From: Streptosporangium becharense
Lineage (GTDB): Bacteria > Actinomycetota > Actinomycetes > Streptosporangiales > Streptosporangiaceae
Assembly: GCF_014204985.1 (NCBI RefSeq)
Contig: NZ_JACHMP010000001.1
Coordinates: 2,108,001 to 2,172,000, forward strand
Reading direction: 5' to 3'
DNA: 64,000 bases
The stretch's first letter is position 1, and every line of letters starts with the position of its first letter. Positions 1 to 64,000 of the stretch are shown one piece after another. The translations under genes and the position numbers were made by a program. The notes under the pieces were generated by a model that ran no database searches, was not told where the DNA came from, and worked only from the letters and a program-made list of their open reading frames with translations.

Positions 1-3000
1 CGACCGGCGGTGGTGGTTCAGCCGCCCGCGGAGAAGACCATCGAGGTCGACATCGTCGTGCCGATCGAGGACATGACCGAGCTCGACGCCCCCGTTCCCT
101 CCCCTTCGCCCGCCGACGTGCCCGACGAAGACCGGTGGCTGATCGAGCCTCCGGCGAGGCGCTCGATCTGGCCGCACGTCGAGGAGCGGCTCTTCGACCT
201 GATCGGCGGTCACCGGTCGACGATCGTGTTCGCCAACTCGCGGCGGCTGGCCGAACGGCTGTGCACTCGCCTCAACGAGCTGGCCTGGGAGCGCCGGTCC
301 CCCGGCACCGGGCAGACCGACGTCGACGCGGGGGCCGGAGCACGGGGGCGGGCCCCGGAGGGCGGTTCGTCCGGCCGCTCCACGGGAGTCGGGCAGGCCG
401 CCGAGGGTGCCGCGGAGGCGGAGGGCGGGCCGGTGCACTGGGCGGGCGGGTTCCCCGTCCCGCCCGCCTCGACCGCGACCCCGGCGGAGATGATGGCTCA
501 GGCCGGAGCCGCCAAGGGGGTGGTCCCGGAGATCGTGCGGGCCCACCACGGCTCGGTCTCGAAGGAGGAGCGCGCTCAGATCGAGGAGGCGCTGAAGTCG
601 GGGCGGTTGCCCGCCGTGGTCGCCACCTCCAGCCTGGAGCTCGGCATCGACATGGGCGCGGTCGACCTGGTCGCCTGCGTGGGGGCACCGCCGAGTGTGG
701 CGAGCGGTCTGCAACGCATCGGCCGGGCCGGGCACCAGGTGGGGGCGGTCTCCCGGGGCGTGATCTTTCCCAAGTACCGCGGTGACCTGGTTCAGACCGC
801 CGTGGTGGCCGAGCGGATGAGAACCGGTGAAATCGAGGATCTGCGGTATCCACGCAACCCGCTCGACGTACTCGCCCAGCAGATCGTGGCGATGACAGCG
901 CTGGACGAATGGACGGTCGACGAGCTGGAGACCGTTGTGCGCCGCGCCGCCCCTTATCGGACGCTGCCCAGGAGCGCGCTGGAGGCGACGCTCGACATGC
1001 TCGCCGGGCGATACCCGAGCGAGGAGTTCGCCGAGCTGCGGCCCCGTATCGTCTGGGACCGGGTCACCGGCACCCTGCAGGGCCGTCCCGGCGCGCAGCG
1101 ACTGGCGGTGACCAACGGCGGCACGATCCCCGACCGTGGGCTCTTCGGAGTCTTCCTGGTCGGCGAGAAGGCGTCCCGGGTCGGTGAGCTGGACGAGGAG
1201 ATGGTCTACGAGTCGCGGGTGGGGGACGTCTTCGTGCTGGGCGCGACCTCCTGGCGGATCGAGGACATCACCGCCGACCGGGTCCTGGTCACGCCCGCCC
1301 CGGGACAGCCGGGCAAGCTTCCCTTCTGGCACGGCGACACCGCGGGCCGTCCCGCGGAGCTGGGCAAGGCCATCGGCGCGTTCCTGCGCGACATGTCGGC
1401 GGCGGGTGCGGGCACCGGGGCCCTGGACCGGGTCAGGGCGGCCGGGCTGGACGACTTCGCCGCCGCCAACCTGCTTTCCTACCTGGCCGAGCAGCGCCAG
1501 GCCACCGGATACGTGCCGGACGACAGGACGCTGCTGGTCGAGCGTTTCCACGACGAGCTGGGCGACTGGCGGGTCGTGGTCCATTCCCCGTACGGGGCAC
1601 GGGTGCACGCACCGTGGTCGCTGGCGATCGGACGGCGGCTGCGGGAGCGCTACGGCGTCGACGTGCAGGCCGTCCACTCCGATGACGGGATCGTGCTGCG
1701 CATCCCCGACACCCTCTCCGATCCCCCGTCCGACGTGGCGGTCTTCGACGCGGACGAGATCGAGCAGATCGTCACCGAGGAGCTCGGCGGCTCGGCGCTG
1801 TTCGCGGCGCGGTTCCGGGAGTGCGCCGGGCGGTCCCTGCTGCTGCCGCGCCGCACGCCGGGCAAGCGGACTCCGCTCTGGCAGCAGCGGCAGCGGGCCT
1901 CGCACCTGCTGGCCGTCGCCGGGCGCTATGGGTCGTTTCCGGTGGTGCTGGAGACGATGCGCGAGTGCCTGCAGGACGTCTTCGACGTGCCGGGGCTGGT
2001 CCGGCTCATGCGGGACATCTCTGCGCGGCGAGTCAGGCTGGTGGAGGTTGAGACCTCCCAGGCGTCGCCGTTCGCGGCGTCGCTGCTGTTCGACTACGTC
2101 GGCGCTTTCATGTACGAGGGAGACGCCCCGCTGGCGGAGCGGCGCGCTCAGGCGCTCGCCCTCGACACGACCCTGCTGGCCGAGTTGCTGGGCCAGGCCG
2201 ACCTGCGCGAACTGCTCGACCCCGACGTGATCGCCGACACCGACCGCGAGCTGGCCAGGCTCGACCGGCCGTTGCGCGACGCCGAGGATCTGGCCGACCT
2301 GCTCCGCTCGCACGGCCCGCTGCTCGCCGACGATGTGAGCGTCCGCGGGGGTGACCCGGCGTGGCTCGCCGCGCTGGAGGAGTCCCGGCGGGCGATCCGG
2401 GTTCGGGTGGCCGGGCAGGAGCAATGGGCGGCGATCGAGGACGCCGCCCGGTTGCGCGACGCGCTGGGCGTGCCGCTGCCCGTGGGGGTGCCGCACGTTT
2501 TCCTGGAGCCGGTCGACGATCCGCTGGGCGACCTGCTCGCCCGGCACGCCCGCACCCGCGCCCCCTTCCCGGCGAACACCGCCGCGGCCCGTTTCGGCCT
2601 CGGCCCGGCGGTCGTCGCCGACGCGCTGCGCCGCCTGGCCGCCTCGGGGCGGGTGGTGAGCGGAGAATTCCGGCCCGGTGGCCGGGGCGAGGAGTGGTGC
2701 GACGCCGGGGTGTTGCGGATGCTCCGTCGCAGGTCGCTGGCGAGACTCCGCAAGGAGGTGGAGCCGGTCTCGCCGGAGACCCTTGCGGCCTTCACACCCG
2801 CCTGGCACGGCATCAGCGGCTCCCCGCAGCGAGGCAGGCCGCCGGTCGACGCTCTGGTGTCCGCGATCGAGCAGTTGCAGGGGGCGGCGGTGCCCGCCTC
2901 CGCGCTGGAGACCCTGGTGCTGCCCTCGCGGGTGTCCGGCTACGACCCCTCACTGCTGGACGAGCTGACCTCCTCCGGCGAGGTGGTCTGGGCCGGGCAG

Positions 3001-4251
3001 GGGTCACTGCCGGGCGGTGACGGCTGGGTGGCGCTCTACTTCGCCGAGACCGCGCCGCTGCTGATGCCCGAACCGGGTGCCGTCACCATGACGCCGGTGC
3101 ACGAGGCGGTGCTGGAGGCCCTTGGCGGCGGGGGTGCGCTGTTCTTCCGGGAACTGGCCGTCCGGGCCGGTTCGGTACTGGACGACAGGGTGCTGGTCGC
3201 CGCGGTGTGGGATCTGGTGTGGTCAGGGAGGATCACCGGTGACACGCTGGCGCCACTGCGGGCGGTGCTCGGCACGGGACGCCCCGCGCACCGTCCCGCC
3301 GCCACGCGCAGACGGCGGGCGGTGCTGCCGACCAGAAGCGGACCGCCGACGGTCGGCGGACGCTGGTGGTTGCTGCCCAGCCCGGCGGACGACGCGACCC
3401 AGCGGGCACACGCTCAGGCGGAGGTGCTGCTGGAACGGCACGGCGTGGTGACCAAGGGCGCGGTCGTCGCCGAACGGCTGGCGGGTGGGTTCGCCGCGGT
3501 CTACCCGGTGCTGCGTGCCTTCGAAGAGAGCGGCCGATGCCGCAGGGGCTACTTCGTCGACGGGCTGGGGGGTGCCCAGTTCGCCCTACCGGGTGCCGTC
3601 GACCGGATGCGCGCCGCCTCCGCCCCGCCCGGGAACGCGGCACCGACGGCCGGCCCGGAGGCCAGGACACCGGCGGCCGACCCATGGAGCCGGACACCCA
3701 CGACCACCCCGTGGAGCGGGACGTCGGAGACCTACCCGGGGAAGACGGCGCCGGAAGCGGAAGCCGATCCGCGGCGCGGGGCGTCGCCGGACGATTCGTG
3801 GGATACGGCGCCGGGGACCGGTTCATGGGACGCGGCCATGGGAGCCGCCGGTCCGTGGAGCCCACGGCGGCCGGTCGCAGACGCGAGGCGGGCGGTGGTG
3901 CTGGCGGCGGCCGACCCGGCCAACCCGTATGGCGCGGCCCTGCCGTGGCCCGCCCATCCGGGTGACGTGTCGCACAAGCCGGGCCGGAAGGCGGGCGCCC
4001 TGGTGGTGCTGGTCGACGGGCACCTGGCGCTCTACGTCGAACGTGGTGGCAAGACCCTGCTGTCCTTCGCCGACGACGACCGTCTCCGGCCCGCCGTCGA
4101 CGCCCTGGCGCTGGCTGTGCGCGACGGCGCTCTGGGCAAGCTGACCGTGGAGCGGGCCGACGGCACCGCCATCAACGACTCACCCCTGGCCGCTGCTCTG
4201 GAGGCCGCCGGGTTCCATCCGACCCCGCGGGGCCTGCGTCTGCGCGCCTGA
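1..4251 (+). CDS. lhr: Lhr-type ATP-dependent DNA helicase, 5' end outside the window
   Basis: The frame is open from the first base, so the N-terminal RecA domain (Walker A, DExH box) lies upstream of the window. About 1,416 residues are visible. The second RecA domain shows STIVFANSRR (near base 210), ATSSLELGID (near 625-655) and the arginine-finger motif QRIGRAGH (near 715-740). The winged-helix and large C-terminal Lhr core follow. Lhr proteins are 3'-5' superfamily 2 helicases linked to DNA damage tolerance. Low-complexity inserts occur after the first helicase motif (bases 310-500) and near the C-terminus (about 3600-3880, with repeated PWS/SWD units). In many actinobacteria lhr adjoins nei2; here nei2 is 11.7 kb downstream on the same strand. 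Confidence 0.93.
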   Translation, partial: RPAVVVQPPAEKTIEVDIVVPIEDMTELDAPVPSPSPADVPDEDRWLIEPPARRSIWPHVEERLFDLIGGHRSTIVFANSRRLAERLCTRLNELAWERRSPGTGQTDVDAGAGARGRAPEGGSSGRSTGVGQAAEGAAEAEGGPVHWAGGFPVPPASTATPAEMMAQAGAAKGVVPEIVRAHHGSVSKEERAQIEEALKSGRLPAVVATSSLELGIDMGAVDLVACVGAPPSVASGLQRIGRAGHQVGAVSRGVIFPKYRGDLVQTAVVAERMRTGEIEDLRYPRNPLDVLAQQIVAMTALDEWTVDELETVVRRAAPYRTLPRSALEATLDMLAGRYPSEEFAELRPRIVWDRVTGTLQGRPGAQRLAVTNGGTIPDRGLFGVFLVGEKASRVGELDEEMVYESRVGDVFVLGATSWRIEDITADRVLVTPAPGQPGKLPFWHGDTAGRPAELGKAIGAFLRDMSAAGAGTGALDRVRAAGLDDFAAANLLSYLAEQRQATGYVPDDRTLLVERFHDELGDWRVVVHSPYGARVHAPWSLAIGRRLRERYGVDVQAVHSDDGIVLRIPDTLSDPPSDVAVFDADEIEQIVTEELGGSALFAARFRECAGRSLLLPRRTPGKRTPLWQQRQRASHLLAVAGRYGSFPVVLETMRECLQDVFDVPGLVRLMRDISARRVRLVEVETSQASPFAASLLFDYVGAFMYEGDAPLAERRAQALALDTTLLAELLGQADLRELLDPDVIADTDRELARLDRPLRDAEDLADLLRSHGPLLADDVSVRGGDPAWLAALEESRRAIRVRVAGQEQWAAIEDAARLRDALGVPLPVGVPHVFLEPVDDPLGDLLARHARTRAPFPANTAAARFGLGPAVVADALRRLAASGRVVSGEFRPGGRGEEWCDAGVLRMLRRRSLARLRKEVEPVSPETLAAFTPAWHGISGSPQRGRPPVDALVSAIEQLQGAAVPASALETLVLPSRVSGYDPSLLDELTSSGEVVWAGQGSLPGGDGWVALYFAETAPLLMPEPGAVTMTPVHEAVLEALGGGGALFFRELAVRAGSVLDDRVLVAAVWDLVWSGRITGDTLAPLRAVLGTGRPAHRPAATRRRRAVLPTRSGPPTVGGRWWLLPSPADDATQRAHAQAEVLLERHGVVTKGAVVAERLAGGFAAVYPVLRAFEESGRCRRGYFVDGLGGAQFALPGAVDRMRAASAPPGNAAPTAGPEARTPAADPWSRTPTTTPWSGTSETYPGKTAPEAEADPRRGASPDDSWDTAPGTGSWDAAMGAAGPWSPRRPVADARRAVVLAAADPANPYGAALPWPAHPGDVSHKPGRKAGALVVLVDGHLALYVERGGKTLLSFADDDRLRPAVDALALAVRDGALGKLTVERADGTAINDSPLAAALEAAGFHPTPRGLRLRA

Positions 4252-4650
4252 CCGTGCCCGCGGACAGGTCGGGGGCGTCTCAAAGGCCAGGCGCGTGTCG
4301 TAGGCCGGTGTGCCGCGGAGGACGACGCGCTTCGAAGGCCGGCTGCCTCGGAGCCGGTCCGCGGTCACGCTGGGAGTGCCCTGCGGGATGCCCGCAGCCT
4401 GCAAAAGCTTGATCGTCGAATCCGGGGTGAGACGTCATTTGGACGCGTTGAACTTCCATGGATTTCGTGATACCCCTCGAAAACTGACAAAGATGGCAAA
4501 TTATGTGAATAACATCCTTTTCTGGAAGAGCGGGTACCCTCCTACTGTCCAACCGAATTGGGCATGAAAGGACCTGCTCGACATCACCCTGCGTGATCAC
4601 ATAAAGATCATCTCGGTGGAGCACTCCCGACGACAGGGCGGTCAGCCAGC
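4252..4650. other. gene-free stretch between lhr and the rsbQ-like gene
   Basis: No convincing gene is seen. A small hairpin with arms CTGCGGG/CCCGCAG lies at 4381-4397 and could end lhr transcription, but it has no T-run. Bases 4430-4560 are unusually AT-rich for this genome and probably hold the promoter of the rsbQ-like gene. A GGGTAC at 4532-4537 resembles a SigB/SigF -10 element, but no matching -35 (GTTT-like) lies at the expected distance. Confidence 0.5.
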
Positions 4651-5442
4651 GTGGATGTCACAGTTCGTAACAACGTCAAGGTTTCGGGCCGTCCCGACGG
4701 GAAGCCTATGATCTTCGCCCACGGGTTCGGCTGTGACCAGAACATGTGGCGCCTGGTGACCCCCGCCTTCACGGACGAATACAAGATCGTCCTGTTCGAC
4801 TACGTCGGAGCCGGAAACTCCGTCGTCTCCGCCTACTCCCCCGAGCATTACTCCTCCCTTGAGGGCTACGTCCAGGATGTCATCGACATCTGCGAGGAAC
4901 TGGATCTGACCGGCGCTGTCTTCGTCGGGCATTCGGTCAGCGCGATGGTCGGCGCACTGGCCTCCATCCGGGAGCCGCACAGGTTCGACCAACTGGTGCT
5001 CGTGGGCCCGTCACCGTGCTACATCGACGACGGTGACTACGTCGGCGGCTTCAGCACCGCCGACATCGAGGAACTCATGGAGTCACTCGACAGCAACTAC
5101 CTGGGGTGGTCGAGCGCGATGGCTCCGGTGATCATGGGGAACGCGGACCGCCCGGAGCTGGGGGACGAGCTGACCAACAGCTTCTGCCGCACCGACCCGG
5201 AGATCGCCAGGCGGTTCGCCAGGGTGACGTTCCTGTCCGACTGCCGGGCGGACCTCCCCAAGGTCCCGGTGCGCTCACTGATCCTGCAGTGCTCCGACGA
5301 CGTGATCGCCCCGGTGGAGGTGGGTGAGTACGTCCACCGGGCGATCCCCGACAGCGAGCTGGTGCGGCTGCGAGCGACCGGCCACTGCCCCAACCTGAGC
5401 GCCCCGGAGGAGACCGTCACCGCGATCAAGGCGTTCCTGTAA
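4651..5442 (+). CDS. rsbQ: RsbQ-like alpha/beta hydrolase (energy-stress signalling)
   Basis: This 263-residue alpha/beta hydrolase closely resembles Bacillus subtilis RsbQ along its whole length. Shared signatures include the oxyanion region FAHGFGCDQ, the FDYVGAG loop, LVGPSPCY, and ILQCSDD. The predicted triad is Ser95 (in GHSVSA), Asp216/217 and His245 (GHCP). RsbQ is thought to make a small hydrophobic ligand that the PAS domain of its partner phosphatase senses; plant KAI2/D14 receptors are relatives. The GTG start is set by an in-frame stop upstream and has only a weak ribosome-binding site. The next gene, 11 bases downstream, is the matching PAS-PP2C phosphatase, which supports the assignment. 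No rsbV/rsbW/sigma gene is nearby. Confidence 0.88.
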   Translation: MDVTVRNNVKVSGRPDGKPMIFAHGFGCDQNMWRLVTPAFTDEYKIVLFDYVGAGNSVVSAYSPEHYSSLEGYVQDVIDICEELDLTGAVFVGHSVSAMVGALASIREPHRFDQLVLVGPSPCYIDDGDYVGGFSTADIEELMESLDSNYLGWSSAMAPVIMGNADRPELGDELTNSFCRTDPEIARRFARVTFLSDCRADLPKVPVRSLILQCSDDVIAPVEVGEYVHRAIPDSELVRLRATGHCPNLSAPEETVTAIKAFL

Positions 5443-5453
5443 CCGGAGGACCG

Positions 5454-6650
5454 ATGACCGGGCGTGATGAGGCGGGCATGGCCGAGGACGACTTCGAGGA
5501 GCTGTACGAGGACGCGCCGTGCGGCTACCTCTCCACGCGGGTCGACGGGACGATCATCCGGGCCAACCGCACGATACTCACCCTGACCGGTTACTCCAGG
5601 GAGGAACTGGTCGGCCGGGCCCGGATCCACGACCTGCTGCCGATCGGCGACCGGATCTTCTACGAGACGCACTTCGCTCCGCTCCTGGCCATGCAGGCGG
5701 TGGTCCGGGAGGTCGCGATCGACCTGAGGTGCGCGAACGGGACCAGGCTGCCGGTGCTGCTCAACGCGGTGACGAAGGAAAGGACGCCGCACCGGCCGGA
5801 GCTGGTCCGGATCTGCGTGTTCGCCGCGACCGATCGCCGGGAGTACGAACGTGAGCTGCTGCGCGCACGGCAGCGGGCCGAGCAGTCCGAGGCGAAGGCG
5901 CGTGAGCTCGCCCAGACCCTGCAGAAGAGTTTCATCCCACCGGCGCTGCCCCGCATCCCCGGGATGGACGTCGCCGGGATGTACCGGCCCGCCGGCCGGG
6001 GCGACGAGGTCGGCGGCGACTTCTACGACATGCACGAGACCGAGGGCGGCTGGGCACTGGCCATCGGGGACGTATGCGGCAAGGGGGTGGAGGCGGCCGT
6101 GGTGACCAGCCTGGCCCGTTACGCCCTACGCGCCGCACCCCTCCGGGAGGACAGCCCCGCGGCGATCCTCACCAGCCTGAACCAGGTGCTGCTGAGAGAG
6201 AAGGCGGGCCGGTTCCTGACGGCGGCGTACGCACAGATCTCCCACGACGCGCAGAACCACTTCCACCTCACCCTCTCCCTGGGCGGTCATCCCTCCCCCG
6301 TGCACATCTCCGGGGACGGGCTGGGCAGGATCGGCCGTCCCGGAACCCTGCTGGGCATCCTGAAGAAGGTCAGCCTGACCGACATCGACATCGACCTCCT
6401 CCCGGAGGACGTCATCGTCTTCTACACCGACGGTGTCGTCGAAGCGCGGGGCGACGACGGGATGTTCGGTGAGGGCAGGATGCAGGACGTGCTGGTCGCC
6501 GCCAGAAGCGGGAACGCGGCGAGCATCGCCGCCCGGTTGATGGACGAGATACTGACGTTCCAGTCCGGCCTGCCCAACGACGACATCGCCATCCTGGTGC
6601 TCAAGGTCGGAGACAGGCCGACCTCGCCGGTCACCGCGGCCCCGTCCTGA
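5454..6650 (+). CDS. rsbP: RsbP-like PAS-PP2C serine phosphatase
   Basis: This 398-residue protein has an N-terminal PAS domain (about 15-130, with GYLSTRVDG and GYSREELVG), a charged coiled-coil linker (about 130-160) and a SpoIIE/PP2C phosphatase domain (about 170-385). Metal-binding motifs are visible: GGDFYD, GDVCGKGVEAA and NDDIAILV. Length and layout match B. subtilis RsbP (about 400 residues), which dephosphorylates the anti-anti-sigma factor RsbV under energy stress. A strong GGAGG lies 6 bases before the ATG. The gene is co-transcribed with rsbQ. Its target anti-anti-sigma factor is not in the window, so the output is inferred only. The stop codon lies in the first unit of a degenerate 20-bp repeat. 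Confidence 0.88.
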   Translation: MTGRDEAGMAEDDFEELYEDAPCGYLSTRVDGTIIRANRTILTLTGYSREELVGRARIHDLLPIGDRIFYETHFAPLLAMQAVVREVAIDLRCANGTRLPVLLNAVTKERTPHRPELVRICVFAATDRREYERELLRARQRAEQSEAKARELAQTLQKSFIPPALPRIPGMDVAGMYRPAGRGDEVGGDFYDMHETEGGWALAIGDVCGKGVEAAVVTSLARYALRAAPLREDSPAAILTSLNQVLLREKAGRFLTAAYAQISHDAQNHFHLTLSLGGHPSPVHISGDGLGRIGRPGTLLGILKKVSLTDIDIDLLPEDVIVFYTDGVVEARGDDGMFGEGRMQDVLVAARSGNAASIAARLMDEILTFQSGLPNDDIAILVLKVGDRPTSPVTAAPS

Positions 6651-6770
6651 GCGCCGCGGCCCCGTCCTGAAGCCACAGCTTCTTCCTGAAGCACCGCGGC
6701 TCCTTCTGAGGGTCGCGATCCCGTCCCGATGCCGCGAATTCGTCCTGGAGCCGCCGATTCGTGCGGCACC
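6634..6770. repeat. degenerate tandem repeat, about 20-bp period
   Basis: Roughly seven units begin near 6634, 6654, 6673, 6694, 6713, 6732 and 6751. The first two share CCGCGGCCCCGTCCTGA exactly; later ones are diverged (for example CCGCGAATTCGTCCTGGA). The first unit encodes the last residues and stop of the rsbP-like gene, so the array grew out from that gene's end. It fills most of the gap to the convergent dipeptidase gene. Confidence 0.75.
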
Positions 6771-6791
6771 GCCGTCCGATCCGCGGGTCGG

Positions 6792-7436
6792 TCAGCGGGT
6801 GACCGGGCCGTAGAGCGCGCCGGAGGCCCCGACGGTCATGGCCCAGTAGCGGTCGCCGTATGACCAGTGCCACCACTCGGTGGGGTAGTTGACCAGACCG
6901 GCCGCCTCCAGGGCGACGCCGAGCAGCTTGCGGTGGTGGCGTGCTTCGGCTGACAGACCGGGGGCGTCGGTGTAGCAGGCGCCGTCGCTCTGCTCGGGGG
7001 TGGCGTTGACGGGGGTACCCATGTCGAGCTCGGACCCGTCTTCGGCGCACAGGGTCAGGTCGACCGCCGCGCCCGCGGTGTGCGGGGCGACTTCGACGGG
7101 CGAGACGTAGCGGCTCGCCGCCGCACGGAGCTCGTCGGGCGGCATGTCCGGATACAGCGCCGCCAGCTCCGCCGAGTACTCGTCGAAGATCCGCTGCTGC
7201 GTCGTCACCGGCCGGTACCCCTCCACGACCAGCAGCCGGTAGCCGTCGGGAAGGTGCTCCTGCGCCTGCTCCAGCCGGGCGAGCAGGCCCTGCCGCAGGT
7301 GGGCGAACGCCCCCTCTGGATCGGCCAGCCGGCCGTCCGTACGCAGCCGCCCCCGCACGTCGATCAACGGCTCACCGGACTCCTCGACGGGGATCGAGAC
7401 GACCCGGGGGTCGGAGATCAGAACGATGTCGCGCAT
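6792..7436 (-). CDS. VanX-type D-alanyl-D-alanine dipeptidase
   Basis: This 214-residue protein is a zinc D,D-dipeptidase (peptidase M15D). The family signature is present: EGYRP with Arg75, PHTAGAAVD with ligands His119 and Asp126, and EWWHW with catalytic Glu187 and ligand His190. Spacing closely matches VanX. The family hydrolyses D-Ala-D-Ala, either for nutrition/cell-wall recycling (DdpX) or in glycopeptide resistance (VanX). No vanH/vanA partners are nearby, so recycling is more likely. The ATG at 7436 is chosen because the longer frame upstream runs only through repeat DNA and lacks family residues. The protein appears cytoplasmic, with no signal peptide. Confidence 0.88.
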   Translation of the reverse strand: MRDIVLISDPRVVSIPVEESGEPLIDVRGRLRTDGRLADPEGAFAHLRQGLLARLEQAQEHLPDGYRLLVVEGYRPVTTQQRIFDEYSAELAALYPDMPPDELRAAASRYVSPVEVAPHTAGAAVDLTLCAEDGSELDMGTPVNATPEQSDGACYTDAPGLSAEARHHRKLLGVALEAAGLVNYPTEWWHWSYGDRYWAMTVGASGALYGPVTR

Positions 7437-7463
7437 GACGGCAATTCTCCCCCAGACGCCTCC

Positions 7464-7535
7464 GTCCCGGAGACGCCGCCCTTCCCAAGGCGTCACACCG
7501 TCCCGGAGACGCCGCCCTCCCCGAGGCGTCACACC
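7464..7535. repeat. 36-bp tandem direct repeat, two copies
   Basis: Units at 7464-7499 and 7500-7535 start GTCCCGGAGACGCCGCCC and differ at only two positions. A third partial start (GTGTCGGAGA) follows. The array lies between the dipeptidase start and the stop codon of the first ROK gene; the second unit overlaps the last codons of the ROK gene. Confidence 0.85.
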
Positions 7536-8752
7536 GTGTCGGAGAACACCTGTTCCCGTGCCTGCTGCAGGGCCGAGACCAGGGCGCCACGCAGCACGGG
7601 ATTGCCCCGGACCTCGGTGATCACAACGCTGGGACGGCTCGGGCAGACCCGGGCCACGGCCTCCTCCACTCTGACGGCGAGCGCCTCTCCCCCGGCCCGG
7701 CCGACGTCGCCGCTGAGCACGATCAACCCGGGGTCGAGCACCACGGCGACGGCCGCGACCCCGACGGCCAGCCGCCCGGCCAGTTCCTCCAGGAACGCGT
7801 CGGCTCCCCCGTCCACCGCCATGCGGACGTAGTCACCCACCGAGCCGGAGCCGGCGGCCAGGGCCGGCGCGGACAGGCCGCCCGCGGGGGCGGGAGCCGC
7901 GGCCAGGGCGGGGACGATGCCGTGGGCGTGCGCCAGGCCGGTCACCGCGTCGCCGCCGACGAGACGCTGGAACGACCCCGACTGGGGTTCGTTCACCTGG
8001 GTCGGGAGCGGTTCGCCGGGGACCGGGAGCCAGCCGATCTCACCGGCGCCGCCGGTGGCGCCGCGGTGCAGCCGGCCGCCCAGCATGACGCCGAGGCCCT
8101 GCCCCACTCCGGCCCACAGGAGTACGAAGTCGTCCGCGTCCCGGGCGGCGCCGTGCGCGCGTTCGGCCAGGGCGGCGAGGTTGACGTCGTTCTCGATCGT
8201 CACGGGGATGTCCAGGTCCCGGCGGAGCTGGGCGAGCACGCCCGCGTGCCAGGAGGGCAGGTCGAAGGAGAAGCGGACGTCACCGGTGCCGGGGTCGACG
8301 ACGCCACGGGTGCCGATCACGAAGGCGCGCAGCCGGTCGGCGCCGATGCCCGCCGACGCGCACGCCTTGCGCACCGCGCTTCGCACGAGCCGTACCGGGT
8401 CGTCGTGGCCGCTCGGGTCGACCGCGACCTCGGCGACGATCTCACCGGTGATGTCGGCGACGCCCGCGGCGATCCGGTCGGGGAGCACGTCGAGGCCCGC
8501 CACGTACGCGCACGACGGCACGACGGCGTAGAGGGCCGCGTTCGGTCCCCGTCCGCCCGCCTGTTCGCCGACCACCGTGACGAGGCCGCGTTCCTGAAGG
8601 CGGGCGAGGAGCTGTCCCGCGGTCACCTTGGACAGACCGGTGCGTTCGCCCAGCTCGGACCGGGTGAGCGGACCGACGGACAGCAGGAGCTCCAGCGCCG
8701 CACGGTCGTTGAGCTGACGCAGCAGCCGAGGCGTCCCCGGACGTCTGGACAC
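7529..8752 (-). CDS. ROK-family transcriptional regulator, copy 1
   Basis: This protein of about 407 residues has an N-terminal winged helix (about 12-70; GLSKVTAGQLLARLQERGLV) and a ROK sugar-binding/kinase-like domain (YVAGLDV, IENDVNLAA, GAGEIGW). It probably represses the divergent sugar-transport operon until an inducer binds. The GTG at 8752 is preferred over GTG 8770 because GGAGG lies 6 bases before it and because it aligns with the sister protein's start (SRRPG versus ERRPG). The usual ROK zinc motif CxCGxxGC after GEIG is absent. It is paralogous to the ROK gene at 13933-15111, and the pair flanks the operon. Confidence 0.9.
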   Translation of the reverse strand: MSRRPGTPRLLRQLNDRAALELLLSVGPLTRSELGERTGLSKVTAGQLLARLQERGLVTVVGEQAGGRGPNAALYAVVPSCAYVAGLDVLPDRIAAGVADITGEIVAEVAVDPSGHDDPVRLVRSAVRKACASAGIGADRLRAFVIGTRGVVDPGTGDVRFSFDLPSWHAGVLAQLRRDLDIPVTIENDVNLAALAERAHGAARDADDFVLLWAGVGQGLGVMLGGRLHRGATGGAGEIGWLPVPGEPLPTQVNEPQSGSFQRLVGGDAVTGLAHAHGIVPALAAAPAPAGGLSAPALAAGSGSVGDYVRMAVDGGADAFLEELAGRLAVGVAAVAVVLDPGLIVLSGDVGRAGGEALAVRVEEAVARVCPSRPSVVITEVRGNPVLRGALVSALQQAREQVFSDTV

Positions 8753-8785
8753 GGTGCCCCTCCCCGTCACGATCCGCTAACGATC

Positions 8786-8819
8786 GTTTCTTTTAAGAAA
8801 GTTTCTTGTTAGTTTAACC
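8786..8819. promoter_or_regulatory. putative ROK operator between ROK copy 1 and the ABC operon
   Basis: An AT-rich 34-base block in the divergent intergenic region matches the block upstream of the second ROK gene (15172-15205) at 25 of 34 positions. It contains the inverted pair TTTCTT-TT-AAGAAA (8787-8800). The conserved core is AAGNTTCNTGNTAGTTTANCC-like. Position between divergent genes suggests control of both. The regulator assignment is inferred from location. Confidence 0.65.
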
Positions 8820-8963
8820 ATGGTCGGCCCAGGGGCAAGCGATCTGCCCCACGGGCCGCGGCAGTTCTGACCGCTCCCAGTTGAGTCCAGAGGGTCACGG
8901 GGGACCCCAGCCGATTACCGACGAGCGAAAGATCCCGGCGAAAGCCTGAAAGGGAGAACTCCA

Positions 8964-10295
8964 GTGAAGTTCGCGAGAATCGCCACCACGACGGCAGTCA
9001 CCGCCGCCCTCGCCCTGGGTCTCGCCGCCTGTGGTGGCGCCGAGACCGCGCCGGCGCAGAACGCCGGCACGTCGGCACCGGCCTCCGGACCGAAGTTCGC
9101 CGGCCAGACGCTGACCGTCTGGCGCCTGGGCGCCCCCGACTCCAAGCAGACAGCGTTCATGAACGACCTGAACGCCAAGTTCAAGGAGCTCACCGGCGCC
9201 GACGTCAAGCTTCAGTGGGTGCCGTGGCCGGACGCGCAGGCCAAGTGGACCGCCGCGCTCGCCGGCGGCGACGGCCCGGACGTCACGGAGTTCGGCAACG
9301 ACCAGGTGGCCGCCTGGGTCGCGCAGGACGCCCTCACCGACATCACCGACATCGTCAAGAGCCACCCCGACTTCCAGCAGATCCCGCAGAACCTGTGGAG
9401 CTACGAGACGGTCGACGGCAAGATCTACGCCACCCCGTGGGGCGGCGGCACCCGCGCGGTCCTGTACCGCAAGGACTGGTTCGACGAGCTGAAGATCGAG
9501 ACCCCCAAGAACTGGGAGGACCTCGTCGCGGCGGGCAAGAAGATCGTCGAGAAGAAGGGCAAGGACGTCGACGGCTTCGCCTTCAACGGCGGCGCCGACG
9601 CCAACATGTCGCTCTCCCCGTTCGTCTGGTCCGCCGGCGGCGACTTCGCGGCCTTCGAGGGCGGCAAGTGGGTCGGCAAACTGACGCAGCCCGGCTTCAA
9701 GGAGGGCTTCCAGTACTACACCGACCTGGTCGCCAAGCACGGCATCTCCCGCAAGTCCGCCCTCACCCAGAACTCGACCGACATCGCCACCCGCTTCGCC
9801 AACGGCAAGGTCGGCATGTACGTGACCGGCGCCTGGGACCTGACCACCATCAAGGAACAGAGCGGCGGCAAGATCGCCGACAAGGACATGGCCTTCTTCT
9901 CCGTCCCGTCCAAGGACGGCAGCGGCCCGGCTCCGGCCTTCCAGGGCGGCAACGACATCGCCATCTGGAAGGACGCCAAGAACGTCGAACTGGCCGCCGA
10001 GTACCTCAAGCTGGCCGCCGGCAAGGAGTTCGGCACCCGCTACGCCAAGGAGGGCGGCCTGCTGCCGCTCTACCCGGAGGCCCTGAGCGAGTACGCCACG
10101 GACCCGGTGCAGGCGCCGTTCGCCGAGACCTTCAAGATCGCTAAGGGTTTCCCGAACGACACCAACTGGGCCGAGGCCAACGACACCAAGGCCGTCCTGC
10201 AGAGCGCGGCCCGCGCCGTCATCGAGGGCAAGAAGGACGTCGACACCGCGCTGGCCGACGCCAACAAGGAACTCGAAGAGATCCTGAACCAGTAA
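8964..10295 (+). CDS. sugar ABC transporter substrate-binding lipoprotein
   Basis: This 443-residue family 1 extracellular solute-binding protein has a lipoprotein signal peptide with lipobox LGLAAC (Cys23). The mature part shows typical features: TVWRLG near the N-terminus, AGGDGPDVTEFGNDQ, YATPWGGGTRAVLYRKD and a C-terminal helical region. The GTG start follows GGGAG by 9 bases. It is first in an operon with two permeases and a GH3 hexosaminidase, like the Streptomyces dasABC-dasD layout, so chitobiose or another GlcNAc-containing glycan is a reasonable substrate guess. The sequence itself does not fix the substrate. Confidence 0.92.
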   Translation: MKFARIATTTAVTAALALGLAACGGAETAPAQNAGTSAPASGPKFAGQTLTVWRLGAPDSKQTAFMNDLNAKFKELTGADVKLQWVPWPDAQAKWTAALAGGDGPDVTEFGNDQVAAWVAQDALTDITDIVKSHPDFQQIPQNLWSYETVDGKIYATPWGGGTRAVLYRKDWFDELKIETPKNWEDLVAAGKKIVEKKGKDVDGFAFNGGADANMSLSPFVWSAGGDFAAFEGGKWVGKLTQPGFKEGFQYYTDLVAKHGISRKSALTQNSTDIATRFANGKVGMYVTGAWDLTTIKEQSGGKIADKDMAFFSVPSKDGSGPAPAFQGGNDIAIWKDAKNVELAAEYLKLAAGKEFGTRYAKEGGLLPLYPEALSEYATDPVQAPFAETFKIAKGFPNDTNWAEANDTKAVLQSAARAVIEGKKDVDTALADANKELEEILNQ

Positions 10296-10297
10296 CC

Positions 10298-11311
10298 ATG
10301 GCGAACACCTCAACCATCGCCCGGGGCGGGGGTGCCTCCCCCGCCCCGGCGCGGGGGCACCGGGACGACACGCCCCCGCGCAAGCGGGGGGGCCTGCCGG
10401 CCTGGGTGATCCCCTACGTGCTGCTCGTACCGGGCCTGCTGGTCATCGGAGGGCTCCTGCTCTACCCGCTGTTCCAGATGGCGGTCATGTCCTTCCAGAA
10501 GGTGGGGCTGCGTGAGGTCCGCGGCGCGCCGGCCGAGTCCGTCGGCTTCGAGAACTACACCAAGCTGTTCGAGACGGAGCTGTTCTGGACCTCGCTCCGC
10601 AACACCGTCGTCTTCGCCGCCGTCACGGTGGCGCTCACCCTCATCCTCGGCACGCTGGTCGGCCTGCTGCTGAACAAGCTGAGCAAGGCGATGTCGACCT
10701 TCCTCGTCGTCGGCATCATGGCCGCCTGGGCCACCCCGCAGATCGCCAGCGCGATCATCTGGCGCTGGCTCTTCGACGCGGAGTCGGGCGTCATCAACTG
10801 GGCGCTCAACGCGCTGCCCGACTGGCTGTCCACCCTGCTGTTCGGCCGCGCCGACTGGAGCGGCGAGCCGTGGCTCAACGACCCGGTCAGCATCTACGTG
10901 ATCCTGATCCTGATGGTCGTCTGGGCGTCGTTCCCGTTCATCGCGGTCTCGGTGCTGGCGGGCCTGAGGAGCATCGCCCAGGAGCTGTACGAGGCGGCCC
11001 GGGTCGACGGCGCCTCCGCGTGGCGGATCTTCTGGCGGATCACGTTCCCGCTGCTCAAGCCGGTCTTCGCCGTGCTGACGGTGCTGTCGATCATCTGGGA
11101 CTTCAAGGTCTTCACCCAGCTCTTCGTGCTGGCCGGGGGCACGTCCAACCGGGAGGCGTTCAACCTGTCGCTGTTCTCCTACACCCAGGCGTTCAGCGCA
11201 CCGGTCAAGATGGGCATGGGCGCGGCGATCGCGGTGGTGCTGACCGTCATCCTGCTCGTCATCACCTTCTTCTACGTCCGCCAGATCGTGAAAACGGAGG
11301 ACGTGCGATGA
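10298..11311 (+). CDS. sugar ABC transporter permease (MalF type)
   Basis: This 337-residue inner-membrane protein has an N-terminal cytoplasmic tail and about six transmembrane segments. The ABC coupling motif is visible as EAARVDGASAWRIFWRITFP (near residues 228-247), the EAA loop that contacts the ATPase. It starts 2 bases after the binding-protein stop and ends overlapping the next permease by 4 bases (ATGA), which indicates translational coupling. Confidence 0.93.
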   Translation: MANTSTIARGGGASPAPARGHRDDTPPRKRGGLPAWVIPYVLLVPGLLVIGGLLLYPLFQMAVMSFQKVGLREVRGAPAESVGFENYTKLFETELFWTSLRNTVVFAAVTVALTLILGTLVGLLLNKLSKAMSTFLVVGIMAAWATPQIASAIIWRWLFDAESGVINWALNALPDWLSTLLFGRADWSGEPWLNDPVSIYVILILMVVWASFPFIAVSVLAGLRSIAQELYEAARVDGASAWRIFWRITFPLLKPVFAVLTVLSIIWDFKVFTQLFVLAGGTSNREAFNLSLFSYTQAFSAPVKMGMGAAIAVVLTVILLVITFFYVRQIVKTEDVR

Positions 11312-12198
11312 CCGTTCTTCGGGCGCCCGCGCGTCCCAGGACGCGGCGGCAGCTCAGCAACCGCAAGCGGCTCGGCCGGATCGGCCTCAACACCGCGGCC
11401 GTCGCGGTGTTCGTGTTCGCGGTGTTCCCCGTCTACTGGATGGTGAGCACGGCCTTCAAGAGCAACCAGCAGATCTTCACCACCCAGTTCATCCCGTTCC
11501 CGACGGACCCGACGCTGGAACACGTCGAGCGGGTCTTCACCGAGGGCGTCGCGGGCCACTCCGTCTGGCGCTACCTGCTCAACAGCGCCATCGTGGCGCT
11601 CGGCACGGTCGTGGTCGGCGCGGTCTTCGCCCTGCTCTCCGCGACCGCGGTGGCCCGCTTCCGCTTCCGCGGACGCACCTCGTTCCTGATCCTGCTGCTC
11701 ATCGTGCAGATGGTGCCGGGCGAGGCACTGCTCATCCCGCTGTTCATGATGATCCGCCGGGCCGGGCTGTACGACCAGCTCCTCGGCCTGATCGTGGTGA
11801 ACGTCGCGCTGACGTTGCCGTTCGCCATCTGGATGCTGCGCACCTTCGTGGCGGCGGTTCCCAAGGAACTGGAGGAGGCCGCCTGGATCGACGGCGCGAG
11901 CCGGTTCACCACCTTCTGGCGGGTGCTCTTCCCGCTGGTGGCCCCCGGCCTCGTGGCGACGAGCATCTTCTCGTTCATCACCGCGTGGAACGAGTTCGTC
12001 TTCGCGCTGACGCTGATGAGCGACCAGAGCGGTTTCACCATGCCGGTGGCGCTGCGCTACTTCGTCAGCCAGCGATCGGTCGACTGGGGCGCGATCATGG
12101 CCGCCTCCACCCTGATGACCATCCCGGTCGTCGTCTTCTTCCTCCTGGTGCAGCGGCGGATGGTCTCCGGTCTCGTCGCGGGCGCCGTCAAGGGCTGA
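11308..12198 (+). CDS. sugar ABC transporter permease (MalG type)
   Basis: This 296-residue protein has about six transmembrane segments and the EAA motif EEAAWIDGASRFTTFWRVLF. The ATG at 11308 overlaps the stop of the first permease (ATGA); longer upstream reading is a shadow of the preceding gene. The operon has no ATP-binding subunit, so a shared multi-sugar ATPase (MsiK type) encoded elsewhere is presumably used, as is common for actinobacterial sugar importers. Confidence 0.93.
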   Translation: MTVLRAPARPRTRRQLSNRKRLGRIGLNTAAVAVFVFAVFPVYWMVSTAFKSNQQIFTTQFIPFPTDPTLEHVERVFTEGVAGHSVWRYLLNSAIVALGTVVVGAVFALLSATAVARFRFRGRTSFLILLLIVQMVPGEALLIPLFMMIRRAGLYDQLLGLIVVNVALTLPFAIWMLRTFVAAVPKELEEAAWIDGASRFTTFWRVLFPLVAPGLVATSIFSFITAWNEFVFALTLMSDQSGFTMPVALRYFVSQRSVDWGAIMAASTLMTIPVVVFFLLVQRRMVSGLVAGAVKG

Positions 12199-12212
12199 CC
12201 CCACCGGCGTCG

Positions 12213-12245
12213 TCACGGCCCGCACCGGCCGGCCCCGGGCCGTGA
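12213..12245. promoter_or_regulatory. hairpin between permease and hexosaminidase genes
   Basis: Arms TCACGGCCCG and CGGGCCGTGA (10 bp, perfect) enclose a GC-rich loop containing CCGGCCGG. It lies 15 bases after the permease stop inside the operon. It could stabilise or attenuate the message, giving more transporter than enzyme. It has no T-run. Confidence 0.6.
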
Positions 12246-12333
12246 CGACGAACGCGGACCCGGGCGCCGCGACGGCGGTACGCGGGCCCTGGCGGCGTAC
12301 GCGGCCCGCACCGGCCGGCCCCGGGCCGTGACG
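12216..12333. repeat. 32-bp direct repeat pair in the intergenic gap
   Basis: The 32-base segment beginning CGGCCCGCACCGGCCGG occurs identically at 12216-12247 and 12302-12333. The first copy forms most of the hairpin at 12213-12245; the second lacks the left arm's TCA. The intervening 54 bases are GC-rich with no gene. Confidence 0.85.
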
Positions 12334-12386
12334 CCCCTTCTCACATCCGACACCTCACCCGACCCCAGGTAAGGAACACCCACCAC

Positions 12387-13841
12387 ATGTCTGAGCTCAC
12401 CGCGGGCCGCGGCGACCGGGAACTGCGCCGTCTCGCGGCCGGCACGCTGCTCGCCGCGTTCCAGGGCACCGAGGCCCCCGACTGGGTGTTGCGGGGCCTG
12501 CAGGACGGCCTCGGCGGCGTCACCCTCTTCGGTTTCAACGTCGCCGACGCCGCCCGGCTCTCCGCCCTCACCGCCCGGTTGCGCGAGGCCGGGGACCCGG
12601 TCGTCTCGCTCGACGAGGAGGGCGGCGACGTCACCCGGCTCGCGTACCACGTGGGCAGCCCGTATCCGGGCAGCGCCGCACTCGGCGCGGTGGACGACAT
12701 CGAGCTGACCCGGCGTGTCCACCGGTCGATGGGCGACGAGCTGGCCGGCTGCGGCGTCAACCTCGACATGGCCCCGTCCGCGGACGTCAACACCGCCGAC
12801 GACAATCCGGTGATCGGCACCCGCTCGTTCGGGGCGGACCCGGCGCTCGTCGCCCGGCACACCGTCGCCGCCGTGCAGGGCCTGCAGTCGGCCGGGGTGG
12901 CCGCCTGCGTCAAGCACTTCCCCGGCCACGGCGCCACCCGGCAGGACTCGCACCTGGAGCTGCCGCTCGTCGACGTTTCCCGGGAGCTGCTGCACGAGCG
13001 CGAACTCGTGCCGTTCCGCGCCGCGGTCGAAGCCGGGGTCAGGTCCGTCATGACCGCTCACGTGCGCGTTCCCGCCGTCACCGGCGACGTGCCCGCCACG
13101 CTCTCCCCCGCCGCCGTCGCCGGTCTGCTCCGCGGCGAGCTCGGCTACGACGGCGTGGTCGTCACCGACGCGCTCGACATGGGGGCGGTCGCCGGCGCCT
13201 ACGGTCTGGCCGGCGGCGCGGTGCTCTCCCTCGCCGCCGGAGCCGATCTGCTCTGCCTGGGCCCCACTCCCACCGCGGACGACGTCCGCCGGATCACCGA
13301 CGCGATCGTCGAGGCCGTCGGCGACGGGCGACTGCCGGCGGCCCGCCTGGAGGAGGCCGCCGAGCGGGTGGCCCGTCTGCGCGCCTGGTTCGGCGCCTCC
13401 CGCAGCGGCGAAGGCGAAGGGAGCATGATCGGGCTCGCCGCCGCCCGCCGCGCGGTCCGCCTCACCGGACCGGTCTCCCGGATGATCGATCCACTGGTGG
13501 TCGAGATGGACACGCCACCGACCATCGCGGTCGGCGACGTGCCGTGGGGCTTCACGCCGCTGCCGTCGCGGGCCGAGGTGGTCCGGGTCAGGCCCGAGGC
13601 CGCGGACCTGCCGGGCATCCTGCGCCGCGCCACCGGCCGGTCCCTGATCGTCGTGGTCAAGGACGCCCACCGCTACGAGACGAGCCGGTCGGCGGTCTCC
13701 GCGCTGCTGGCCTCCCGCCCGGACGCCACCGTGGTGGAGATGGGCCTGCCGATCTGGCGTCCCGCGGGCGTCACCTATCTGGCCACCTACGGCGCCGCTC
13801 GCGCCAACGCCCAGGCCGCCGCCGAGCTGCTCGGCGTCTGA
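12387..13841 (+). CDS. GH3 beta-N-acetylhexosaminidase (NagZ/DasD-like)
   Basis: This 484-residue cytoplasmic enzyme (no signal peptide) belongs to glycoside hydrolase family 3. Motifs include KHFPGHG (176-182), the NagZ-type acid/base loop Asp187-Ser-His and the nucleophile region VVTDALDMG with Asp261. It likely cleaves terminal beta-GlcNAc from imported chitobiose or muropeptide sugars. Residues beyond about 340 form a C-terminal extension with a second alpha/beta region. The enzyme is last in the transport operon, which fits uptake followed by hydrolysis. ATG 12387 is used although the AAGGA upstream is 12 bases away. Confidence 0.9.
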   Translation: MSELTAGRGDRELRRLAAGTLLAAFQGTEAPDWVLRGLQDGLGGVTLFGFNVADAARLSALTARLREAGDPVVSLDEEGGDVTRLAYHVGSPYPGSAALGAVDDIELTRRVHRSMGDELAGCGVNLDMAPSADVNTADDNPVIGTRSFGADPALVARHTVAAVQGLQSAGVAACVKHFPGHGATRQDSHLELPLVDVSRELLHERELVPFRAAVEAGVRSVMTAHVRVPAVTGDVPATLSPAAVAGLLRGELGYDGVVVTDALDMGAVAGAYGLAGGAVLSLAAGADLLCLGPTPTADDVRRITDAIVEAVGDGRLPAARLEEAAERVARLRAWFGASRSGEGEGSMIGLAAARRAVRLTGPVSRMIDPLVVEMDTPPTIAVGDVPWGFTPLPSRAEVVRVRPEAADLPGILRRATGRSLIVVVKDAHRYETSRSAVSALLASRPDATVVEMGLPIWRPAGVTYLATYGAARANAQAAAELLGV

Positions 13842-13932
13842 CGGGCCCGGGGCGGACGGTACGCACGAGGACGGGCCGGGAAAACGGCATCGGGAGGACG
13901 GCACTCATGAGGAAAGGCCGGGGGGACGGTGC

Positions 13933-15111
13933 TCAGGAGACGAAGATCTCCTCCCGGGCCTGTTCCAGCGCGGCGATGACGGCGCCGCGCAGCACCGGGT
14001 TACCGGTGACCTCGCTGGCCACCACCCGCGGCCGGACCGGGCAGATCCGGGCCACCGCCTCCTCGATGCGGGAGGTGAGCACCTCGCCCCCGGCCTGGCT
14101 GATCTCGCCGCCGAGCACCACGAGCCCCGGGTCGAGCACGACGCACACCGACGCCACGCCCAGCGCCAGCCGACCGGCGACCTCGTCCAGCAACGGCTCC
14201 CCCGGCTCTCCCGCCATGGCCGCGGCGGCGACGCACTCGGCGGCGCTTCCCCCCGCGAAACCGTAGGTGCCGGCGAGTTCGACGATCGTCTCGGCGCTGA
14301 CCAGCGACTGGAGTCCTCCGGCGAGCGACGGAAGCCTGCCGGGGACGGCCCGTACGTCCTCGGCGAGCGGCACACCCGGCACCGGCAGGTAACCGATCTC
14401 ACCCGCACTGCCGGACCGGCCACGGTGGAGCCGACCGCCGAGCACGACGCCGAGGCCGATGCCACGCCCCACCCACAGGAGCACGAAATCATCGGCGTCC
14501 CGGGCGGCTCCCAGGGTGCGTTCAGCGACGGCGGCGAGGTTCACGTCGTTCTCGATCTTCACATCGCGGCGCAGGTCACGCGAGAGGGCCTCGTGGATGC
14601 CCTCGTGCCAGCCCGGCAGATCGAAGGAGAACCGGACGTCTCCGGTGCGGGGGTCGACCACGCCCGGGGTGCCGATGACGACGGCCCGTAGTTTGGAGAG
14701 CGCGACCTTGCCCGTCCGGCACGCCTTGACGAGCGCGCCGTGCACGAGGGCGACCAGGTCGTCGTCCCCATCCGGCGCGGTGCGCACCTCGGCCACGATG
14801 TCCCCGTGAATATCGGCGATGGCGGCGGTGACGAATTCCGGGCCCACATCGAGGCCCGCCACATAAGCGGAGGAGGAAATGACCCCGTAAAGCGCGGCGT
14901 TGGGGCCGCGTCCTCCGGCCTGTTCTCCGGCGACCTCGACGAGCCCGCGTTCCTCCAGCCGGGCGAGCGTCTGGGACGCCGTCACCTTGGACAGACCGGT
15001 GAGCTCCCCGATCTGCCCCCTGGTCAGCGGTCCGGAGGCGAGCAACAACTCCAGCGCGGCTCGGTCGTTGATCTCTCTCAGCAACCTGGGTACGCCAGGA
15101 CGTCGCTCCAT
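13933..15111 (-). CDS. ROK-family transcriptional regulator, copy 2
   Basis: This 392-residue protein is a close paralogue of the ROK regulator at 7529-8752. They share NDRAALELLL, GLSKVTA, GEQAGGRGPNAALY and IENDVNLAA. It also lacks the ROK zinc-binding CxCGxxGC after GEIGYLPVPG. It has an N-terminal winged helix and a ROK domain. ATG 15111 is preferred over 15156 and 15117: a GAGAG lies about 7 bases upstream and it aligns with copy 1. It converges on the hexosaminidase gene with a 91-base gap. Whether the two paralogues heteromerise or sense different sugars cannot be told from sequence. Confidence 0.9.
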   Translation of the reverse strand: MERRPGVPRLLREINDRAALELLLASGPLTRGQIGELTGLSKVTASQTLARLEERGLVEVAGEQAGGRGPNAALYGVISSSAYVAGLDVGPEFVTAAIADIHGDIVAEVRTAPDGDDDLVALVHGALVKACRTGKVALSKLRAVVIGTPGVVDPRTGDVRFSFDLPGWHEGIHEALSRDLRRDVKIENDVNLAAVAERTLGAARDADDFVLLWVGRGIGLGVVLGGRLHRGRSGSAGEIGYLPVPGVPLAEDVRAVPGRLPSLAGGLQSLVSAETIVELAGTYGFAGGSAAECVAAAAMAGEPGEPLLDEVAGRLALGVASVCVVLDPGLVVLGGEISQAGGEVLTSRIEEAVARICPVRPRVVASEVTGNPVLRGAVIAALEQAREEIFVS

Positions 15112-15171
15112 ACGCATGCTCTCTTGTTCGCCGTTTCCCGCCGCAATTACATTCAAGCAAGAATAGCGGTG

Positions 15172-15205
15172 GTATTCATTAATAAAGCTTCCTGATAGTT
15201 TAGCC
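15172..15205. promoter_or_regulatory. putative ROK operator upstream of ROK copy 2
   Basis: This block matches the operator-like block at 8786-8819 at 25 of 34 positions and contains AAGCTTCCTGATAGTTTAGCC-like core bases. It lies 61 bases upstream of the ROK copy 2 start in otherwise very GC-rich DNA, which suggests auto- or cross-regulation of the paralogues. Confidence 0.62.
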
Positions 15206-15277
15206 CTGCGAAGGGGGCACGGGAGGCCACGTGGGCGCCCCCCGCAGCCCCTTCCCGCCGTGGGCGCCGGCCGGGCT

Positions 15278-15347
15278 CTCGCGTCCGCCGAGACCCGGCC
15301 CGTCCGAGGTCTCGCGTCCGCCAGGGCCCGGCCCGTCCGGGCCCTGG
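15278..15347. repeat. 33-bp direct repeats with nested hairpins upstream of the Rrf2 gene
   Basis: CTCGCGTCCGCC begins two similar units at 15278 and 15311. Two hairpins result: CGAGACC/GGTCTCG (15289-15314 region) and a perfect 11-bp stem CCAGGGCCCGG/CCGGGCCCTGG at 15321-15347. Function is unknown; they may insulate the ROK and Rrf2 promoters. Confidence 0.65.
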
Positions 15348-15385
15348 CGGGTAAAGGACCAATAGCAGGCGGGATAATCGGTTAC

Positions 15386-15835
15386 ATGCGTCTATCTGCT
15401 CGTGTCGACTATGCCCTGCGTGCCGCCGCCGAACTCGCCGCCGCCGGCGACGGACCTACCACCGTGGGCGAGCTCGCCAAGGAGCAGGACATGCCTCCGA
15501 AGTACCTCGAGAACATCCTGCTCCAGATGCGCCGCGCGGGGCTGGTACGCGGCCAGCGCGGCCCCGAGGGCGGCTATGTGCTGGCCCGCCCGGCATCCGA
15601 GATCAGCCTCGCCGACGTGATCCGCGCCGTCGACGGCCCGCTCGCCAACGTGCGGGGTGAGCGCCCCGAGCACGTCGGCTACCGCGGCCCCGCCGAGTCG
15701 CTGCAGCAGGTCTGGATCGCGCTGCGCGCCAGCGAACGGGCGATCCTCGAGGAGGTCACGCTGGAGAACGTGGCCACCGGCCTCCTGCCCGCCCGGGTCC
15801 GCGATCTGGCCGCCGACCCCGCGGCGTGGGACTGA
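15386..15835 (+). CDS. Rrf2-family transcriptional regulator without cysteines
   Basis: This 149-residue winged-helix protein starts MRLSARVDYALRA and has the Rrf2 recognition and wing region GLVRGQRGPEGGYVLARP. Iron-sulfur Rrf2 regulators (IscR, NsrR, RsrR) carry three conserved Cys; this protein has no cysteine at all, so a cluster is excluded and a CymR-like or protein-partner mode is likely. ATG 15386 is chosen by family alignment. GATAAT lies 9 bases upstream with no ribosome-binding site, so the message may be leaderless. Confidence 0.88.
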   Translation: MRLSARVDYALRAAAELAAAGDGPTTVGELAKEQDMPPKYLENILLQMRRAGLVRGQRGPEGGYVLARPASEISLADVIRAVDGPLANVRGERPEHVGYRGPAESLQQVWIALRASERAILEEVTLENVATGLLPARVRDLAADPAAWD

Positions 15836-15837
15836 CC

Positions 15838-15975
15838 ATGGCGGTCCCCTCGACCATGACGGTCCTCGTGACCGCGGTGGCCCCGGCCGGCGCGGCGGGT
15901 CAGGCGATCGGGGCCGGCACGGTCACCGCGGCGGGCGCCCGGCATGCCGCCGCCCTCCGCGCCCGGCGGCGGTGA
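15838..15975 (+). CDS. possible 45-residue small protein
   Basis: An ATG 2 bases after the Rrf2 stop opens a 45-codon frame rich in Ala, Val, Gly and Thr with a basic end (ALRARRR). It ends 6 bases before nei2. Its position between co-directed genes would allow translational coupling. No family is recognised and GC-rich DNA gives such frames by chance. Confidence 0.3.
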   Translation: MAVPSTMTVLVTAVAPAGAAGQAIGAGTVTAAGARHAAALRARRR

Positions 15976-15981
15976 CGGGTC

Positions 15982-16773
15982 ATGCCCGAGGGTGACGTCG
16001 TCTACCGCACCGCCCGGCGGCTCGGCCAGGCGCTCGACGGGCGTGTCCTGACCCGTTCCGACTTCCGCGTACCGCGCCATGCCACGGCCGACCTGACCGG
16101 CCGGACCGTCCTGACGACCGTCTCCCGGGGAAAGCACCTGCTCACCCGGGTCGAGGGTGGCCTGACGGTCCACACGCACCTGCGGATGGAAGGAAGCTGG
16201 CAGATCTCACCGGCGGGTCGCACGCTGCCCCGGGGCGATGTGATCCGCCTGGTGCTGGCCAACTCGCGGTGGCAGGCGGTGGGGATCCGGCTGGGCATGG
16301 TCGACCTGGTCGCGACGGACTCCGAGGAGCGGCTGGTCGGGCATCTCGGGCCCGACCTGCTGGGAGCGGACTGGGATGAGGCCGAGGCCGTGCGGAGGCT
16401 GGCACGGCAGCCGGAGACCAGCATCGGGGTCGCGCTGCTGGACCAGCGCAATCTGGCGGGAATCGGCGCCATCTACCGGGCCGAGATACTTTTCCTCGCC
16501 GGGATGTCGCCATGGCGGCGGGTGGGGACGATCGGAGATCTGGGAGCGATCGTGTCACTGGCGCGGCGGCTGATGGACGCGAACAAGGAGCGCCCGGACA
16601 GGACTACCACCGGCGACCTTCGCCCGGGACGGGGCATGTGGGTATATGGCAGGGCCGGACGGCCTTGCCTGCGCTGCGGGCACCGCATCAGTCGTGGTGA
16701 GATAGGAGCACAGCCGCAGGAGCGGCTGATCGTCTGGTGCCGTCACTGCCAACCGGAGGAACCGGCGGGCTAG
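15982..16773 (+). CDS. nei2: Nei2-type DNA glycosylase (endonuclease VIII family)
   Basis: This 263-residue Fpg/Nei enzyme begins MPEGD, supplying catalytic Pro2 and Glu3. It has the helix-two-turn-helix residues ([17 protein letters not shown]) and a C-terminal zinc finger, CLRCGH and WCRHC. Such enzymes remove oxidised bases and nick abasic DNA. It is the usual neighbour of lhr in actinobacteria (as in mycobacterial Rv3296-Rv3297). The stop TAG overlaps the stop of the convergent clgR gene in the palindrome CTAG. Confidence 0.93.
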
Positions 16774-17117
16774 GCGGCCACCATGTCGTTGACCTCGGGG
16801 AAGACGGAATCCGGCACGGTCTCGGGGATCGGCAGGCGCTCCCGCTCGGGAACGTCGCCGGCCAGCACCGGCGCGTGCTGGAGCTCTGCCAACGCGAACT
16901 GGTCGGAAACCTCACGAAGCACCTGCGAGAGCGGCACGCCCAAGGCGTTGCAGATCGACGCGAGCAGCTCCGACGAGGCCTCTTTCTGGCCCCGCTCCAC
17001 CTCGGACAAGTAACCCAGGGAAACCCTGGCCAGCGTGGAAACCTCACGCAAGGTGCGACTCTGGCGCACCCTCAGCCGCCGGAGAACGTCACCCAGCAGC
17101 TGACGCAGCAGGACCAT
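16770..17117 (-). CDS. clgR: ClgR-like XRE regulator of Clp/Lon proteases
   Basis: This 115-residue HTH protein carries the ClgR signature [20 protein letters not shown] and REVSDQ. ClgR activates clp and lon genes in actinobacteria. ATG 17117 is chosen because GGAG lies 6 bases upstream and the ClgR family starts MVLLR. The C-terminus ends MVAA, resembling the double-alanine ClpP degron reported for Streptomyces ClgR. It follows cinA on the same strand, the conserved position. A weak ClgR-box-like GTTCGC-N5-ACGTAAC lies at 17300-17316, compatible with autoregulation. Confidence 0.9.
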
Positions 17118-17299
17118 CTGTCGCTCCCTCCCGGGCGCGGGCGTCTTCACGACATTCCGCGCGATCGGTTCGTGCCGCCCGTTCTTCGAACGCGACCCTT
17201 GGTACATACTCCTCGCCGTCATCATCACTTGACCTTTACCTCACTCACAGTTCCACCGTACCTGTATCCACCGACACCGCGGCAGACCATGGTGAGCAT

Positions 17300-17316
17300 G
17301 TTCGCTGGGGACGTAA
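17300..17316. promoter_or_regulatory. possible ClgR box upstream of clgR
   Basis: GTTCGCTGGGGACGTAA partly matches the known GTTCGC-N5-GCGAAC palindrome. The left half is perfect and the right half is imperfect. It lies in the clgR-cinA gap, about 185 bases upstream of the clgR start. Confidence 0.3.
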
Positions 17317-17324
17317 CGCGGTAA

Positions 17325-17828
17325 TCACCCGGAATGTTCCCCCAAGTTCGCCTCAAGCACACCTCTCAACAGGTCTATGGCCTCATTCACCGTCTGCTCG
17401 CGGATCTCCTCACGGGACCCCGCAAGGCGCAGGTCCCGGTGCCATACCCGCCCGCCCGGACCGCTAACGGCCAGATGGACGGTACCCACCGGTTTGCCGT
17501 CCTGCGGGTCAGGCCCGGCGACACCCGTCGCGGCCAGGCCGTATGTGGCATCGGCGAGACGGCGGACACCGACGGCCATGGCCGCGGCGACCTCCGGGTG
17601 GACGGCGCCCTCCCGGTCGAGCAGGTCGGCCGGGACGTGCAGGAGCCGGTGCTTGAGCTCCGTGGCGTAGGACAGGACCCCGCCCCGGAAGGCCGCCGAG
17701 GCCCCCGAAGGGCCGGTGAGCGCGGCGCCGATCAACCCCGCGGTCAACGACTCGGCCACCGCCACCGTCTCGCCCCGGCGGACGAGGAGCGAGAGCACCT
17801 GGGTGGCCTGGAGAAGCCGGTGGCTCAT
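17325..17828 (-). CDS. cinA: CinA C-terminal domain protein (NMN amidohydrolase, PncC type)
   Basis: This 167-residue protein consists only of the amidohydrolase domain (AESLTAGLIGAALTG, GGVLSYATELKHRLLHVP, GLAATGVAGP). The N-terminal molybdopterin-binding-like domain of full-length CinA is absent. It is expected to deamidate nicotinamide mononucleotide in pyridine nucleotide salvage. Its ATG overlaps the pgsA stop by 4 bases, so the two are coupled. It belongs to the rodZ-rimO-pgsA-cinA-clgR block. Confidence 0.92.
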   Translation of the reverse strand: MSHRLLQATQVLSLLVRRGETVAVAESLTAGLIGAALTGPSGASAAFRGGVLSYATELKHRLLHVPADLLDREGAVHPEVAAAMAVGVRRLADATYGLAATGVAGPDPQDGKPVGTVHLAVSGPGGRVWHRDLRLAGSREEIREQTVNEAIDLLRGVLEANLGEHSG

Positions 17829-18430
17829 CGTGCCCGCGCCCGCTTCGCGACCTGCCGCAACTTGACCGCCCGGATCACATAGTCGAGGCCGGTGCCGACG
17901 GTCACCACCACGGCCGCCCCCATGATGACCCAGCGGATCGGGCCGGGCACTCCCGGCCAGATGTAGGAGACGATCGCGGCGATCTGCAGGACGGTCTTGA
18001 CCTTCCCGCCGTAGCTGGCCGGGATGACCCCGTGCCGGATGACCGCGAACCGCAGTGCGGTGACGCCCAGCTCCCGGCCGAGGATCACGGCGGTGACCCA
18101 CCAGGGCAGTTCCCCCAGCACCGAGAAGCCGATCAGAGCGGCACCGATCAGGGCCTTGTCGGCGATCGGGTCGGCGATCTTCCCGAAGTCGGTGATCAGG
18201 CCGTAGCGGCGGGCCAGCTCGCCGTCGAGCAGGTCGGTGAGCGAGGCCACCAGGAAGACCACCAACGCGGTCACCCGCCAGCCGGAGCCCGGCACGAAAA
18301 GGCAGACCGCGAAGAAAGGAACCATCGCCAGACGTATCACCGTCACGACGTTGGCGATGTTCCAGGTGCTCACCTTGGGGCGCGTGGATGCCGTGGTCGG
18401 ACCGGTGCCGGTGTCTGGCGTATCGGTCAT
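17825..18430 (-). CDS. pgsA: CDP-diacylglycerol-glycerol-3-phosphate 3-phosphatidyltransferase
   Basis: This 201-residue membrane enzyme carries the CDP-alcohol phosphotransferase motif D-G-x2-A-R-x8-G-x3-D-x3-D, seen as LLDGELARRYG and DFGKIADPIADK. It makes phosphatidylglycerophosphate, the first committed step to phosphatidylglycerol and cardiolipin. About five to six transmembrane segments follow a polar N-terminus. It sits between rimO and cinA, the conserved actinobacterial order. Confidence 0.93.
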   Translation of the reverse strand: MTDTPDTGTGPTTASTRPKVSTWNIANVVTVIRLAMVPFFAVCLFVPGSGWRVTALVVFLVASLTDLLDGELARRYGLITDFGKIADPIADKALIGAALIGFSVLGELPWWVTAVILGRELGVTALRFAVIRHGVIPASYGGKVKTVLQIAAIVSYIWPGVPGPIRWVIMGAAVVVTVGTGLDYVIRAVKLRQVAKRARAR

Positions 18431-18455
18431 ACGATCTCCCGCCCCGGCGGCGCGC

Positions 18456-19868
18456 TCACGGTGCGGCCTTGATGCGCGCGATCAGGTCGACCCCCTCGGA
18501 GTCGACCACGACGGCGCGGACGATCTGGCCGGTGACCAGGCCGATGCCCTGGACCGTTACGCAACCGTCGACCTCCGGCCCCTGGTGGGCGGCACGGCCC
18601 TCGTAGCCGCCGTCTCCCAGATCCTCCTCGATGAGGACGTCGATCTCGGTGCCGATCCGCTCCTCGGCCCGCTGGGCCATCAGCTCCTCGACCAGCTCGG
18701 TGAGCGCGGCCACCCGGGCGTCGACGGTCTCCTGGTCGAGCTTGCCCGGCAGGGAGGCCGCCTCGGTGCCCTCCTCGTCGGAGTAGCCGAAGACGCCGAC
18801 CACGTCGAGCCTGGCCTCCTGCAGGAAGTCGGTCAGCTCGGCGAACTCCTCCTCGGTCTCGCCGGGGAACCCCACGATGAAGTTGGAGCGCACGCCCGCC
18901 TCGGGGGCCAGGGCACGGATGGAACCCAAAAGCTCCAGGAAGCGGCGGGGATCGCCGAAGCGGCGCATCCGGCGCAGCACCGAACCGCTGGCGTGCTGGA
19001 AGGACAGGTCGAAGTACGGGGCGACGCCCTCGGTCGCGGCGATCGCCTCCAGCAGCCCGGGGCGGAGCTCGGCGGGCTGGAGGTAGCTGACGCGCACCCG
19101 TTCGATGCCCTCGGTCGCGGCGAGGGCGGGCAGCAGCTTCTCCAGCGCCCGCAGGTCGCCCAGGTCCTTGCCGTAGGAGGTGGAGTTCTCGCTGACGAGC
19201 ACGAGCTCCTTGACGCCCTCCCCGGCCAGCCAGGCGGCCTCGGCGAGCAGTTCTTCGGGGGCTCGCGAGACGTACGCGCCGCGGAAGGCCGGAATCGCGC
19301 AGAAGGTGCAGCGGCGGTCGCAGCCGGAGGCCAGCTTCAGCGAGGCCACCGGACCGGTGCCCAGGCGCTTGCGGAGCGGCCGGGGACCGCTGGCCGGGGC
19401 CACTCCCTCCGGCAGCTCCCCGTGGCCCGGGATGCTGGCCTTGGGGGCCGCGGCGGCCCGCTCGACCGGCGAGATGGGCAGCAGGGTCCGGCGGTCGCGG
19501 GGGCTGTGCGGCACGAGCGGCCTGCCCGCCAGCACGTCGTCGAGACGCGCGCCGATCTCGGTGTAGTCGTCGAAGGAGATGACGGCCGCCGCCTCCGGCA
19601 GCGCGTCGGCCAGCTGGTCTCCGTACCGCTCGGCCATGCAGCCCGCGGCGACCACCTTGGTGCCCGAGTCGGCTGCGGCGAGCAGCGTGTCGATGGAGTC
19701 CTTCTTCGCGGAGTCGATGAAGCCGCACGTGTTGACGACGATGACGTCGGGATCGTCGTCGCCCAGCTGCCAACCGGCAGCCTCAAGACGGGCGGCGAGC
19801 TCCTCGGAGTCGACCTCGTTACGTGCGCAGCCAAGTGTGATCAGCGATGCGGTTCGGCGGGATGACAT
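18456..19868 (-). CDS. rimO: ribosomal protein S12 methylthiotransferase RimO
   Basis: This 470-residue enzyme has an N-terminal UPF0004 domain ([24 protein letters not shown]), a radical-SAM domain with [11 protein letters not shown] (CxxxCxxC) and a C-terminal TRAM domain. It methylthiolates an aspartate of ribosomal protein S12. A proline/alanine-rich linker near residues 135-165 is longer than usual. It lies 25 bases upstream of pgsA in the same direction. Confidence 0.94.
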
Positions 19869-19932
19869 GGTGATGACTACGGTATCGGGAGTTGGCCACT
19901 ACCCGGTGCACCTCCCCCCTATTCGAGCGACC

Positions 19933-20691
19933 TCAGCGCCGGCCCTCCTTGGCCGCGGAGACCGCGTAGGAGCGGTTGACCACCTGCCCGGGACGCCCGG
20001 GGGCACCGATGTTCTTGCCGTTCATCTGCAGGGTCACCGCTCCTCCGTCGGCGAAGGTGACTTTCATCTTCCTGGCCCGCAGGACGGTGGTCTTGCCCGC
20101 TCCGAGGACTCCGGCGAAGAGCCTGCGTCCGTTCGCGTCCTCGGCTTCCACCCACGAGGACCGCTCCGCCCGGACCTTCAGGACGACCACGTCGCTGCGC
20201 TTGCTCTTGGCCAGCGGCGTCGTCCGGCGCGGGGAGTCGGGCGCCGAACCGGCCGGAGCCGACGGCGCGGCCGGAGGCACCGGGACGACGTCGGCGGTCG
20301 GCGTGTCGCCGTCGCCGCCCATCGTCCGGACCACGCCGAACACGACGACGATGACCAGCGCGACCGCCATGGCCATGGTCCAGTTGGGCGAGCGGCGCTC
20401 GCGGATCCTGATGGGCGTGTCGGCCTGGAAGATGCTCGCGGCGCGGACCGGCAGCGGCACGCCCCCGTGCTCCTCGTCGTAACGGTGCACCAGGGCCTCG
20501 GGATCGAGCCCGACGACCCTGGCGATGTTGCGGATGTGCCCGCGGGCGTAGAAATCGCCGCCGCAGGCGGAGAAGTCGTTCCGCTCGATCGCCTGAATGA
20601 TCACCTCGCGGATGCGCGTCCGCGCGCTCAACTGCCCGACGGTCAGCCCCATCGACCGTCGCGCCTCCGCCAGATCGCCGCCTATGTCCAT
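19933..20691 (-). CDS. RodZ-like helix-turn-helix membrane protein
   Basis: This 252-residue protein has an N-terminal HTH_25 domain (about 5-75; GLTVGQLSARTRI), one transmembrane segment (about 103-122), a Pro/Ala/Ser-rich linker and a C-terminal DUF4115 beta domain (VVVLKVRAERSSWVEAED). RodZ-type proteins link cytoskeletal or cell-wall machinery to the membrane. It sits between ftsK and rimO, its conserved place in actinobacteria. Confidence 0.9.
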   Translation of the reverse strand: MDIGGDLAEARRSMGLTVGQLSARTRIREVIIQAIERNDFSACGGDFYARGHIRNIARVVGLDPEALVHRYDEEHGGVPLPVRAASIFQADTPIRIRERRSPNWTMAMAVALVIVVVFGVVRTMGGDGDTPTADVVPVPPAAPSAPAGSAPDSPRRTTPLAKSKRSDVVVLKVRAERSSWVEAEDANGRRLFAGVLGAGKTTVLRARKMKVTFADGGAVTLQMNGKNIGAPGRPGQVVNRSYAVSAAKEGRR

Positions 20692-20772
20692 AGCGCACGC
20701 CCCCCAGCCCCCGACGTTGCGTAGCGACTCCCATTCAATCAGTAATCGGGCGGAGAGTGCGCAGTGGGATCG

Positions 20773-23304
20773 TCATTCTCCTCTCAAGTCGGCCAGAAGC
20801 CCCGCAAGCTCGTCGGGCTTGACCAGGACCTCCCTGGCCTTGGACCCCTCGCTCGGGCCGACCACGTTCCGGCTCTCCAGCAGGTCCATCAGGCGTCCCG
20901 CCTTGGCGAAGCCCACCCGGAGCTTGCGCTGGAGCATCGAGGTGGAGCCGAACTGGGTGGTGACGATCAGCTCGGCCGCCTGGACGAGCAGGTCGAGGTC
21001 GTCGCCGATCTCCTCGTCGATCTCCTTCTTGGCGGTCGACACGGCGGCGACGTCGTCGCGGTACTCGGCCGCCATCTGGGCCTTGCAGTGCGCGACGATC
21101 TCGGTGATCTCCTTCTCGGAGATGAAGGCGTTCTGCAGGCGCATGGGCTTGCTGGCGCCCATCGGCAGGAAGAGCGCGTCACCCTGCCCGACGAGCTTCT
21201 CGGCGCCCGGCTGGTCGAGGATGACCCGGGAGTCGGACAGCGACGAGGTGGCGAACGCCAGCCGCGAGGGGACGTTGGCCTTGATCAGGCCGGTGACGAC
21301 GTCCACGCTGGGCCGCTGGGTGGCGATGACCAGGTGGATCCCGGCGGCGCGGGCGAGCTGGGTGATGCGGACGATGGAGTCTTCCACGTCGCGGGGGGCG
21401 ACCATCATCAGGTCGGCGAGCTCGTCGACGATCACCAGCAGGTAGGGGTAGGGCTGGTAGACCCGTTCGCTGCCGGGGGGCGGCACGAGCTTGCCCGAGC
21501 GCACCGCCTTGTTGAAGTCGTCGACGTGCCGGAAGCCGCTGGCGGCCAGGTCGTCGTAGCGGCGGTCCATCTCCCCGACGACCCATTCCAGGGCCTCGGC
21601 GGCCTTCTTGGGGTTGGTGATGATCGGCGTGATGAGGTGCGGGATGCCCTCGTACACGCTCAGCTCGACCCGCTTGGGGTCGACCAGGACCATCCGCACC
21701 TCGTCCGGTGTGGCGCGCATCAGGATCGAGGAGATCAGACCGTTGACGCAGACCGACTTTCCGGCACCGGTGGCGCCCGCGATGAGCAGGTGCGGCATCT
21801 TGGCGAGGTTGGCCACGATCGTGCGTCCCTCGACGTCCTTGCCCAGCCCGACGATCATCGGGTGGTGGTCGGCCTGGGCGACCTGGGAACGCAGGATGTC
21901 GCCCAGCGAGACGAGATCCTTGTCGGTGTTGGGGATCTCGACGCCGATCGCCGACTTGCCGGGGATGGGGGACAGGATCCGGACGTCGGCGGACTTGACG
22001 GCGTAGGCGATGTTCTTGGTGAGCGCGGTGACCTTCTCGACCTTGACCGCGGGGCCGAGCTCGATCTCGTAGCGCGTGACCGTCGGTCCCCGGGTGAAGC
22101 CGATCACCTGGGCGTCGATGGCGAACTGCTCCAGCACGCTGGTGAGGGCGTTGACGACGACCGTGTTGGCCTTCGTCTGCGGCTTGGGGGCGCTGCCGGG
22201 ACGCAGCAGCTGGGCGTCGGGCAGGGTGTAGGGCCCGGCCTGCGGTGACAGCACGAGCTGCTCGACCTTGCGCGGTGCCGGGGTGGGCACGGGCGGCTCG
22301 GCCGGCACGGGCATGGCGGCCTGCGGCTCCTCCTCCGTGACCAGGCCGGGAACGATCTCCGGCGCGTGGTCGGCGAGCTTGTCCTCCTGCGACCCGGCGA
22401 CCACGGGGGTGTCGTACGGCTTGACGGTGTCGCCCGGCTCGGAGCCGTCGGCCGCCGGCTTCTTGCGCGTGACGGGCCGCTTCCTGGGGGTGCGCGGCCG
22501 CGCCGGCGCCTCGCGGTTGAAGAGCATGTGCCGGATCTCCGCCAGCCGTTCGGGGATCCGGTGCACCGGCGTCGCGGTGATCACCAGCACCCCGAAGCCG
22601 GAGAGGATCAGTAGCAGCGGGATGGTGACGAAGGCGGGCAGGATGCTGGCCGGCGGCGCCGAGACGACGAAGCCGATCATCCCCCCCGCCGCCGAGACCT
22701 TGTCCATGCCGTCCGAGGGGCCACCCGACGGGTACGGCGTGTTGTGGACGACGTGCACGACACCGAGCACGCCGACGGCGAGGGCGGACCAGCCGATCAT
22801 CATCCGGCCGGTGTCGGCGTTCTGGTCCGGATGGCGCAGCAGTCGCCAGGCCAGCAGGGCCAGCAGAATCGGGACCAGCCAGGTCAGCGACCCGAAGACA
22901 CCGCGCATGACGGCGTTGACCACACCGGAGACCGTGCCGGTGCTCTGCCGCCAGGTCATGGCCGCCAGCACGATCGCCCCGGCGAACACGGCGAGGCCGA
23001 GGCCGTCGCGACGGTGCGCGGGGTCGAGCTCGCGGGCGTTCTGCCCCAGGGCCCGCGCCGCGCTGCCGATGCCCCCGGCGAGGAGCATCCAGACCCCCAT
23101 GAACAGCTTGCCGATCATGATGAGGACCCAGCCGATCGGATCGGGCCGCGCCGGGGCGGGCCTGCGGGCCGAGGCTGCGGCCTTCGGCCGCGCGGTGGAG
23201 GCCCGCCGGGCGGGCGACGTGCGGGCCGAGGGGGACCCGGGCCGGCCGGCGGGCCCTCTGCCGGAGGGCTTGCCTGAGGCGCCTTTAGACGTACGGGTGG
23301 CCAT
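20773..23304 (-). CDS. ftsK: DNA translocase FtsK/SpoIIIE
   Basis: This 843-residue protein has about four N-terminal transmembrane segments (roughly residues 50-250), a Pro-rich linker and a RecA-like motor with Walker A GATGAGKS, VDPKRVEL and VIVDELADL. A C-terminal winged helix (gamma-like; AGRLMDLLESRNVVG) closes it. It pumps chromosomal DNA at division or sporulation septa. ATG 23304 (MATRTSKG) is chosen over upstream starts because it matches actinobacterial FtsK N-termini. No clear ribosome-binding site is present. Confidence 0.94.
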   Translation of the reverse strand: MATRTSKGASGKPSGRGPAGRPGSPSARTSPARRASTARPKAAASARRPAPARPDPIGWVLIMIGKLFMGVWMLLAGGIGSAARALGQNARELDPAHRRDGLGLAVFAGAIVLAAMTWRQSTGTVSGVVNAVMRGVFGSLTWLVPILLALLAWRLLRHPDQNADTGRMMIGWSALAVGVLGVVHVVHNTPYPSGGPSDGMDKVSAAGGMIGFVVSAPPASILPAFVTIPLLLILSGFGVLVITATPVHRIPERLAEIRHMLFNREAPARPRTPRKRPVTRKKPAADGSEPGDTVKPYDTPVVAGSQEDKLADHAPEIVPGLVTEEEPQAAMPVPAEPPVPTPAPRKVEQLVLSPQAGPYTLPDAQLLRPGSAPKPQTKANTVVVNALTSVLEQFAIDAQVIGFTRGPTVTRYEIELGPAVKVEKVTALTKNIAYAVKSADVRILSPIPGKSAIGVEIPNTDKDLVSLGDILRSQVAQADHHPMIVGLGKDVEGRTIVANLAKMPHLLIAGATGAGKSVCVNGLISSILMRATPDEVRMVLVDPKRVELSVYEGIPHLITPIITNPKKAAEALEWVVGEMDRRYDDLAASGFRHVDDFNKAVRSGKLVPPPGSERVYQPYPYLLVIVDELADLMMVAPRDVEDSIVRITQLARAAGIHLVIATQRPSVDVVTGLIKANVPSRLAFATSSLSDSRVILDQPGAEKLVGQGDALFLPMGASKPMRLQNAFISEKEITEIVAHCKAQMAAEYRDDVAAVSTAKKEIDEEIGDDLDLLVQAAELIVTTQFGSTSMLQRKLRVGFAKAGRLMDLLESRNVVGPSEGSKAREVLVKPDELAGLLADLRGE

Positions 23305-23464
23305 GTTAACGAGGCTAACGAGACGGGTGGTGAATCGCAGGGAGGCACGCCGGAACGGCGACGCTCTCCTCCCTACCGTGATCAGCATCACATTAATGGC
23401 GATACTCCAGCAAAACCGACAAAACCCTTAAATCCCCCAATGGCCCCCAAGGAAAGCGCATTCC

Positions 23465-23501
23465 ATTCTATGTATTGACATTGCGTTCCATGTAATAGAA
23501 C
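23465..23501. promoter_or_regulatory. tandem 17-bp operator sites upstream of the symporter gene
   Basis: ATTCTATGTATTGACAT (23465-23481) and GTTCCATGTAATAGAAC (23485-23501) start exactly 20 bp apart. The second is a near-palindrome of form GTTCYATNNNATRGAAC. They lie just before the ribosome-binding site, well placed for repression. Similar pairs lie upstream of the tautomerase and kduI genes. The IclR protein encoded in the cluster is the likely binder (inference). Confidence 0.75.
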
Positions 23502-23533
23502 CTCCTCACCAACAGAGCGTTGGGAGGAGACAC

Positions 23534-25036
23534 ATGTCCGCACTCGACTGGCTCGTCCTTGGGGCGTACTTCCTTGTCATGGTCGCCATCGGCGTGTGGT
23601 CGAAGAGCCGCATCAAGAATGTGGTCGACTTCTTCACCGCCGGCGGCCGCATCCCCTGGTGGTTATCCGGCATCTCCCACCACATGTCGGGTTACAGCGC
23701 GATCATGTTCGTGGCGTTCGCGGCCGTCGCCTACCAGTACGGGCTGGCCATGTACGTCTGGTGGGCGCTGACCATCGGCCTCGGCGTCGGTGTCGGGGCC
23801 TTCCTCTGGGCGGCCCGGTGGAACCGGCTCCGGTCGAAGCACGGCGTGGTCTCCCCCCTGGAGTACCTCGCCAGGCGTTACAACCTGCCGACCCAGCAGG
23901 TGCTGGCCTACAGCGGCGCGCTGCTGAAGGTGGTGGACATCGCGGCCAAGTGGGTGGCGATCGCGATCCTGCTCCGGGGCTTCGCGGGGATCCCGATCCG
24001 GTGGGGAATCCTGGTCACCGGAGCCGTCACGCTGATCTACATCACGGCCGGGGGCCTGTGGGCGGACGTGCTCACCGACTTCGGGCAGTTCGTCATCCAG
24101 GGTGTCGCGGGCGTCGCCATGTTCATCGCGATCATGGCGCACCTGGACGGCGTCGCCACCCTGTGGACGATGTGGGACAAGCTTCCCGAAGGGCACGGCG
24201 ACCCCTTCAACGGGCCCTACACGACGACGTTCTTCCTCGCCCTGCTCTTCATCAAGACCTTCGAGTACAACGGCGGAATGTGGAACCTCGCCCAGCGCTA
24301 CATGGCCGCCTCCTCGGGCTCGGAGGCCAAGCGCTCGGCGCTGCTGTCGAGCGCGCTGTGGCTCATCTGGCCGCTGATCCTGTTCATCCCGATGTTCGCC
24401 GCGCCGCTCATCGTGCCCGGCCTGGCCAACGCCGAAGAGGCCTATGTACGGCTGGCGCAGACCCTGCTGCCGCCGGGTGTGATCGGCCTGGTGCTGGCGG
24501 GCTTCTTCTCGCACACCATGGCCATGGTCGCCTCCGACGCCAACGTGATCTCCTCGGTCATCACCCGGGACATCGCCCCGGTGATCGTCCGCCGGGTGCG
24601 CGAACTGTCCGCCCGGGCCGAACTGACCTTCGCCCGGGTGACCACGTTCGTCTTCGTACTGATCAGCATGGTGATCGCCATCTCGACCGAGGGTCAGGGC
24701 GTCGTACTGAAGATCGTGGTCGACCTGGTCGCGGCGACGATGGGACCGATCTCGATCCCGCTGATGCTGGGCATGCTGCCGTGGTTCCGGCGGAGCGGCC
24801 CGACCGCGGCGATCGTCTCCTGGGCCGCGGGCCTGGGCGTCTGGGCGTACGTGAAGTGGATCGTCGAGGCCAAGGACACCGCGATGGTGGTCGGCGTGCC
24901 GCTGGTGACGTCACTGGTCCTCTACGTGGCGATCGGGCTGCTGAAGCCGGAGAACCGCGCCGATCGCGACGCGTTGGTCGACTCCCTGGACACCGACGCC
25001 GACACCGCGCCGGAGCGGGCGGGTGCGAGCGGCTGA
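23534..25036 (+). CDS. sodium:solute symporter (SSS family), probable uronate importer
   Basis: This 500-residue membrane protein has about 13 transmembrane segments. SSS features are visible: an N-terminal DFFTAGGRIPWW segment, GYSAIMFVAF and DVLTDFGQFVIQG. A strong GGAGGA precedes the ATG by 6 bases. The gene is divergent from ftsK and lies beside kduI/kduD. Its operators match those of kduI and the tautomerase, so its substrate is likely an unsaturated uronate or 5-keto-4-deoxyuronate (inference). It ends at a strong bidirectional terminator. Confidence 0.9.
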   Translation: MSALDWLVLGAYFLVMVAIGVWSKSRIKNVVDFFTAGGRIPWWLSGISHHMSGYSAIMFVAFAAVAYQYGLAMYVWWALTIGLGVGVGAFLWAARWNRLRSKHGVVSPLEYLARRYNLPTQQVLAYSGALLKVVDIAAKWVAIAILLRGFAGIPIRWGILVTGAVTLIYITAGGLWADVLTDFGQFVIQGVAGVAMFIAIMAHLDGVATLWTMWDKLPEGHGDPFNGPYTTTFFLALLFIKTFEYNGGMWNLAQRYMAASSGSEAKRSALLSSALWLIWPLILFIPMFAAPLIVPGLANAEEAYVRLAQTLLPPGVIGLVLAGFFSHTMAMVASDANVISSVITRDIAPVIVRRVRELSARAELTFARVTTFVFVLISMVIAISTEGQGVVLKIVVDLVAATMGPISIPLMLGMLPWFRRSGPTAAIVSWAAGLGVWAYVKWIVEAKDTAMVVGVPLVTSLVLYVAIGLLKPENRADRDALVDSLDTDADTAPERAGASG

Positions 25037-25082
25037 CACCGGGCCGCCATGGCGGCACCACGGCGTTGCCGCAGGACCGCCG

Positions 25083-25132
25083 CGAGGCCGCCACGTCCGC
25101 TCCCGCCGGGAGCCTCGGACGTGGCGGCCTCG
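25083..25132. terminator. bidirectional terminator between symporter and tautomerase genes
   Basis: Perfect 17-bp arms at 25083-25099 (CGAGGCCGCCACGTCCG) and 25116-25132 enclose a loop that itself contains a 5-bp hairpin (CTCCC/GGGAG). It lies in the 98-base gap between the two convergent stop codons and serves both directions. Confidence 0.9.
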
Positions 25133-25134
25133 TA

Positions 25135-25320
25135 CTACTTGTCGGACTCCAGGACGCCACCGTTGGCGACGTCGGACTTCTCGATCTCCGTGAAGACGAT
25201 GCGCACCGCCTCGCGGCGCGCCTTCAGGATGTCCACCGCCGCGTCGGTCAGCGCGGCCACGAATTCGCGGCGCTGGTCGAGGGTCCGACCCGACAGCAGC
25301 TCGACGGTGATGTTCGGCAT
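25135..25320 (-). CDS. 4-oxalocrotonate tautomerase-like small protein
   Basis: This is a 61-residue protein. After Met removal it starts Pro-Asn-Ile-Thr, giving catalytic Pro1; Arg11 and Arg39 (mature numbering) match the active-site arginines of 4-oxalocrotonate tautomerase. The canonical Phe50 is replaced. GGAGG lies 6 bases before ATG 25320, which decides the start over the longer frame. It has its own promoter with two operator sites like those of kduI and the symporter, so it is likely part of uronate catabolism. An activity such as tautomerising or linearising an unsaturated uronate is a hypothesis only. Confidence 0.88.
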   Translation of the reverse strand: MPNITVELLSGRTLDQRREFVAALTDAAVDILKARREAVRIVFTEIEKSDVANGGVLESDK

Positions 25321-25340
25321 GACGACCTCCGGATCATTGT

Positions 25341-25377
25341 GTTGCATAACATGACACCAGATTCCGCTACATGAAAC
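25341..25377. promoter_or_regulatory. tandem 17-bp operator sites upstream of the tautomerase gene
   Basis: GTTGCATAACATGACAC (25341-25357) and ATTCCGCTACATGAAAC (25361-25377) start 20 bp apart, the same arrangement as at the symporter and kduI promoters. They lie 20-57 bases upstream of the tautomerase ATG. Confidence 0.7.
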
Positions 25378-25441
25378 AATATGCGCCGAGCAGCCATCGC
25401 GGACTCAGAAGTGGTGTAACGGGCCGCCGGCCGGAGCGGCG

Positions 25442-25466
25442 GGCTGACGGCCCCCGCCCGTCAGCC
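25442..25466. terminator. hairpin at the end of the kduI-kduD-iclR operon
   Basis: Arms GGCTGACGG and CCGTCAGCC (9 bp) enclose CCCCCGC at the end of the iclR reading frame; the right arm includes the iclR stop codon. A second GC-rich inverted repeat (GCCGCC...GGCGGC region) follows. It probably terminates the leftward operon. Confidence 0.6.
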
Positions 25467-26225
25467 GCGCAGGACCGGTTCGGGAGCGCCGAGAGCGCGG
25501 GAGACCTCCTTGGCCGCCGCGACCACCTCGGGGGCGAACCGCTCGACGTCCTCGCGGCTCATGTCCATCGCCAGGGCGGAGATGGAGATGCCGCCGAGCA
25601 CCTGACCGGTGTGGTCGAAGACCGGGGCCGCCACGCACAGGATGCCGGGGAGGTTCTCCTCGTCGTCCAGCGCGTAGCCGCGGGCGCGCACCTCGGCCAG
25701 ATGGGCCACGAGCCCGTCCGGCGTCGTCAGGGTGCCGGGCGTGGCGGCGGGCATGCCCGTGCGGGCACAGATGGCGCGGACCTCGTCCTCGCCCAGCTGG
25801 GCGAGGATCGCCTTGCCGATCGCGGTGCAGTGCAGGCGCAGGCTCATGCCGACGCGCGAGGGCATCTGGTACGGCCGCCGGCCCTCCAGCTTGTCGACGT
25901 AGACGGCTTCGTCGCCGCTGCGGATCGCGAAGTGCGTGGTGTAGCCGATCCGCTCGTGCAGGGCGTTCAGCGCCACGGACGCCTGGCGGGCCGGGTCGAA
26001 GCGGTTCATGACCCGCCCCGCCAGTGTGAGGATGCGGGGGCCGGGCTCGTAACCCCCGCTGCCGTCCGCCCGCGCGAACCCCCACTCGACGAGCGACTGG
26101 AGGATGCGATGGACGGTCGATTTCGACACCCCCGTCGCGGCGGCGATGTCGGTTACGCGATGGTGCTCGGCTATCGCCTCCAGCACCGCCAGCGCCTTGT
26201 CGATGGAGCTGCCTTCCCTGACCAC
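25461..26225 (-). CDS. IclR-family regulator, probable KdgR-like repressor
   Basis: This 254-residue protein has an N-terminal winged helix (AAATGVSKSTVHRILQSLVEWG) and a C-terminal IclR effector domain (LHCTAIGKAILAQL, GYALDDEENLPGILCVAAPVF). GTG 26225 is chosen because the longer frame upstream is antisense-like noise over kduD. The stop-to-start gap from kduD is 17 bases. IclR members such as KdgR control pectin/uronate genes, so this is the likely binder of the tandem 17-bp sites at three nearby promoters. Effector identity (a keto-deoxyuronate) is inferred. Confidence 0.9.
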   Translation of the reverse strand: MVREGSSIDKALAVLEAIAEHHRVTDIAAATGVSKSTVHRILQSLVEWGFARADGSGGYEPGPRILTLAGRVMNRFDPARQASVALNALHERIGYTTHFAIRSGDEAVYVDKLEGRRPYQMPSRVGMSLRLHCTAIGKAILAQLGEDEVRAICARTGMPAATPGTLTTPDGLVAHLAEVRARGYALDDEENLPGILCVAAPVFDHTGQVLGGISISALAMDMSREDVERFAPEVVAAAKEVSRALGAPEPVLRG

Positions 26226-26242
26226 GACCGTGAGCCTACTGG

Positions 26243-26980
26243 TCAGCGCGCCAACCAGCCTCCATCCACCGCCAGCACGTGCCCGTTGACGTAGTCGGAG
26301 GCAGCGGACGCCAGGAAGACGGCCGCTCCCACGAGGTCCGCCGGAGCACCCCAGCGGCCCGCCGGGATGCGTGCCCGGATCTCGGCCTCCCGCGCGGGGT
26401 CGTCCCACAGGCGTTCGGTGTTGTTCGTCCTGATGTAGCCGGGGGCGATGGCGTTGACCTGCACCCCGGAGCCCGCCCACTCGCAGGCCAGAGCCCTGGT
26501 GAGCCCGGCCACGGCGTGCTTGGAGGCGGTGTAGCCGGGGACGTTGACGCCGCCCTGGAAGGACAGCATGGAGGCGATCATGATGATCTTCCCGGAGCCG
26601 CGGGCCAGCATGCGCGTCCCGACGGCCTGGCTGAGCAGGAAGACCGCGTCCAGGTTGACGTCGAGGACCTCGCGGAAGGAGTCGTAGGGGTGTTCGGCGG
26701 CTGGAGCCCTGCGGATGATCCCCGCGTTGTTGACCAGCACGTCGATCGGCTCCAGCCGCCCGGCGGCCTCGGGGACGCGTCCCGGGTCCGACAGGTCGAG
26801 GATCCACCGCGAGACCCGCCGGCCGATCTCGCGTACCTCGGCCTCGACCTCGTCCAGGTCGTCGTCACGGCCGTGCAGGACCAAATCGGCCCCGGCCGCG
26901 GCCAGGCCCACCGCCAGGGCCCGCCCGATCCCGGTGCGCGCGCCGGTGACGAGCGCGGTCTTGCCCTCCAGGGAGAACAT
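26243..26980 (-). CDS. kduD: 2-dehydro-3-deoxy-D-gluconate 5-dehydrogenase KduD (SDR)
   Basis: This 245-residue short-chain dehydrogenase has the cofactor motif TGARTGIG, NNAGII, catalytic Ser/Tyr/Lys with YTASKHAV, and the KduD-typical NAIAPGYIRTNNTE. It interconverts 2,5-diketo-3-deoxygluconate and 2-keto-3-deoxygluconate, the step after KduI. Its ATG overlaps the kduI stop by one base (TGATG), so the two are translationally coupled. Confidence 0.93.
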   Translation of the reverse strand: MFSLEGKTALVTGARTGIGRALAVGLAAAGADLVLHGRDDDLDEVEAEVREIGRRVSRWILDLSDPGRVPEAAGRLEPIDVLVNNAGIIRRAPAAEHPYDSFREVLDVNLDAVFLLSQAVGTRMLARGSGKIIMIASMLSFQGGVNVPGYTASKHAVAGLTRALACEWAGSGVQVNAIAPGYIRTNNTERLWDDPAREAEIRARIPAGRWGAPADLVGAAVFLASAASDYVNGHVLAVDGGWLAR

Positions 26981-27792
26981 CAGCGCATCTCGCCGATCGC
27001 GACCTGCTCCATGTCCTCGAACGCCTGGTTCTCCCCGCCCATGGCCCAGACGAAGGAGTAGCTCCGGGTGCCGAAGCCGCAGTGCACCGACCAGGACGGC
27101 GAGATCACCGCCTGCCGGTCGGCGACCACCAGGTTGCGGGTCTCGTCGGGCCGCCCCATCAGGTGGATCACCCGCTCCCCCGGCGGCAGGTCGAAGTAGA
27201 GGTAGACCTCGGTCCGGCGCTCATGGGTGTGGCAGGGCATGGTGTTCCACATGCTGCCGGGCTCCAGCACGGTCACGCCCAGCACGAGCTGACAGCTCTG
27301 GACGCCTTTGGCGTGGATGTACTTGTAGATCGTGCGTTCGTTGGACCCGTCCCGGCCGCCCAGCCGCACCGGCTCGGCGTCCTCCAGCGTCGCCCGCGCG
27401 GTCGGCAGGGTCGCGTGCGCGGGGGTGGAGACCAGGTAGAACGGACCGCCCTCGAAAGTCACCTCGCGCGACTCGCGACCGGCGTAGAGGCACTCCCTGG
27501 GCGCCAGCCCGTACGACACGCCGTCGACGGTCACCGTGCCCGCCTCGCCCACGTTGACCACGCCCAGCTCACGGCGCTGGAGGAAGTAGTCGGACCTGAG
27601 CGGGTCGGGGCTGTGCAGCCTCAGCGGCGTGTCCTCCGGCTGCGCGCCGCCGATCACGATCCGGTCCTCGTGGGAGTAGAGCAGACGGACCTCCCCGGGC
27701 ACGAAGAGCCGCTCCGCCAGGAACCGGCGGCGCAGCCAGTCGGTGGTCGCCCCGGGTATCTGGTCGGGTGCCGTGGCGTGCCGTACCTCCAT
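26980..27792 (-). CDS. kduI: 5-dehydro-4-deoxy-D-glucuronate isomerase KduI
   Basis: This 270-residue cupin enzyme matches KduI (E. coli 278 residues). Metal-binding features include CHTHERRTEVYLYFDL and PSWSVHCG; the C-terminus FVWAMGGENQAFEDM is typical. It isomerises 5-keto-4-deoxyuronate from unsaturated uronates to 2,5-diketo-3-deoxygluconate. AAAGGAGG lies 4 bases before the ATG. Upstream sit two 17-bp operator sites. No pectate lyase, KdgK or KdgA is in the window, so the pathway is completed elsewhere. Confidence 0.94.
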   Translation of the reverse strand: MEVRHATAPDQIPGATTDWLRRRFLAERLFVPGEVRLLYSHEDRIVIGGAQPEDTPLRLHSPDPLRSDYFLQRRELGVVNVGEAGTVTVDGVSYGLAPRECLYAGRESREVTFEGGPFYLVSTPAHATLPTARATLEDAEPVRLGGRDGSNERTIYKYIHAKGVQSCQLVLGVTVLEPGSMWNTMPCHTHERRTEVYLYFDLPPGERVIHLMGRPDETRNLVVADRQAVISPSWSVHCGFGTRSYSFVWAMGGENQAFEDMEQVAIGEMR

Positions 27793-27804
27793 CGATCCTC
27801 CTTT

Positions 27805-27841
27805 GTTCTACTACATGGAATTAAAAGCTGCTACATAGAAC
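27805..27841. promoter_or_regulatory. tandem 17-bp operator sites upstream of kduI
   Basis: GTTCTACTACATGGAAT (27805-27821) and AAGCTGCTACATAGAAC (27825-27841) start 20 bp apart. Both contain CTACAT(A/G)GAA and match the sites at 23465-23501 and 25341-25377. They lie 12-50 bases upstream of the kduI ATG. Confidence 0.75.
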
Positions 27842-27893
27842 AGTACGAGCATATAACGGCACCTCTCTCCGCGCACCCGTCACCGCGTTCCGC

Positions 27894-27920
27894 GAACTTT
27901 CCGCGCCGCCCCCGCATCTC
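27894..27920 (+). promoter_or_regulatory. ECF-sigma-like promoter of the first secreted-protein gene
   Basis: GAAC (27894-27897) and CATC (27915-27918) are separated by 17 bases, within CGCGAACTTTCC and GCATCTC. The spacing and bases resemble ECF (SigE-type) GGAAC-N16/17-CGTC promoters. The same arrangement precedes the paralogous gene at 28736. Confidence 0.55.
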
Positions 27921-27963
27921 ATGGCGTACGGGGAGACGACACGACGAACGGAGAAGGACTTCG

Positions 27964-28623
27964 ATGACCGGGACAAGGCGGACCGCACTGTTCGTGGCGG
28001 CGACGGGGGCGGCCCTCACGACCGCCTTCACCGGGGGCGTCGCCCTCGCCGAGACGGGACAGACGTCGGGGCAGATCCCCCGCGGCTTCCTGCTGTACGA
28101 GGCGGAGGCCCGCAAGCCGGTCGACCCCTCTCTCGGGGAGAAGTGGACGATCAGCAACAAGCTGAGCAGCAACCTCGCGTTCAACCCGTGCACCCTGAAC
28201 AGCCCCTCGGACGGCGGCCGGGTGAGCGCCCGGACGATCGAGTACTCCTTCTCCGAGGTCCACCGGGCCGAGCAACTGGTTCTCTACCGCACCGCCGGCG
28301 CCGCACGCTCCGCCATGTCCGGCCTGCTCGCACAGGTCAACCGATGCAAGGTCGACAAGTCCGGCTCCCTGGTCTTCAAGGCCTCGGCGCAGGCGGTCGG
28401 CATCGGCGACCAGGCCGCGCGGCTGACCATCCAGGCCTACGACAAGAACGGGCGTCCCGTCGTCGGCGGCCAGCGGGCCGTCGTCGTGCGCAAGGGCCGT
28501 GCCCTGGCGCTCTACCTCCACGGGGCCGAGTACCACTCGGTGAAGAGCGACCACTTCTCCGAGCAACTGGTGGACGCCCGGAGGATGGCGGGCAAGGTCT
28601 GCTCGCTGCCCGGCGTCTGCTGA
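27964..28623 (+). CDS. secreted four-cysteine protein, copy 1
   Basis: This 219-residue protein has a signal peptide (basic start, hydrophobic stretch to about residue 30, ending GVALAE). The mature domain has four Cys: FNPC, NRCK and the C-terminal pair in VCSLPGVC. It is paralogous to the next gene (shared EARKPVD, EKWTISNKL, VSART, MAGKVCSLPGVC). The AxxA-rich helix near the middle Cys recalls PknH-type extracellular sensor domains, which hold two disulfides, but this is only a resemblance of layout. GGAGAAGG precedes the ATG. Function is unknown. Confidence 0.82.
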   Translation: MTGTRRTALFVAATGAALTTAFTGGVALAETGQTSGQIPRGFLLYEAEARKPVDPSLGEKWTISNKLSSNLAFNPCTLNSPSDGGRVSARTIEYSFSEVHRAEQLVLYRTAGAARSAMSGLLAQVNRCKVDKSGSLVFKASAQAVGIGDQAARLTIQAYDKNGRPVVGGQRAVVVRKGRALALYLHGAEYHSVKSDHFSEQLVDARRMAGKVCSLPGVC

Positions 28624-28640
28624 CCGCATGACGACGGCGA

Positions 28641-28666
28641 CGCGGCCTCCGGCGCCGGAGGCCGCG
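28641..28666. terminator. perfect 26-bp palindrome after secreted-protein gene 1
   Basis: CGCGGCCTCCGGC and its reverse complement form a perfect palindrome 17 bases after the stop codon. It is followed at once by the GAAC -35-like element of the next gene, so each paralogue appears to be its own transcription unit. Confidence 0.75.
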
Positions 28667-28667
28667 C

Positions 28668-28693
28668 GAACTTTCACCGGAGCACCCGCGTCT
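28668..28693 (+). promoter_or_regulatory. ECF-sigma-like promoter of the second secreted-protein gene
   Basis: GAAC (28668-28671) and CGTC (28689-28692) lie 17 bases apart in GCGCGAACTTTC and CGCGTCTCACC. This matches the ECF consensus better than the copy in front of gene 1, and the shared GCGAACTTTC suggests both genes answer to the same sigma factor. Confidence 0.6.
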
Positions 28694-28735
28694 CACCGGG
28701 CGGGGAGAAGGATCGACGAAGCGGAAAGGCTCACG

Positions 28736-29419
28736 ATGACCGGAACTGGACGACGGATGGCGCTGCGCGTGACGACGGCGGCAGCGGTGGCGGGCGCGAC
28801 GCTCGCGACCGCGCTCGCCGGCGGCACCGCCCTCGCCGAGACGGGACAGGCCGCCGGGCAGTTCCCCAAGGACTTCCTGTTGTATGAGTCCGAGGCCCGC
28901 AAGCCGGTGGACGACCCGACCGAAGAGAAATGGACGATCAGCAACAAGTTGGGCAAGAACCCCGGATTCTCCCCGTGTGACCTGAGCAAGCACATGCGCG
29001 GCGGTCAGGTGAGCGCGCGGACGGTCGGCTTCAACGCCCCCCTCTTCTACCGGGGCGAGCAGCTGGTGGTCTACCGCTCGGAGAGCGCCGCGCGCAGCGC
29101 GTTCGCCGGCCTGCTCAAGCAGGCCCGCAAGTGCGCGAAGTTCACATCCCACTCCGTGCCCTTCAAGACCACGACGCAGCCGGTCAAGGCGGGGGACCAG
29201 GCCGTGCGGGTGGCGATCCAGGGCGGCGACCACCCCAGCACCGGGAAACCCAGCCTGCAGGGCCAGCGGGCCGTGGTCATGCGCAAGGGCCGGGCCGTGG
29301 CCGTCTACCTCCTCTCCGGCGACTCCGCCGAGAAGGTGTACGACCGCGACTTCACCGAGCAGCTGAGGGATGCCAGGAAGATGGCCGGCAAGGTCTGCTC
29401 CCTGCCCGGCGTCTGCTGA
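28736..29419 (+). CDS. secreted four-cysteine protein, copy 2
   Basis: This 227-residue paralogue of the preceding gene has a signal peptide ending near GGTALAE and Cys residues in FSPC, RKCAK and VCSLPGVC. Conserved motifs include FLLYESEARKPVDD and GQRAVVMRKGRAVAVYL. ATG 28736 is preferred to the frame start at 28628, which lies upstream of the promoter-like element. The tandem copies and twin promoters point to a recent duplication. Extracellular location is inferred from the signal peptide; function is unknown. Confidence 0.82.
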   Translation: MTGTGRRMALRVTTAAAVAGATLATALAGGTALAETGQAAGQFPKDFLLYESEARKPVDDPTEEKWTISNKLGKNPGFSPCDLSKHMRGGQVSARTVGFNAPLFYRGEQLVVYRSESAARSAFAGLLKQARKCAKFTSHSVPFKTTTQPVKAGDQAVRVAIQGGDHPSTGKPSLQGQRAVVMRKGRAVAVYLLSGDSAEKVYDRDFTEQLRDARKMAGKVCSLPGVC

Positions 29420-29503
29420 TCGCGCTCCCCGCGGAGGGGGGCCGTTCGGGATGCGGTGACCGGCCCGCACGGCAGTGGGGACCGGCCCGCGCGACGGCGC
29501 GGA

Positions 29504-29538
29504 CCCGTGCGGCGGCCGGGACGCGATCGCCGCACGGG
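29504..29538. terminator. hairpin terminator between secreted-protein gene 2 and RNase J
   Basis: Arms CCCGTGCGGCG (29504-29514) and CGCCGCACGGG (29528-29538) form a perfect 11-bp stem with a 13-base loop in the convergent gap, 8 bases before the RNase J stop codon. Confidence 0.75.
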
Positions 29539-29546
29539 ACGCGGGG

Positions 29547-31232
29547 TCAGACCTCGACGACCACCGGGATGATCATCGGCCGGCGGCGGTAGCTGTCGCT
29601 CACCCACCGCCCGACGGTCCGGCGGACCACCCGGCGGGCCTGCTGGATGTCGACCACCCCGTCGGCCGCGTTCTCCTGCAGGGCACGCTCGACCTGCGGC
29701 AGGACCTCCTCGAAGCCCGTGGCGTCGATGCCCGAGCCTCGGGCGTGGATCTCCGGCGGGGCGGCCAGCTTGCCGGTGGCGGTGTCGATCACGATGACGA
29801 TGGAGACGAACCCCTCCTCGCCCAGGATCCGCCGGTCCTTCAGCGCGAAGTCGGTGATGTCGCCCACCGAGGTGCCGTCCACGTAGACGTAACCGGCGGG
29901 CACCGCACCCACGATCCGCGCCCGGCCGTCGACCAGGTCCACCACGACGCCGTCCTCGGCGATCACGATGTGGTCCTCGGGCACCCCGGTCAGCGCGGCG
30001 AGCTTGGCGTGCGCCCGCAGATGGCGCCACTCCCCGTGCACCGGCATGAAGTTGGACGGGCGGGTCATGTTCAGCACGTACAGCAACTCGCCTGCGGCGG
30101 CGTGCCCGGAGACGTGCACCTTGGCGTTGCCCTTGTGCACCACCCGCGCACCCCAGCGGCTCAGGCCGTTGATCACCTTGTTGACGGCGGTCTCGTTGCC
30201 GGGCACCAGCGAGGAGGCCAGCAGCACCGTGTCGCCCTCGGCGATCCTGATCGAGTGGTCGCGGTTGGCCATGCGCGACAGCGCGGCCATCGGCTCCCCC
30301 TGCGAACCGGTGCAGATCAGCACCACGTCCCGCGGCGGCAGGTCCTCGATGTCCCGGGAGTCGACGATGAGGTTCGGGGAGACCCGCAGGTAACCCAGCT
30401 CACGGGCGACGCCCATGTTGCGCACCATCGAACGGCCGACCAGGGCGACCTTGCGGCCGTGCTTGGCGGCGGAGTCCATGACCTGCTGCACGCGGTGGAT
30501 GTGGGAGGCGAAGCTCGCCACGATCACCCGGTTCTCCGCGGTGCGGATCACCTCGTCGATGACCGGCCCGATCTCCCGCTCGCTGGTGACGAACCCGGGC
30601 ACCTCGGCGTTGGTCGAGTCGGACATCAGCAGGTCGACGCCCTCGGCGCCGAGCCGGGCGAAGCCCCCCAGGTCGGTCAGGCGCCCGTCGCTGGGCAGCT
30701 GGTCCATCCGGAAGTCGCCGGTGTGCAGCACGATGCCCGCGGGTGTGCGGATCGCGACCGCCAGCGCGTCCGGGATGGAGTGGTTGACGGCGAGGAACTC
30801 GCAGTCGAACGGCCCGAAGCTGTGCCGCTCGCCCTCCACCACCTCGCGCTTGACCGGCTGGATGCGGTGCTCGGTGAGCTTGGCCTCGATGAGCGCCAGG
30901 GTCAGCCTGGACCCCGCGATCGGGATGTCGCGCCGCTCACGCAGCAGGTACGGCACGGCGCCGATGTGGTCCTCGTGCCCGTGGGTCAGCACCACGGCCT
31001 CGATGTCGTCGAGGCGGTCGCGGATGTACTCGAAGTCGGGCAGGATCAGGTCGACGCCCGGCTGTTCGAGGTCGGGGAACAGCACCCCGCAGTCGACGAT
31101 CAGCAGCCGGCCGTCGTACTCGAACACGGCCATGTTGCGGCCGATCTCACCCAGGCCGCCCAGCGCGACGATGCGCAGCGCACCCTCGGGAAGCGCGGGC
31201 GGCGGCCCCAGTTCGGGATGGGGGTGACTCAT
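29547..31232 (-). CDS. rnj: ribonuclease J
   Basis: This 561-residue metallo-beta-lactamase/beta-CASP nuclease shows the zinc motif HGHEDHIGA, HTGDFRMDQ, the beta-CASP region (SDSTNAEVPG, GSQGEPMAAL) and the C-terminal SGHA...MPVHGEWRH segment. RNase J combines 5'-3' exonuclease and endonuclease activity in mRNA decay and rRNA maturation. It lies downstream of dapA, as in other actinobacteria, with a small reading frame between them. AGAGG lies about 10 bases before the ATG. Confidence 0.95.
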   Translation of the reverse strand: MSHPHPELGPPPALPEGALRIVALGGLGEIGRNMAVFEYDGRLLIVDCGVLFPDLEQPGVDLILPDFEYIRDRLDDIEAVVLTHGHEDHIGAVPYLLRERRDIPIAGSRLTLALIEAKLTEHRIQPVKREVVEGERHSFGPFDCEFLAVNHSIPDALAVAIRTPAGIVLHTGDFRMDQLPSDGRLTDLGGFARLGAEGVDLLMSDSTNAEVPGFVTSEREIGPVIDEVIRTAENRVIVASFASHIHRVQQVMDSAAKHGRKVALVGRSMVRNMGVARELGYLRVSPNLIVDSRDIEDLPPRDVVLICTGSQGEPMAALSRMANRDHSIRIAEGDTVLLASSLVPGNETAVNKVINGLSRWGARVVHKGNAKVHVSGHAAAGELLYVLNMTRPSNFMPVHGEWRHLRAHAKLAALTGVPEDHIVIAEDGVVVDLVDGRARIVGAVPAGYVYVDGTSVGDITDFALKDRRILGEEGFVSIVIVIDTATGKLAAPPEIHARGSGIDATGFEEVLPQVERALQENAADGVVDIQQARRVVRRTVGRWVSDSYRRRPMIIPVVVEV

Positions 31233-31256
31233 CCGGTCACACCTCTCTTACCTGTC

Positions 31257-31400
31257 TCACCGGCGCCGGCGGCCCCCACGGACGGCAGGGCCACCCCTTC
31301 GCCGAGCACTCGGACCCGCAGGGGGCCGCTGTATCTTCTGTCGCGCAAACTCTCGTTCCTCCCGAATGCGGCCGGTATCGGCCACCGTGTTCTCCGTCAT
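31257..31400 (-). CDS. possible 47-residue Arg-rich protein coupled to dapA
   Basis: An ATG overlaps the dapA stop in ATGA and opens a 47-codon frame (MTENTVADTG at the start, RRGGPAVRGGRRRR at the end). It ends 24 bases before the RNase J ATG. The overlap and in-operon position argue for translation; the basic, disordered composition suggests RNA or protein binding. No family is recognised, so it may be a chance frame. Confidence 0.4.
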   Translation of the reverse strand: MTENTVADTGRIREEREFARQKIQRPPAGPSARRRGGPAVRGGRRRR

Positions 31401-32323
31401 GCCACAACTCCGTCGGACAGCTTCACGCCGCCGGCGATCAAGTCTTCGCGCAGTCGCGCCACTTCCGCGTCCGTGGCCTCCGCCAGGGGCAGCCGTACCG
31501 GCCCCGCGGGCCACCCGACCAGGGACAGCGCCGCCTTCGCCATGACCACGCCGCCGGCCTGCATCATGATCCCGGAGATCACCGGGAGCAGCCTGCGGTG
31601 GACGGCGAGGGCACCCGCGACGTCCCCGGTTCGGTACAGCTCGATCATCGCGGCGATCTCGGTGCCCACGACGTGGCCGACCACGCTGACGCATCCCGCG
31701 GCCCCGACCGAGAGCCACGGCAGGTTGAGGGCGTCGTCACCGGAGTAGTAGGCCAGGCCGGTGGCCGCCATCACCTGGGAACCGGCGAACAGGTCGGCCT
31801 TGGCGTCCTTCACCGCGACGATCCGCTCGTGCCGGGCGAGCCGCACCAGGGTCTCGCTCCCGATCGGCACGCCGCTGCGGCCGGGGATGTCGTAGAGCAT
31901 GACCGGCAGCCCCGTGGCGTCGGCCACGGCCGTGAAGTGCCGGTAGATCCCCTCCTGCGACGGCTTGCTGTAGTAGGGCGTCACCAGCAGGAGACCGTGG
32001 GCCCCGGCGCGCTCGGCGGCGCGGGCCAGCCCGAGGCTGTGGTGGGTGTCGTTGGTTCCCGCCCCGGCCACGATCGCGGCGCGGTCGCCGACCGCCTCGA
32101 CGACGGCGCGCAGCAGGCGCTCCTTCTCGTCGTCGGTCGTCGTCGGCGACTCCCCTGTCGTGCCGCTCACGACCAGGCCGTCGTTGCGCTGGTCGTCCAC
32201 CAGGTGGGTGGCCAGGCGCTGCGCGCTCTCGTAGTCGACCGATCCGTCACGGGTGAAGGGCGTGACCATGGCGGTCAGCATGCGGCCGAAGGGGGCGTCG
32301 GAGGTTCCAGTTGGCGCTGCCAT
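31397..32323 (-). CDS. dapA: 4-hydroxy-tetrahydrodipicolinate synthase
   Basis: This 308-residue class I aldolase-type enzyme condenses pyruvate with aspartate semialdehyde for lysine and diaminopimelate. Motifs include SGTTGESPTT, YYSKP with the active-site Tyr, YDIPGRSG and VKDAKAD with the Schiff-base Lys. ATG 32323 (MAAPTGTSDAP) is chosen because residues upstream have no family match. No clear ribosome-binding site precedes it. It heads the dapA-small ORF-RNase J group; dapB is 16 kb away on the same strand. Confidence 0.94.
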   Translation of the reverse strand: MAAPTGTSDAPFGRMLTAMVTPFTRDGSVDYESAQRLATHLVDDQRNDGLVVSGTTGESPTTTDDEKERLLRAVVEAVGDRAAIVAGAGTNDTHHSLGLARAAERAGAHGLLLVTPYYSKPSQEGIYRHFTAVADATGLPVMLYDIPGRSGVPIGSETLVRLARHERIVAVKDAKADLFAGSQVMAATGLAYYSGDDALNLPWLSVGAAGCVSVVGHVVGTEIAAMIELYRTGDVAGALAVHRRLLPVISGIMMQAGGVVMAKAALSLVGWPAGPVRLPLAEATDAEVARLREDLIAGGVKLSDGVVA

Positions 32324-32764
32324 AGAGGGAACGCTACCTGGATCCGTGGAACCGGCGGACTCCGCCACCCCGCCTAACCTCCGTCCACCGATGTGCCCCG
32401 GAGCGAATATCCCCCCGAGGTGCCCGCTGCACACCGTACACGGGGATATATACCGCCATGGTGAATGCCCGCCCTGCGCCGTACCCGGGGGACGGGACGG
32501 GCCGGCCGCAGGCTTCCCCGGCGTCCGCGGAACCTGCGGAGAATGAGGAAGAGGCCGTCGATATGTGCTCGGGGGTACACACATCGACGACCTCTACCGT
32601 TCAATCGGGGGTGCTTACGCGGGCGTTACACGCTCTCGGCGATATTTTTCCGTCGCGCACCGAAGTGACGGCAAAGTTGGGGTTCCAAATCGCCGCCGTT
32701 ACCGTGCGTTGTGCATCGAATACGCCAGGATGGGGCAACGCCCGTCGAACCCAGGGATGGACAC
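32324..32764. other. gene-free stretch between dapA and the GntR gene
   Basis: The 441-base divergent gap holds no convincing gene. It contains TATATA at about 32448-32453 and a hairpin at 32557-32588 with arms GTCGAT-A-TGTG and CACA-C-ATCGAC (one A/C mismatch, 10-base loop). Bases 32600-32720 are less GC-rich and probably hold the GntR gene promoter. Confidence 0.5.
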
Positions 32765-33478
32765 GTGGCCAGTTCCGATCCTGTCTACCTGCGCGTCGTC
32801 GCCGACATCCGCCGTCAGATCGTCGACGGTTCCCTTCCGCCCGGCGCCCTCATCCCCTCCCGCGCTCGGCTCACCAGGAAGTACGGCGTGGGCGAGACCG
32901 CCGCCCGGCACGCGCTCCGCGTGCTCGCCGCCGAAGGACTGATCGTCGGCCGGGTCGGCTCGGGCCACTACGTGCGAGACCGGCCGGCGCTGGTCCCTCT
33001 GCACCGCTGGCGCCCGTACGACCGTCTCCCCTTCGGGGCCGACGCCCATCCCCAGGGGGGCCGTCCGGGCTGGGACCGCCGGACCGATACCGCGGAGGCC
33101 ACCCCCGACATCGCCCGGCGTCTCCGGCTGGACGAATTCGCCCCGGTCATCCGCACCCGGTACGTCCTGCGCGGCGAAGGCAGGCCGGTGCAGCTCGCCA
33201 CCTCCTACGAACCCGTCGAGTCCGCGCACGAGGACGGGGCACGCGGCCCCGGCCCCCGCCCGCCCATGGCCGGCGCCACGGTGACCGAGATCGTGGAGCA
33301 GGTCTATACCCGCGTCCCACAGCCCGCCGAGAGCGACGTCCTCGCCCTGCCCGCGGGTGTGCACGTCCTCCACGTCGAGCGCACCCACTGGGCCGGCGAC
33401 CGCCCGGTGGAGACCAGTGACATCGTCATCCCCGGCGACCGCTTCCGCCTCGTCTACACCCACCCCCTGCATGCCTGA
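32765..33478 (+). CDS. GntR/HutC-type regulator with UTRA domain
   Basis: This 237-residue protein has a GntR winged helix (about 6-72; IPSRARLTRKYGVGETAARHALRVL split across helices) and a UTRA effector domain (about 95-230; IRTRYVLRGEGRPVQLATSY, VLHVERTHW). Proteins of this type respond to small ligands, often sugars. GTG 32765 follows AGGGATGG and matches family N-termini. No target operon is evident nearby. Confidence 0.88.
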   Translation: MASSDPVYLRVVADIRRQIVDGSLPPGALIPSRARLTRKYGVGETAARHALRVLAAEGLIVGRVGSGHYVRDRPALVPLHRWRPYDRLPFGADAHPQGGRPGWDRRTDTAEATPDIARRLRLDEFAPVIRTRYVLRGEGRPVQLATSYEPVESAHEDGARGPGPRPPMAGATVTEIVEQVYTRVPQPAESDVLALPAGVHVLHVERTHWAGDRPVETSDIVIPGDRFRLVYTHPLHA

Positions 33479-33589
33479 CCTCGGCGGACCGCTTCGGAGA
33501 CCGGAGCGGGGCGGCGGTCCGGAACACCCCGCCGGAATGTCGGCGCCTCCTGGTACAACCGACCTGGTTTCCTGAGCCGGAGGTGCCGA

Positions 33590-34276
33590 TTGCGCGTCAA
33601 GGACCTGCCCCCCAACGACCAGCCCCGTGAGCGTCTGCTGTCCGGCGGCGCCACCTCCCTGGCCGACCGAGAACTCCTCGCCCTGCTCATCGGCTCCGGC
33701 AGCCGCGGCACCAACGCGATGGAACTGGCCTCCCATCTGATCGCCCACTGCGGTGACCTGCGTGGGCTGGCCCGCTCCGACGCCCATCGGCTGATGTCGG
33801 TCCCGGGCATCGGCCCGGCCAAGGCCGCACGGGTCGTCGCGGCCTTCCAGCTGGTGCGGCAGGCCCAGTCGGAGCCGGAGCGCCGCCGCGTGACCTGCTC
33901 CGACGACCTGGCCGCGGTGGCCGCCCCACTCCTGCGCGGCCTGAGTCACGAACGCGTGGTCGCGGTGGTCTGTGGCCCGAGCGGCGTGGTGATCCGCAGG
34001 ACGATCGTCGGCGAGGGCGGCAGCGACCACGCCCCGGCCCCGGTCCGAGAGATCATGAGCACCGTCCTCGCCGCAGGCGGTTCCTCGTTCGGTCTGGCCC
34101 ACAACCATCCCAGCGGTTCCCTCACCCCCAGCGCGGCCGACCTGGAGGTGACCGCCCGCCTCCACGACGCCGCCGAGACCCTCGGCCTGCGCTTCCTCGA
34201 CCACCTGGTCGTCACCGACACGGCCTGGCGGCGCGTCCCCTGCGACCGGTCCGAGAGTGTCCGCCACCGCGGATGA
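33590..34276 (+). CDS. radC: RadC family protein (JAB/MPN+ domain)
   Basis: This 228-residue protein has an N-terminal helix-hairpin-helix (VPGIGPAKAARVVAAF) and a C-terminal JAMM metalloprotease-like domain with HNHPSGSLTPSAAD (HxH-x7-S-x2-D). The family was named for DNA repair, but its true role is unresolved. The start is TTG, with GGAGG placed 6 bases upstream; no ATG or GTG gives a better fit. Confidence 0.92.
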   Translation: MRVKDLPPNDQPRERLLSGGATSLADRELLALLIGSGSRGTNAMELASHLIAHCGDLRGLARSDAHRLMSVPGIGPAKAARVVAAFQLVRQAQSEPERRRVTCSDDLAAVAAPLLRGLSHERVVAVVCGPSGVVIRRTIVGEGGSDHAPAPVREIMSTVLAAGGSSFGLAHNHPSGSLTPSAADLEVTARLHDAAETLGLRFLDHLVVTDTAWRRVPCDRSESVRHRG

Positions 34277-34430
34277 GCATCCGGGCCCCGGCCTTCACCG
34301 TGCCCGCCGCATCGCACGCCCCTCCCGCCTCCTCGTCACGACCGGATGACCTCCCGGACATCCCGGTGCCACCCGGAGGAGACGAGCCCGGCAGGCAGGT
34401 GTGGGAAGGGACGCCTGCCGGGCCGTTTGC

Positions 34431-34472
34431 CGGCGGTCCCGCACCGGCCCCTCCGCCGGTGCGGGACCGCCG
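34431..34472. terminator. strong hairpin between radC and the small hypothetical gene
   Basis: Perfect 17-bp arms (34431-34447 and 34456-34472; CGGCGGTCCCGCACCGG and complement) enclose an 8-base loop. It lies between convergent genes and likely terminates both. Confidence 0.85.
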
Positions 34473-34564
34473 CCCGGCCTCCCTGACGTCTTACCCCTCT
34501 CAGGAAGGCCGGGGGCTTCGAGAAGCCGAGCGGGACGGTCCGCCCTCCGCTCGGCATGGGCCTG

Positions 34565-34864
34565 TCAACGGGCCGCACCCATCAGTAGCCGGAACCACAG
34601 CTCCCGCGCCTGTTTCGCGATCTCCCAGGGCGACTCGTGCACGACCGTCGCCCCGTTGGCCCTCGTCTCCGTCCTGCGGACGAACAGCAGCCCGCCCGAC
34701 TGGCAGAGCTCGTAGAAGACGCTCCCGCAGTCACAGGTGTACTCCTGCACCCGCACCCGGTCGGACCTCGGCCGCTGCGGCCGCCAGTCGACGCGTTCGT
34801 ACCTGATCTGCGGCGGGGCGACGTGGCGGCTGTGATGTCGCTCGAACGACACCCCGGCCACCAC
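34565..34864 (-). CDS. conserved-looking 99-residue hypothetical protein
   Basis: A 99-codon frame starting GTG with AGGGG upstream encodes a protein with RYERVDWRPQRPRSDRV, a CDCG motif, a later single Cys, and a helical C-terminus (WEIAKQARELWFRLLMG). Composition is protein-like and typical of small uncharacterised actinobacterial proteins. It is divergent from the twin GntR genes. No function is recognised. Confidence 0.6.
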   Translation of the reverse strand: MVAGVSFERHHSRHVAPPQIRYERVDWRPQRPRSDRVRVQEYTCDCGSVFYELCQSGGLLFVRRTETRANGATVVHESPWEIAKQARELWFRLLMGAAR

Positions 34865-34965
34865 GACGCCCCTGTCTCTCGCCCGTCCACACGAGCATCA
34901 TACGTCTAGTTGTATCTCCTCGTCTAATCATCCGTCGCGTTTCGCCTTTGCGGATGTTCCGATAT

Positions 34966-34981
34966 GAGCATGTACGTGCTC
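34966..34981. promoter_or_regulatory. imperfect palindrome and -10 element before the first twin GntR gene
   Basis: GAGCATGTACGTGCTC is palindromic at 14 of 16 positions and sits 20 bases upstream of the GTG start. TATATT (34989-34994) follows, 6 bases before the start codon, which implies leaderless transcription. Direct CGTCTA(A/G)T repeats near 34903-34930 lie in the same divergent region and GTCTAG recurs before the second gene. Confidence 0.5.
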
Positions 34982-35000
34982 GTTCGCCTATATTCCGAAT

Positions 35001-35483
35001 GTGCTCGATCACGACGGAGACACTCACCTCTACCTGCAGATCGCGGAGATCATCCGGCAGCGGATCACGGAGGCGGCCCTCCCCTCGGGGCACGCTGTCC
35101 CGAGCGAGGCGGACATCCGCAGCGAGTTCGGCGTCGCCCGCACGACCGCCAGGAAGGCGATGCAGATCCTTCGTGACGAAGGGCTCGTCTACACCGTGCA
35201 GGGTGAGGGGACGTTCGTCGGCCCACCCGACGGGGGAGTCCGCCGGCCGCGCAGGATCCCCATGTACCAGCAGATCGCGGAAGACGTCGCCGAACGCATC
35301 CGCGGCGGCGATCTACGCCCGCGCCGTCCCATCCCCAGTGAGACGACGCTGATGCAGCAGTACGACGTGGCGAGGGAGACCGTGCGGCGCGCGGTCGGCG
35401 TTCTCCGCGAGCAGGGCTGGATCTACACGGTGCCGCAACGCGGCAGTTACGTCTCCGCCGAGGAGGAGTGGCCCGGGAGGTGA
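35001..35483 (+). CDS. double GntR winged-helix protein, copy 1
   Basis: This 160-residue protein consists of two tandem GntR DNA-binding domains (about 8-72 and 86-152) and no ligand-binding domain. Each repeats the pattern QIAE-x-IRQRI, PSEADIRSEFGVARTTARKA, and a wing (GLVYTVQGEGTFVG; GWIYTVPQRGSYVS). Two fused half-site readers in one chain are unusual for GntR. GTG 35001 lacks a ribosome-binding site and may be leaderless. A paralogue follows 57 bases downstream. Confidence 0.85.
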   Translation: MLDHDGDTHLYLQIAEIIRQRITEAALPSGHAVPSEADIRSEFGVARTTARKAMQILRDEGLVYTVQGEGTFVGPPDGGVRRPRRIPMYQQIAEDVAERIRGGDLRPRRPIPSETTLMQQYDVARETVRRAVGVLREQGWIYTVPQRGSYVSAEEEWPGR

Positions 35484-35540
35484 CGGCGCCGTTCGCGGAT
35501 TCGCCGGTGGAACCGGTTCCCGGATGTCTAGCGTGGGAGC

Positions 35541-36026
35541 GTGCTCGATCGAGACGGCCCCGTGCCCCTGTACAAGCAGGTCGCCGACCTCGTGCAGCGT
35601 CACATCGACGACGGCGATCTCGGTCCCGGGGAGGCCGTCCCCAGCGAGGCGGAGCTCGAGGCCGGCTACGGCATCGCGCGCACCACGGCCCGCCGTGTGA
35701 CCCGCGAGCTCCGGGAGCGGGGGCTGGTGCACACCGTCCACGGCAAGGGCACCTTCGTCGGCCCGGCGGGAACCCGGCTGCACCGGCGGACGACCCCGTT
35801 GTACGAGGAGATCGCCATGGAGATCGCCGGGATGATCCGGCGTGGCGCGCTCAGGGCCGGTCGCCGGATTCCCGACGAGAAAACGCTCATGGAGCGCTAC
35901 GGGGTCGCCCGGGTGACCGTGCGCAACTCGGTCGCGTTCCTTCGCGAGCAGGGCTGGGTCGTCACCGCCGGCCGTCGCGGCACCTACGTGTCGCCACCCG
36001 AGAGGTGGCCCGATCCCCCCGACTGA
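35541..36026 (+). CDS. double GntR winged-helix protein, copy 2
   Basis: This 161-residue paralogue of the preceding gene also has two GntR domains (about 8-74 and 88-152) and no effector domain; motifs include GYGIARTTARRVTRELRERG and GVARVTVRNSVAFLREQGW. Both genes begin GTGCTCGATC. GTCTAG lies just upstream (35526-35531) with no ribosome-binding site. The tandem pair probably arose by duplication, and each gene by an earlier internal duplication. Confidence 0.85.
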   Translation: MLDRDGPVPLYKQVADLVQRHIDDGDLGPGEAVPSEAELEAGYGIARTTARRVTRELRERGLVHTVHGKGTFVGPAGTRLHRRTTPLYEEIAMEIAGMIRRGALRAGRRIPDEKTLMERYGVARVTVRNSVAFLREQGWVVTAGRRGTYVSPPERWPDPPD

Positions 36027-36108
36027 GGCCGGGCGGCAGGAGGACGAGCACCGCGGCCGGCGGGCACATGACCGGGCGTCCCGGTGGGCGGCGGCCCTCG
36101 CGTCCGGG

Positions 36109-36585
36109 TCAGGGGTAGGGACGGGAGCGGAGGACCTCCAGGGCTCGGTCGGCGTGGGCCTCCATCGCGCTCTCGCTGTGGATCACGGCCAGGATGCTGC
36201 GGTCCACGTCGATGACGAAGGTCATCCGGCGGGTGAGGAACGGCCCCACCGCGATGGCGCGACGGGCGCCGAAGCGGCGGGCGACGGTGCCGTCCGGGTC
36301 GGACAGCAGCGGGAAGCCCAACTGGTTGGACTCGGCGAACCTTGCCTGGCGCTCGACCCTGTCGCGGCTGATCCCGATCCTGCTCGCGCCGACCTCGGCG
36401 AAGTCGGCGGCCAGGTTCCGAAAGTGGCAGCTCTCCGCCGTACACCCGGACGTCATGGCGGCCGGGTAGAAGAACAGCACCACCGGTCCTTTGGCCAGGA
36501 AGTCGGTGAGCCGCCGCGGCGTCCCCGTCTCGTCGAGAAGCTCGAAGTCCCCGACCACGTCTCCCACCGCCAGGCTCACACCCAC
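36109..36585 (-). CDS. Bcp/PrxQ-type peroxiredoxin
   Basis: This 158-residue thiol peroxidase has the peroxidatic Cys48 and resolving Cys53 in YPAAMTSGCTAESCHFR, typical of the atypical 2-Cys PrxQ class. It reduces hydroperoxides using thioredoxin. GTG 36585 is chosen because GGGAG lies 7 bases upstream; GTG 36579 is an alternative. The long upstream frame is not conserved. Confidence 0.9.
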   Translation of the reverse strand: MGVSLAVGDVVGDFELLDETGTPRRLTDFLAKGPVVLFFYPAAMTSGCTAESCHFRNLAADFAEVGASRIGISRDRVERQARFAESNQLGFPLLSDPDGTVARRFGARRAIAVGPFLTRRMTFVIDVDRSILAVIHSESAMEAHADRALEVLRSRPYP

Positions 36586-36815
36586 GACATGTCTCCCAAC
36601 GTCACTGGAGGGCCTCCACCGGCCGTACCGGGCCTTCGCGACCGGGTGGCGGAGGAGGTCGGCGTTCCGGCCCCCATTGTCGACCGACTCACCTGCCGGA
36701 GCAAAACTCCAGAATGACCAGGTTGCGACATTTCTGTTAGGTGATGAAGGATTCCAGAGCACGATCGTCGTACCGGAGCTCCGCAAGTATGCACATGTCG
36801 GGGTTCCGGAGACCG

Positions 36816-37865
36816 CTACGTCGGCGTGCCGGAGGAGACACGCCGCTCCGGCGTGCCGGAGCGGAGGCGTCCCGCCGGAACCGCCGAGCGCGTCCGCTGC
36901 GTCAGGGCGACGCACGCGAGGACGACCAGTGCCGCGACGACCGTGGCCGGGCCGAACCTCTCGCCGAGCAGGAGCCAGGCCCACAGCAGCGTCAGCAACG
37001 GCTGGACGAGCTGGGTCTGCCCGGCGCGCGCGATCCCGCCGATGGCCATGCCCGCGTACCAGGGGATGAAGCCGAGGAACATCGAGACCAGGCCGGCGTA
37101 GGCGAACCCGGCCAGCGACACGGCGTCCGGCCGCATGCCGGTGGTCAGCGCCAGTACCGCGGTGACCGGCACGGTCAGCGGGGCGACGACGACCAGGGCG
37201 TAGGAGATCACCCGCCACCCGGGGGTCTCACGGGCCAGGCGCCCGCCCTCGGTGTATCCGACGGCGGCCGACAGCAATGCGCCGACGAGCAGCAGGTCGG
37301 CTCCGGTGATGTGGCCGTCGCCCGCACCGAGGGTGAAGATCGTGATCGACATCGCGCCGAGCCCGCAGGCCACCCAGAACAGCGGCCGGGGCCGCTCCCC
37401 CGCCCGCGCCACGGCGCAGACCGCGGTGGCCGCGGGCAGCAACCCGATCACCACGGCGGAGTGTGCGGCGCTCGCCCCGGCGTCGAGCGCCACGCCGCTG
37501 AGAAGGGGGAAACCGAGCGCCACCCCGGCCCCGATGGCGAGATACGACCGGAGCTGGGATCTGGGCGGCAGCAGCGGCGCTCTGGCCACGAGCAGGAACG
37601 CCACCGCCGCGACCGCGGCGATCACGGCCCGCCCGAACGCCACGAGGTAGGGGTCGAAGCCCTCCATCGCGAAGATCGTCGCGGGGAACGAGCCCGAGAA
37701 CGCCAGCACTCCGAGCCCTGCCAGGAGCGTGCCCCGCCACGCGGTGCCCGCAGGGTTCGCCGTCCGCCCGCCCGGAGAGATCACGGGCCCGCGTCCGGCG
37801 GACGGAGTCTCGCCGTCCGCGACCGCTACTCGATCCGGAGCGATAGCGCTATTCTTATCTCTCAT
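36816..37865 (-). CDS. EamA/DMT-family transporter
   Basis: This protein of up to 349 residues has about ten transmembrane segments in two EamA halves (GVLAFSGSFPATIF; AGLVSMFLGFIPWYAGMAIGG). Such proteins export amino acids or metabolites. The ATG at 37865 overlaps the divergent regulator's ATG; a GTG at 37784 is the alternative and would leave room for the promoter. Divergent MocR-EamA pairs are common, so the neighbour likely controls it. The C-terminal tail after the last helix is Arg/Ser/Thr-rich. Confidence 0.87.
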   Translation of the reverse strand: MRDKNSAIAPDRVAVADGETPSAGRGPVISPGGRTANPAGTAWRGTLLAGLGVLAFSGSFPATIFAMEGFDPYLVAFGRAVIAAVAAVAFLLVARAPLLPPRSQLRSYLAIGAGVALGFPLLSGVALDAGASAAHSAVVIGLLPAATAVCAVARAGERPRPLFWVACGLGAMSITIFTLGAGDGHITGADLLLVGALLSAAVGYTEGGRLARETPGWRVISYALVVVAPLTVPVTAVLALTTGMRPDAVSLAGFAYAGLVSMFLGFIPWYAGMAIGGIARAGQTQLVQPLLTLLWAWLLLGERFGPATVVAALVVLACVALTQRTRSAVPAGRLRSGTPERRVSSGTPT

Positions 37866-37887
37866 GAATGACGATAGCAGTATCGTC
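37843..37887. promoter_or_regulatory. operator-like inverted repeats in the divergent EamA/MocR start region
   Basis: ATAGCGCTAT (37843-37852) is a perfect palindrome and GACGATA-GCAG-TATCGTC (37870-37887) is an inverted repeat with 7-bp arms. Both contain GATAGC. They flank the shared start codons; the second lies within the first codons of the MocR gene. MocR proteins typically bind such repeats near their own promoter. Confidence 0.6.
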
Positions 37888-39261
37888 CGGTTGGCCGCCA
37901 TCCTGCGTGAGGAGACGCGGCGGCTGCGTCCCGGCGACAGGCTGCCGTCAAGCCGCGAGCTGGTCCGGACGCACAACGTGAGCCCGGTGACCGTCTCCCG
38001 GGCGCTCGGGCAACTCGCCGCCGAAGGACTGGTGATCACGAAGCCGGGCAGCGGGGCGTACGTCGCCCCCGCGGTCACGCGGCGCGACGACGCGGCCGAC
38101 CTGTCCTGGCAGACGGTGGCGCTCGGCGACCGGGTGGTGGACGACACCGAGATGATCGGCCTGCTGACGCCCCCGCCCGACGGGGTCATCCCGCTCACGG
38201 GGGGCTATCTCAATCCGGCCCTGCGGCCGTCGAAGGCGTTGTCGGGCGCCGCCTCCCGGGCACTGCGCCGCCCCGACGCGTGGGCGGCGCCGCCGCTGAC
38301 CGGTCTCCCCGAACTGCGCAGGTGGTTCGCGCAGGAGCTCGGCGGCGACGTCACCCCGGCGGACGCGCTGGTCGTCAACGGTGGGCAGGCCGCGCTCACC
38401 CACACCTTCCGTGCGATCGCCGCCCCGGGCACCCCCATACTCGTCGAGACCCCCACCTACCCGGGCGCGCTGGCCTCGGCACGCGCCGCCGGGCTCCGGG
38501 CGACGGCGGTGCCGGTGGACCGTGACGGAGTGCGGCCGGAGCTCCTGGCGGAGGCGTTCGCCGTCACCGGCGCCCGGGTCTTCTACTGCCAGCCGACCCT
38601 GCACAACCCCACCGGGGCGACCCTCAGCCTCGAACGGCGCCGACAGGTGCTGGCGATCGCCCGCGCCGCGGGGGCGTTCGTGATCGAGGACGACTACGCC
38701 CGCTACTTCACCGCAGCCCCCGCGCCGCCCCCGATGATCTCGCTGGACGGCCACGGCACGGTCGTGCACATCAACTCGTTGACCAAGGCCCTGTCTCCCA
38801 GCATGCGGATCGCCGGGGTCGTCGCCCGGGGCCCGGTCGCGCGACGGCTGCGGGCGAGCCAGGTCGTGGAGTCGTCCTTCGTCGCCAGACCGCTGCAGGA
38901 GGCGGCGCTGGAGTTCATCAGCTCCTCCGCCTGGCGGCGCCACCTGGCCACGTTGGGCACCGAGCTGACCGTCCGCAGAGACGCGCTCGCCGCCGCCCTG
39001 ACCGCCCGGGTGCCCGCCGCCGAGATCCATCTCATTCCCCGGGGCGGCCTGCACATGTGGTTACGGCTCCCGGCCGACCGGGACGAGGACGCCGTGGTGG
39101 AGGCCGCTCGGCTGGCGGGCGTCCTGGTGAGCCCCGGACGCATCTACTACCCGGCCGAACCTCCGGGGCCGCGCATCCGGGTGACCCACTCGGCTCCGAT
39201 CCACGTGGCGGAGCTGGTCGAGGGCGTCCGCCGCCTCGCGACGGCCCTGGACGGATCCTGA
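37864..39261 (+). CDS. MocR/PdxR-type GntR-aminotransferase regulator
   Basis: This 465-residue fusion has a GntR winged helix (about 10-75; PSSRELVRTHNVSPVTVSRAL) and a class I aminotransferase-like PLP domain (about 110-455). The PLP-lysine region is HINSLTKALSPSMRIAG, with EDDYARYF upstream. Members sense PLP or amino-group ligands. ATG 37864 is preferred by family length; there is no ribosome-binding site and an AT-rich element (TATTCT) lies 8 bases upstream, so it may be leaderless. It is divergent from the EamA gene. Confidence 0.9.
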   Translation: MNDDSSIVRLAAILREETRRLRPGDRLPSSRELVRTHNVSPVTVSRALGQLAAEGLVITKPGSGAYVAPAVTRRDDAADLSWQTVALGDRVVDDTEMIGLLTPPPDGVIPLTGGYLNPALRPSKALSGAASRALRRPDAWAAPPLTGLPELRRWFAQELGGDVTPADALVVNGGQAALTHTFRAIAAPGTPILVETPTYPGALASARAAGLRATAVPVDRDGVRPELLAEAFAVTGARVFYCQPTLHNPTGATLSLERRRQVLAIARAAGAFVIEDDYARYFTAAPAPPPMISLDGHGTVVHINSLTKALSPSMRIAGVVARGPVARRLRASQVVESSFVARPLQEAALEFISSSAWRRHLATLGTELTVRRDALAAALTARVPAAEIHLIPRGGLHMWLRLPADRDEDAVVEAARLAGVLVSPGRIYYPAEPPGPRIRVTHSAPIHVAELVEGVRRLATALDGS

Positions 39262-39472
39262 CCTCCGCCGCGCTCGGACAGCGCCCGGCGCGCTGAACAC
39301 GATCATGACCTTTCCCCTGATCCGGCCCGCGTTTCCGGCTTTCCCGGATCGCGAGACAGGCCAGGTAGCACATGTCGACCCCTTGGAGACACCACTGAAA
39401 ACACTATGAAGGTGTCGAGCTGAATACAACCTCCTAATGGCATACAGTGGTTGCGAAGAGGTGAGCGAGAAC

Positions 39473-40114
39473 ATGGACAACCCCTCGGACCTGGTGATCG
39501 ACTTCGTGAACACCTACGACGTCGAGAGCGGCACCGACACGATCCCCACCCCGGCCGCGCTGGTCGCGTGGCTCGGCGGACGAGGTCTGATCGGGCCGGG
39601 TGAAACGGCCGGCGAGGGCGACCTGACGACGGCCGTCGCGCTTCGCGAGAGCCTCCGCTCGGCACTCCGCCACAACCACGACAACCGCGGTCCGGGCATA
39701 CGCGACCAGGGCGACCCCGCGGCGGGCGATCGCGACCCGGACGACGCGGGGCCCGGCGGGAACGGAGCGCACGGCGGACACGCGGCTCCACCCGAGGTTC
39801 CGGAGGCGGCGCGGGTGTTCGCCGCGCTTCCCTTGCGGGTCGCGCTGACCCCCGGCGGACCGGTGCTGGAGCCCGTCGAGGACGGGGTGCGCGGAGGGCT
39901 GGCCGGGATCGTCGCCGCCGTCGTGAGCACCCGCGCCGACGGCGTCTGGCCGCGGCTGAAGGTGTGCACCGAGAGCACCTGCCAATGGGCGTTCGTCGAC
40001 TCGTCGAAGAACCGTTCGCGGTCGTGGTGCTCCATGAGAGTCTGCGGCAACCGGACGAAGACACGGGCATATCGGGCTCGACGGCAGGCGGAGACGGGTT
40101 CGCGTCGTCTCTGA
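39473..40114 (+). CDS. CGNR zinc-finger regulator (ABATE domain)
   Basis: This 213-residue protein has an N-terminal ABATE-like stretch (LVIDFVNTYDVESG) and a C-terminal CGNR zinc finger: CTESTCQWAFVD and CSMRVCGNRTKTRAYRARR. Such proteins are thought to be transcriptional regulators. An unusual Gly/Asp/Pro/His-rich insertion of about 45 residues (near 70-115) splits the first domain. ATG 39473 is used; ATG 39437 is possible. Upstream, GACACC and GGTGTC (about 39391-39414) form an inverted repeat that could be its operator. Confidence 0.82.
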   Translation: MDNPSDLVIDFVNTYDVESGTDTIPTPAALVAWLGGRGLIGPGETAGEGDLTTAVALRESLRSALRHNHDNRGPGIRDQGDPAAGDRDPDDAGPGGNGAHGGHAAPPEVPEAARVFAALPLRVALTPGGPVLEPVEDGVRGGLAGIVAAVVSTRADGVWPRLKVCTESTCQWAFVDSSKNRSRSWCSMRVCGNRTKTRAYRARRQAETGSRRL

Positions 40115-40246
40115 GTCGGATTCCCCGATACGGTGTAAGGGCCTGCCTCACGGATCCACCCGCCTGATGCCCGCTCGCGTGGCACGAGATCCGCGAGACA
40201 GCGCGTTCCGAGGCGACGGCAGACGGCAGATAAGGAGCGGGCCGAG

Positions 40247-40858
40247 ATGGCAGACGTAGGCGTGCGGGCGGCTCGGCACGAGGATGTCGCCGCGGTGACG
40301 AGCACCCAGATCCGCGCGTGGAGATACGGCTACCGGGATTTCCTTCCCGAAGGACCGCTGGACCAGATGACCGGCCCGGCGGCCGAGAGAATGTGGCGGC
40401 TCCAGTGGGAGGACGCGATAACCTCCCCGCCCAGCTCCCGGCACCGGGTGCTCGTCGCCGTCGAGCAGGTCGTCCTCGACACCGATGCCTTCCCCGCGCT
40501 CGGCCCGGGCGGCATCGAGGCCATGGCGGCGATGCAAGGTGCGGAGAAGGTGGTGGGCCTGGCCTCGCACGCTCCGGCGGAAGACCCCGACCTCGACCCG
40601 ACCACCACCGGCGAGATGCTCACGTTCCTGATCGACCCCGACCACGTCCGGCGGGGCCACGGCAGCCGGCTGCTGAACGCCACGGTCGACTACCTGCGTG
40701 AAGACGGCTACCGTACGGTCGTGACCTGGGCCTTCGCCGACAACTACCCGCTTCTCGGCTTCCTGGAGTCGGCCGGGTGGGGTGACGACGGGGCCGAGCG
40801 GGTCATCGACATGGGCCGCACGGTGCGGATGGTCCGCCTGGCGACCGACATCAGCTAG
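40247..40858 (+). CDS. GNAT-family N-acetyltransferase
   Basis: This 203-residue acetyltransferase has the acetyl-CoA motif VRRGHGSRLLNATVDYL and the C-terminal NYPLLGFLESAGWG typical of GNAT proteins. The substrate is unknown. GGAG lies 10 bases before the ATG. It is 26 bases upstream of menA in the same direction. Confidence 0.88.
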   Translation: MADVGVRAARHEDVAAVTSTQIRAWRYGYRDFLPEGPLDQMTGPAAERMWRLQWEDAITSPPSSRHRVLVAVEQVVLDTDAFPALGPGGIEAMAAMQGAEKVVGLASHAPAEDPDLDPTTTGEMLTFLIDPDHVRRGHGSRLLNATVDYLREDGYRTVVTWAFADNYPLLGFLESAGWGDDGAERVIDMGRTVRMVRLATDIS

Positions 40859-40884
40859 TCCCGGAGAGGAAACACCGCAACACC

Positions 40885-41754
40885 ATGGCCACCCCGAGCC
40901 AGTGGATCGCCGGAGCGCGTCCGCGCACCCTCCCTGCCGCCGTCGTCCCCGTCGCCGTCGGCACCGGGGTGGCGATCGGATACGGCGGGGCGGTCTGGTG
41001 GAGGGCCCTGCTGGCGCTCTTCGTGGCGCTCGCCCTCCAGGTGGGCGTCAACTACTCCAATGACTACAGCGACGGAGTGCGCGGCACCGACGACGACCGG
41101 GTCGGCCCGATGCGCCTGGTCGGCTCGAGTGCCGCACCGCCCCGCCAGGTTCTCACCGCCGCCCTGTCCTGTTTCCTGGCCGCCGCGGTGGCGGGCCTGG
41201 TGCTGGTGGTGGCCACCCGGGCGTGGTGGCTGCTGCTGGTCGGCGCGGTGTCCATCGCCGCGGCCTGGTTCTACACCGGCGGCTCCACGCCGTACGGTTA
41301 CCGCGCTCTCGGTGAGATCTCGGTGTTCGTGTTCTTCGGGCTGGTCGCCGTGGCGGGCACCACGTATGTCCAGCTCGAATGGCTCCCCTGGCTCGCGGTC
41401 GCGGCGGCGGTCCCCGTGGGCCTGCTGGCGTGCGCGATGCTGGTGATCAACAACCTGCGTGACATCGTGACCGACGGCCCGGCGGGCAAACGCACCCTGG
41501 CCGTGGTGCTGGGTGAGCGCCGCACGCGGCTGCTGTACGTCCTCTGCCTGACGGTGCCGCTCGCCGTCGCCCTGGCCGTCGTGCCGTGGCAGCCGTTCGC
41601 CGCGCTGGCCCTGCTCTCAGCCCCGCTCGCCGTCGCGCCCGTCACGGCCGTCATGGGCGGCGCCACCGGCCCCGCCCTCATCGCCACACTCCAGCAGACG
41701 GGCCGCTTCCAACTCGTGTACGGCCTGCTGTTCACCGTCGGCCTGGCGCTCTGA
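40885..41754 (+). CDS. menA: 1,4-dihydroxy-2-naphthoate polyprenyltransferase
   Basis: This 289-residue UbiA-superfamily membrane enzyme has about eight to nine transmembrane segments and the two Asp-rich motifs NYSNDYSDGVRGTD and NLRDIVTD with GKRTLAVVLG. It prenylates dihydroxynaphthoate in menaquinone synthesis. It probably shares a transcript with the upstream acetyltransferase. No other men genes are in the window. Confidence 0.93.
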   Translation: MATPSQWIAGARPRTLPAAVVPVAVGTGVAIGYGGAVWWRALLALFVALALQVGVNYSNDYSDGVRGTDDDRVGPMRLVGSSAAPPRQVLTAALSCFLAAAVAGLVLVVATRAWWLLLVGAVSIAAAWFYTGGSTPYGYRALGEISVFVFFGLVAVAGTTYVQLEWLPWLAVAAAVPVGLLACAMLVINNLRDIVTDGPAGKRTLAVVLGERRTRLLYVLCLTVPLAVALAVVPWQPFAALALLSAPLAVAPVTAVMGGATGPALIATLQQTGRFQLVYGLLFTVGLAL

Positions 41755-42054
41755 CGCCCGGGAGCCCGTCCGACGCTGGACCGTTTCGGTCTGGCGCTCC
41801 GCTTCCGGTGGAGGTTCGTCCCGGTATCGCAGCGCATCAAAGGAAACCCTCGGCCGGGCCGGTGTTCGTCCCGGTGTCGCACAGCATCGGAGGACACCCC
41901 TCCGGCAGGACCGCGGCGGAACGGAAGTGCTCACCTCCGCCGCGGACCGGGATCGGGGGTCGAGCAGCAATGGAACGGTCAGTGGCGTTAGCGAGGCGTC
42001 GGGGCGCGACTTACCGCCACTCGCCGTTCCGGTCCGGGTGGCTGCCGGGGCGGT
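41755..42054. other. gene-free stretch between menA and the recombinase remnant
   Basis: No gene is supported. It contains two imperfect 50-bp tandem units starting GTTCGTCCCGGT at 41814 and 41864. The rest is GC-rich with no clear hairpin. Its neighbourhood beside the recombinase remnant suggests debris of a past insertion. Confidence 0.5.
41814..41913. repeat. imperfect 50-bp tandem repeat, two copies
   Basis: Units at 41814-41863 and 41864-41913 share GTTCGTCCCGGTNTCGCA and a following CATC-N-GAGGA-like stretch. They are diverged in their last third. Confidence 0.6.
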
Positions 42055-42354
42055 CTACGAATCCTTGGCGTCTGCGAGGGTCTTGTGGACGACGCCGACG
42101 GAGACCTTGACGCCGGCGGCGATGGTGCGGATGGATTCCCCGCGCTGGCGGCGGGCGAGGATGGCGGCGCGTTTGTCGTCGTCGACCACGGGTCGGCGGC
42201 CGCCGACCCGGCCGCGGCGGCGGGCCGCCTCCAGGCCGTCCTTGGTCTTGCGGACGATGTCGCGGCGCTGGTCCTCGGACAGGGCCAGGGCCAGATCGAG
42301 AATCAGGGAGCGCTCGGTGTGCTCGCCGGCCGCGATGCCCTTCAGGCTCTGGGG
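42055..42354 (-). pseudogene. serine recombinase (resolvase/invertase) C-terminal remnant
   Basis: The minus strand encodes about 100 residues matching the end of a Pin/Tn3-type serine recombinase. It shows SLKGIAAGEHTERSLILDLA, the helix RRDIVRKTKDGLEAARRRGR, GGRRP and an HTH (IRTIAAGVKVSVGVVHKTL), ending at TAG. The catalytic N-terminal half with the active Ser is missing, and no start codon with a ribosome-binding site is present. The left-out half is replaced by the end of the TetR gene, whose last codons overlap the fragment. It marks an old integration or rearrangement. Confidence 0.85.
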
Positions 42355-43022
42355 GCTCGCTGCCGCTGGGAACTGTCAGCTGCAAGCGGGAGACTGCGCA
42401 GTGTCAGTCCAGTCGGCGCAGGCAGCGGCTCGTTGGCCGTGTCGGCGCGGAACGACTGGAGCAGGTAGGCCACCAGGCGCCGGGACGCTGCATCGTCGCC
42501 CGGTAGGGCGGTCACCAGACCACAGTGTGCCAACAGGACCACGGCGAGATCGGAAGGGTGAAAATCGGCCCGCAGAGCGCCCGACGCCTGAGCCCTGCGT
42601 ACCAGGGTTGCGAAGCCCCGCTCGGCTCGTTGCCGAGACTGCGCGTGTTGCGACGTGCTTTCCGGGAAGGCCGCGACGAACGCGGCCGGGAACCCGCGTT
42701 CCTCCCGTTGCAGAGCGCAGACCGTCTCGATCAACTGCTGGAATCCCTGCCACGGGTCAGGGGCGGCCAGAGCCTCGGTGAGCGCTCGCACACAGGTGTC
42801 CATCTGCTGCGCGAACGCGCCCCGCACCAGGGCGTCCCGGGTCGGGAAATGCCGATACAGCGTCGCCACGCCAACTCCGGCCCGACGCGCCACGGTCGCC
42901 ATCGGGGCGTCGATCCCGTACTCCGCGAAGACCACGCGGGCGGCGGCGAGGACGCGCTCCCGATTGCGCCGGGCGTCGGCCCGCAGCCCGCCTTGGGCTG
43001 CGATCCGAGAGGATTCCACCAT
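42342..43022 (-). CDS. TetR-family regulator
   Basis: This 226-residue protein has an N-terminal HTH (RRNRERVLAAARVVFAEYG, ATVARRAGVGVATLYRHFPTRDAL) and a helical effector domain. ATG 43022 follows AGAGG by 5 bases. The last 15 or so residues run into recombinase-remnant DNA and may be altered. It is divergent from a quinone oxidoreductase-like gene, so it probably represses it; the gap holds the palindrome TAGGAGCCTA near 43064-43073. Confidence 0.87.
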   Translation of the reverse strand: MVESSRIAAQGGLRADARRNRERVLAAARVVFAEYGIDAPMATVARRAGVGVATLYRHFPTRDALVRGAFAQQMDTCVRALTEALAAPDPWQGFQQLIETVCALQREERGFPAAFVAAFPESTSQHAQSRQRAERGFATLVRRAQASGALRADFHPSDLAVVLLAHCGLVTALPGDDAASRRLVAYLLQSFRADTANEPLPAPTGLTLRSLPLAADSSQRQRAPRA

Positions 43023-43123
43023 CACTGCCTCTCGCTTCGGGTCAAAACGGACGATTGCATCCACTTAGGAGCCTACCGTCGGTGTTGGTTCCTTGTACGA
43101 CGACCGGCGGCAAAGGCAGAACG

Positions 43124-44089
43124 ATGAACGACCGCATGATGAAAGCTGTGCTCTACGACCGCTACGGCGGCCCCGATGTGCTGTACCTGGGCCGCGTGCC
43201 ACGCCCCGAGCCGGCCGCCGGCGAGGTACTGGTGAAGGTGCACGCGTTCAGCGTCAACGGCGGAGAACTGGCAGCCCGAGCCGGCCGCGTCCGCCTCGTG
43301 ACCGGCCGGAAATTCCCCCAGCGTGTCGGCTTGGACTTCACCGGCGAGGTCGCCGCATTGGGGGCCGGAGTCACACGGCTCGCGGGCGGCGACCGCGTAT
43401 GGGGGGTCTTGGGCCGCACCTCCGGGTTCGGCAGCGCCGCCGAGTACGTGACCGTGCCTGCCGAGCGGATCGGCCTGGTCCCTGACGGGCTGGATCTGGT
43501 GGACGCTGCCGCGCTGCCGGTGGCCACCACGGCCGTCACCGCCCTACGGGACAAAGCCGGGCTGCGCTCCGGCGAACGACTCCTCGTCCGGGGCGCGGCG
43601 GGCGGCGTCGGCAACGCCGCCGTCCAGCTCGGACGGGCGTACGGCGCCGAGGTCACGGCCCTCGCCCGTGCAGCCAACCTCGACTTCGTCCGCGGGCTCG
43701 GCGCGCACAAGGCCGTCGACCACCGGGGCGTCCGCCCGGCGGAACTGGGCCGCTTCGACGTGGTCCTGGACACCGCGGGGACCGACCTGCGGACCTTCCG
43801 GCGCCTACTGAATCCTGGCGGGCGCATGGTCACCATCGCCTTCGACCTGGAACGGCCCGCGGCATCGCTCGGCTACCTCGCGGCCAGCGCGATCCACGGA
43901 CGTGGCCGGGTGCGCTTCTTCAGCGGCAACCCCACGCAGGGGCACTTGGACGATCTCGCCCGTCATGTGGTCGAGGGCAAGCTGAGCCCCGCGGTGGACA
44001 CGGTCTTCCCCCTGGAGGAGACCGCAGCGGCCCACTGGGCGCTGGAGGCGGGCGGCGTCCGGGGCAAGTACGTGGTCAGGGTCGCGTAG
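43124..44089 (+). CDS. zinc-free MDR oxidoreductase (quinone oxidoreductase-like)
   Basis: This 321-residue medium-chain dehydrogenase has GxDFTGEVAALG, the NAD(P)-binding RGAAGGVGNAAVQLGRA and VLDTAGTD. Structural and catalytic zinc Cys residues are absent, as in QOR enzymes. It likely reduces quinones or enones, perhaps in detoxification under the divergent TetR protein. ATG 43124 is used; 43136 is a possible alternative. Confidence 0.88.
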   Translation: MNDRMMKAVLYDRYGGPDVLYLGRVPRPEPAAGEVLVKVHAFSVNGGELAARAGRVRLVTGRKFPQRVGLDFTGEVAALGAGVTRLAGGDRVWGVLGRTSGFGSAAEYVTVPAERIGLVPDGLDLVDAAALPVATTAVTALRDKAGLRSGERLLVRGAAGGVGNAAVQLGRAYGAEVTALARAANLDFVRGLGAHKAVDHRGVRPAELGRFDVVLDTAGTDLRTFRRLLNPGGRMVTIAFDLERPAASLGYLAASAIHGRGRVRFFSGNPTQGHLDDLARHVVEGKLSPAVDTVFPLEETAAAHWALEAGGVRGKYVVRVA

Positions 44090-44665
44090 GACCCCCGTGG
44101 AGGTGCCGATCACAGCCACTCGTTGATGGCCGCTACGAGGGGTCCCCGTAGTACTCGCGAAAAACCGGGCGGATATGACCCTGGCCTGGTTTTTCGCAAG
44201 CGGTCCGCGGCCGGGCCCCCGGGGTTCGTGAGGGTCCGATGCGGCCTGTTATGCCTCTCGGAGAGGGCGGGTTTCGGCGCTCTACTGCCGAACAGTCCAC
44301 GGGACCGAATCGGCAGAGGACGAGGATGGAGGCGTTTACCTCGGCTGGTGCCGCTGGGTGACCGGAAAGAGTTTGGGTTCTGTCAGGTCTGCGACCCAGT
44401 GCGGTGCGTTTCTACCGCACCCATACTAAGGAATAACCTCTGGGTTCCCGAGTGCCTCTCCAGGTCATTCGGCTCAGGACCAGGGCGTTTTCCATGTAGA
44501 GCACGTCGCTCCGGTGGTTGAGGAGATCTCGGAATCGGTGAGGCTTCTTCCTCGTCGCTGAGATTTTTGTAGCGGTGGTGAAGTCGAGGAGTCGCGTGCC
44601 GGGCCGGAGATCGGCGATGCGGATCTCCGGCCCGGCGTCTCCCCGCAGCACGCGGTCCCGAGGGG
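44090..44665. other. 576-base gene-free stretch between the oxidoreductase and PBP genes
   Basis: No gene, tRNA or known RNA is recognised. At 44157-44197 an inverted repeat has arms GCGAAAAACC and GGTTTTTCGC (10 bp) with a 21-base loop, probably ending the oxidoreductase transcript. Reading frames here have poor composition. The DNA near 44400-44580 is less GC-rich than its neighbours. A terminator for the PBP operon lies at 44598-44636. Confidence 0.55.
44598..44636 (-). terminator. terminator of the PBP operon
   Basis: Perfect 15-bp arms GCCGGGCCGGAGATC (44598-44612) and GATCTCCGGCCCGGC (44622-44636) enclose a 9-base loop, 30 bases downstream of the PBP stop codon on the minus strand. Confidence 0.85.
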
Positions 44666-46957
44666 CTATCGGTCCTGCGGCCCCTGGATCACGTTGTTGT
44701 CACCGCCCCGGCCGTTTCCTCTGTTGCCGCCACGGCCGTTGCCCCTGTTGTCCCCACGGTCGCCGTCGTCGCCCCCCTCGTCGCTCCGCGGCGGACGCAC
44801 GGGTGCGCAGCCCTGCCCGCAGCCGCCGAAGCGCGCGGCGTTGATCGGGGTGAAGGGCGTGGCCTTCACCCCCTTCAGCGCGGCCAGCATGGTGTCCTTC
44901 CAGATCGGCCCGGGGATGGTGGCCCCGAAGACCGAACCGTAGTACCTGCCGCCGATGGTGACGCCGTTGAGCTTGTGATTCTGCGAGCCGCGCGGGTCGC
45001 CGATGCTCACCGCGCCAGCCAGGTCGGGGGTGAACCCGGCGAACCAGGCGGTGGCCTGGTTGTCGGTGGTACCGGTCTTGCCCGCGGCGTCGCGGCCGGG
45101 CAGCCCGCCCACCGCCCGCATCGTGCCCTTGGTGAACACCCCGGCCAGGATGTGCGCCGTGGCGTCGGCGACCTCCGGATCCAGCGCCTGCCGGCACTTG
45201 GGCCGGTAGTCGGTCACCTTGCCGTTGCGGTCGACGATCTGGGTGATGGCCATCGGCGCGCAGTACTTCCCGCGCGCTCCGATCGCGGCGTAGGCGTTGG
45301 CCACGGTCACCGGGTCCATCTCGTTGATGCCGAGGGTGAAGGTCTCGTACTCCTGCAGCGGCAGCCCGTCGGCGCGCTTGATCCCCAGCGACTTGGCGGT
45401 CTGCACGGTGTCACACAGGCCGACCCGCTGCTCCAACTCCAGGAAGAAGGTGTTGACCGACCCCCAGGTGCCGGTCTGCAGCGTCTTGAAACCGGGATTG
45501 CCCTCATCGTTGGTGACGGTGTGCGTCGGGTCGCCGATGTTCTCGCCCTTGCAGTTCTTGAACGACGCATACCCCGGCGCACGGTAGCCGGCGCCGGCGG
45601 TGAGACCATCGTTGATCTTCATGCCCTTCTTCAGCGCCGTGATCAACGTGAACGTCTTGAACGTCGAGCCGGGCTGGAACCCCACCCCTCCGCCGTGCGC
45701 CGCGTCCGCCACGACGTTGTACGACATCTCGTTGCGGGCCTTGGAGGTGCCGTACTTCCGGCTGGCCGCCATCGCCTTGATCGCCCCGGTGCCCGGCTGG
45801 ATCAGGGCCTGGGAGGCGACCGGGTTGTCGGAGGCGTACACCCACTTCTTGATGGCCCGCTCGGCCGCCGCCTGCATCCGGGGGTCCAGCGTCGTCTTGA
45901 TCGTCAGACCGCCGCGGTTGAGGAAGCGGGTACGGGCCTTCTCGGTCTTGCCGAACGCCGGATTACGCAGGATCTCGCTGCGCACGTACATGCAGAAGTA
46001 GGGATACGGGCTGGCCGTGCACCCGCCGGGCAGCGGGGTGCCCTTGTAGCCCAGCTTCCGGGCTTTGGCCTGGTCGGCCTCCTGCTGGGAGATCTTGCCG
46101 AGCTCCGCCATCCGGTCCAGCACCACGTTGCGCCGCTCCAGCAGCCGCTGCCGGTTCTTCCTGCCGCCCTCGGGGTCGGTGTTGATCGGCAACTGCACCG
46201 CCGCGGCCAGTGTCGCCGCCTGCGCCAGGTCCAGCTCCGCGGCCGGCACCCCGAAGAACCGCTTGGCCGCGGCCTCGATACCGTTGGCTCCGGCCCCGAA
46301 ATAGGCGATGTTCAGATACTTCTCCAGGATCTCGTCCTTGGTGTATTTCTCCTCCACCGCCATCGCGTAGCGCAGCTCGTTGAGCTTGCGCGCGTAGCTG
46401 GCCTCCAGCGCCTTCTCCTTCTCCTCCCGGGTGACGGCGGTGTTCAGCAGCACCTGCTTGACGTACTGCTGGGTGATGCTGGAGCCGCCCTGGGCCACCC
46501 CGCCCGAGGAGAGGTTCTTGGCGAAGGCCCGGATGGTGCCCTCGATGTCGATCGGGCCGTGCTCGTAGAAGCGGTAGTCCTCGATCGAGATGATCGCCGT
46601 CTTCATCACCTCGGAGACCCTGTCGAGCGGCACGACCTCGCGGTACTCCTCGTAGAACTGCGCGATCTGCCGACCCCGGGCGTCCAGCACCGTCGTCTTC
46701 TCCGCCAGCGGCGGCTCCTCCAGAGCCTCCGGTCTGAGGTTCAGCTGGTCCGACGCGGTGACGACCATCGCCCCCGCCCCACCCACGGCGGGCAGGGCGA
46801 GCCCCGCCACCAGCATCCCCCCGACGACCCCCATCACGGCCAGGCGCATGACGCCCGACCCGGCCGACACCCGGACCAGGGGACGACGCGCGCGTTTCCC
46901 CTCCTGCCCGGCGGGGTGGCCCTCCTCAGCCGGGTTCGACTCGCTGAAGATGTTCAT
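44666..46957 (-). CDS. class A penicillin-binding protein (transglycosylase/transpeptidase)
   Basis: This 763-residue bifunctional peptidoglycan synthase has a transmembrane anchor (about 36-68), a GT51 domain with Glu126 in EDYRFYEHG and GGSSITQQYVKQ, and a transpeptidase domain with Ser431-Thr-Phe-Lys, Ser500-Val-Asn and Lys627-Thr-Gly. The C-terminal tail (about 725-763) is Asp/Gly/Asn/Arg-rich with NRGNGRGG repeats. Its ATG overlaps the stop of a 49-codon upstream ORF (ATGA) and has no good ribosome-binding site, so translation is probably coupled. Upstream operator-like repeats suggest control by the divergent TetR protein. Confidence 0.94.
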   Translation of the reverse strand: MNIFSESNPAEEGHPAGQEGKRARRPLVRVSAGSGVMRLAVMGVVGGMLVAGLALPAVGGAGAMVVTASDQLNLRPEALEEPPLAEKTTVLDARGRQIAQFYEEYREVVPLDRVSEVMKTAIISIEDYRFYEHGPIDIEGTIRAFAKNLSSGGVAQGGSSITQQYVKQVLLNTAVTREEKEKALEASYARKLNELRYAMAVEEKYTKDEILEKYLNIAYFGAGANGIEAAAKRFFGVPAAELDLAQAATLAAAVQLPINTDPEGGRKNRQRLLERRNVVLDRMAELGKISQQEADQAKARKLGYKGTPLPGGCTASPYPYFCMYVRSEILRNPAFGKTEKARTRFLNRGGLTIKTTLDPRMQAAAERAIKKWVYASDNPVASQALIQPGTGAIKAMAASRKYGTSKARNEMSYNVVADAAHGGGVGFQPGSTFKTFTLITALKKGMKINDGLTAGAGYRAPGYASFKNCKGENIGDPTHTVTNDEGNPGFKTLQTGTWGSVNTFFLELEQRVGLCDTVQTAKSLGIKRADGLPLQEYETFTLGINEMDPVTVANAYAAIGARGKYCAPMAITQIVDRNGKVTDYRPKCRQALDPEVADATAHILAGVFTKGTMRAVGGLPGRDAAGKTGTTDNQATAWFAGFTPDLAGAVSIGDPRGSQNHKLNGVTIGGRYYGSVFGATIPGPIWKDTMLAALKGVKATPFTPINAARFGGCGQGCAPVRPPRSDEGGDDGDRGDNRGNGRGGNRGNGRGGDNNVIQGPQDR

Positions 46958-47103
46958 TCGGCCACACCGGCGGCGGAATCCACGACGACCGCACGAACGT
47001 GGTCGCTCTTCGCGATGAGGCCGGCCGCCGACCGGCCCGCAAGCCGAGCCGGCCCGCCGGGCGACAGCCCGGCGGCGGGCAGAGGTGCGACGGGCGCGTC
47101 CAT
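46954..47103 (-). CDS. 49-residue leader ORF translationally coupled to the PBP gene
   Basis: The frame runs from ATG 47103, with a very strong AGGAGGGG 6 bases upstream, to a TGA overlapping the PBP ATG. It encodes MDAPVAPLPAAGLSPGGPAR at the start and [14 protein letters not shown] at the end. The perfect ribosome-binding site, the 4-base overlap and the operator just upstream all argue that it is translated. No family is recognised. It may be a regulatory leader or a small PBP partner. Confidence 0.62.
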   Translation of the reverse strand: MDAPVAPLPAAGLSPGGPARLAGRSAAGLIAKSDHVRAVVVDSAAGVAE

Positions 47104-47122
47104 CAATCCCCTCCTACTACCA

Positions 47123-47151
47123 TTAGGATATATCCTTAAGCCTATAGGCAA
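47123..47151. promoter_or_regulatory. operator-like palindromes before the leader ORF-PBP operon
   Basis: AGGATATATCCT (47125-47136) and GCCTATAGGC (47140-47149) are both perfect palindromes. The 29-base block matches the block upstream of the TetR gene (47297-47325) at 22 of 29 positions. It lies 20 bases upstream of the leader ATG and overlaps a plausible minus-strand -10 (TATATC). Confidence 0.75.
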
Positions 47152-47296
47152 ATTAAGACCGACGCGTACTTTTGCGACATTTGCCAGGAAGGGCGGGCAG
47201 CCCGCACGGCCCGAACCGAGTGACGGCGATCGCCATGCTCGCCCCGAAGGCGCCATTCAACCAAACGTTCACCTGGAGCAGCGAATCCTACAAGTA

Positions 47297-47325
47297 TTAG
47301 GATTAGCCCTACAGCCCATAGGCAA
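47297..47325. promoter_or_regulatory. operator-like repeat before the TetR gene
   Basis: The block TTAGGATTAGCCC and GCCCATAGGCAA repeats the layout of 47123-47151 in degenerate form. Just upstream AATCCTA and TAGGATT form an inverted repeat. It ends 7 bases before the TetR ATG, so autorepression is likely. Confidence 0.7.
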
Positions 47326-47332
47326 GGGATGA

Positions 47333-47926
47333 ATGATGCGCAAGGGACTCACCCGGCAGGCGACGATCGACGCTGCGATCGCCTACGCCGACCGGCACGG
47401 CCTCGACGCCCTGTCCATCAGCGCGTTGGCCCGCCATCTGGGCGTGGCCGCCCCCAGCCTGTACGTCCACCTGCCCGGTGGCCTGCGTGAGCTACGAGCC
47501 GCGCTCTGCGCCAGGGGACACCTCGACATCGCCGAACGCTGCCGCCGCGCCGCCACCGGCCGCTCCGGAGCCGACGCCCTGCGTGCCCTGGCCCACGCCC
47601 AGCGTGACTACGCCCGCGACCACCCCGCCCTCTACGCGGCCACCGGTCTCGCCATCGACGGCCACGGCGGCGACGAGGTCCGCCGTGCCGCCGACGAGGC
47701 GGCGGCGGTCGCCGCCGACGTCCTGGCCACCGGTGCGTTCGCCGAGTCCTCCCGCGTACACGCCGCCCGGGGGATCCGCAGCGCCGTCCAGGGTTTCTGC
47801 GCGCTGGAGGCGGCCGGGATGTTCGCGTTGGACGTCTCCGTCGACGAGAGCTTCTCCTGGCTCGTCGAGGCGCTTGTGTCCGGGGCCATGAGCCCGGTGG
47901 AGGCCGGCACCGCGGACCGTTCGTGA
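47333..47926 (+). CDS. TetR-family regulator divergent from the PBP operon
   Basis: This 197-residue protein has a TetR HTH (RQATIDAAIAYADRHGLDAL, ARHLGVAAPSLYVHL) and a C-terminal WHG-type effector domain (FCALEAAGMFALDVSVDESF). GGGATGA precedes ATG 47333; ATG 47336 is possible. Twin operator-like repeats in the divergent gap suggest it represses both itself and the leader ORF-PBP operon, possibly responding to a cell-wall-related or lipophilic ligand (inference). Confidence 0.88.
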   Translation: MMRKGLTRQATIDAAIAYADRHGLDALSISALARHLGVAAPSLYVHLPGGLRELRAALCARGHLDIAERCRRAATGRSGADALRALAHAQRDYARDHPALYAATGLAIDGHGGDEVRRAADEAAAVAADVLATGAFAESSRVHAARGIRSAVQGFCALEAAGMFALDVSVDESFSWLVEALVSGAMSPVEAGTADRS

Positions 47927-47955
47927 ACCCCCGCGCGACCGGGCCACCGCCGCCT

Positions 47956-47978
47956 CGGGTGAGGCGGCGCCTCACCCG
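47956..47978. terminator. bidirectional terminator between TetR and acetyltransferase genes
   Basis: CGGGTGAGGCG-G-CGCCTCACCCG is a perfect 11-bp inverted repeat in the convergent gap. Confidence 0.8.
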
Positions 47979-48080
47979 GTCCGCCGCTCCACCCAAGGCG
48001 CTCCATCCCACCCGGGCCATCGCGACCTCGCCCGGCCCGGCGCAACCGGCGACCGGTCGACGGCGAAGACGGACGCGAGG

Positions 48081-48572
48081 TCAGAGACGGCGGCGCATCA
48101 CGACGCGCGGAGCGAGCTCGATGCCCAGCTCCCGCTCGTGGCGGACCAGTTCGGCCATCTCCGGCCCCCACTCGGCGGGAGTGAGAACGGTGAAACCGCG
48201 CTCGGCGTACCAGGGCCCGTTCCAGAGCACGTCGCGGAAGGTGGTCAGCGTCACGGCCGCCGAGCCGACCGCCGCCGCGTGGTCGCAGACGGCCTCCAGC
48301 AGGCGCCCGCCGACCCCCCGTCGCCCGTGCCCGGGGTGGACGGCGAGCTGGTCGAGGTGGACCTGCCCGTCGACCCGGCCGAGCAGGGCGAACCCGACCG
48401 GCGGAACCCCCGCGACGAGAACACGCGACGGATCGTCGACTTCCTCGATCATCGTCGTGCCCGCGGGGAAGACGATGCCCACCTGGGCGAAGACCCCGTC
48501 GGCCGCGGTCTCCACCGCCGCCAGCCCGGCCAGTTCCTCCGCCTCCGCCCAGCGGACCCCGGTAGTCGTCAT
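48081..48572 (-). CDS. GNAT-family N-acetyltransferase
   Basis: This 163-residue acetyltransferase has the acetyl-CoA-binding motif HPGHGRRGVGGRLLEAV and YAERGFTVL. The substrate is unknown. It lies 65 bases downstream of dapB on the same strand. Confidence 0.87.
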   Translation of the reverse strand: MTTTGVRWAEAEELAGLAAVETAADGVFAQVGIVFPAGTTMIEEVDDPSRVLVAGVPPVGFALLGRVDGQVHLDQLAVHPGHGRRGVGGRLLEAVCDHAAAVGSAAVTLTTFRDVLWNGPWYAERGFTVLTPAEWGPEMAELVRHERELGIELAPRVVMRRRL

Positions 48573-48637
48573 GGGACCGGACGATACAGCAGCGACCTGC
48601 CCGACTCATCCGAGTCATCCGAATGCAGCCGTGGACG

Positions 48638-50803
<2,166 letters not shown>

Positions 50804-50807
<4 letters not shown>

Positions 50808-53104
50808 GAGTTGCGGTCTTCCCCTCCACGGCTGCGAACGCGGGTGCGGCGGGGCCGCTCCTCGCGGGGACGCTCCTCGGCGGGGGCCTCGGGCTGCTCC
50901 TCCGCGTCGCCGGCCTCGGCCTTGGCCGCGGCCTCCTTCTCGACGACCTCGACGGGCACCAGGGAGAGCTTGCCCCGCGAGTCGATCTCGGCGATCTCGA
51001 CCTGGATCTTCTCCCCGACGTTCATGACGTCCTCGACGTTCTCGATGCGCTTGCCGCCGTGCAGCTTGCGGATCTGGGAGACGTGCAGCAGACCGTCCTT
51101 GCCCGGCATGAGGGAGATGAAGGCACCGAAGGCGGCGATCTTGACGACCGTGCCCAGGTAGCGCTCGCCGACCTCCGGCATGTGCGGGTTCGCGATGGCG
51201 TTGATCGCCGACCTGGCCGCCTCGGCGGACGGGCCGTCGGTGGCACCGATGTAGATGGTGCCGTCGTCCTCGAGGGTGATCTCGGCGCCGGTGTCGTCCT
51301 GGATCTGGTTGATCATCTTGCCCTTCGGGCCGATGACCTCACCGATCTTGTCAACCGGGATCTTGATCGTGATGATGCGCGGAGCCGTCGCGTTCATCTC
51401 CGCCGGGGAGTCGATGGCCTCCTGCATCACGTCGATGATGGCCAGCCGGGCACCCTTGGCCTGCTTCAGCGCGGCGGCCAGCACGGAGGCGGGGATGCCG
51501 TCGAGCTTGGTGTCGAGCTGGAGCGCGGTGATGACGTCCTTGGTGCCGGCGACCTTGAAGTCCATGTCGCCCATGGCGTCCTCGGCACCGAGGATGTCGG
51601 TCAGCGTGACGTACTGGTCGCCCTCGTTGATCAGACCCATCGCGATGCCGGCCACGATGCCCTTCAGCGGGACACCGGCGTCCAGCAGCGACATCGTCGA
51701 GGCGCAGACCGACCCCATGGAGGTCGAGCCGTTGGAACCGAGCGCCTCGGAGACCTGGCGGATCGCGTAGGGGAACTCCTCGCGGCTGGGCAGGACCGGG
51801 ATGAGCGCCCGCTCGGCCAGCGCGCCGTGACCGATCTCGCGGCGCTTGGGCGAGCCCACCCGGCCGGTCTCACCGGTGGAGTACGGCGGGAAGTTGTAGT
51901 TGTGCATGTAGCGCTTGGTGCGCTCGGGGTTGAGCGTGTCGATCATCTGCTCCATGCGGAGCATGTTCAGCGTGGTGATGCCCAGGATCTGGGTCTCGCC
52001 GCGCTCGAACAGGGCGGAGCCGTGCACCCGGGGCACGACGTGGACCTCGGCGTTCAGCTGCCGGATGTCCTTGACGCCGCGGCCGTCGATGCGGACGCCC
52101 TCGGCGATGACGCGCTCGCGCATGAGCTTCTTGGTCAGCGACCGGAACGCCGGGCCGACCTCCTTCTCGCGTCCCTCGAAGTCGGGGGCGACCTTCTCGA
52201 CGACCAGCGCCTTGATCCGGTCGAGCTCGGCCTCGCGCTCCTGCTTGCCGGCGATGGTCAGCGCGGCGGCGAGCTCGCTCTTGACCGCGTTGGTGACGGC
52301 GTCCAGGACGTCGTCCTGGTAGTCGAGGAAGACCGGGTACTCGGCGGTCTCCTTGGCGGCGACCTTGGCGATCTTGGACTGCGCGTCGCACAGCACCTTG
52401 ATGAACGGCTTGGCCGCCTCCAGGCCCTGGCCCACGGTCTCCTCGGTGGGCGCCACGGCGCCTTCCGCGACGAGCTTGAGCGTGTCACGGGTGGACTCCG
52501 CCTCGACCATCATGATCGCGACGTCGCCGTCGTCCAGCACGCGGCCGGCCACCACCATGTCGAAGGTGGCCCTGGCCAGCTCGGCGTGGGTCGGGAAGGC
52601 GACCCACTGACCCTCGATCAGCGCGACGCGCACGCCGCCGATCGGGCCGGAGAAGGGCAGCCCGGCCAGCTGGGTGGACAGGGACGCGGCGTTGATGGCG
52701 ACCACGTCGTACAGGTGCTCGGGATGGAGCGCCATGACGGTGGCGACGACCTGGACCTCGTTGCGCAGACCCTTGACGAACGACGGGCGCAGCGGCCGGT
52801 CGATCAGGCGGCAGGTGAGGATGGCGTCCTCGGAGGGACGGCCCTCACGCCGGAAGAAGGAGCCGGGGATGCGGCCCGCGGCGTACATCCGCTCCTCGAC
52901 GTCGACCGTGAGCGGGAAGAAGTCGAGGTTCTCCTTGGGAGACTTGGACGCGGTGGTCGCGGACAGGACCATCGTGTCGTCGTCGAGGTAGACGACGGCG
53001 GAACCCGCCGCCTGACGCGCGAGACGACCGGTCTCGAACCGGACGGTACGCGTGCCGAATGAGCCGTTGTCGATGACGGCTTCGCTGCTGTGGACACCCT
53101 CCAC
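50804..53104 (-). CDS. pnp: polyribonucleotide nucleotidyltransferase (PNPase)
   Basis: This 766-residue enzyme has two RNase PH domains ([39 protein letters not shown]), a KH domain ([20 protein letters not shown]) and an S1 domain ([21 protein letters not shown]). The C-terminus is Glu/Arg-rich. It degrades RNA phosphorolytically and in actinobacteria also makes 3' tails. GTG 53104 is fixed by AAGGAGG 6 bases upstream; residues further upstream have no match. Confidence 0.96.
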
Positions 53105-53422
53105 GGGGGACCTCCTTGTACTTCGGTCGCCCGCGTCCGCCCAGACGCACCGTGCGCACCTGGGTCGTCCTTGTCGCCGGCTCCCCGTGGTGCAGCGCCG
53201 GTCTTCGATTGAAGCGCCCGGTTCCGTATGGCTTACGCCATGATGACCGGGGGCCACTACCGAGGACCGGCCCTCTGACGCCGTGGGGCGCGCTTGCTCG
53301 TGGACGCGGGGCACTTTCTCGGCTATTCAGTTTGCCCATCGGACGGGCTTTCACACGGCGCGACGCGCCGAAACCCGACCATATGAGAGAAGGGAGCGGC
53401 GCGAACGCCGCTCCCCCACAAT
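53105..53422. other. pnp leader region and rpsO terminator
   Basis: The 318-base gap between rpsO and pnp holds the rpsO terminator at its right end and the pnp 5' region. On the minus strand a small stem ATGGC-GTAA-GCCAT (53228-53241) has a GNRA-type tetraloop. Such leaders may be cleaved by RNase III to autoregulate pnp. No gene is seen. Confidence 0.55.
53392..53415 (-). terminator. rpsO terminator with TTCG tetraloop
   Basis: On the minus strand GGGAGCGGCG-TTCG-CGCCGCTCCC is followed by TTCTCTCAT. The 10-bp stem and stable tetraloop begin 7 bases after the rpsO stop codon. Confidence 0.9.
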
Positions 53423-53692
53423 CTATCGGCGCAGGCCGAGCCGCTCGATGAGCGAACGGTAGCGCTCGATGTCCTTGTTCTGCAGGTACTTCAGCAGCCG
53501 GCGACGGCGGCCGACGAGAAGCAGCAGGCCACGGCGGCTGTGGTGGTCGTGCTTGTGCAGCTTCAGGTGCTCGGTGAGCTCGCTGATGCGCTTGCTCAGC
53601 AGCGCGACCTGCACCTCGGGGGAACCGGTGTCGGTCTCACCCTTGGCGTACTCACCGATGATCTGCTTCTTTGCGGCGGTGTCGAGCGACAC
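53423..53692 (-). CDS. rpsO: 30S ribosomal protein S15
   Basis: This 89-residue protein has the usual S15 length, with [33 protein letters not shown] and [21 protein letters not shown]. The GTG start (53692) follows GGAG closely. It binds 16S rRNA early in small-subunit assembly. Confidence 0.97.
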
Positions 53693-53903
53693 ATCTCTCC
53701 TTGGACTTCTACGGGCACGCGTGATTTCCAGAGCCCGAGCGACCATGCGTGCCTACAGTCGCCGTGGCGAGATCCGCACCCGGGGATCACAGGACCACCG
53801 GCCACAGAGCTGACATGCCAGGCTACCACCGGCGCTCACCCGTCCGCACATCGCGCGGCAGCGCCGCGGAACCTCAGGGCCCCGCGGTGCACCGGCCGAT
53901 GGA

Positions 53904-54857
53904 TCAGGCCGTCAGCCGCCGGACCTGCTCGACGTCCGCGTGGATCTGCGCGACCAGCGCCTCGATCGAGTCGAACCTGGTGTTGCCACGGAGGCGGGGG
54001 CCGAAATCGACGGCCACGTGGGCGCCGTAGAGATCGAGGTCGTCACGGTCGAGGGCGTACGCCTCCACGGTGCGGGGCACGCCCTCGAAGGTCGGGTTGG
54101 TGCCGACCGAGATCGCCGCGGGCCAGCGCTCGCCACCGTAGGCGGCCGGCAGGTTGCCGGTCGGCACGCCCTGCAGCCAGCCCGCGTAGACACCGTCGGC
54201 GGGGATCGCGGTGAACTCCGGAGACTCCAGGTTCGCCGTCGGGAAGCCGAGCTGCCGCCCACGCTGGTAACCGCGGACCACCACGCCCTCCACCCGGTGC
54301 GGGCGGCCGAGCGTCGCGGTGACCGCCTCCATGTCACCGGCGGCGATCTGCTCGCGGATGAGAGTGGAGGAGATCGTCTCCCCGTCGGTGACCAGCGGGA
54401 CCGCCTCCGCCACGAAGTCGTACTTCTCACCGAGTGTGCGCAGCGTCTCCACGTCGCCGGCGGCCTTGTGGCCGAAGCGGAAGTTCTCCCCCACCACCAC
54501 CCCGGCGGCGTGCAGCCGGTCGACGAGCACGGTCTGCACGAACTCGTCCGGGGTCATCCAGGAGAACTCCAGCGTGAAGGGGAGCACGCACACCGCGTCG
54601 ACGCCGAGCGCGGCGAGCAGCTCGGTCCGGTGCCGGGCCGTCGTCAGCCGGGGCGGGTGCGTGCCGGGCCGTACGACCTCCTCCGGGTGAGGGTCGAAGG
54701 TCACCACCACCGAGGGCACCCCGAGATCCGCGGCCATGTTCACGGCACGGGCCACCATCTGCTGGTGACCGCGGTGAACACCGTCGAAGACGCCGATCGT
54801 GACGACGGACCTGCCCCAGTCTTCGGGCACGTCGTCCAATCCGTGCCAGCCTCGCAC
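53904..54857 (-). CDS. ribF: bifunctional riboflavin kinase/FAD synthetase
   Basis: This 317-residue protein has an N-terminal FAD synthetase domain (TIGVFDGVHRGHQQ, GENFRFGHKAAGD, SSTLIR) and a C-terminal flavokinase domain (RQLGFPTANL, SVGTNPTF, VDFGPRLRGNTRF). It converts riboflavin to FMN and FAD. It starts with GTG. Just upstream lies a small stem CCCCGA-A-TCGGGG near 54917-54929. Confidence 0.95.
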   Translation of the reverse strand: MRGWHGLDDVPEDWGRSVVTIGVFDGVHRGHQQMVARAVNMAADLGVPSVVVTFDPHPEEVVRPGTHPPRLTTARHRTELLAALGVDAVCVLPFTLEFSWMTPDEFVQTVLVDRLHAAGVVVGENFRFGHKAAGDVETLRTLGEKYDFVAEAVPLVTDGETISSTLIREQIAAGDMEAVTATLGRPHRVEGVVVRGYQRGRQLGFPTANLESPEFTAIPADGVYAGWLQGVPTGNLPAAYGGERWPAAISVGTNPTFEGVPRTVEAYALDRDDLDLYGAHVAVDFGPRLRGNTRFDSIEALVAQIHADVEQVRRLTA

Positions 54858-54986
54858 CGCAGCCTCTTCCCCTCGTAGTGGATCGACCCCTAAAGCCTGC
54901 CATGCTCGGTGGCCCTACCCCGAATCGGGGAGCCCCTTCGGCGGCGTCACATCCGCCGACCTGGGGAAACGACGCGCGCGGCCGGA

Positions 54987-55886
54987 TCAGGAGGGTGCGA
55001 AGACGGCCAGTGACCTGGCGCTCCTGCCCTGCTCCTCCATGAGGGCGAGCAACGTGCCGTCCGGCCCGAACACGCCCACCGGGCCGTTCAGGCCCAGCGC
55101 GGGCAGCCGGCCGCCGTGCGCGACGGTGTCCGCCTCCTCGGCGGTCACGTCGCGGCGTGGGAAGGCCGCGGCGACCGCGTCGGCCATCGGGAGGATCGCG
55201 CAGTCCGCGGCGAGCTGCTCCAGGGTGCGCGCGCCGGACAGGTCGTAGGGGCCCACCCGGGTGCGGCGCAGGGCCGTCAGGTGACCTCCGACGCCCAGGC
55301 CGGTGCCCAGGTCGCGGGCGAGCGAACGGATGTAGGTGCCGCTGGAGCAGCGGACCGAGGCGTCCACGTCGACGACGTCGCCGTGCCGGCGCACGTCCGT
55401 GACCTCGAAGGCCCACACCGTCACCGGCCGCGCCTGGAGCTCGACCTCCTCCCCCGCCCTGGCCCGTTTGTAGGCCCGCTCACCGTTGATCTTGATGGCG
55501 CTGATCTGCGGCGGGATCTGCATGATCGCCCCGGTCAGGGCCGCGACGCCCTTGGCCACGTCCTCGTCGCAGACACCGGCGGCCGACGCCGACGCGACGA
55601 GCTCGCCCTCGGCGTCGTCGGTGTTGGTGGACTCGCCGAGCCGGATCGTGGCGTCGTAACCCTTCTCGGTGAGCGCCAGGTGGCCCAGCAGCCGGGTGGC
55701 CTTCTCCACCCCGACCACCAGCACACCGGTGGCCATGGGGTCCAGGGTGCCCGCGTGCCCGACCCGGCGGGTGCCCGCGATGCCGCGGAGCTTGGCGACG
55801 ACGTCGTGCGAGGTCCACCCCGCGGGCTTGTCGACGATGATCAGGCCGCTGGGCGGCGGGGTGCGCTTGGCGCGAGCCGTACTCAA
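54987..55886 (-). CDS. truB: tRNA pseudouridine(55) synthase
   Basis: This 299-residue enzyme has the TruB motif HAGTLDPMATGVL with catalytic Asp, KPAGWTSHDVV near the N-terminus and CSSGTYIRSLARDLG. A C-terminal PUA-like part follows. The start is TTG 55886, preceded by AAGGA 7 bases upstream. Confidence 0.95.
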   Translation of the reverse strand: MSTARAKRTPPPSGLIIVDKPAGWTSHDVVAKLRGIAGTRRVGHAGTLDPMATGVLVVGVEKATRLLGHLALTEKGYDATIRLGESTNTDDAEGELVASASAAGVCDEDVAKGVAALTGAIMQIPPQISAIKINGERAYKRARAGEEVELQARPVTVWAFEVTDVRRHGDVVDVDASVRCSSGTYIRSLARDLGTGLGVGGHLTALRRTRVGPYDLSGARTLEQLAADCAILPMADAVAAAFPRRDVTAEEADTVAHGGRLPALGLNGPVGVFGPDGTLLALMEEQGRSARSLAVFAPS

Positions 55887-55918
55887 TTCGGGGTCCTTCC
55901 GCGGGAGCGCTCGAAGGT

Positions 55919-56917
55919 CTACAGAAGTGCCCGGAGACTCGCGATCGTCTCCTCCAGGGGCAGACGGGAGGTGAAACCCGCGGCCTTGGCGTGGCCGCCG
56001 CCGCCCAGCACGGCGCAGACGCGCGAGACGTCCACCCCGCCCTTGGAGCGGGTGGATACCTGCCAGAGCCCGTCGTCGTCCTCCTTGAGGACGGCGGTGA
56101 CGTCCGCCTCGTCGGTACGCCGGACCACGTCGATGATCCCCTCGATCTCGTCGTAGGGCAGCCCGTGCGCGGCCCGGTCGGCCCGGGTGACGTACGTCCA
56201 GACCAGTCCGCCGCCCACCTCCGGCTCCAGCCGCACCCTGCCGAGGACGGCGCCGAGCACCTTGAGGTAACCGAACGGGGACCGGTCCCAGAGCTCGCGG
56301 GCGATCTCCTCGGGGTTGAGCCCGGTGGCCACCAGCCGGGCGGCCATGGCGTGCGCCTGCGGGGTGGTCGAGGAGTGCTTGAACGAGCCGGTGTCGGTGA
56401 CGAGACCGACGTAGAGACAGGTCGCGATGGCCTTGTCGACCGGCAGACCGAGCCGGTCGATCAGCTCCTCGGCGAGCACGGCGGTGGCCGCCGCCCCCGG
56501 GTCGACCAGGTTGACCGTGCCGAACCCGGTGTTGGACGGGTGGTGGTCCACCACGATCAGCTCACGCGCCTTGTACGTGGTGTCGGTGAGCGTGCCGAGG
56601 CGCTCCACGGTCGGCACATCGAAGGTGACCATGACCTCCGGGGCCGCGGGATAGTCGGCGGGCTCGGCCAGCAACTCCTGGCCGGGCAGGAAACGCAGCA
56701 GCCGGGGCACCCGGAAGCGACGCTCTCCGAAGGAGACCGCGACCCGCTTGCCCGCCGCGCGCAGCGCGAGCCCGACCGCGAGCGCCGAACCGAGCGCGTC
56801 GCCGTCGGGCGAGACGTGGCAGGCGAGTGCGATCTCGTCGGCGGACGAGATGAGCTCGACGGCCCTGTCCCAGTCGCGTGCGGAGACCGGGCCGCCGTTA
56901 CGCGGGTCGGACGTCAC
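55919..56917 (-). CDS. DHH/DHHA1 phosphoesterase (NrnA-like oligoribonuclease/pAp phosphatase)
   Basis: This 332-residue protein has the DHH motif [17 protein letters not shown], and a C-terminal DHHA1 domain with [11 protein letters not shown]. NrnA-type enzymes degrade short RNAs and pAp. Its GTG overlaps the rbfA stop by 4 bases. Position between rbfA and truB is conserved. Confidence 0.93.
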
Positions 56918-57393
56918 GTCGCCGGGTATCCCGCTCGTTCCGAAGGTTCGTCCTCGTCGTCCCCGGCCTCGCCGCGATCCTCCGGCTTGCGGTACGGGTC
57001 GGCGTCACCGGCGTGCCGCGCGCTCTCGGCACGCTTGGCGATCTCGGCGTCCCTCGCCCTGGCCTCGGCGAACAGGTCGTTGAGGTGACGGGCGCTCTCG
57101 GGGATCGGGTCGTGGGTGAACGTCAGCGTCGGGGTGTGGCGCAGACCGGTCTGCCGGCCCACCTCCGAGCGGATGAGCCCCTTGGCGCTCTCCAGCGCGG
57201 CGGCGGAATCGGCCCGCTCGGCCTCGGAGCCGAACACGGTGTAGAACACCGTGGCGTCGCTCAGGTCGTTGGTGATCCGCGCGTCCGTGACGGTCACGAA
57301 CCCGAGCCTGGGATCCTTGATCCGGCGTTCCAGCATCTCGGCCACGACCTGGCGGATCCGGTCGGCGATCTTGCGTGCGCGTGCGGCGTCCAT
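56914..57393 (-). CDS. rbfA: ribosome-binding factor A
   Basis: This 159-residue KH-like protein starts [20 protein letters not shown] and shows [14 protein letters not shown] and [15 protein letters not shown]. It assists 30S subunit maturation. The C-terminal 35 residues form an acidic disordered tail ([12 protein letters not shown]). Confidence 0.95.
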
Positions 57394-57463
57394 CTTGGCT
57401 CCCCCCTTCTCACGGGCACGGCCGGGCGCTGCGGCGTGCTTGCGCGTCCGGCCGTTCCCGAAT

Positions 57464-57760
57464 CTAGTCCTCGTCGTTGTAGAGCCGCTGCCTGGCCGAC
57501 AGCAGCTCGATCTCCGGGTGGAAGGCGACCAGGCGTTCGCAGTCGTCCATCACCTCGCCGCAGTTGGCGGCGGTGGCCGAGACGACCGCGATCCCGATCT
57601 CAGCGCGACGGTGCAGGTCGAGGTGGCCGGTCTCGGCGACGGCCACGGCCGGGAACCTCCGCTGCACCTCGGCGACTATGGGCCGCACCACCGAGCGTTT
57701 CTGCTTCAGCGAACGGACGTCGCCGAGCAGGATGTCCAATGTCAGAGCACCTACATACAT
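57464..57760 (-). CDS. DUF503 (YlxP-like) protein
   Basis: This 98-residue protein carries the DUF503 pattern: [20 protein letters not shown] and [21 protein letters not shown]. It lies between infB and rbfA, the conserved place for ylxP. Ribosome-related function is suspected but not established. Confidence 0.9.
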
Positions 57761-57884
57761 GGTGGGTCACTCGCCACGGGTGTCACCGTGCCACGGGAGG
57801 GTGCGGGGCCGCCCGCCGGTCGCGTCCCACCCGCCAGGGGTGGGACGCGATCGGCGGAACGGGCCACCGCGTTCGCCGGGGGCA

Positions 57885-60800
57885 TCAGACGCGCGGCTTC
57901 TCCCGCATCTCGAAGGTCTCGATGACGTCATCGATCTTGATGTCGTTGTAACCGACACCGATACCGCACTCGAAGCCCTCCCGGACCTCGGTCGCGTCGT
58001 CCTTGAAACGGCGCAGCGAGGACACGGTGAGGTTGTCGGAGATGACGACGCCGCCGCGGATGAGACGGGCCTTGCTGTTGCGGACGATCGTGCCCGAGCG
58101 GACCAGCGCACCGGCGATGTTGCCGATCTTCGGCACCTTGAAGACCTCGCGGACTTCGGCGGTGCCCATCTGGACCTCTTCGAACTCCGGCTTGAGCATG
58201 CCCTTGAGGGCCGCCTCGATCTCCTCGATCGCCTGGTAGATGACCGAGTAGTAGCGGATGTCGACGCCCTCGCGCTCGGCCAGGTCGCGCGCCCGGACCT
58301 CGGGACGCACGTTGAAGCCGATGATGACGGCGTTGTCGTCGGCGACCGCCAGGTTGACGTCGTACTCGGTGATCGCACCGACGGCGCGGTGGAGCACCCG
58401 CAGGCGCACCTCGTCACCGACGTCGATCTTGAGCAGCGCGTCCTCCAGAGCCTCGACCGAGCCGGAGACGTCACCCTTGATGATGAGCTTGAGCTCGTCG
58501 ACCTGGCCCTTCTCCATCTCGCTGAAGAGCTCTTCGAGGGTGCGCCGGCGGCCGGACTTGGCCATGTCGGCGATGCGCTTGCGGGCCGCCCGCTGCTGGG
58601 CGATCTGACGCGCCATCCGGTCGTCGGTGACCACGATGAAGTTGTCACCGGCACCGGGCACCGCGGTCAGACCGAGGACCAGCACCGGACGCGACGGGTC
58701 GGCTTCCTCGATCGAGTCGCCGTTGTCGTCCAGCATCGCCCGGACGCGGCCGAAGGCCTCGCCACAGACGATGGAGTCGCCGACGCGGAGCGTGCCGCGC
58801 TGGACCAGCACGGTCGCCACCGGGCCGCGGCCCTTGTCGAGGTGGGCCTCGATGGCGACGCCCTGGGCGTCCATCGTCGGGTTCGCCCGCAGGTCGAGCT
58901 CGGCGTCCGCGGTGAGCAGGATGGCCTCGAGCAGGCTGTCGATGCCGGTGCCGTTCTTCGCGGAGATGTCGACGAACATCGTGGTGCCGCCGTACTCCTC
59001 GGCGACCAGGCCGTACTCGGTCAGCTGGGCCCGGACCTTGCTCGGGTCGGCGCCCTCCTTGTCGACCTTGTTGACCGCGACCACGATCGGCACGTCGGCC
59101 GCCTGGGCGTGGTTCAGCGCCTCGATCGTCTGCGGCTTCACGCCGTCGTCCGCCGCGACCACCAGGATGGCGATGTCGGTCACCTTGGCACCGCGGGCAC
59201 GCATGGCGGTGAACGCCTCGTGACCCGGGGTGTCGATGAAGGTGATCCGGCGCTCCTCGCCCTCGTGGTCGGTGGCGATCTGGTAGGCACCGATGTGCTG
59301 GGTGATGCCACCGGCCTCGCGGGCCACCACGTTGGTCTGACGGATGGCGTCGAGCAGCTTGGTCTTACCGTGGTCGACGTGACCCATGACGGTCACCACC
59401 GGCGGCCGCGCGACCAGGTCGCCCTCGTCGCCCTCGTCCTCACCGAACTCGATGTCGAAGGACTCCAGGAGCTCGCGGTCCTCCTCCTCGGGGCTGACCA
59501 CGAGGAGGTTGTAGTCGAGCTCGGCGGCCAGGAGCTGGAGGGTCTCCTCGTTGACCGACTGGGTGGCGGTCACCATCTCGCCCAGGTGCAGCATGACCTG
59601 CACCAGGGACGCCGGGTTCGCGCCGATCTTGTCGGCGAAGTCGGACAGCGAGGCGCCGCGCGACAGGCGGATCGTCTGGCCGTTGCCGCGGGGAACCTGC
59701 ACGCCGCCGATCGACGGCGCCTGCATGTTGTCGAACTCCTGGCGCCGCTGGCGCTTGGACTTGCGACCACGGGTCGGCCGCCCGCCGGGACGGCCGAAGG
59801 CACCCGCGGTGCCGCCGCCGCGGCCACGTCCGCCGCCGCCGCCGGGACGACCGGCGAAACCGCCGCCGCCGCCACCGGGAGCGCCGGTGCCGGTGCCGGG
59901 ACGACCGGCACCGCCGCCGCCACCCGGACGGCCGGCGAAACCGCCGCCGCCGGGACGACCGGCACCGCCGCCGGGACGACCCGCGCCGCCACCGGGACGA
60001 CCCGCGCCGCCACCAGGACGCGGACCGCCGCCACCGGGAGCGGAGGGACGGCCCTGCGGCATCATCATCGGGCTGGGACGCGGGCCACCGGGACGGGGAC
60101 CGCCGGGACCGCCGGGACCGCCACCGGGACGCGGGCCGCCCGAAGGCGGGCCGGGACGCGGACCGGCGGCGCCGGGCGCGCCGGAGCGACCGGCCGGCGG
60201 ACGGGGACCGGCGCTGTCACGACCCTGGTCGCGGCCGGGACGGTCTTCCCGGGGGCCGGGACGCGGACCGCGGTCGCCACGGTCGCCGGGGCCGCCGTCG
60301 CGGCCGGGACCGCCCGGACGCGGCGGACGGGACTGGCCCATGCCGCTGGCGTTCGACGAGAACGGGTTGTTGCCGGGACGCGGGCCACGGGGGCCGGGAC
60401 GCGGACCGGGCTTGGGAGCACCCGCACCGGGGGCACCCGCGCCGGGACGCTGGCCCGAGGGGGCTCCGGCGCCGCCGGCCGGACGCGCGTCGGGACGCGG
60501 GGCCGGGCCGGGACGCGGACCGGGCCTGGGGCCCGGCTTGGGACCGGCGGCCGGGCGGCCGGCGTCGGTGCGAGGAGCCTCGAACCTGGGCGGCTGGACC
60601 GGCGAGGGCTGCCGCGGCGGCTGAGGCTGCGGCGGCTGCTGGGGCTGCGGCGGCTGGGCCGCGGCCGGCGGGGCCTGCGGCGCAGGCGCTGCGGGACGCG
60701 CCGGGACGGGACCCGGACGCGGGCCGGGCCTGGGGCCCGGTTTGGGGATGGAGGTCGGCGTCGAAGCGCCGTTGCCTGCTTGGCCTTCCGGCCGAGGGGC

Positions 60801-61007
60801 CGCCTGCGGCGGCCTGGGGCCTCTGCCCCTGTCGGACGAACCCTTGGTGGGGCCGCCCAAAGCTTCCGTGAGCCTGCGGACCACCGGCGCTTCGATAGTC
60901 GAGGACGCCGAACGCACGAACTCGCCCATCTCCTGGAGCTTGGCCATGACGACCTTGCTCTCCACACCGAACTCCTTGGCGAGCTCGTATACCCGGACCT
61001 TCGCCAC
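57885..61007 (-). CDS. infB: translation initiation factor IF-2
   Basis: This 1,040-residue GTPase has an N-terminal IF2_N domain ([18 protein letters not shown]), a disordered Gly/Pro/Arg-rich region of roughly 400 residues (GRPGGG-type repeats, about 59.8-60.8 kb) and a second IF2_N-like segment. The G domain follows ([10 protein letters not shown] near residue 542, [17 protein letters not shown]), with C-terminal fMet-tRNA-binding domains. GTG 61007 is chosen because AGGGAG lies about 4 bases upstream. Confidence 0.96.
59800..60060 (-). repeat. Gly-Arg-Pro-Gly coding repeats within infB
   Basis: Tandem GC-rich units encode (A)GRPGGGG-type repeats on the minus strand in the disordered N-terminal part of IF-2. 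Codon-level repetition is strongest at 59930-60010. They are coding low-complexity DNA, not an independent element. Confidence 0.85.
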
Positions 61008-61150
61008 TGCACTCCCTTGTCTCGGCCCGGGAGGCGGTGCCACCGGACCGTCGTTACGTTGACGTACTCATCGCCGCATGCTCATCAGGCGCTCATAGCT
61101 ATCTGACCAGCCCATCAATTCGGCGTCCTACATGACAGTCGGTAACCACT

Positions 61151-61453
61151 TCACCCGATCCTTTCGGCCGATAGCCCTTCCAGATGACCCCGCACGAGCG
61201 ACAGGTCGAGCGGTCCCGCGACGCGGAAAGCGCGCGGAAACGCCCGGCGACGCTCTGCGAGGTGGAGACAGCTCAGGGTGGGATGCAGTGAAGCACCACG
61301 CCCCTGGAGCCGTCGCCGCAGGTCGGGGACGATAACGCCCTCGACCATCACCAGACGGAGCAGCTCGGAGGAAACCGTGCGAACCCGGCACCCCACGCAG
61401 GTTCTTTGTGGGGCAGCCTGGCCACCATATTCCAGCTTACCGCGTGGGCGCAT
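61151..61453 (-). CDS. ylxR: YlxR/DUF448 RNA-binding protein
   Basis: This 100-residue protein has the YlxR motifs RTCVGCR and [22 protein letters not shown]. It overlaps the end of nusA by 17 bases and precedes infB, the conserved nusA-ylxR-infB order. YlxR binds RNA or RNase P and may regulate ribosome genes. Confidence 0.92.
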
Positions 61454-62444
61454 CTACGGAACCGGTCGCATCCCCCGGTTGGGTGTCCGGACGGATGTCG
61501 ATGCGCCAACCGGTGAGGCGAGCGGCCAGCCGGGCGTTCTGCCCCTCCTTGCCGATGGCCAGGGAGAGCTGGTAGTCCGGCACGGTCACGCGCGCGGCGC
61601 GGCCTTCGTAGTCGATCACCTCTACGTGGGAAACGCGCGCGGGCGACAGGGCATTCCCCACGAACTCCGCGGGATTCTCCGACCAGTCGATGATGTCGAT
61701 CTTCTCACCGTGCAGCTCGTTCATCACGTTGCGCACCCGCGAGCCCATCGGGCCGATGCAGGCACCCTTGGCGTTCACGCCGGGCCGGCGCGAGCGGACC
61801 GCGAGCTTGGTGCGGTGACCGGCCTCGCGGGCGACCGCGGCGATCTCGACGGTGCCGTCGGCGATCTCCGGGACCTCCAGCGCGAACAGCTTCTTGACCA
61901 GCCCGGGGTGGGTGCGCGACAGGGTCACCGAGGGACCCTTGTGCCCCTTCTTGACCTGGACCACGTAACAGCGGATGCGGTCGCCGTGGACGTACTCCTC
62001 CCCGGGGACCTGCTCACTGTGCGGCAGCACGGCCTCGATCTTGCCCAGGTCGACCAGGACCACCCGGGGGTCCTTGCCCTGCTGGATGACGCCCGCCACC
62101 AGCTCGCCCTCGCGGCTGGCGAACTCGCCGAAGTTGATCTCGTCCTCGGCGTCGCGGAGCTGCTGCAGGATGACCTGCTTGGCGGTGGTCGCGGCGATGC
62201 GGCTGAAGTTGCCCGGGGTGTCGTCGAACTCCCTGAGCACCTCCCCGCTCTCGGCGTCGATCTCGGCGGCGAAGATGGTCACGTGCCCGGAGGTGCGGTC
62301 GAGCTCGGCCCGCGCCTTGGGCGCCGCACCCTCACTCCGGAAGTACGCGATCAGCAGTGCGTCCTCGATCGCCTTGACGACCAGGTCGAAGGAGATGTCC
62401 TTCTCCCGCTCCAGGCTACGCAGGACGCTCATGTCGATGTCCAC
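61437..62444 (-). CDS. nusA: transcription termination/antitermination factor NusA
   Basis: This 335-residue protein has an N-terminal RNA polymerase-binding domain, an S1 domain ([20 protein letters not shown]) and KH domains ([40 protein letters not shown]). The proteobacterial C-terminal acidic repeats are absent, as usual for Gram-positives. GTG 62444 follows GGGAG; ATG 62432 is an alternative. Confidence 0.95.
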
Positions 62445-62455
62445 AAGGCTCCCCC

Positions 62456-62956
62456 TTAGCCCTCGTCGCCGTCTTCGCCGTCGTCTTCGGCGTCATCGAA
62501 CCGGCGGAACTCCACCTGCACCCGTCCTCGGGTCAGGTCCTGATATTCGATACGGCGCCGCGTGCCGTCGACGTCCAGCTCCACGCCCGCGTCGTCGGTG
62601 GCGGCGATCCGTCCCTCCACTGTCGTGCCGTCCCGTAGGTCGGCCTTGACCAGCCTCCGCACTGCGCGGCGCCAGTGGCGCGGCTCGGTGAGCGGCCGGT
62701 CGACCCCGGGGGAGGAGACCTCCAGCACGTACGGGGCGTTGCCCATGGCGTCGTCGGCGTCCAGTCTGGCGGACACGGCGTGGCTGACCTGGGCGACGTC
62801 GTCCAGGCTCACCCCGCCGTCACGGTCGACGACGACGCGCAGCAGGCGCCGCTTACCCGCGGGGGTGACCGTGACGTCCTCCAAGTCGAGCCCTTCGGCT
62901 CCGACGACGGGTTCCAGAAGCTTCATCAGGCGGTCGCGGGATGTGGCGTTGCCCAT
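62456..62956 (-). CDS. rimP: ribosome maturation factor RimP
   Basis: This 166-residue protein shows [31 protein letters not shown] and [20 protein letters not shown], the RimP signature. It aids 30S assembly. It starts the leftward rimP-nusA-ylxR-infB operon, 11 bases before nusA. The C-terminus is acidic ([13 protein letters not shown]). Confidence 0.94.
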
Positions 62957-63149
62957 GCCGGCCTCCCATTGTCACGATCTCAGCCGGGCGGACCTCGCCC
63001 AAGCGGATAACCAGCCTATCCACACCAGGGCGTAGAAACGGCGCCACTCGGTGTGGCGACGCCGCCCGAGAAGCGTGGTGAGTGCGATTATGCCAACCCC
63101 GTACGATGCTAGATGCGCCAGCTGCCCGACACATGACCGGAGGTCGTCC

Positions 63150-63644
63150 GTGCGTTCCGTCTCCCGGCGTGCCCTGTTGCGGGGCGGCGCACTCGGGGTG
63201 ACCACCGTGACGCTGGCGGGGTGCGCCGAGGAGAAGCCGGTGCGCCTCGCCGCCAAGCCGCCCGACCCGGAGACCCTCCTCGTCAGGGAGCTGATCGCGG
63301 CCAAGGAGCGGACCGTCGCCCTGTACGCCTCGGCCGGCTCCGACCGCCTCACACCCTTCAGGCAGCGGCACGAGGCCCACCTGGCCGAGCTCCGCCGCCG
63401 CCTGCCGCCGGACGCCGCGACCGCCCCCGCACCCTCCGGGGCCGCGCCGGCCTCCGCGGTGCCCACCCCGTCACCGTCCCGGAACCGCAGGCCGACGGTG
63501 CGCACCCTGCGGGACCTGGAGCGTAAGGCCGCGGCGCTGCGCCCGCGCCAGCTGGCTGGGGTCTCCCCCGCGCTGGCCCAGCTGATCGCCTCCATCGGCG
63601 CCTGTGAGGCCGCGCACGCGCTGGCCCTGTCGAGGTCGCTGTGA
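63150..63644 (+). CDS. Tat-type lipoprotein, unknown function
   Basis: This 164-residue protein starts VRSVSRRALLRGG with a twin-arginine signal and a lipobox-like LAGC, so it is probably a Tat-exported lipoprotein. The mature part is helical with a Pro/Ala/Ser-rich linker (about 90-120). GTG 63150 is chosen because GGAGG lies 6 bases upstream. It overlaps the next gene, a ferritin-like DUF4439 protein, by 4 bases, so the two likely act together at the cell surface. Confidence 0.82.
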   Translation: MRSVSRRALLRGGALGVTTVTLAGCAEEKPVRLAAKPPDPETLLVRELIAAKERTVALYASAGSDRLTPFRQRHEAHLAELRRRLPPDAATAPAPSGAAPASAVPTPSPSRNRRPTVRTLRDLERKAAALRPRQLAGVSPALAQLIASIGACEAAHALALSRSL

Positions 63645-64000
63645 GCGCCGCCGGCGGGCTCGACACGGCTCTGGCCGCCGAGCACGCGGCCGTCTACGCG
63701 TACGGGGTGATCGCGGCCAGGACCACGGGCCGGTTGCGTGTCACGGCGACGGCCGCGTTCAACGCCCACCGCGCCCGCCGCGACCGGCTCCGCGAGATGA
63801 TCATCGCTGCGGGCGGCACACCCGCCGAACCGACGGCGGTCTACCGGCTGCCGGTCACGCCGACGGGCGAGACCCAGGCGGTCGAGCTGGCCGTGCTGGT
63901 CGAGCGCGGGGTGACCGCCGCCTACCTGGAGCTGACGGCCTCCGCGGACGCCGCCGTGCGCGAGCTGGCCGCGCTGGCCATGCAGGAGTGCGTCGTCCGC
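63641..64000 (+). CDS. ferritin-like DUF4439 protein, 3' end outside the window
   Basis: A frame opens at GTG 63641, overlapping the upstream stop (GTGA), and stays open to the window end (120 codons). It encodes a four-helix-type start ALAAEHAAVYAYGVIAART, FNAHRARRDRL and a Gly-Thr-Pro loop, as in DUF4439 ferritin-like proteins. The C-terminus is cut off by the window. Confidence 0.8.
   Translation, partial: MSAAGGLDTALAAEHAAVYAYGVIAARTTGRLRVTATAAFNAHRARRDRLREMIIAAGGTPAEPTAVYRLPVTPTGETQAVELAVLVERGVTAAYLELTASADAAVRELAALAMQECVVR

Follow-up and report, generated by a model that had tools for sequence, protein, structure and literature searches.

What does a small tautomerase do beside the genes for KduI and KduD? 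In other organisms the cupin KdgF (Yersinia, Halomonas, Bacteroides eggerthii) carries out ring opening of 4,5-unsaturated monouronates. A laboratory E. coli strain deleted for kdgF is reported to grow at 0.28/h, compared to 0.49/h for the wild type (PMC8778563). For nearly all kdu/dhu cluster types kdgF is present in less than half of the strains, and conversion without it has been attributed to non-enzymatic, spontaneous ring opening (PMC12838403). The locus considered here lies in a stretch of 64,000 nucleotides from Streptosporangium becharense (hereafter the window). It holds a kduI/kduD cluster in which kdgF was not found, and a gene for a protein resembling 4-oxalocrotonate tautomerase (4-OT), which the original prediction proposed as an unrecognised step of the pathway. 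The tautomerase very probably belongs to the KduI/KduD uronate pathway as an enzyme dedicated to it, a conclusion drawn from its family, its invariant residues, a shared operator, conserved linkage and the failure to find KdgF. Which reaction it would catalyze can be narrowed to a few candidates.

The tautomerase and its place in the locus

The tautomerase gene sits between a sodium/solute symporter gene and an IclR-kduD-kduI unit (25461-27792, minus strand; Table 1). The identities of KduI, the IclR protein and the symporter were upheld by Pfam and NCBIfam. Two similar tandem proteins of ~220 residues with signal-peptide-like starts are encoded just past kduI on the plus strand (27964-28623 and 28757-29419).

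Table 1. Features of the kdu locus, in window coordinates
Feature	Position	Strand	Remarks
Operator pair upstream of symporter	23465..23501	+	Exact site TTCCATGTAATAGAA
Sodium/solute symporter (SSF, PF00474)	23534..25036	+	Pfam/NCBIfam
Tautomerase gene	25135..25320	-	61 aa + stop; Pro1/Arg11/Arg39, Val50, Asn52; Pfam match
Operator pair upstream of tautomerase	25340..25376	-	TTTCATGTAGCGGAA with a second, degenerate copy; also kept in other Streptosporangiaceae
IclR-family regulator, KdgR-like	25461..26225	-	Pfam/NCBIfam; putative operator-binding protein
kduD (SDR)	26243..26980	-	TIGR01832, 336.8 bits, just under the equivalog cut-off of 338.9
kduI	26980..27792	-	NF002091, 385 bits, cut-off 250
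Operator pair upstream of kduI	27805..27843	-	Exact site TTCCATGTAGTAGAA and TTCTATGTAGCAGCT

The tautomerase reading frame begins with an ATG at 25320, has a GGAGG ribosome site upstream and encodes 61 residues. The product scores 47.5 bits with the Pfam profile PF01361 (Tautomerase; cut-off 22). Pro1 is residue 2 of the frame, straight after the initiator methionine. In this mature numbering Pro1, Arg11 and Arg39 are present, as originally predicted, and position 50 is Val. An AlphaFold model of the protein (mean pLDDT 84) has the beta-alpha-beta fold and aligns with 4-OT crystal structures at TM scores of about 0.72-0.78. Judged from its sequence, the protein represents a subfamily within the 4-OTs, an established family of the tautomerase superfamily.

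The fold and the three residues are shared with the 2-hydroxymuconate tautomerases XylH and DmpI (PF01361), and would equally be expected of an ordinary tautomerase of aromatic ring cleavage that sits in this locus by accident. Such an accident is hardly credible. Canonical 4-OT carries Phe50 and Ile52, whereas Val50 and Asn52 are found here. None of the NCBIfam 4-OT equivalog cut-offs is reached; the best match is NF001966 with 69.7 bits against 80, and the DmpI profile gives 43.4 bits against 70. The gene context is one of uronate use rather than aromatic degradation, with no meta-cleavage genes seen nearby, and linkage to kduI persists through rearrangements (see below).

A pattern taken from the N-terminus of the tautomerase alone was used to scan 84,980 species genomes, which gave 147 confirmed loci, of which the best 80 were kept. 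Pro1, Arg11, Arg39, Glu44, Val50 and Asn52 are unvarying in 80/80 of these best loci. The catalytic proline follows the methionine in all 80, but residues 2-9 were inside the scan pattern, so that conservation there, including Asn2, arises by construction and is not independent evidence. Among 24 further 4-OT homologues, taken from plasmids and the phylum sample, none has Arg39, and position 50 is mostly Trp, Tyr or Ile.

Linkage and a shared operator with kduI

The best 80 of the 147 loci are all actinobacterial and represent 23 named genera. In 73 of them kduI lies on the same contig within ~19 kb. In 62/80 a kduI match of 200 residues or more lies no further than 10 kb away, and in a further 11 kduI is about 13-19 kb off, mostly on the far side of a very large gene for a secreted galactose-oxidase-like protein. 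The other seven include contig ends (L182, L234), decayed loci (L179, L181, L183) and one locus (L230) where kduI is elsewhere in the genome and kduD adjoins the tautomerase; only L223 is simply without kduI. In Nocardioides-type kdu loci, secreted proteins of ~1,900 residues adjoin the tautomerase (L247 10310-16090, L246 10286-16081); these have ThuA, galactose-oxidase-like Kelch, laminin-G and cadherin-like domains and are possible sugar oxidases.

At least four gene arrangements occur among the 80 loci. Streptosporangiaceae have KduI-KduD-IclR/kinase/tautomerase/symporter, Kribbella has symporter-tautomerase, Actinoplanes has a divergent tautomerase, Paractinoplanes has tautomerase-kduI-kduD in a row, and Nocardioides, Promicromonospora and others have KduI-KduD-ABC transporter-aldehyde dehydrogenase. 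In Dactylosporangium loci the tautomerase stands beside kduD. In two Kribbella loci, L193 (8850-9944) and L210, an ABC transporter and a 360-residue gene replace the symporter directly upstream of the tautomerase; the 360-residue gene of L193 belongs to the enolase superfamily. Linkage that outlasts rearrangement points to a shared function. None of three inspected loci of alphaproteobacterial plasmid tautomerases, which are up to 52% identical, adjoins kduI.

Uronate-dehydrogenase-like (Udh-like) and KdgD-family genes are present in some loci. It is conceivable that the tautomerase acts in a neighbouring pectin or galacturonate activity, on an enol from the oxidative galacturonate route or from a mandelate-racemase/enolase-family dehydratase. 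The position of the Kribbella L193 tautomerase directly after an enolase-superfamily gene is consistent with this, as are two genomes that retain the tautomerase without kduI and kduD. However, such a role is improbable, given that Udh-like genes are found in 9/80 and KdgD in 11/80 of the best 80 of 147 loci compared to linked kduI in 73/80, and that the window contains no Udh-like, KdgD or enolase-family genes.

Co-occurrence with kduI/kduD, the check proposed with the original prediction, is evident beyond physical linkage. In a family sample of 201 genomes a close tautomerase is present in 31 and kduI in 37; 28 genomes have both, 3 the tautomerase only, 9 kduI only and 161 neither (Fisher p=3e-23, a value that overstates independence because the sampled genomes are related). 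A phylum-wide sample has little power, since it includes only 6 kduI genomes. Three genomes, two of them with the extra locus beside the first copy, carry a diverged kduI locus, each with an adjoining diverged tautomerase. The distances of tautomerase and KduI are correlated (0.84), as expected of co-inherited genes.

Loss of the cluster has taken different courses in the three genomes that have the tautomerase and no intact kduI. In G012 the tautomerase is a pseudogene with an in-frame stop (L133) by a damaged symporter, and kduI and kduD are gone. In G009 a fused kduI/kduD deletion remnant (L132 8025-8267) lies beside an intact tautomerase, and in G163 kduI and kduD are lost and the tautomerase, kinase and IclR genes are retained. 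The retention of an intact tautomerase after loss of kduI/kduD in two genomes (L132/L183 and L134/L179) counts against a KdgF-like role, as does a 65% identical homologue in a genome without kduI (L138). The genome of S. becharense also encodes a second KduI (57-59% identical) with a kduD-like gene (contig C1 1289107-1298003; L131 9096-18004). That second locus is without a tautomerase and includes an ABC transporter, two small cupins unlike KdgF and two hydroxyacid dehydrogenases.

The consensus operator TTYYATGTARNRGAA has three exact copies in the 7.8 Mb genome, which lie before the symporter, the tautomerase and kduI, in agreement with the operator pair first noted at these three genes. 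Because the consensus was derived from these sites themselves, exact matching is to some degree built in; the telling point is that a fourth exact site is found nowhere in the genome. Each operator has a second, degenerate copy ~20 bp from the exact site. Three one-mismatch sites in the genome are all near unrelated genes. In the Streptosporangiaceae relatives inspected, the tautomerase gene is likewise preceded by the pair. Where a PfkB-family kinase gene (KdgK-like) is divergent from the tautomerase, the operator region is common to both. This divergent region is shared by a PfkB-family sugar kinase (KDG-kinase-like) in many relatives (L158 9470-10420, L132, L134, L171); in the window no PfkB-family kinase gene lies beside the tautomerase. 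The IclR protein is likely the operator-binding protein and would regulate these genes, and from the sites the tautomerase gene seems to be expressed in concert with kduI and kduD.

Chance placement of the tautomerase is ruled out by co-occurrence, linkage and operator count. It is likewise very unlikely that the gene is a passenger with no part in uronate use. Some kduI genomes do lack the tautomerase, but the gene has its own operator site and matched second copies, its median dN/dS of 0.13 is that of purifying selection, and its linkage is kept across the 23 genera in several arrangements.

KdgF in this genome and in related loci

KdgF is missing from the cluster, as originally noted, and was not found in the rest of the genome either. 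Thirty Cupin_2 matches were inspected one by one, and the KdgF residues are present in none of them; a search with YeKdgF was also negative. These two results speak against a hidden kdgF. The genomic half of the refutation named with the original prediction does not apply, in that neither a kdgF under the same operator nor another exact site was found elsewhere in the genome. Moreover, kdgF was not found in any of the best 80 of 147 tautomerase loci or in 40 further whole-genome loci. Weak KdgF matches in G028 and G064 resemble other cupins. In G079, which has kduI and no tautomerase, a KdgF-like match lies on another contig.

By comparison, kdgF directly follows kduD in the kdu operons of Azospirillum sp. 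B510, Sinorhizobium meliloti and Shinella, and the encoded proteins are about 42-46% identical to YeKdgF. Another gene of the 4-OT family lies ~2 kb beyond kdgF in Azospirillum B510.

A clean mutual exclusion of KdgF and the tautomerase across genomes is unsupported as a statistic. kdgF is likewise missing from most of the kduI genomes that have no tautomerase, and in the family sample YeKdgF matches are not associated with kduI (p=0.79). Nine kduI genomes of the family sample have neither a close tautomerase nor kdgF in their loci, which counts against a KdgF-like role. The argument from a missing kdgF is weak alone, because of these nine genomes and because kdgF is in less than half of the surveyed strains of nearly all cluster types (PMC12838403). 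Of the original prediction, membership in the pathway is supported, by the 28 genomes and the 73/80 loci.

The tautomerase resembles KdgF in its proposed step and its kduI/kduD neighbourhood, and both would give DKI/DEH. Unlike KdgF, it has an unrelated fold, belongs to another Pfam family and is without a metal site; the hallmarks of KdgF (cupin fold, metal ligands, C-terminal D-x-F/R) are not seen in it. The locus is also similar to the kduI-kduD clusters of PMC12838403, with the isomerase-reductase pair and, in some loci, genes for KDG kinase and KDPG aldolase nearby, but the tautomerase is unmentioned in the text of that paper. In the literature searched, which included few subscription journals, no earlier report tying the tautomerase to KduI, KdgF or pectin was found, nor a pathway role for this 4-OT subfamily.

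Possible reactions of the tautomerase

The most likely reading, with perhaps an even chance, is that the tautomerase makes the substrate of KduI by converting the 4,5-unsaturated uronate to 5-keto-4-deoxyuronate (DKI), the job of KdgF elsewhere. The unsaturated uronate would be released by pectate or oligogalacturonate lyases. Its pyranose ring would open at C1, turning the ring oxygen into the enol hydroxyl of HO-C5(COO-)=C4H-. The opened uronate would then present an enol-pyruvate group, like 2-hydroxymuconate or phenylenolpyruvate, both of which are ketonised by 4-OTs (PMC5818174). By analogy, ketonisation of this type would fit the opened uronate as the enol of an alpha-keto acid. Arg11 and Arg39 may hold the carboxylate, Pro1 may serve as the base in ring opening, move the proton from O5 to C4, or do both, and Asn52 may provide a polar wall suited to the sugar chain.

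The proposed mechanism of KdgF is general acid-base ring opening. Opening is favoured as the enzyme-dependent, slow step, and the enol-keto step is too fast to observe (PMC11381880). A purely ketonising enzyme would therefore gain little, and Pro1, if it acts here, probably must aid opening rather than proton transfer alone. For this reason the reaction is proposed with less assurance than membership in the pathway. The broader proposal, that actinobacteria use a tautomerase subfamily, metal-free and dependent on Pro1, in place of the non-homologous KdgF to open and ketonise 4,5-unsaturated uronates before KduI, is put forward tentatively, at slightly less than even chances.

Alternatively, the tautomerase may serve the same pathway on another form or intermediate, by interconverting hydrated or cyclised DKI or by tautomerising DKI or the KduI product, to feed KduI/KduD or to limit damage from reactive keto-aldehydes. 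All of the linkage and regulation evidence applies equally to such a role, and the position beside kduD in Dactylosporangium is consistent with it. DEH, which corresponds to DKI on the alginate side, is for the most part hydrated and cyclised when free (PMC11381880), and reactions of the tautomerase superfamily are diverse and extend beyond tautomerisation (PMC5818174). This role is somewhat unlikely, since Pro1, Arg11 and Arg39 are the residues of enol-keto tautomerases. Furthermore, we know of no described KduI/KduD pathway that needs a DKI-interconverting step.

If the tautomerase does form DKI from the unsaturated uronate, an enzyme for ring opening is at hand in many kduI clusters that were supposed to depend on spontaneous opening, and a metal-free catalyst for unsaturated uronates would be added to the cupin. 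The 4-OT family would gain a role in carbohydrate breakdown that was not found described in the literature searched. A conserved and apparently co-regulated tautomerase in actinobacterial kdu loci is a concrete and easily assayed candidate for the kdgF gap (PMC12838403).

The genome of S. becharense offers evidence on both sides. No GH88/GH105 unsaturated-uronyl hydrolase was found in it, which counts against a KdgF-like role. Seven pectate lyase matches count for a role in uronate use. Three of the seven (PF00544) lie in tandem at positions 2638267-2640956 of contig C1, and the kdu operator has no exact copy near them.
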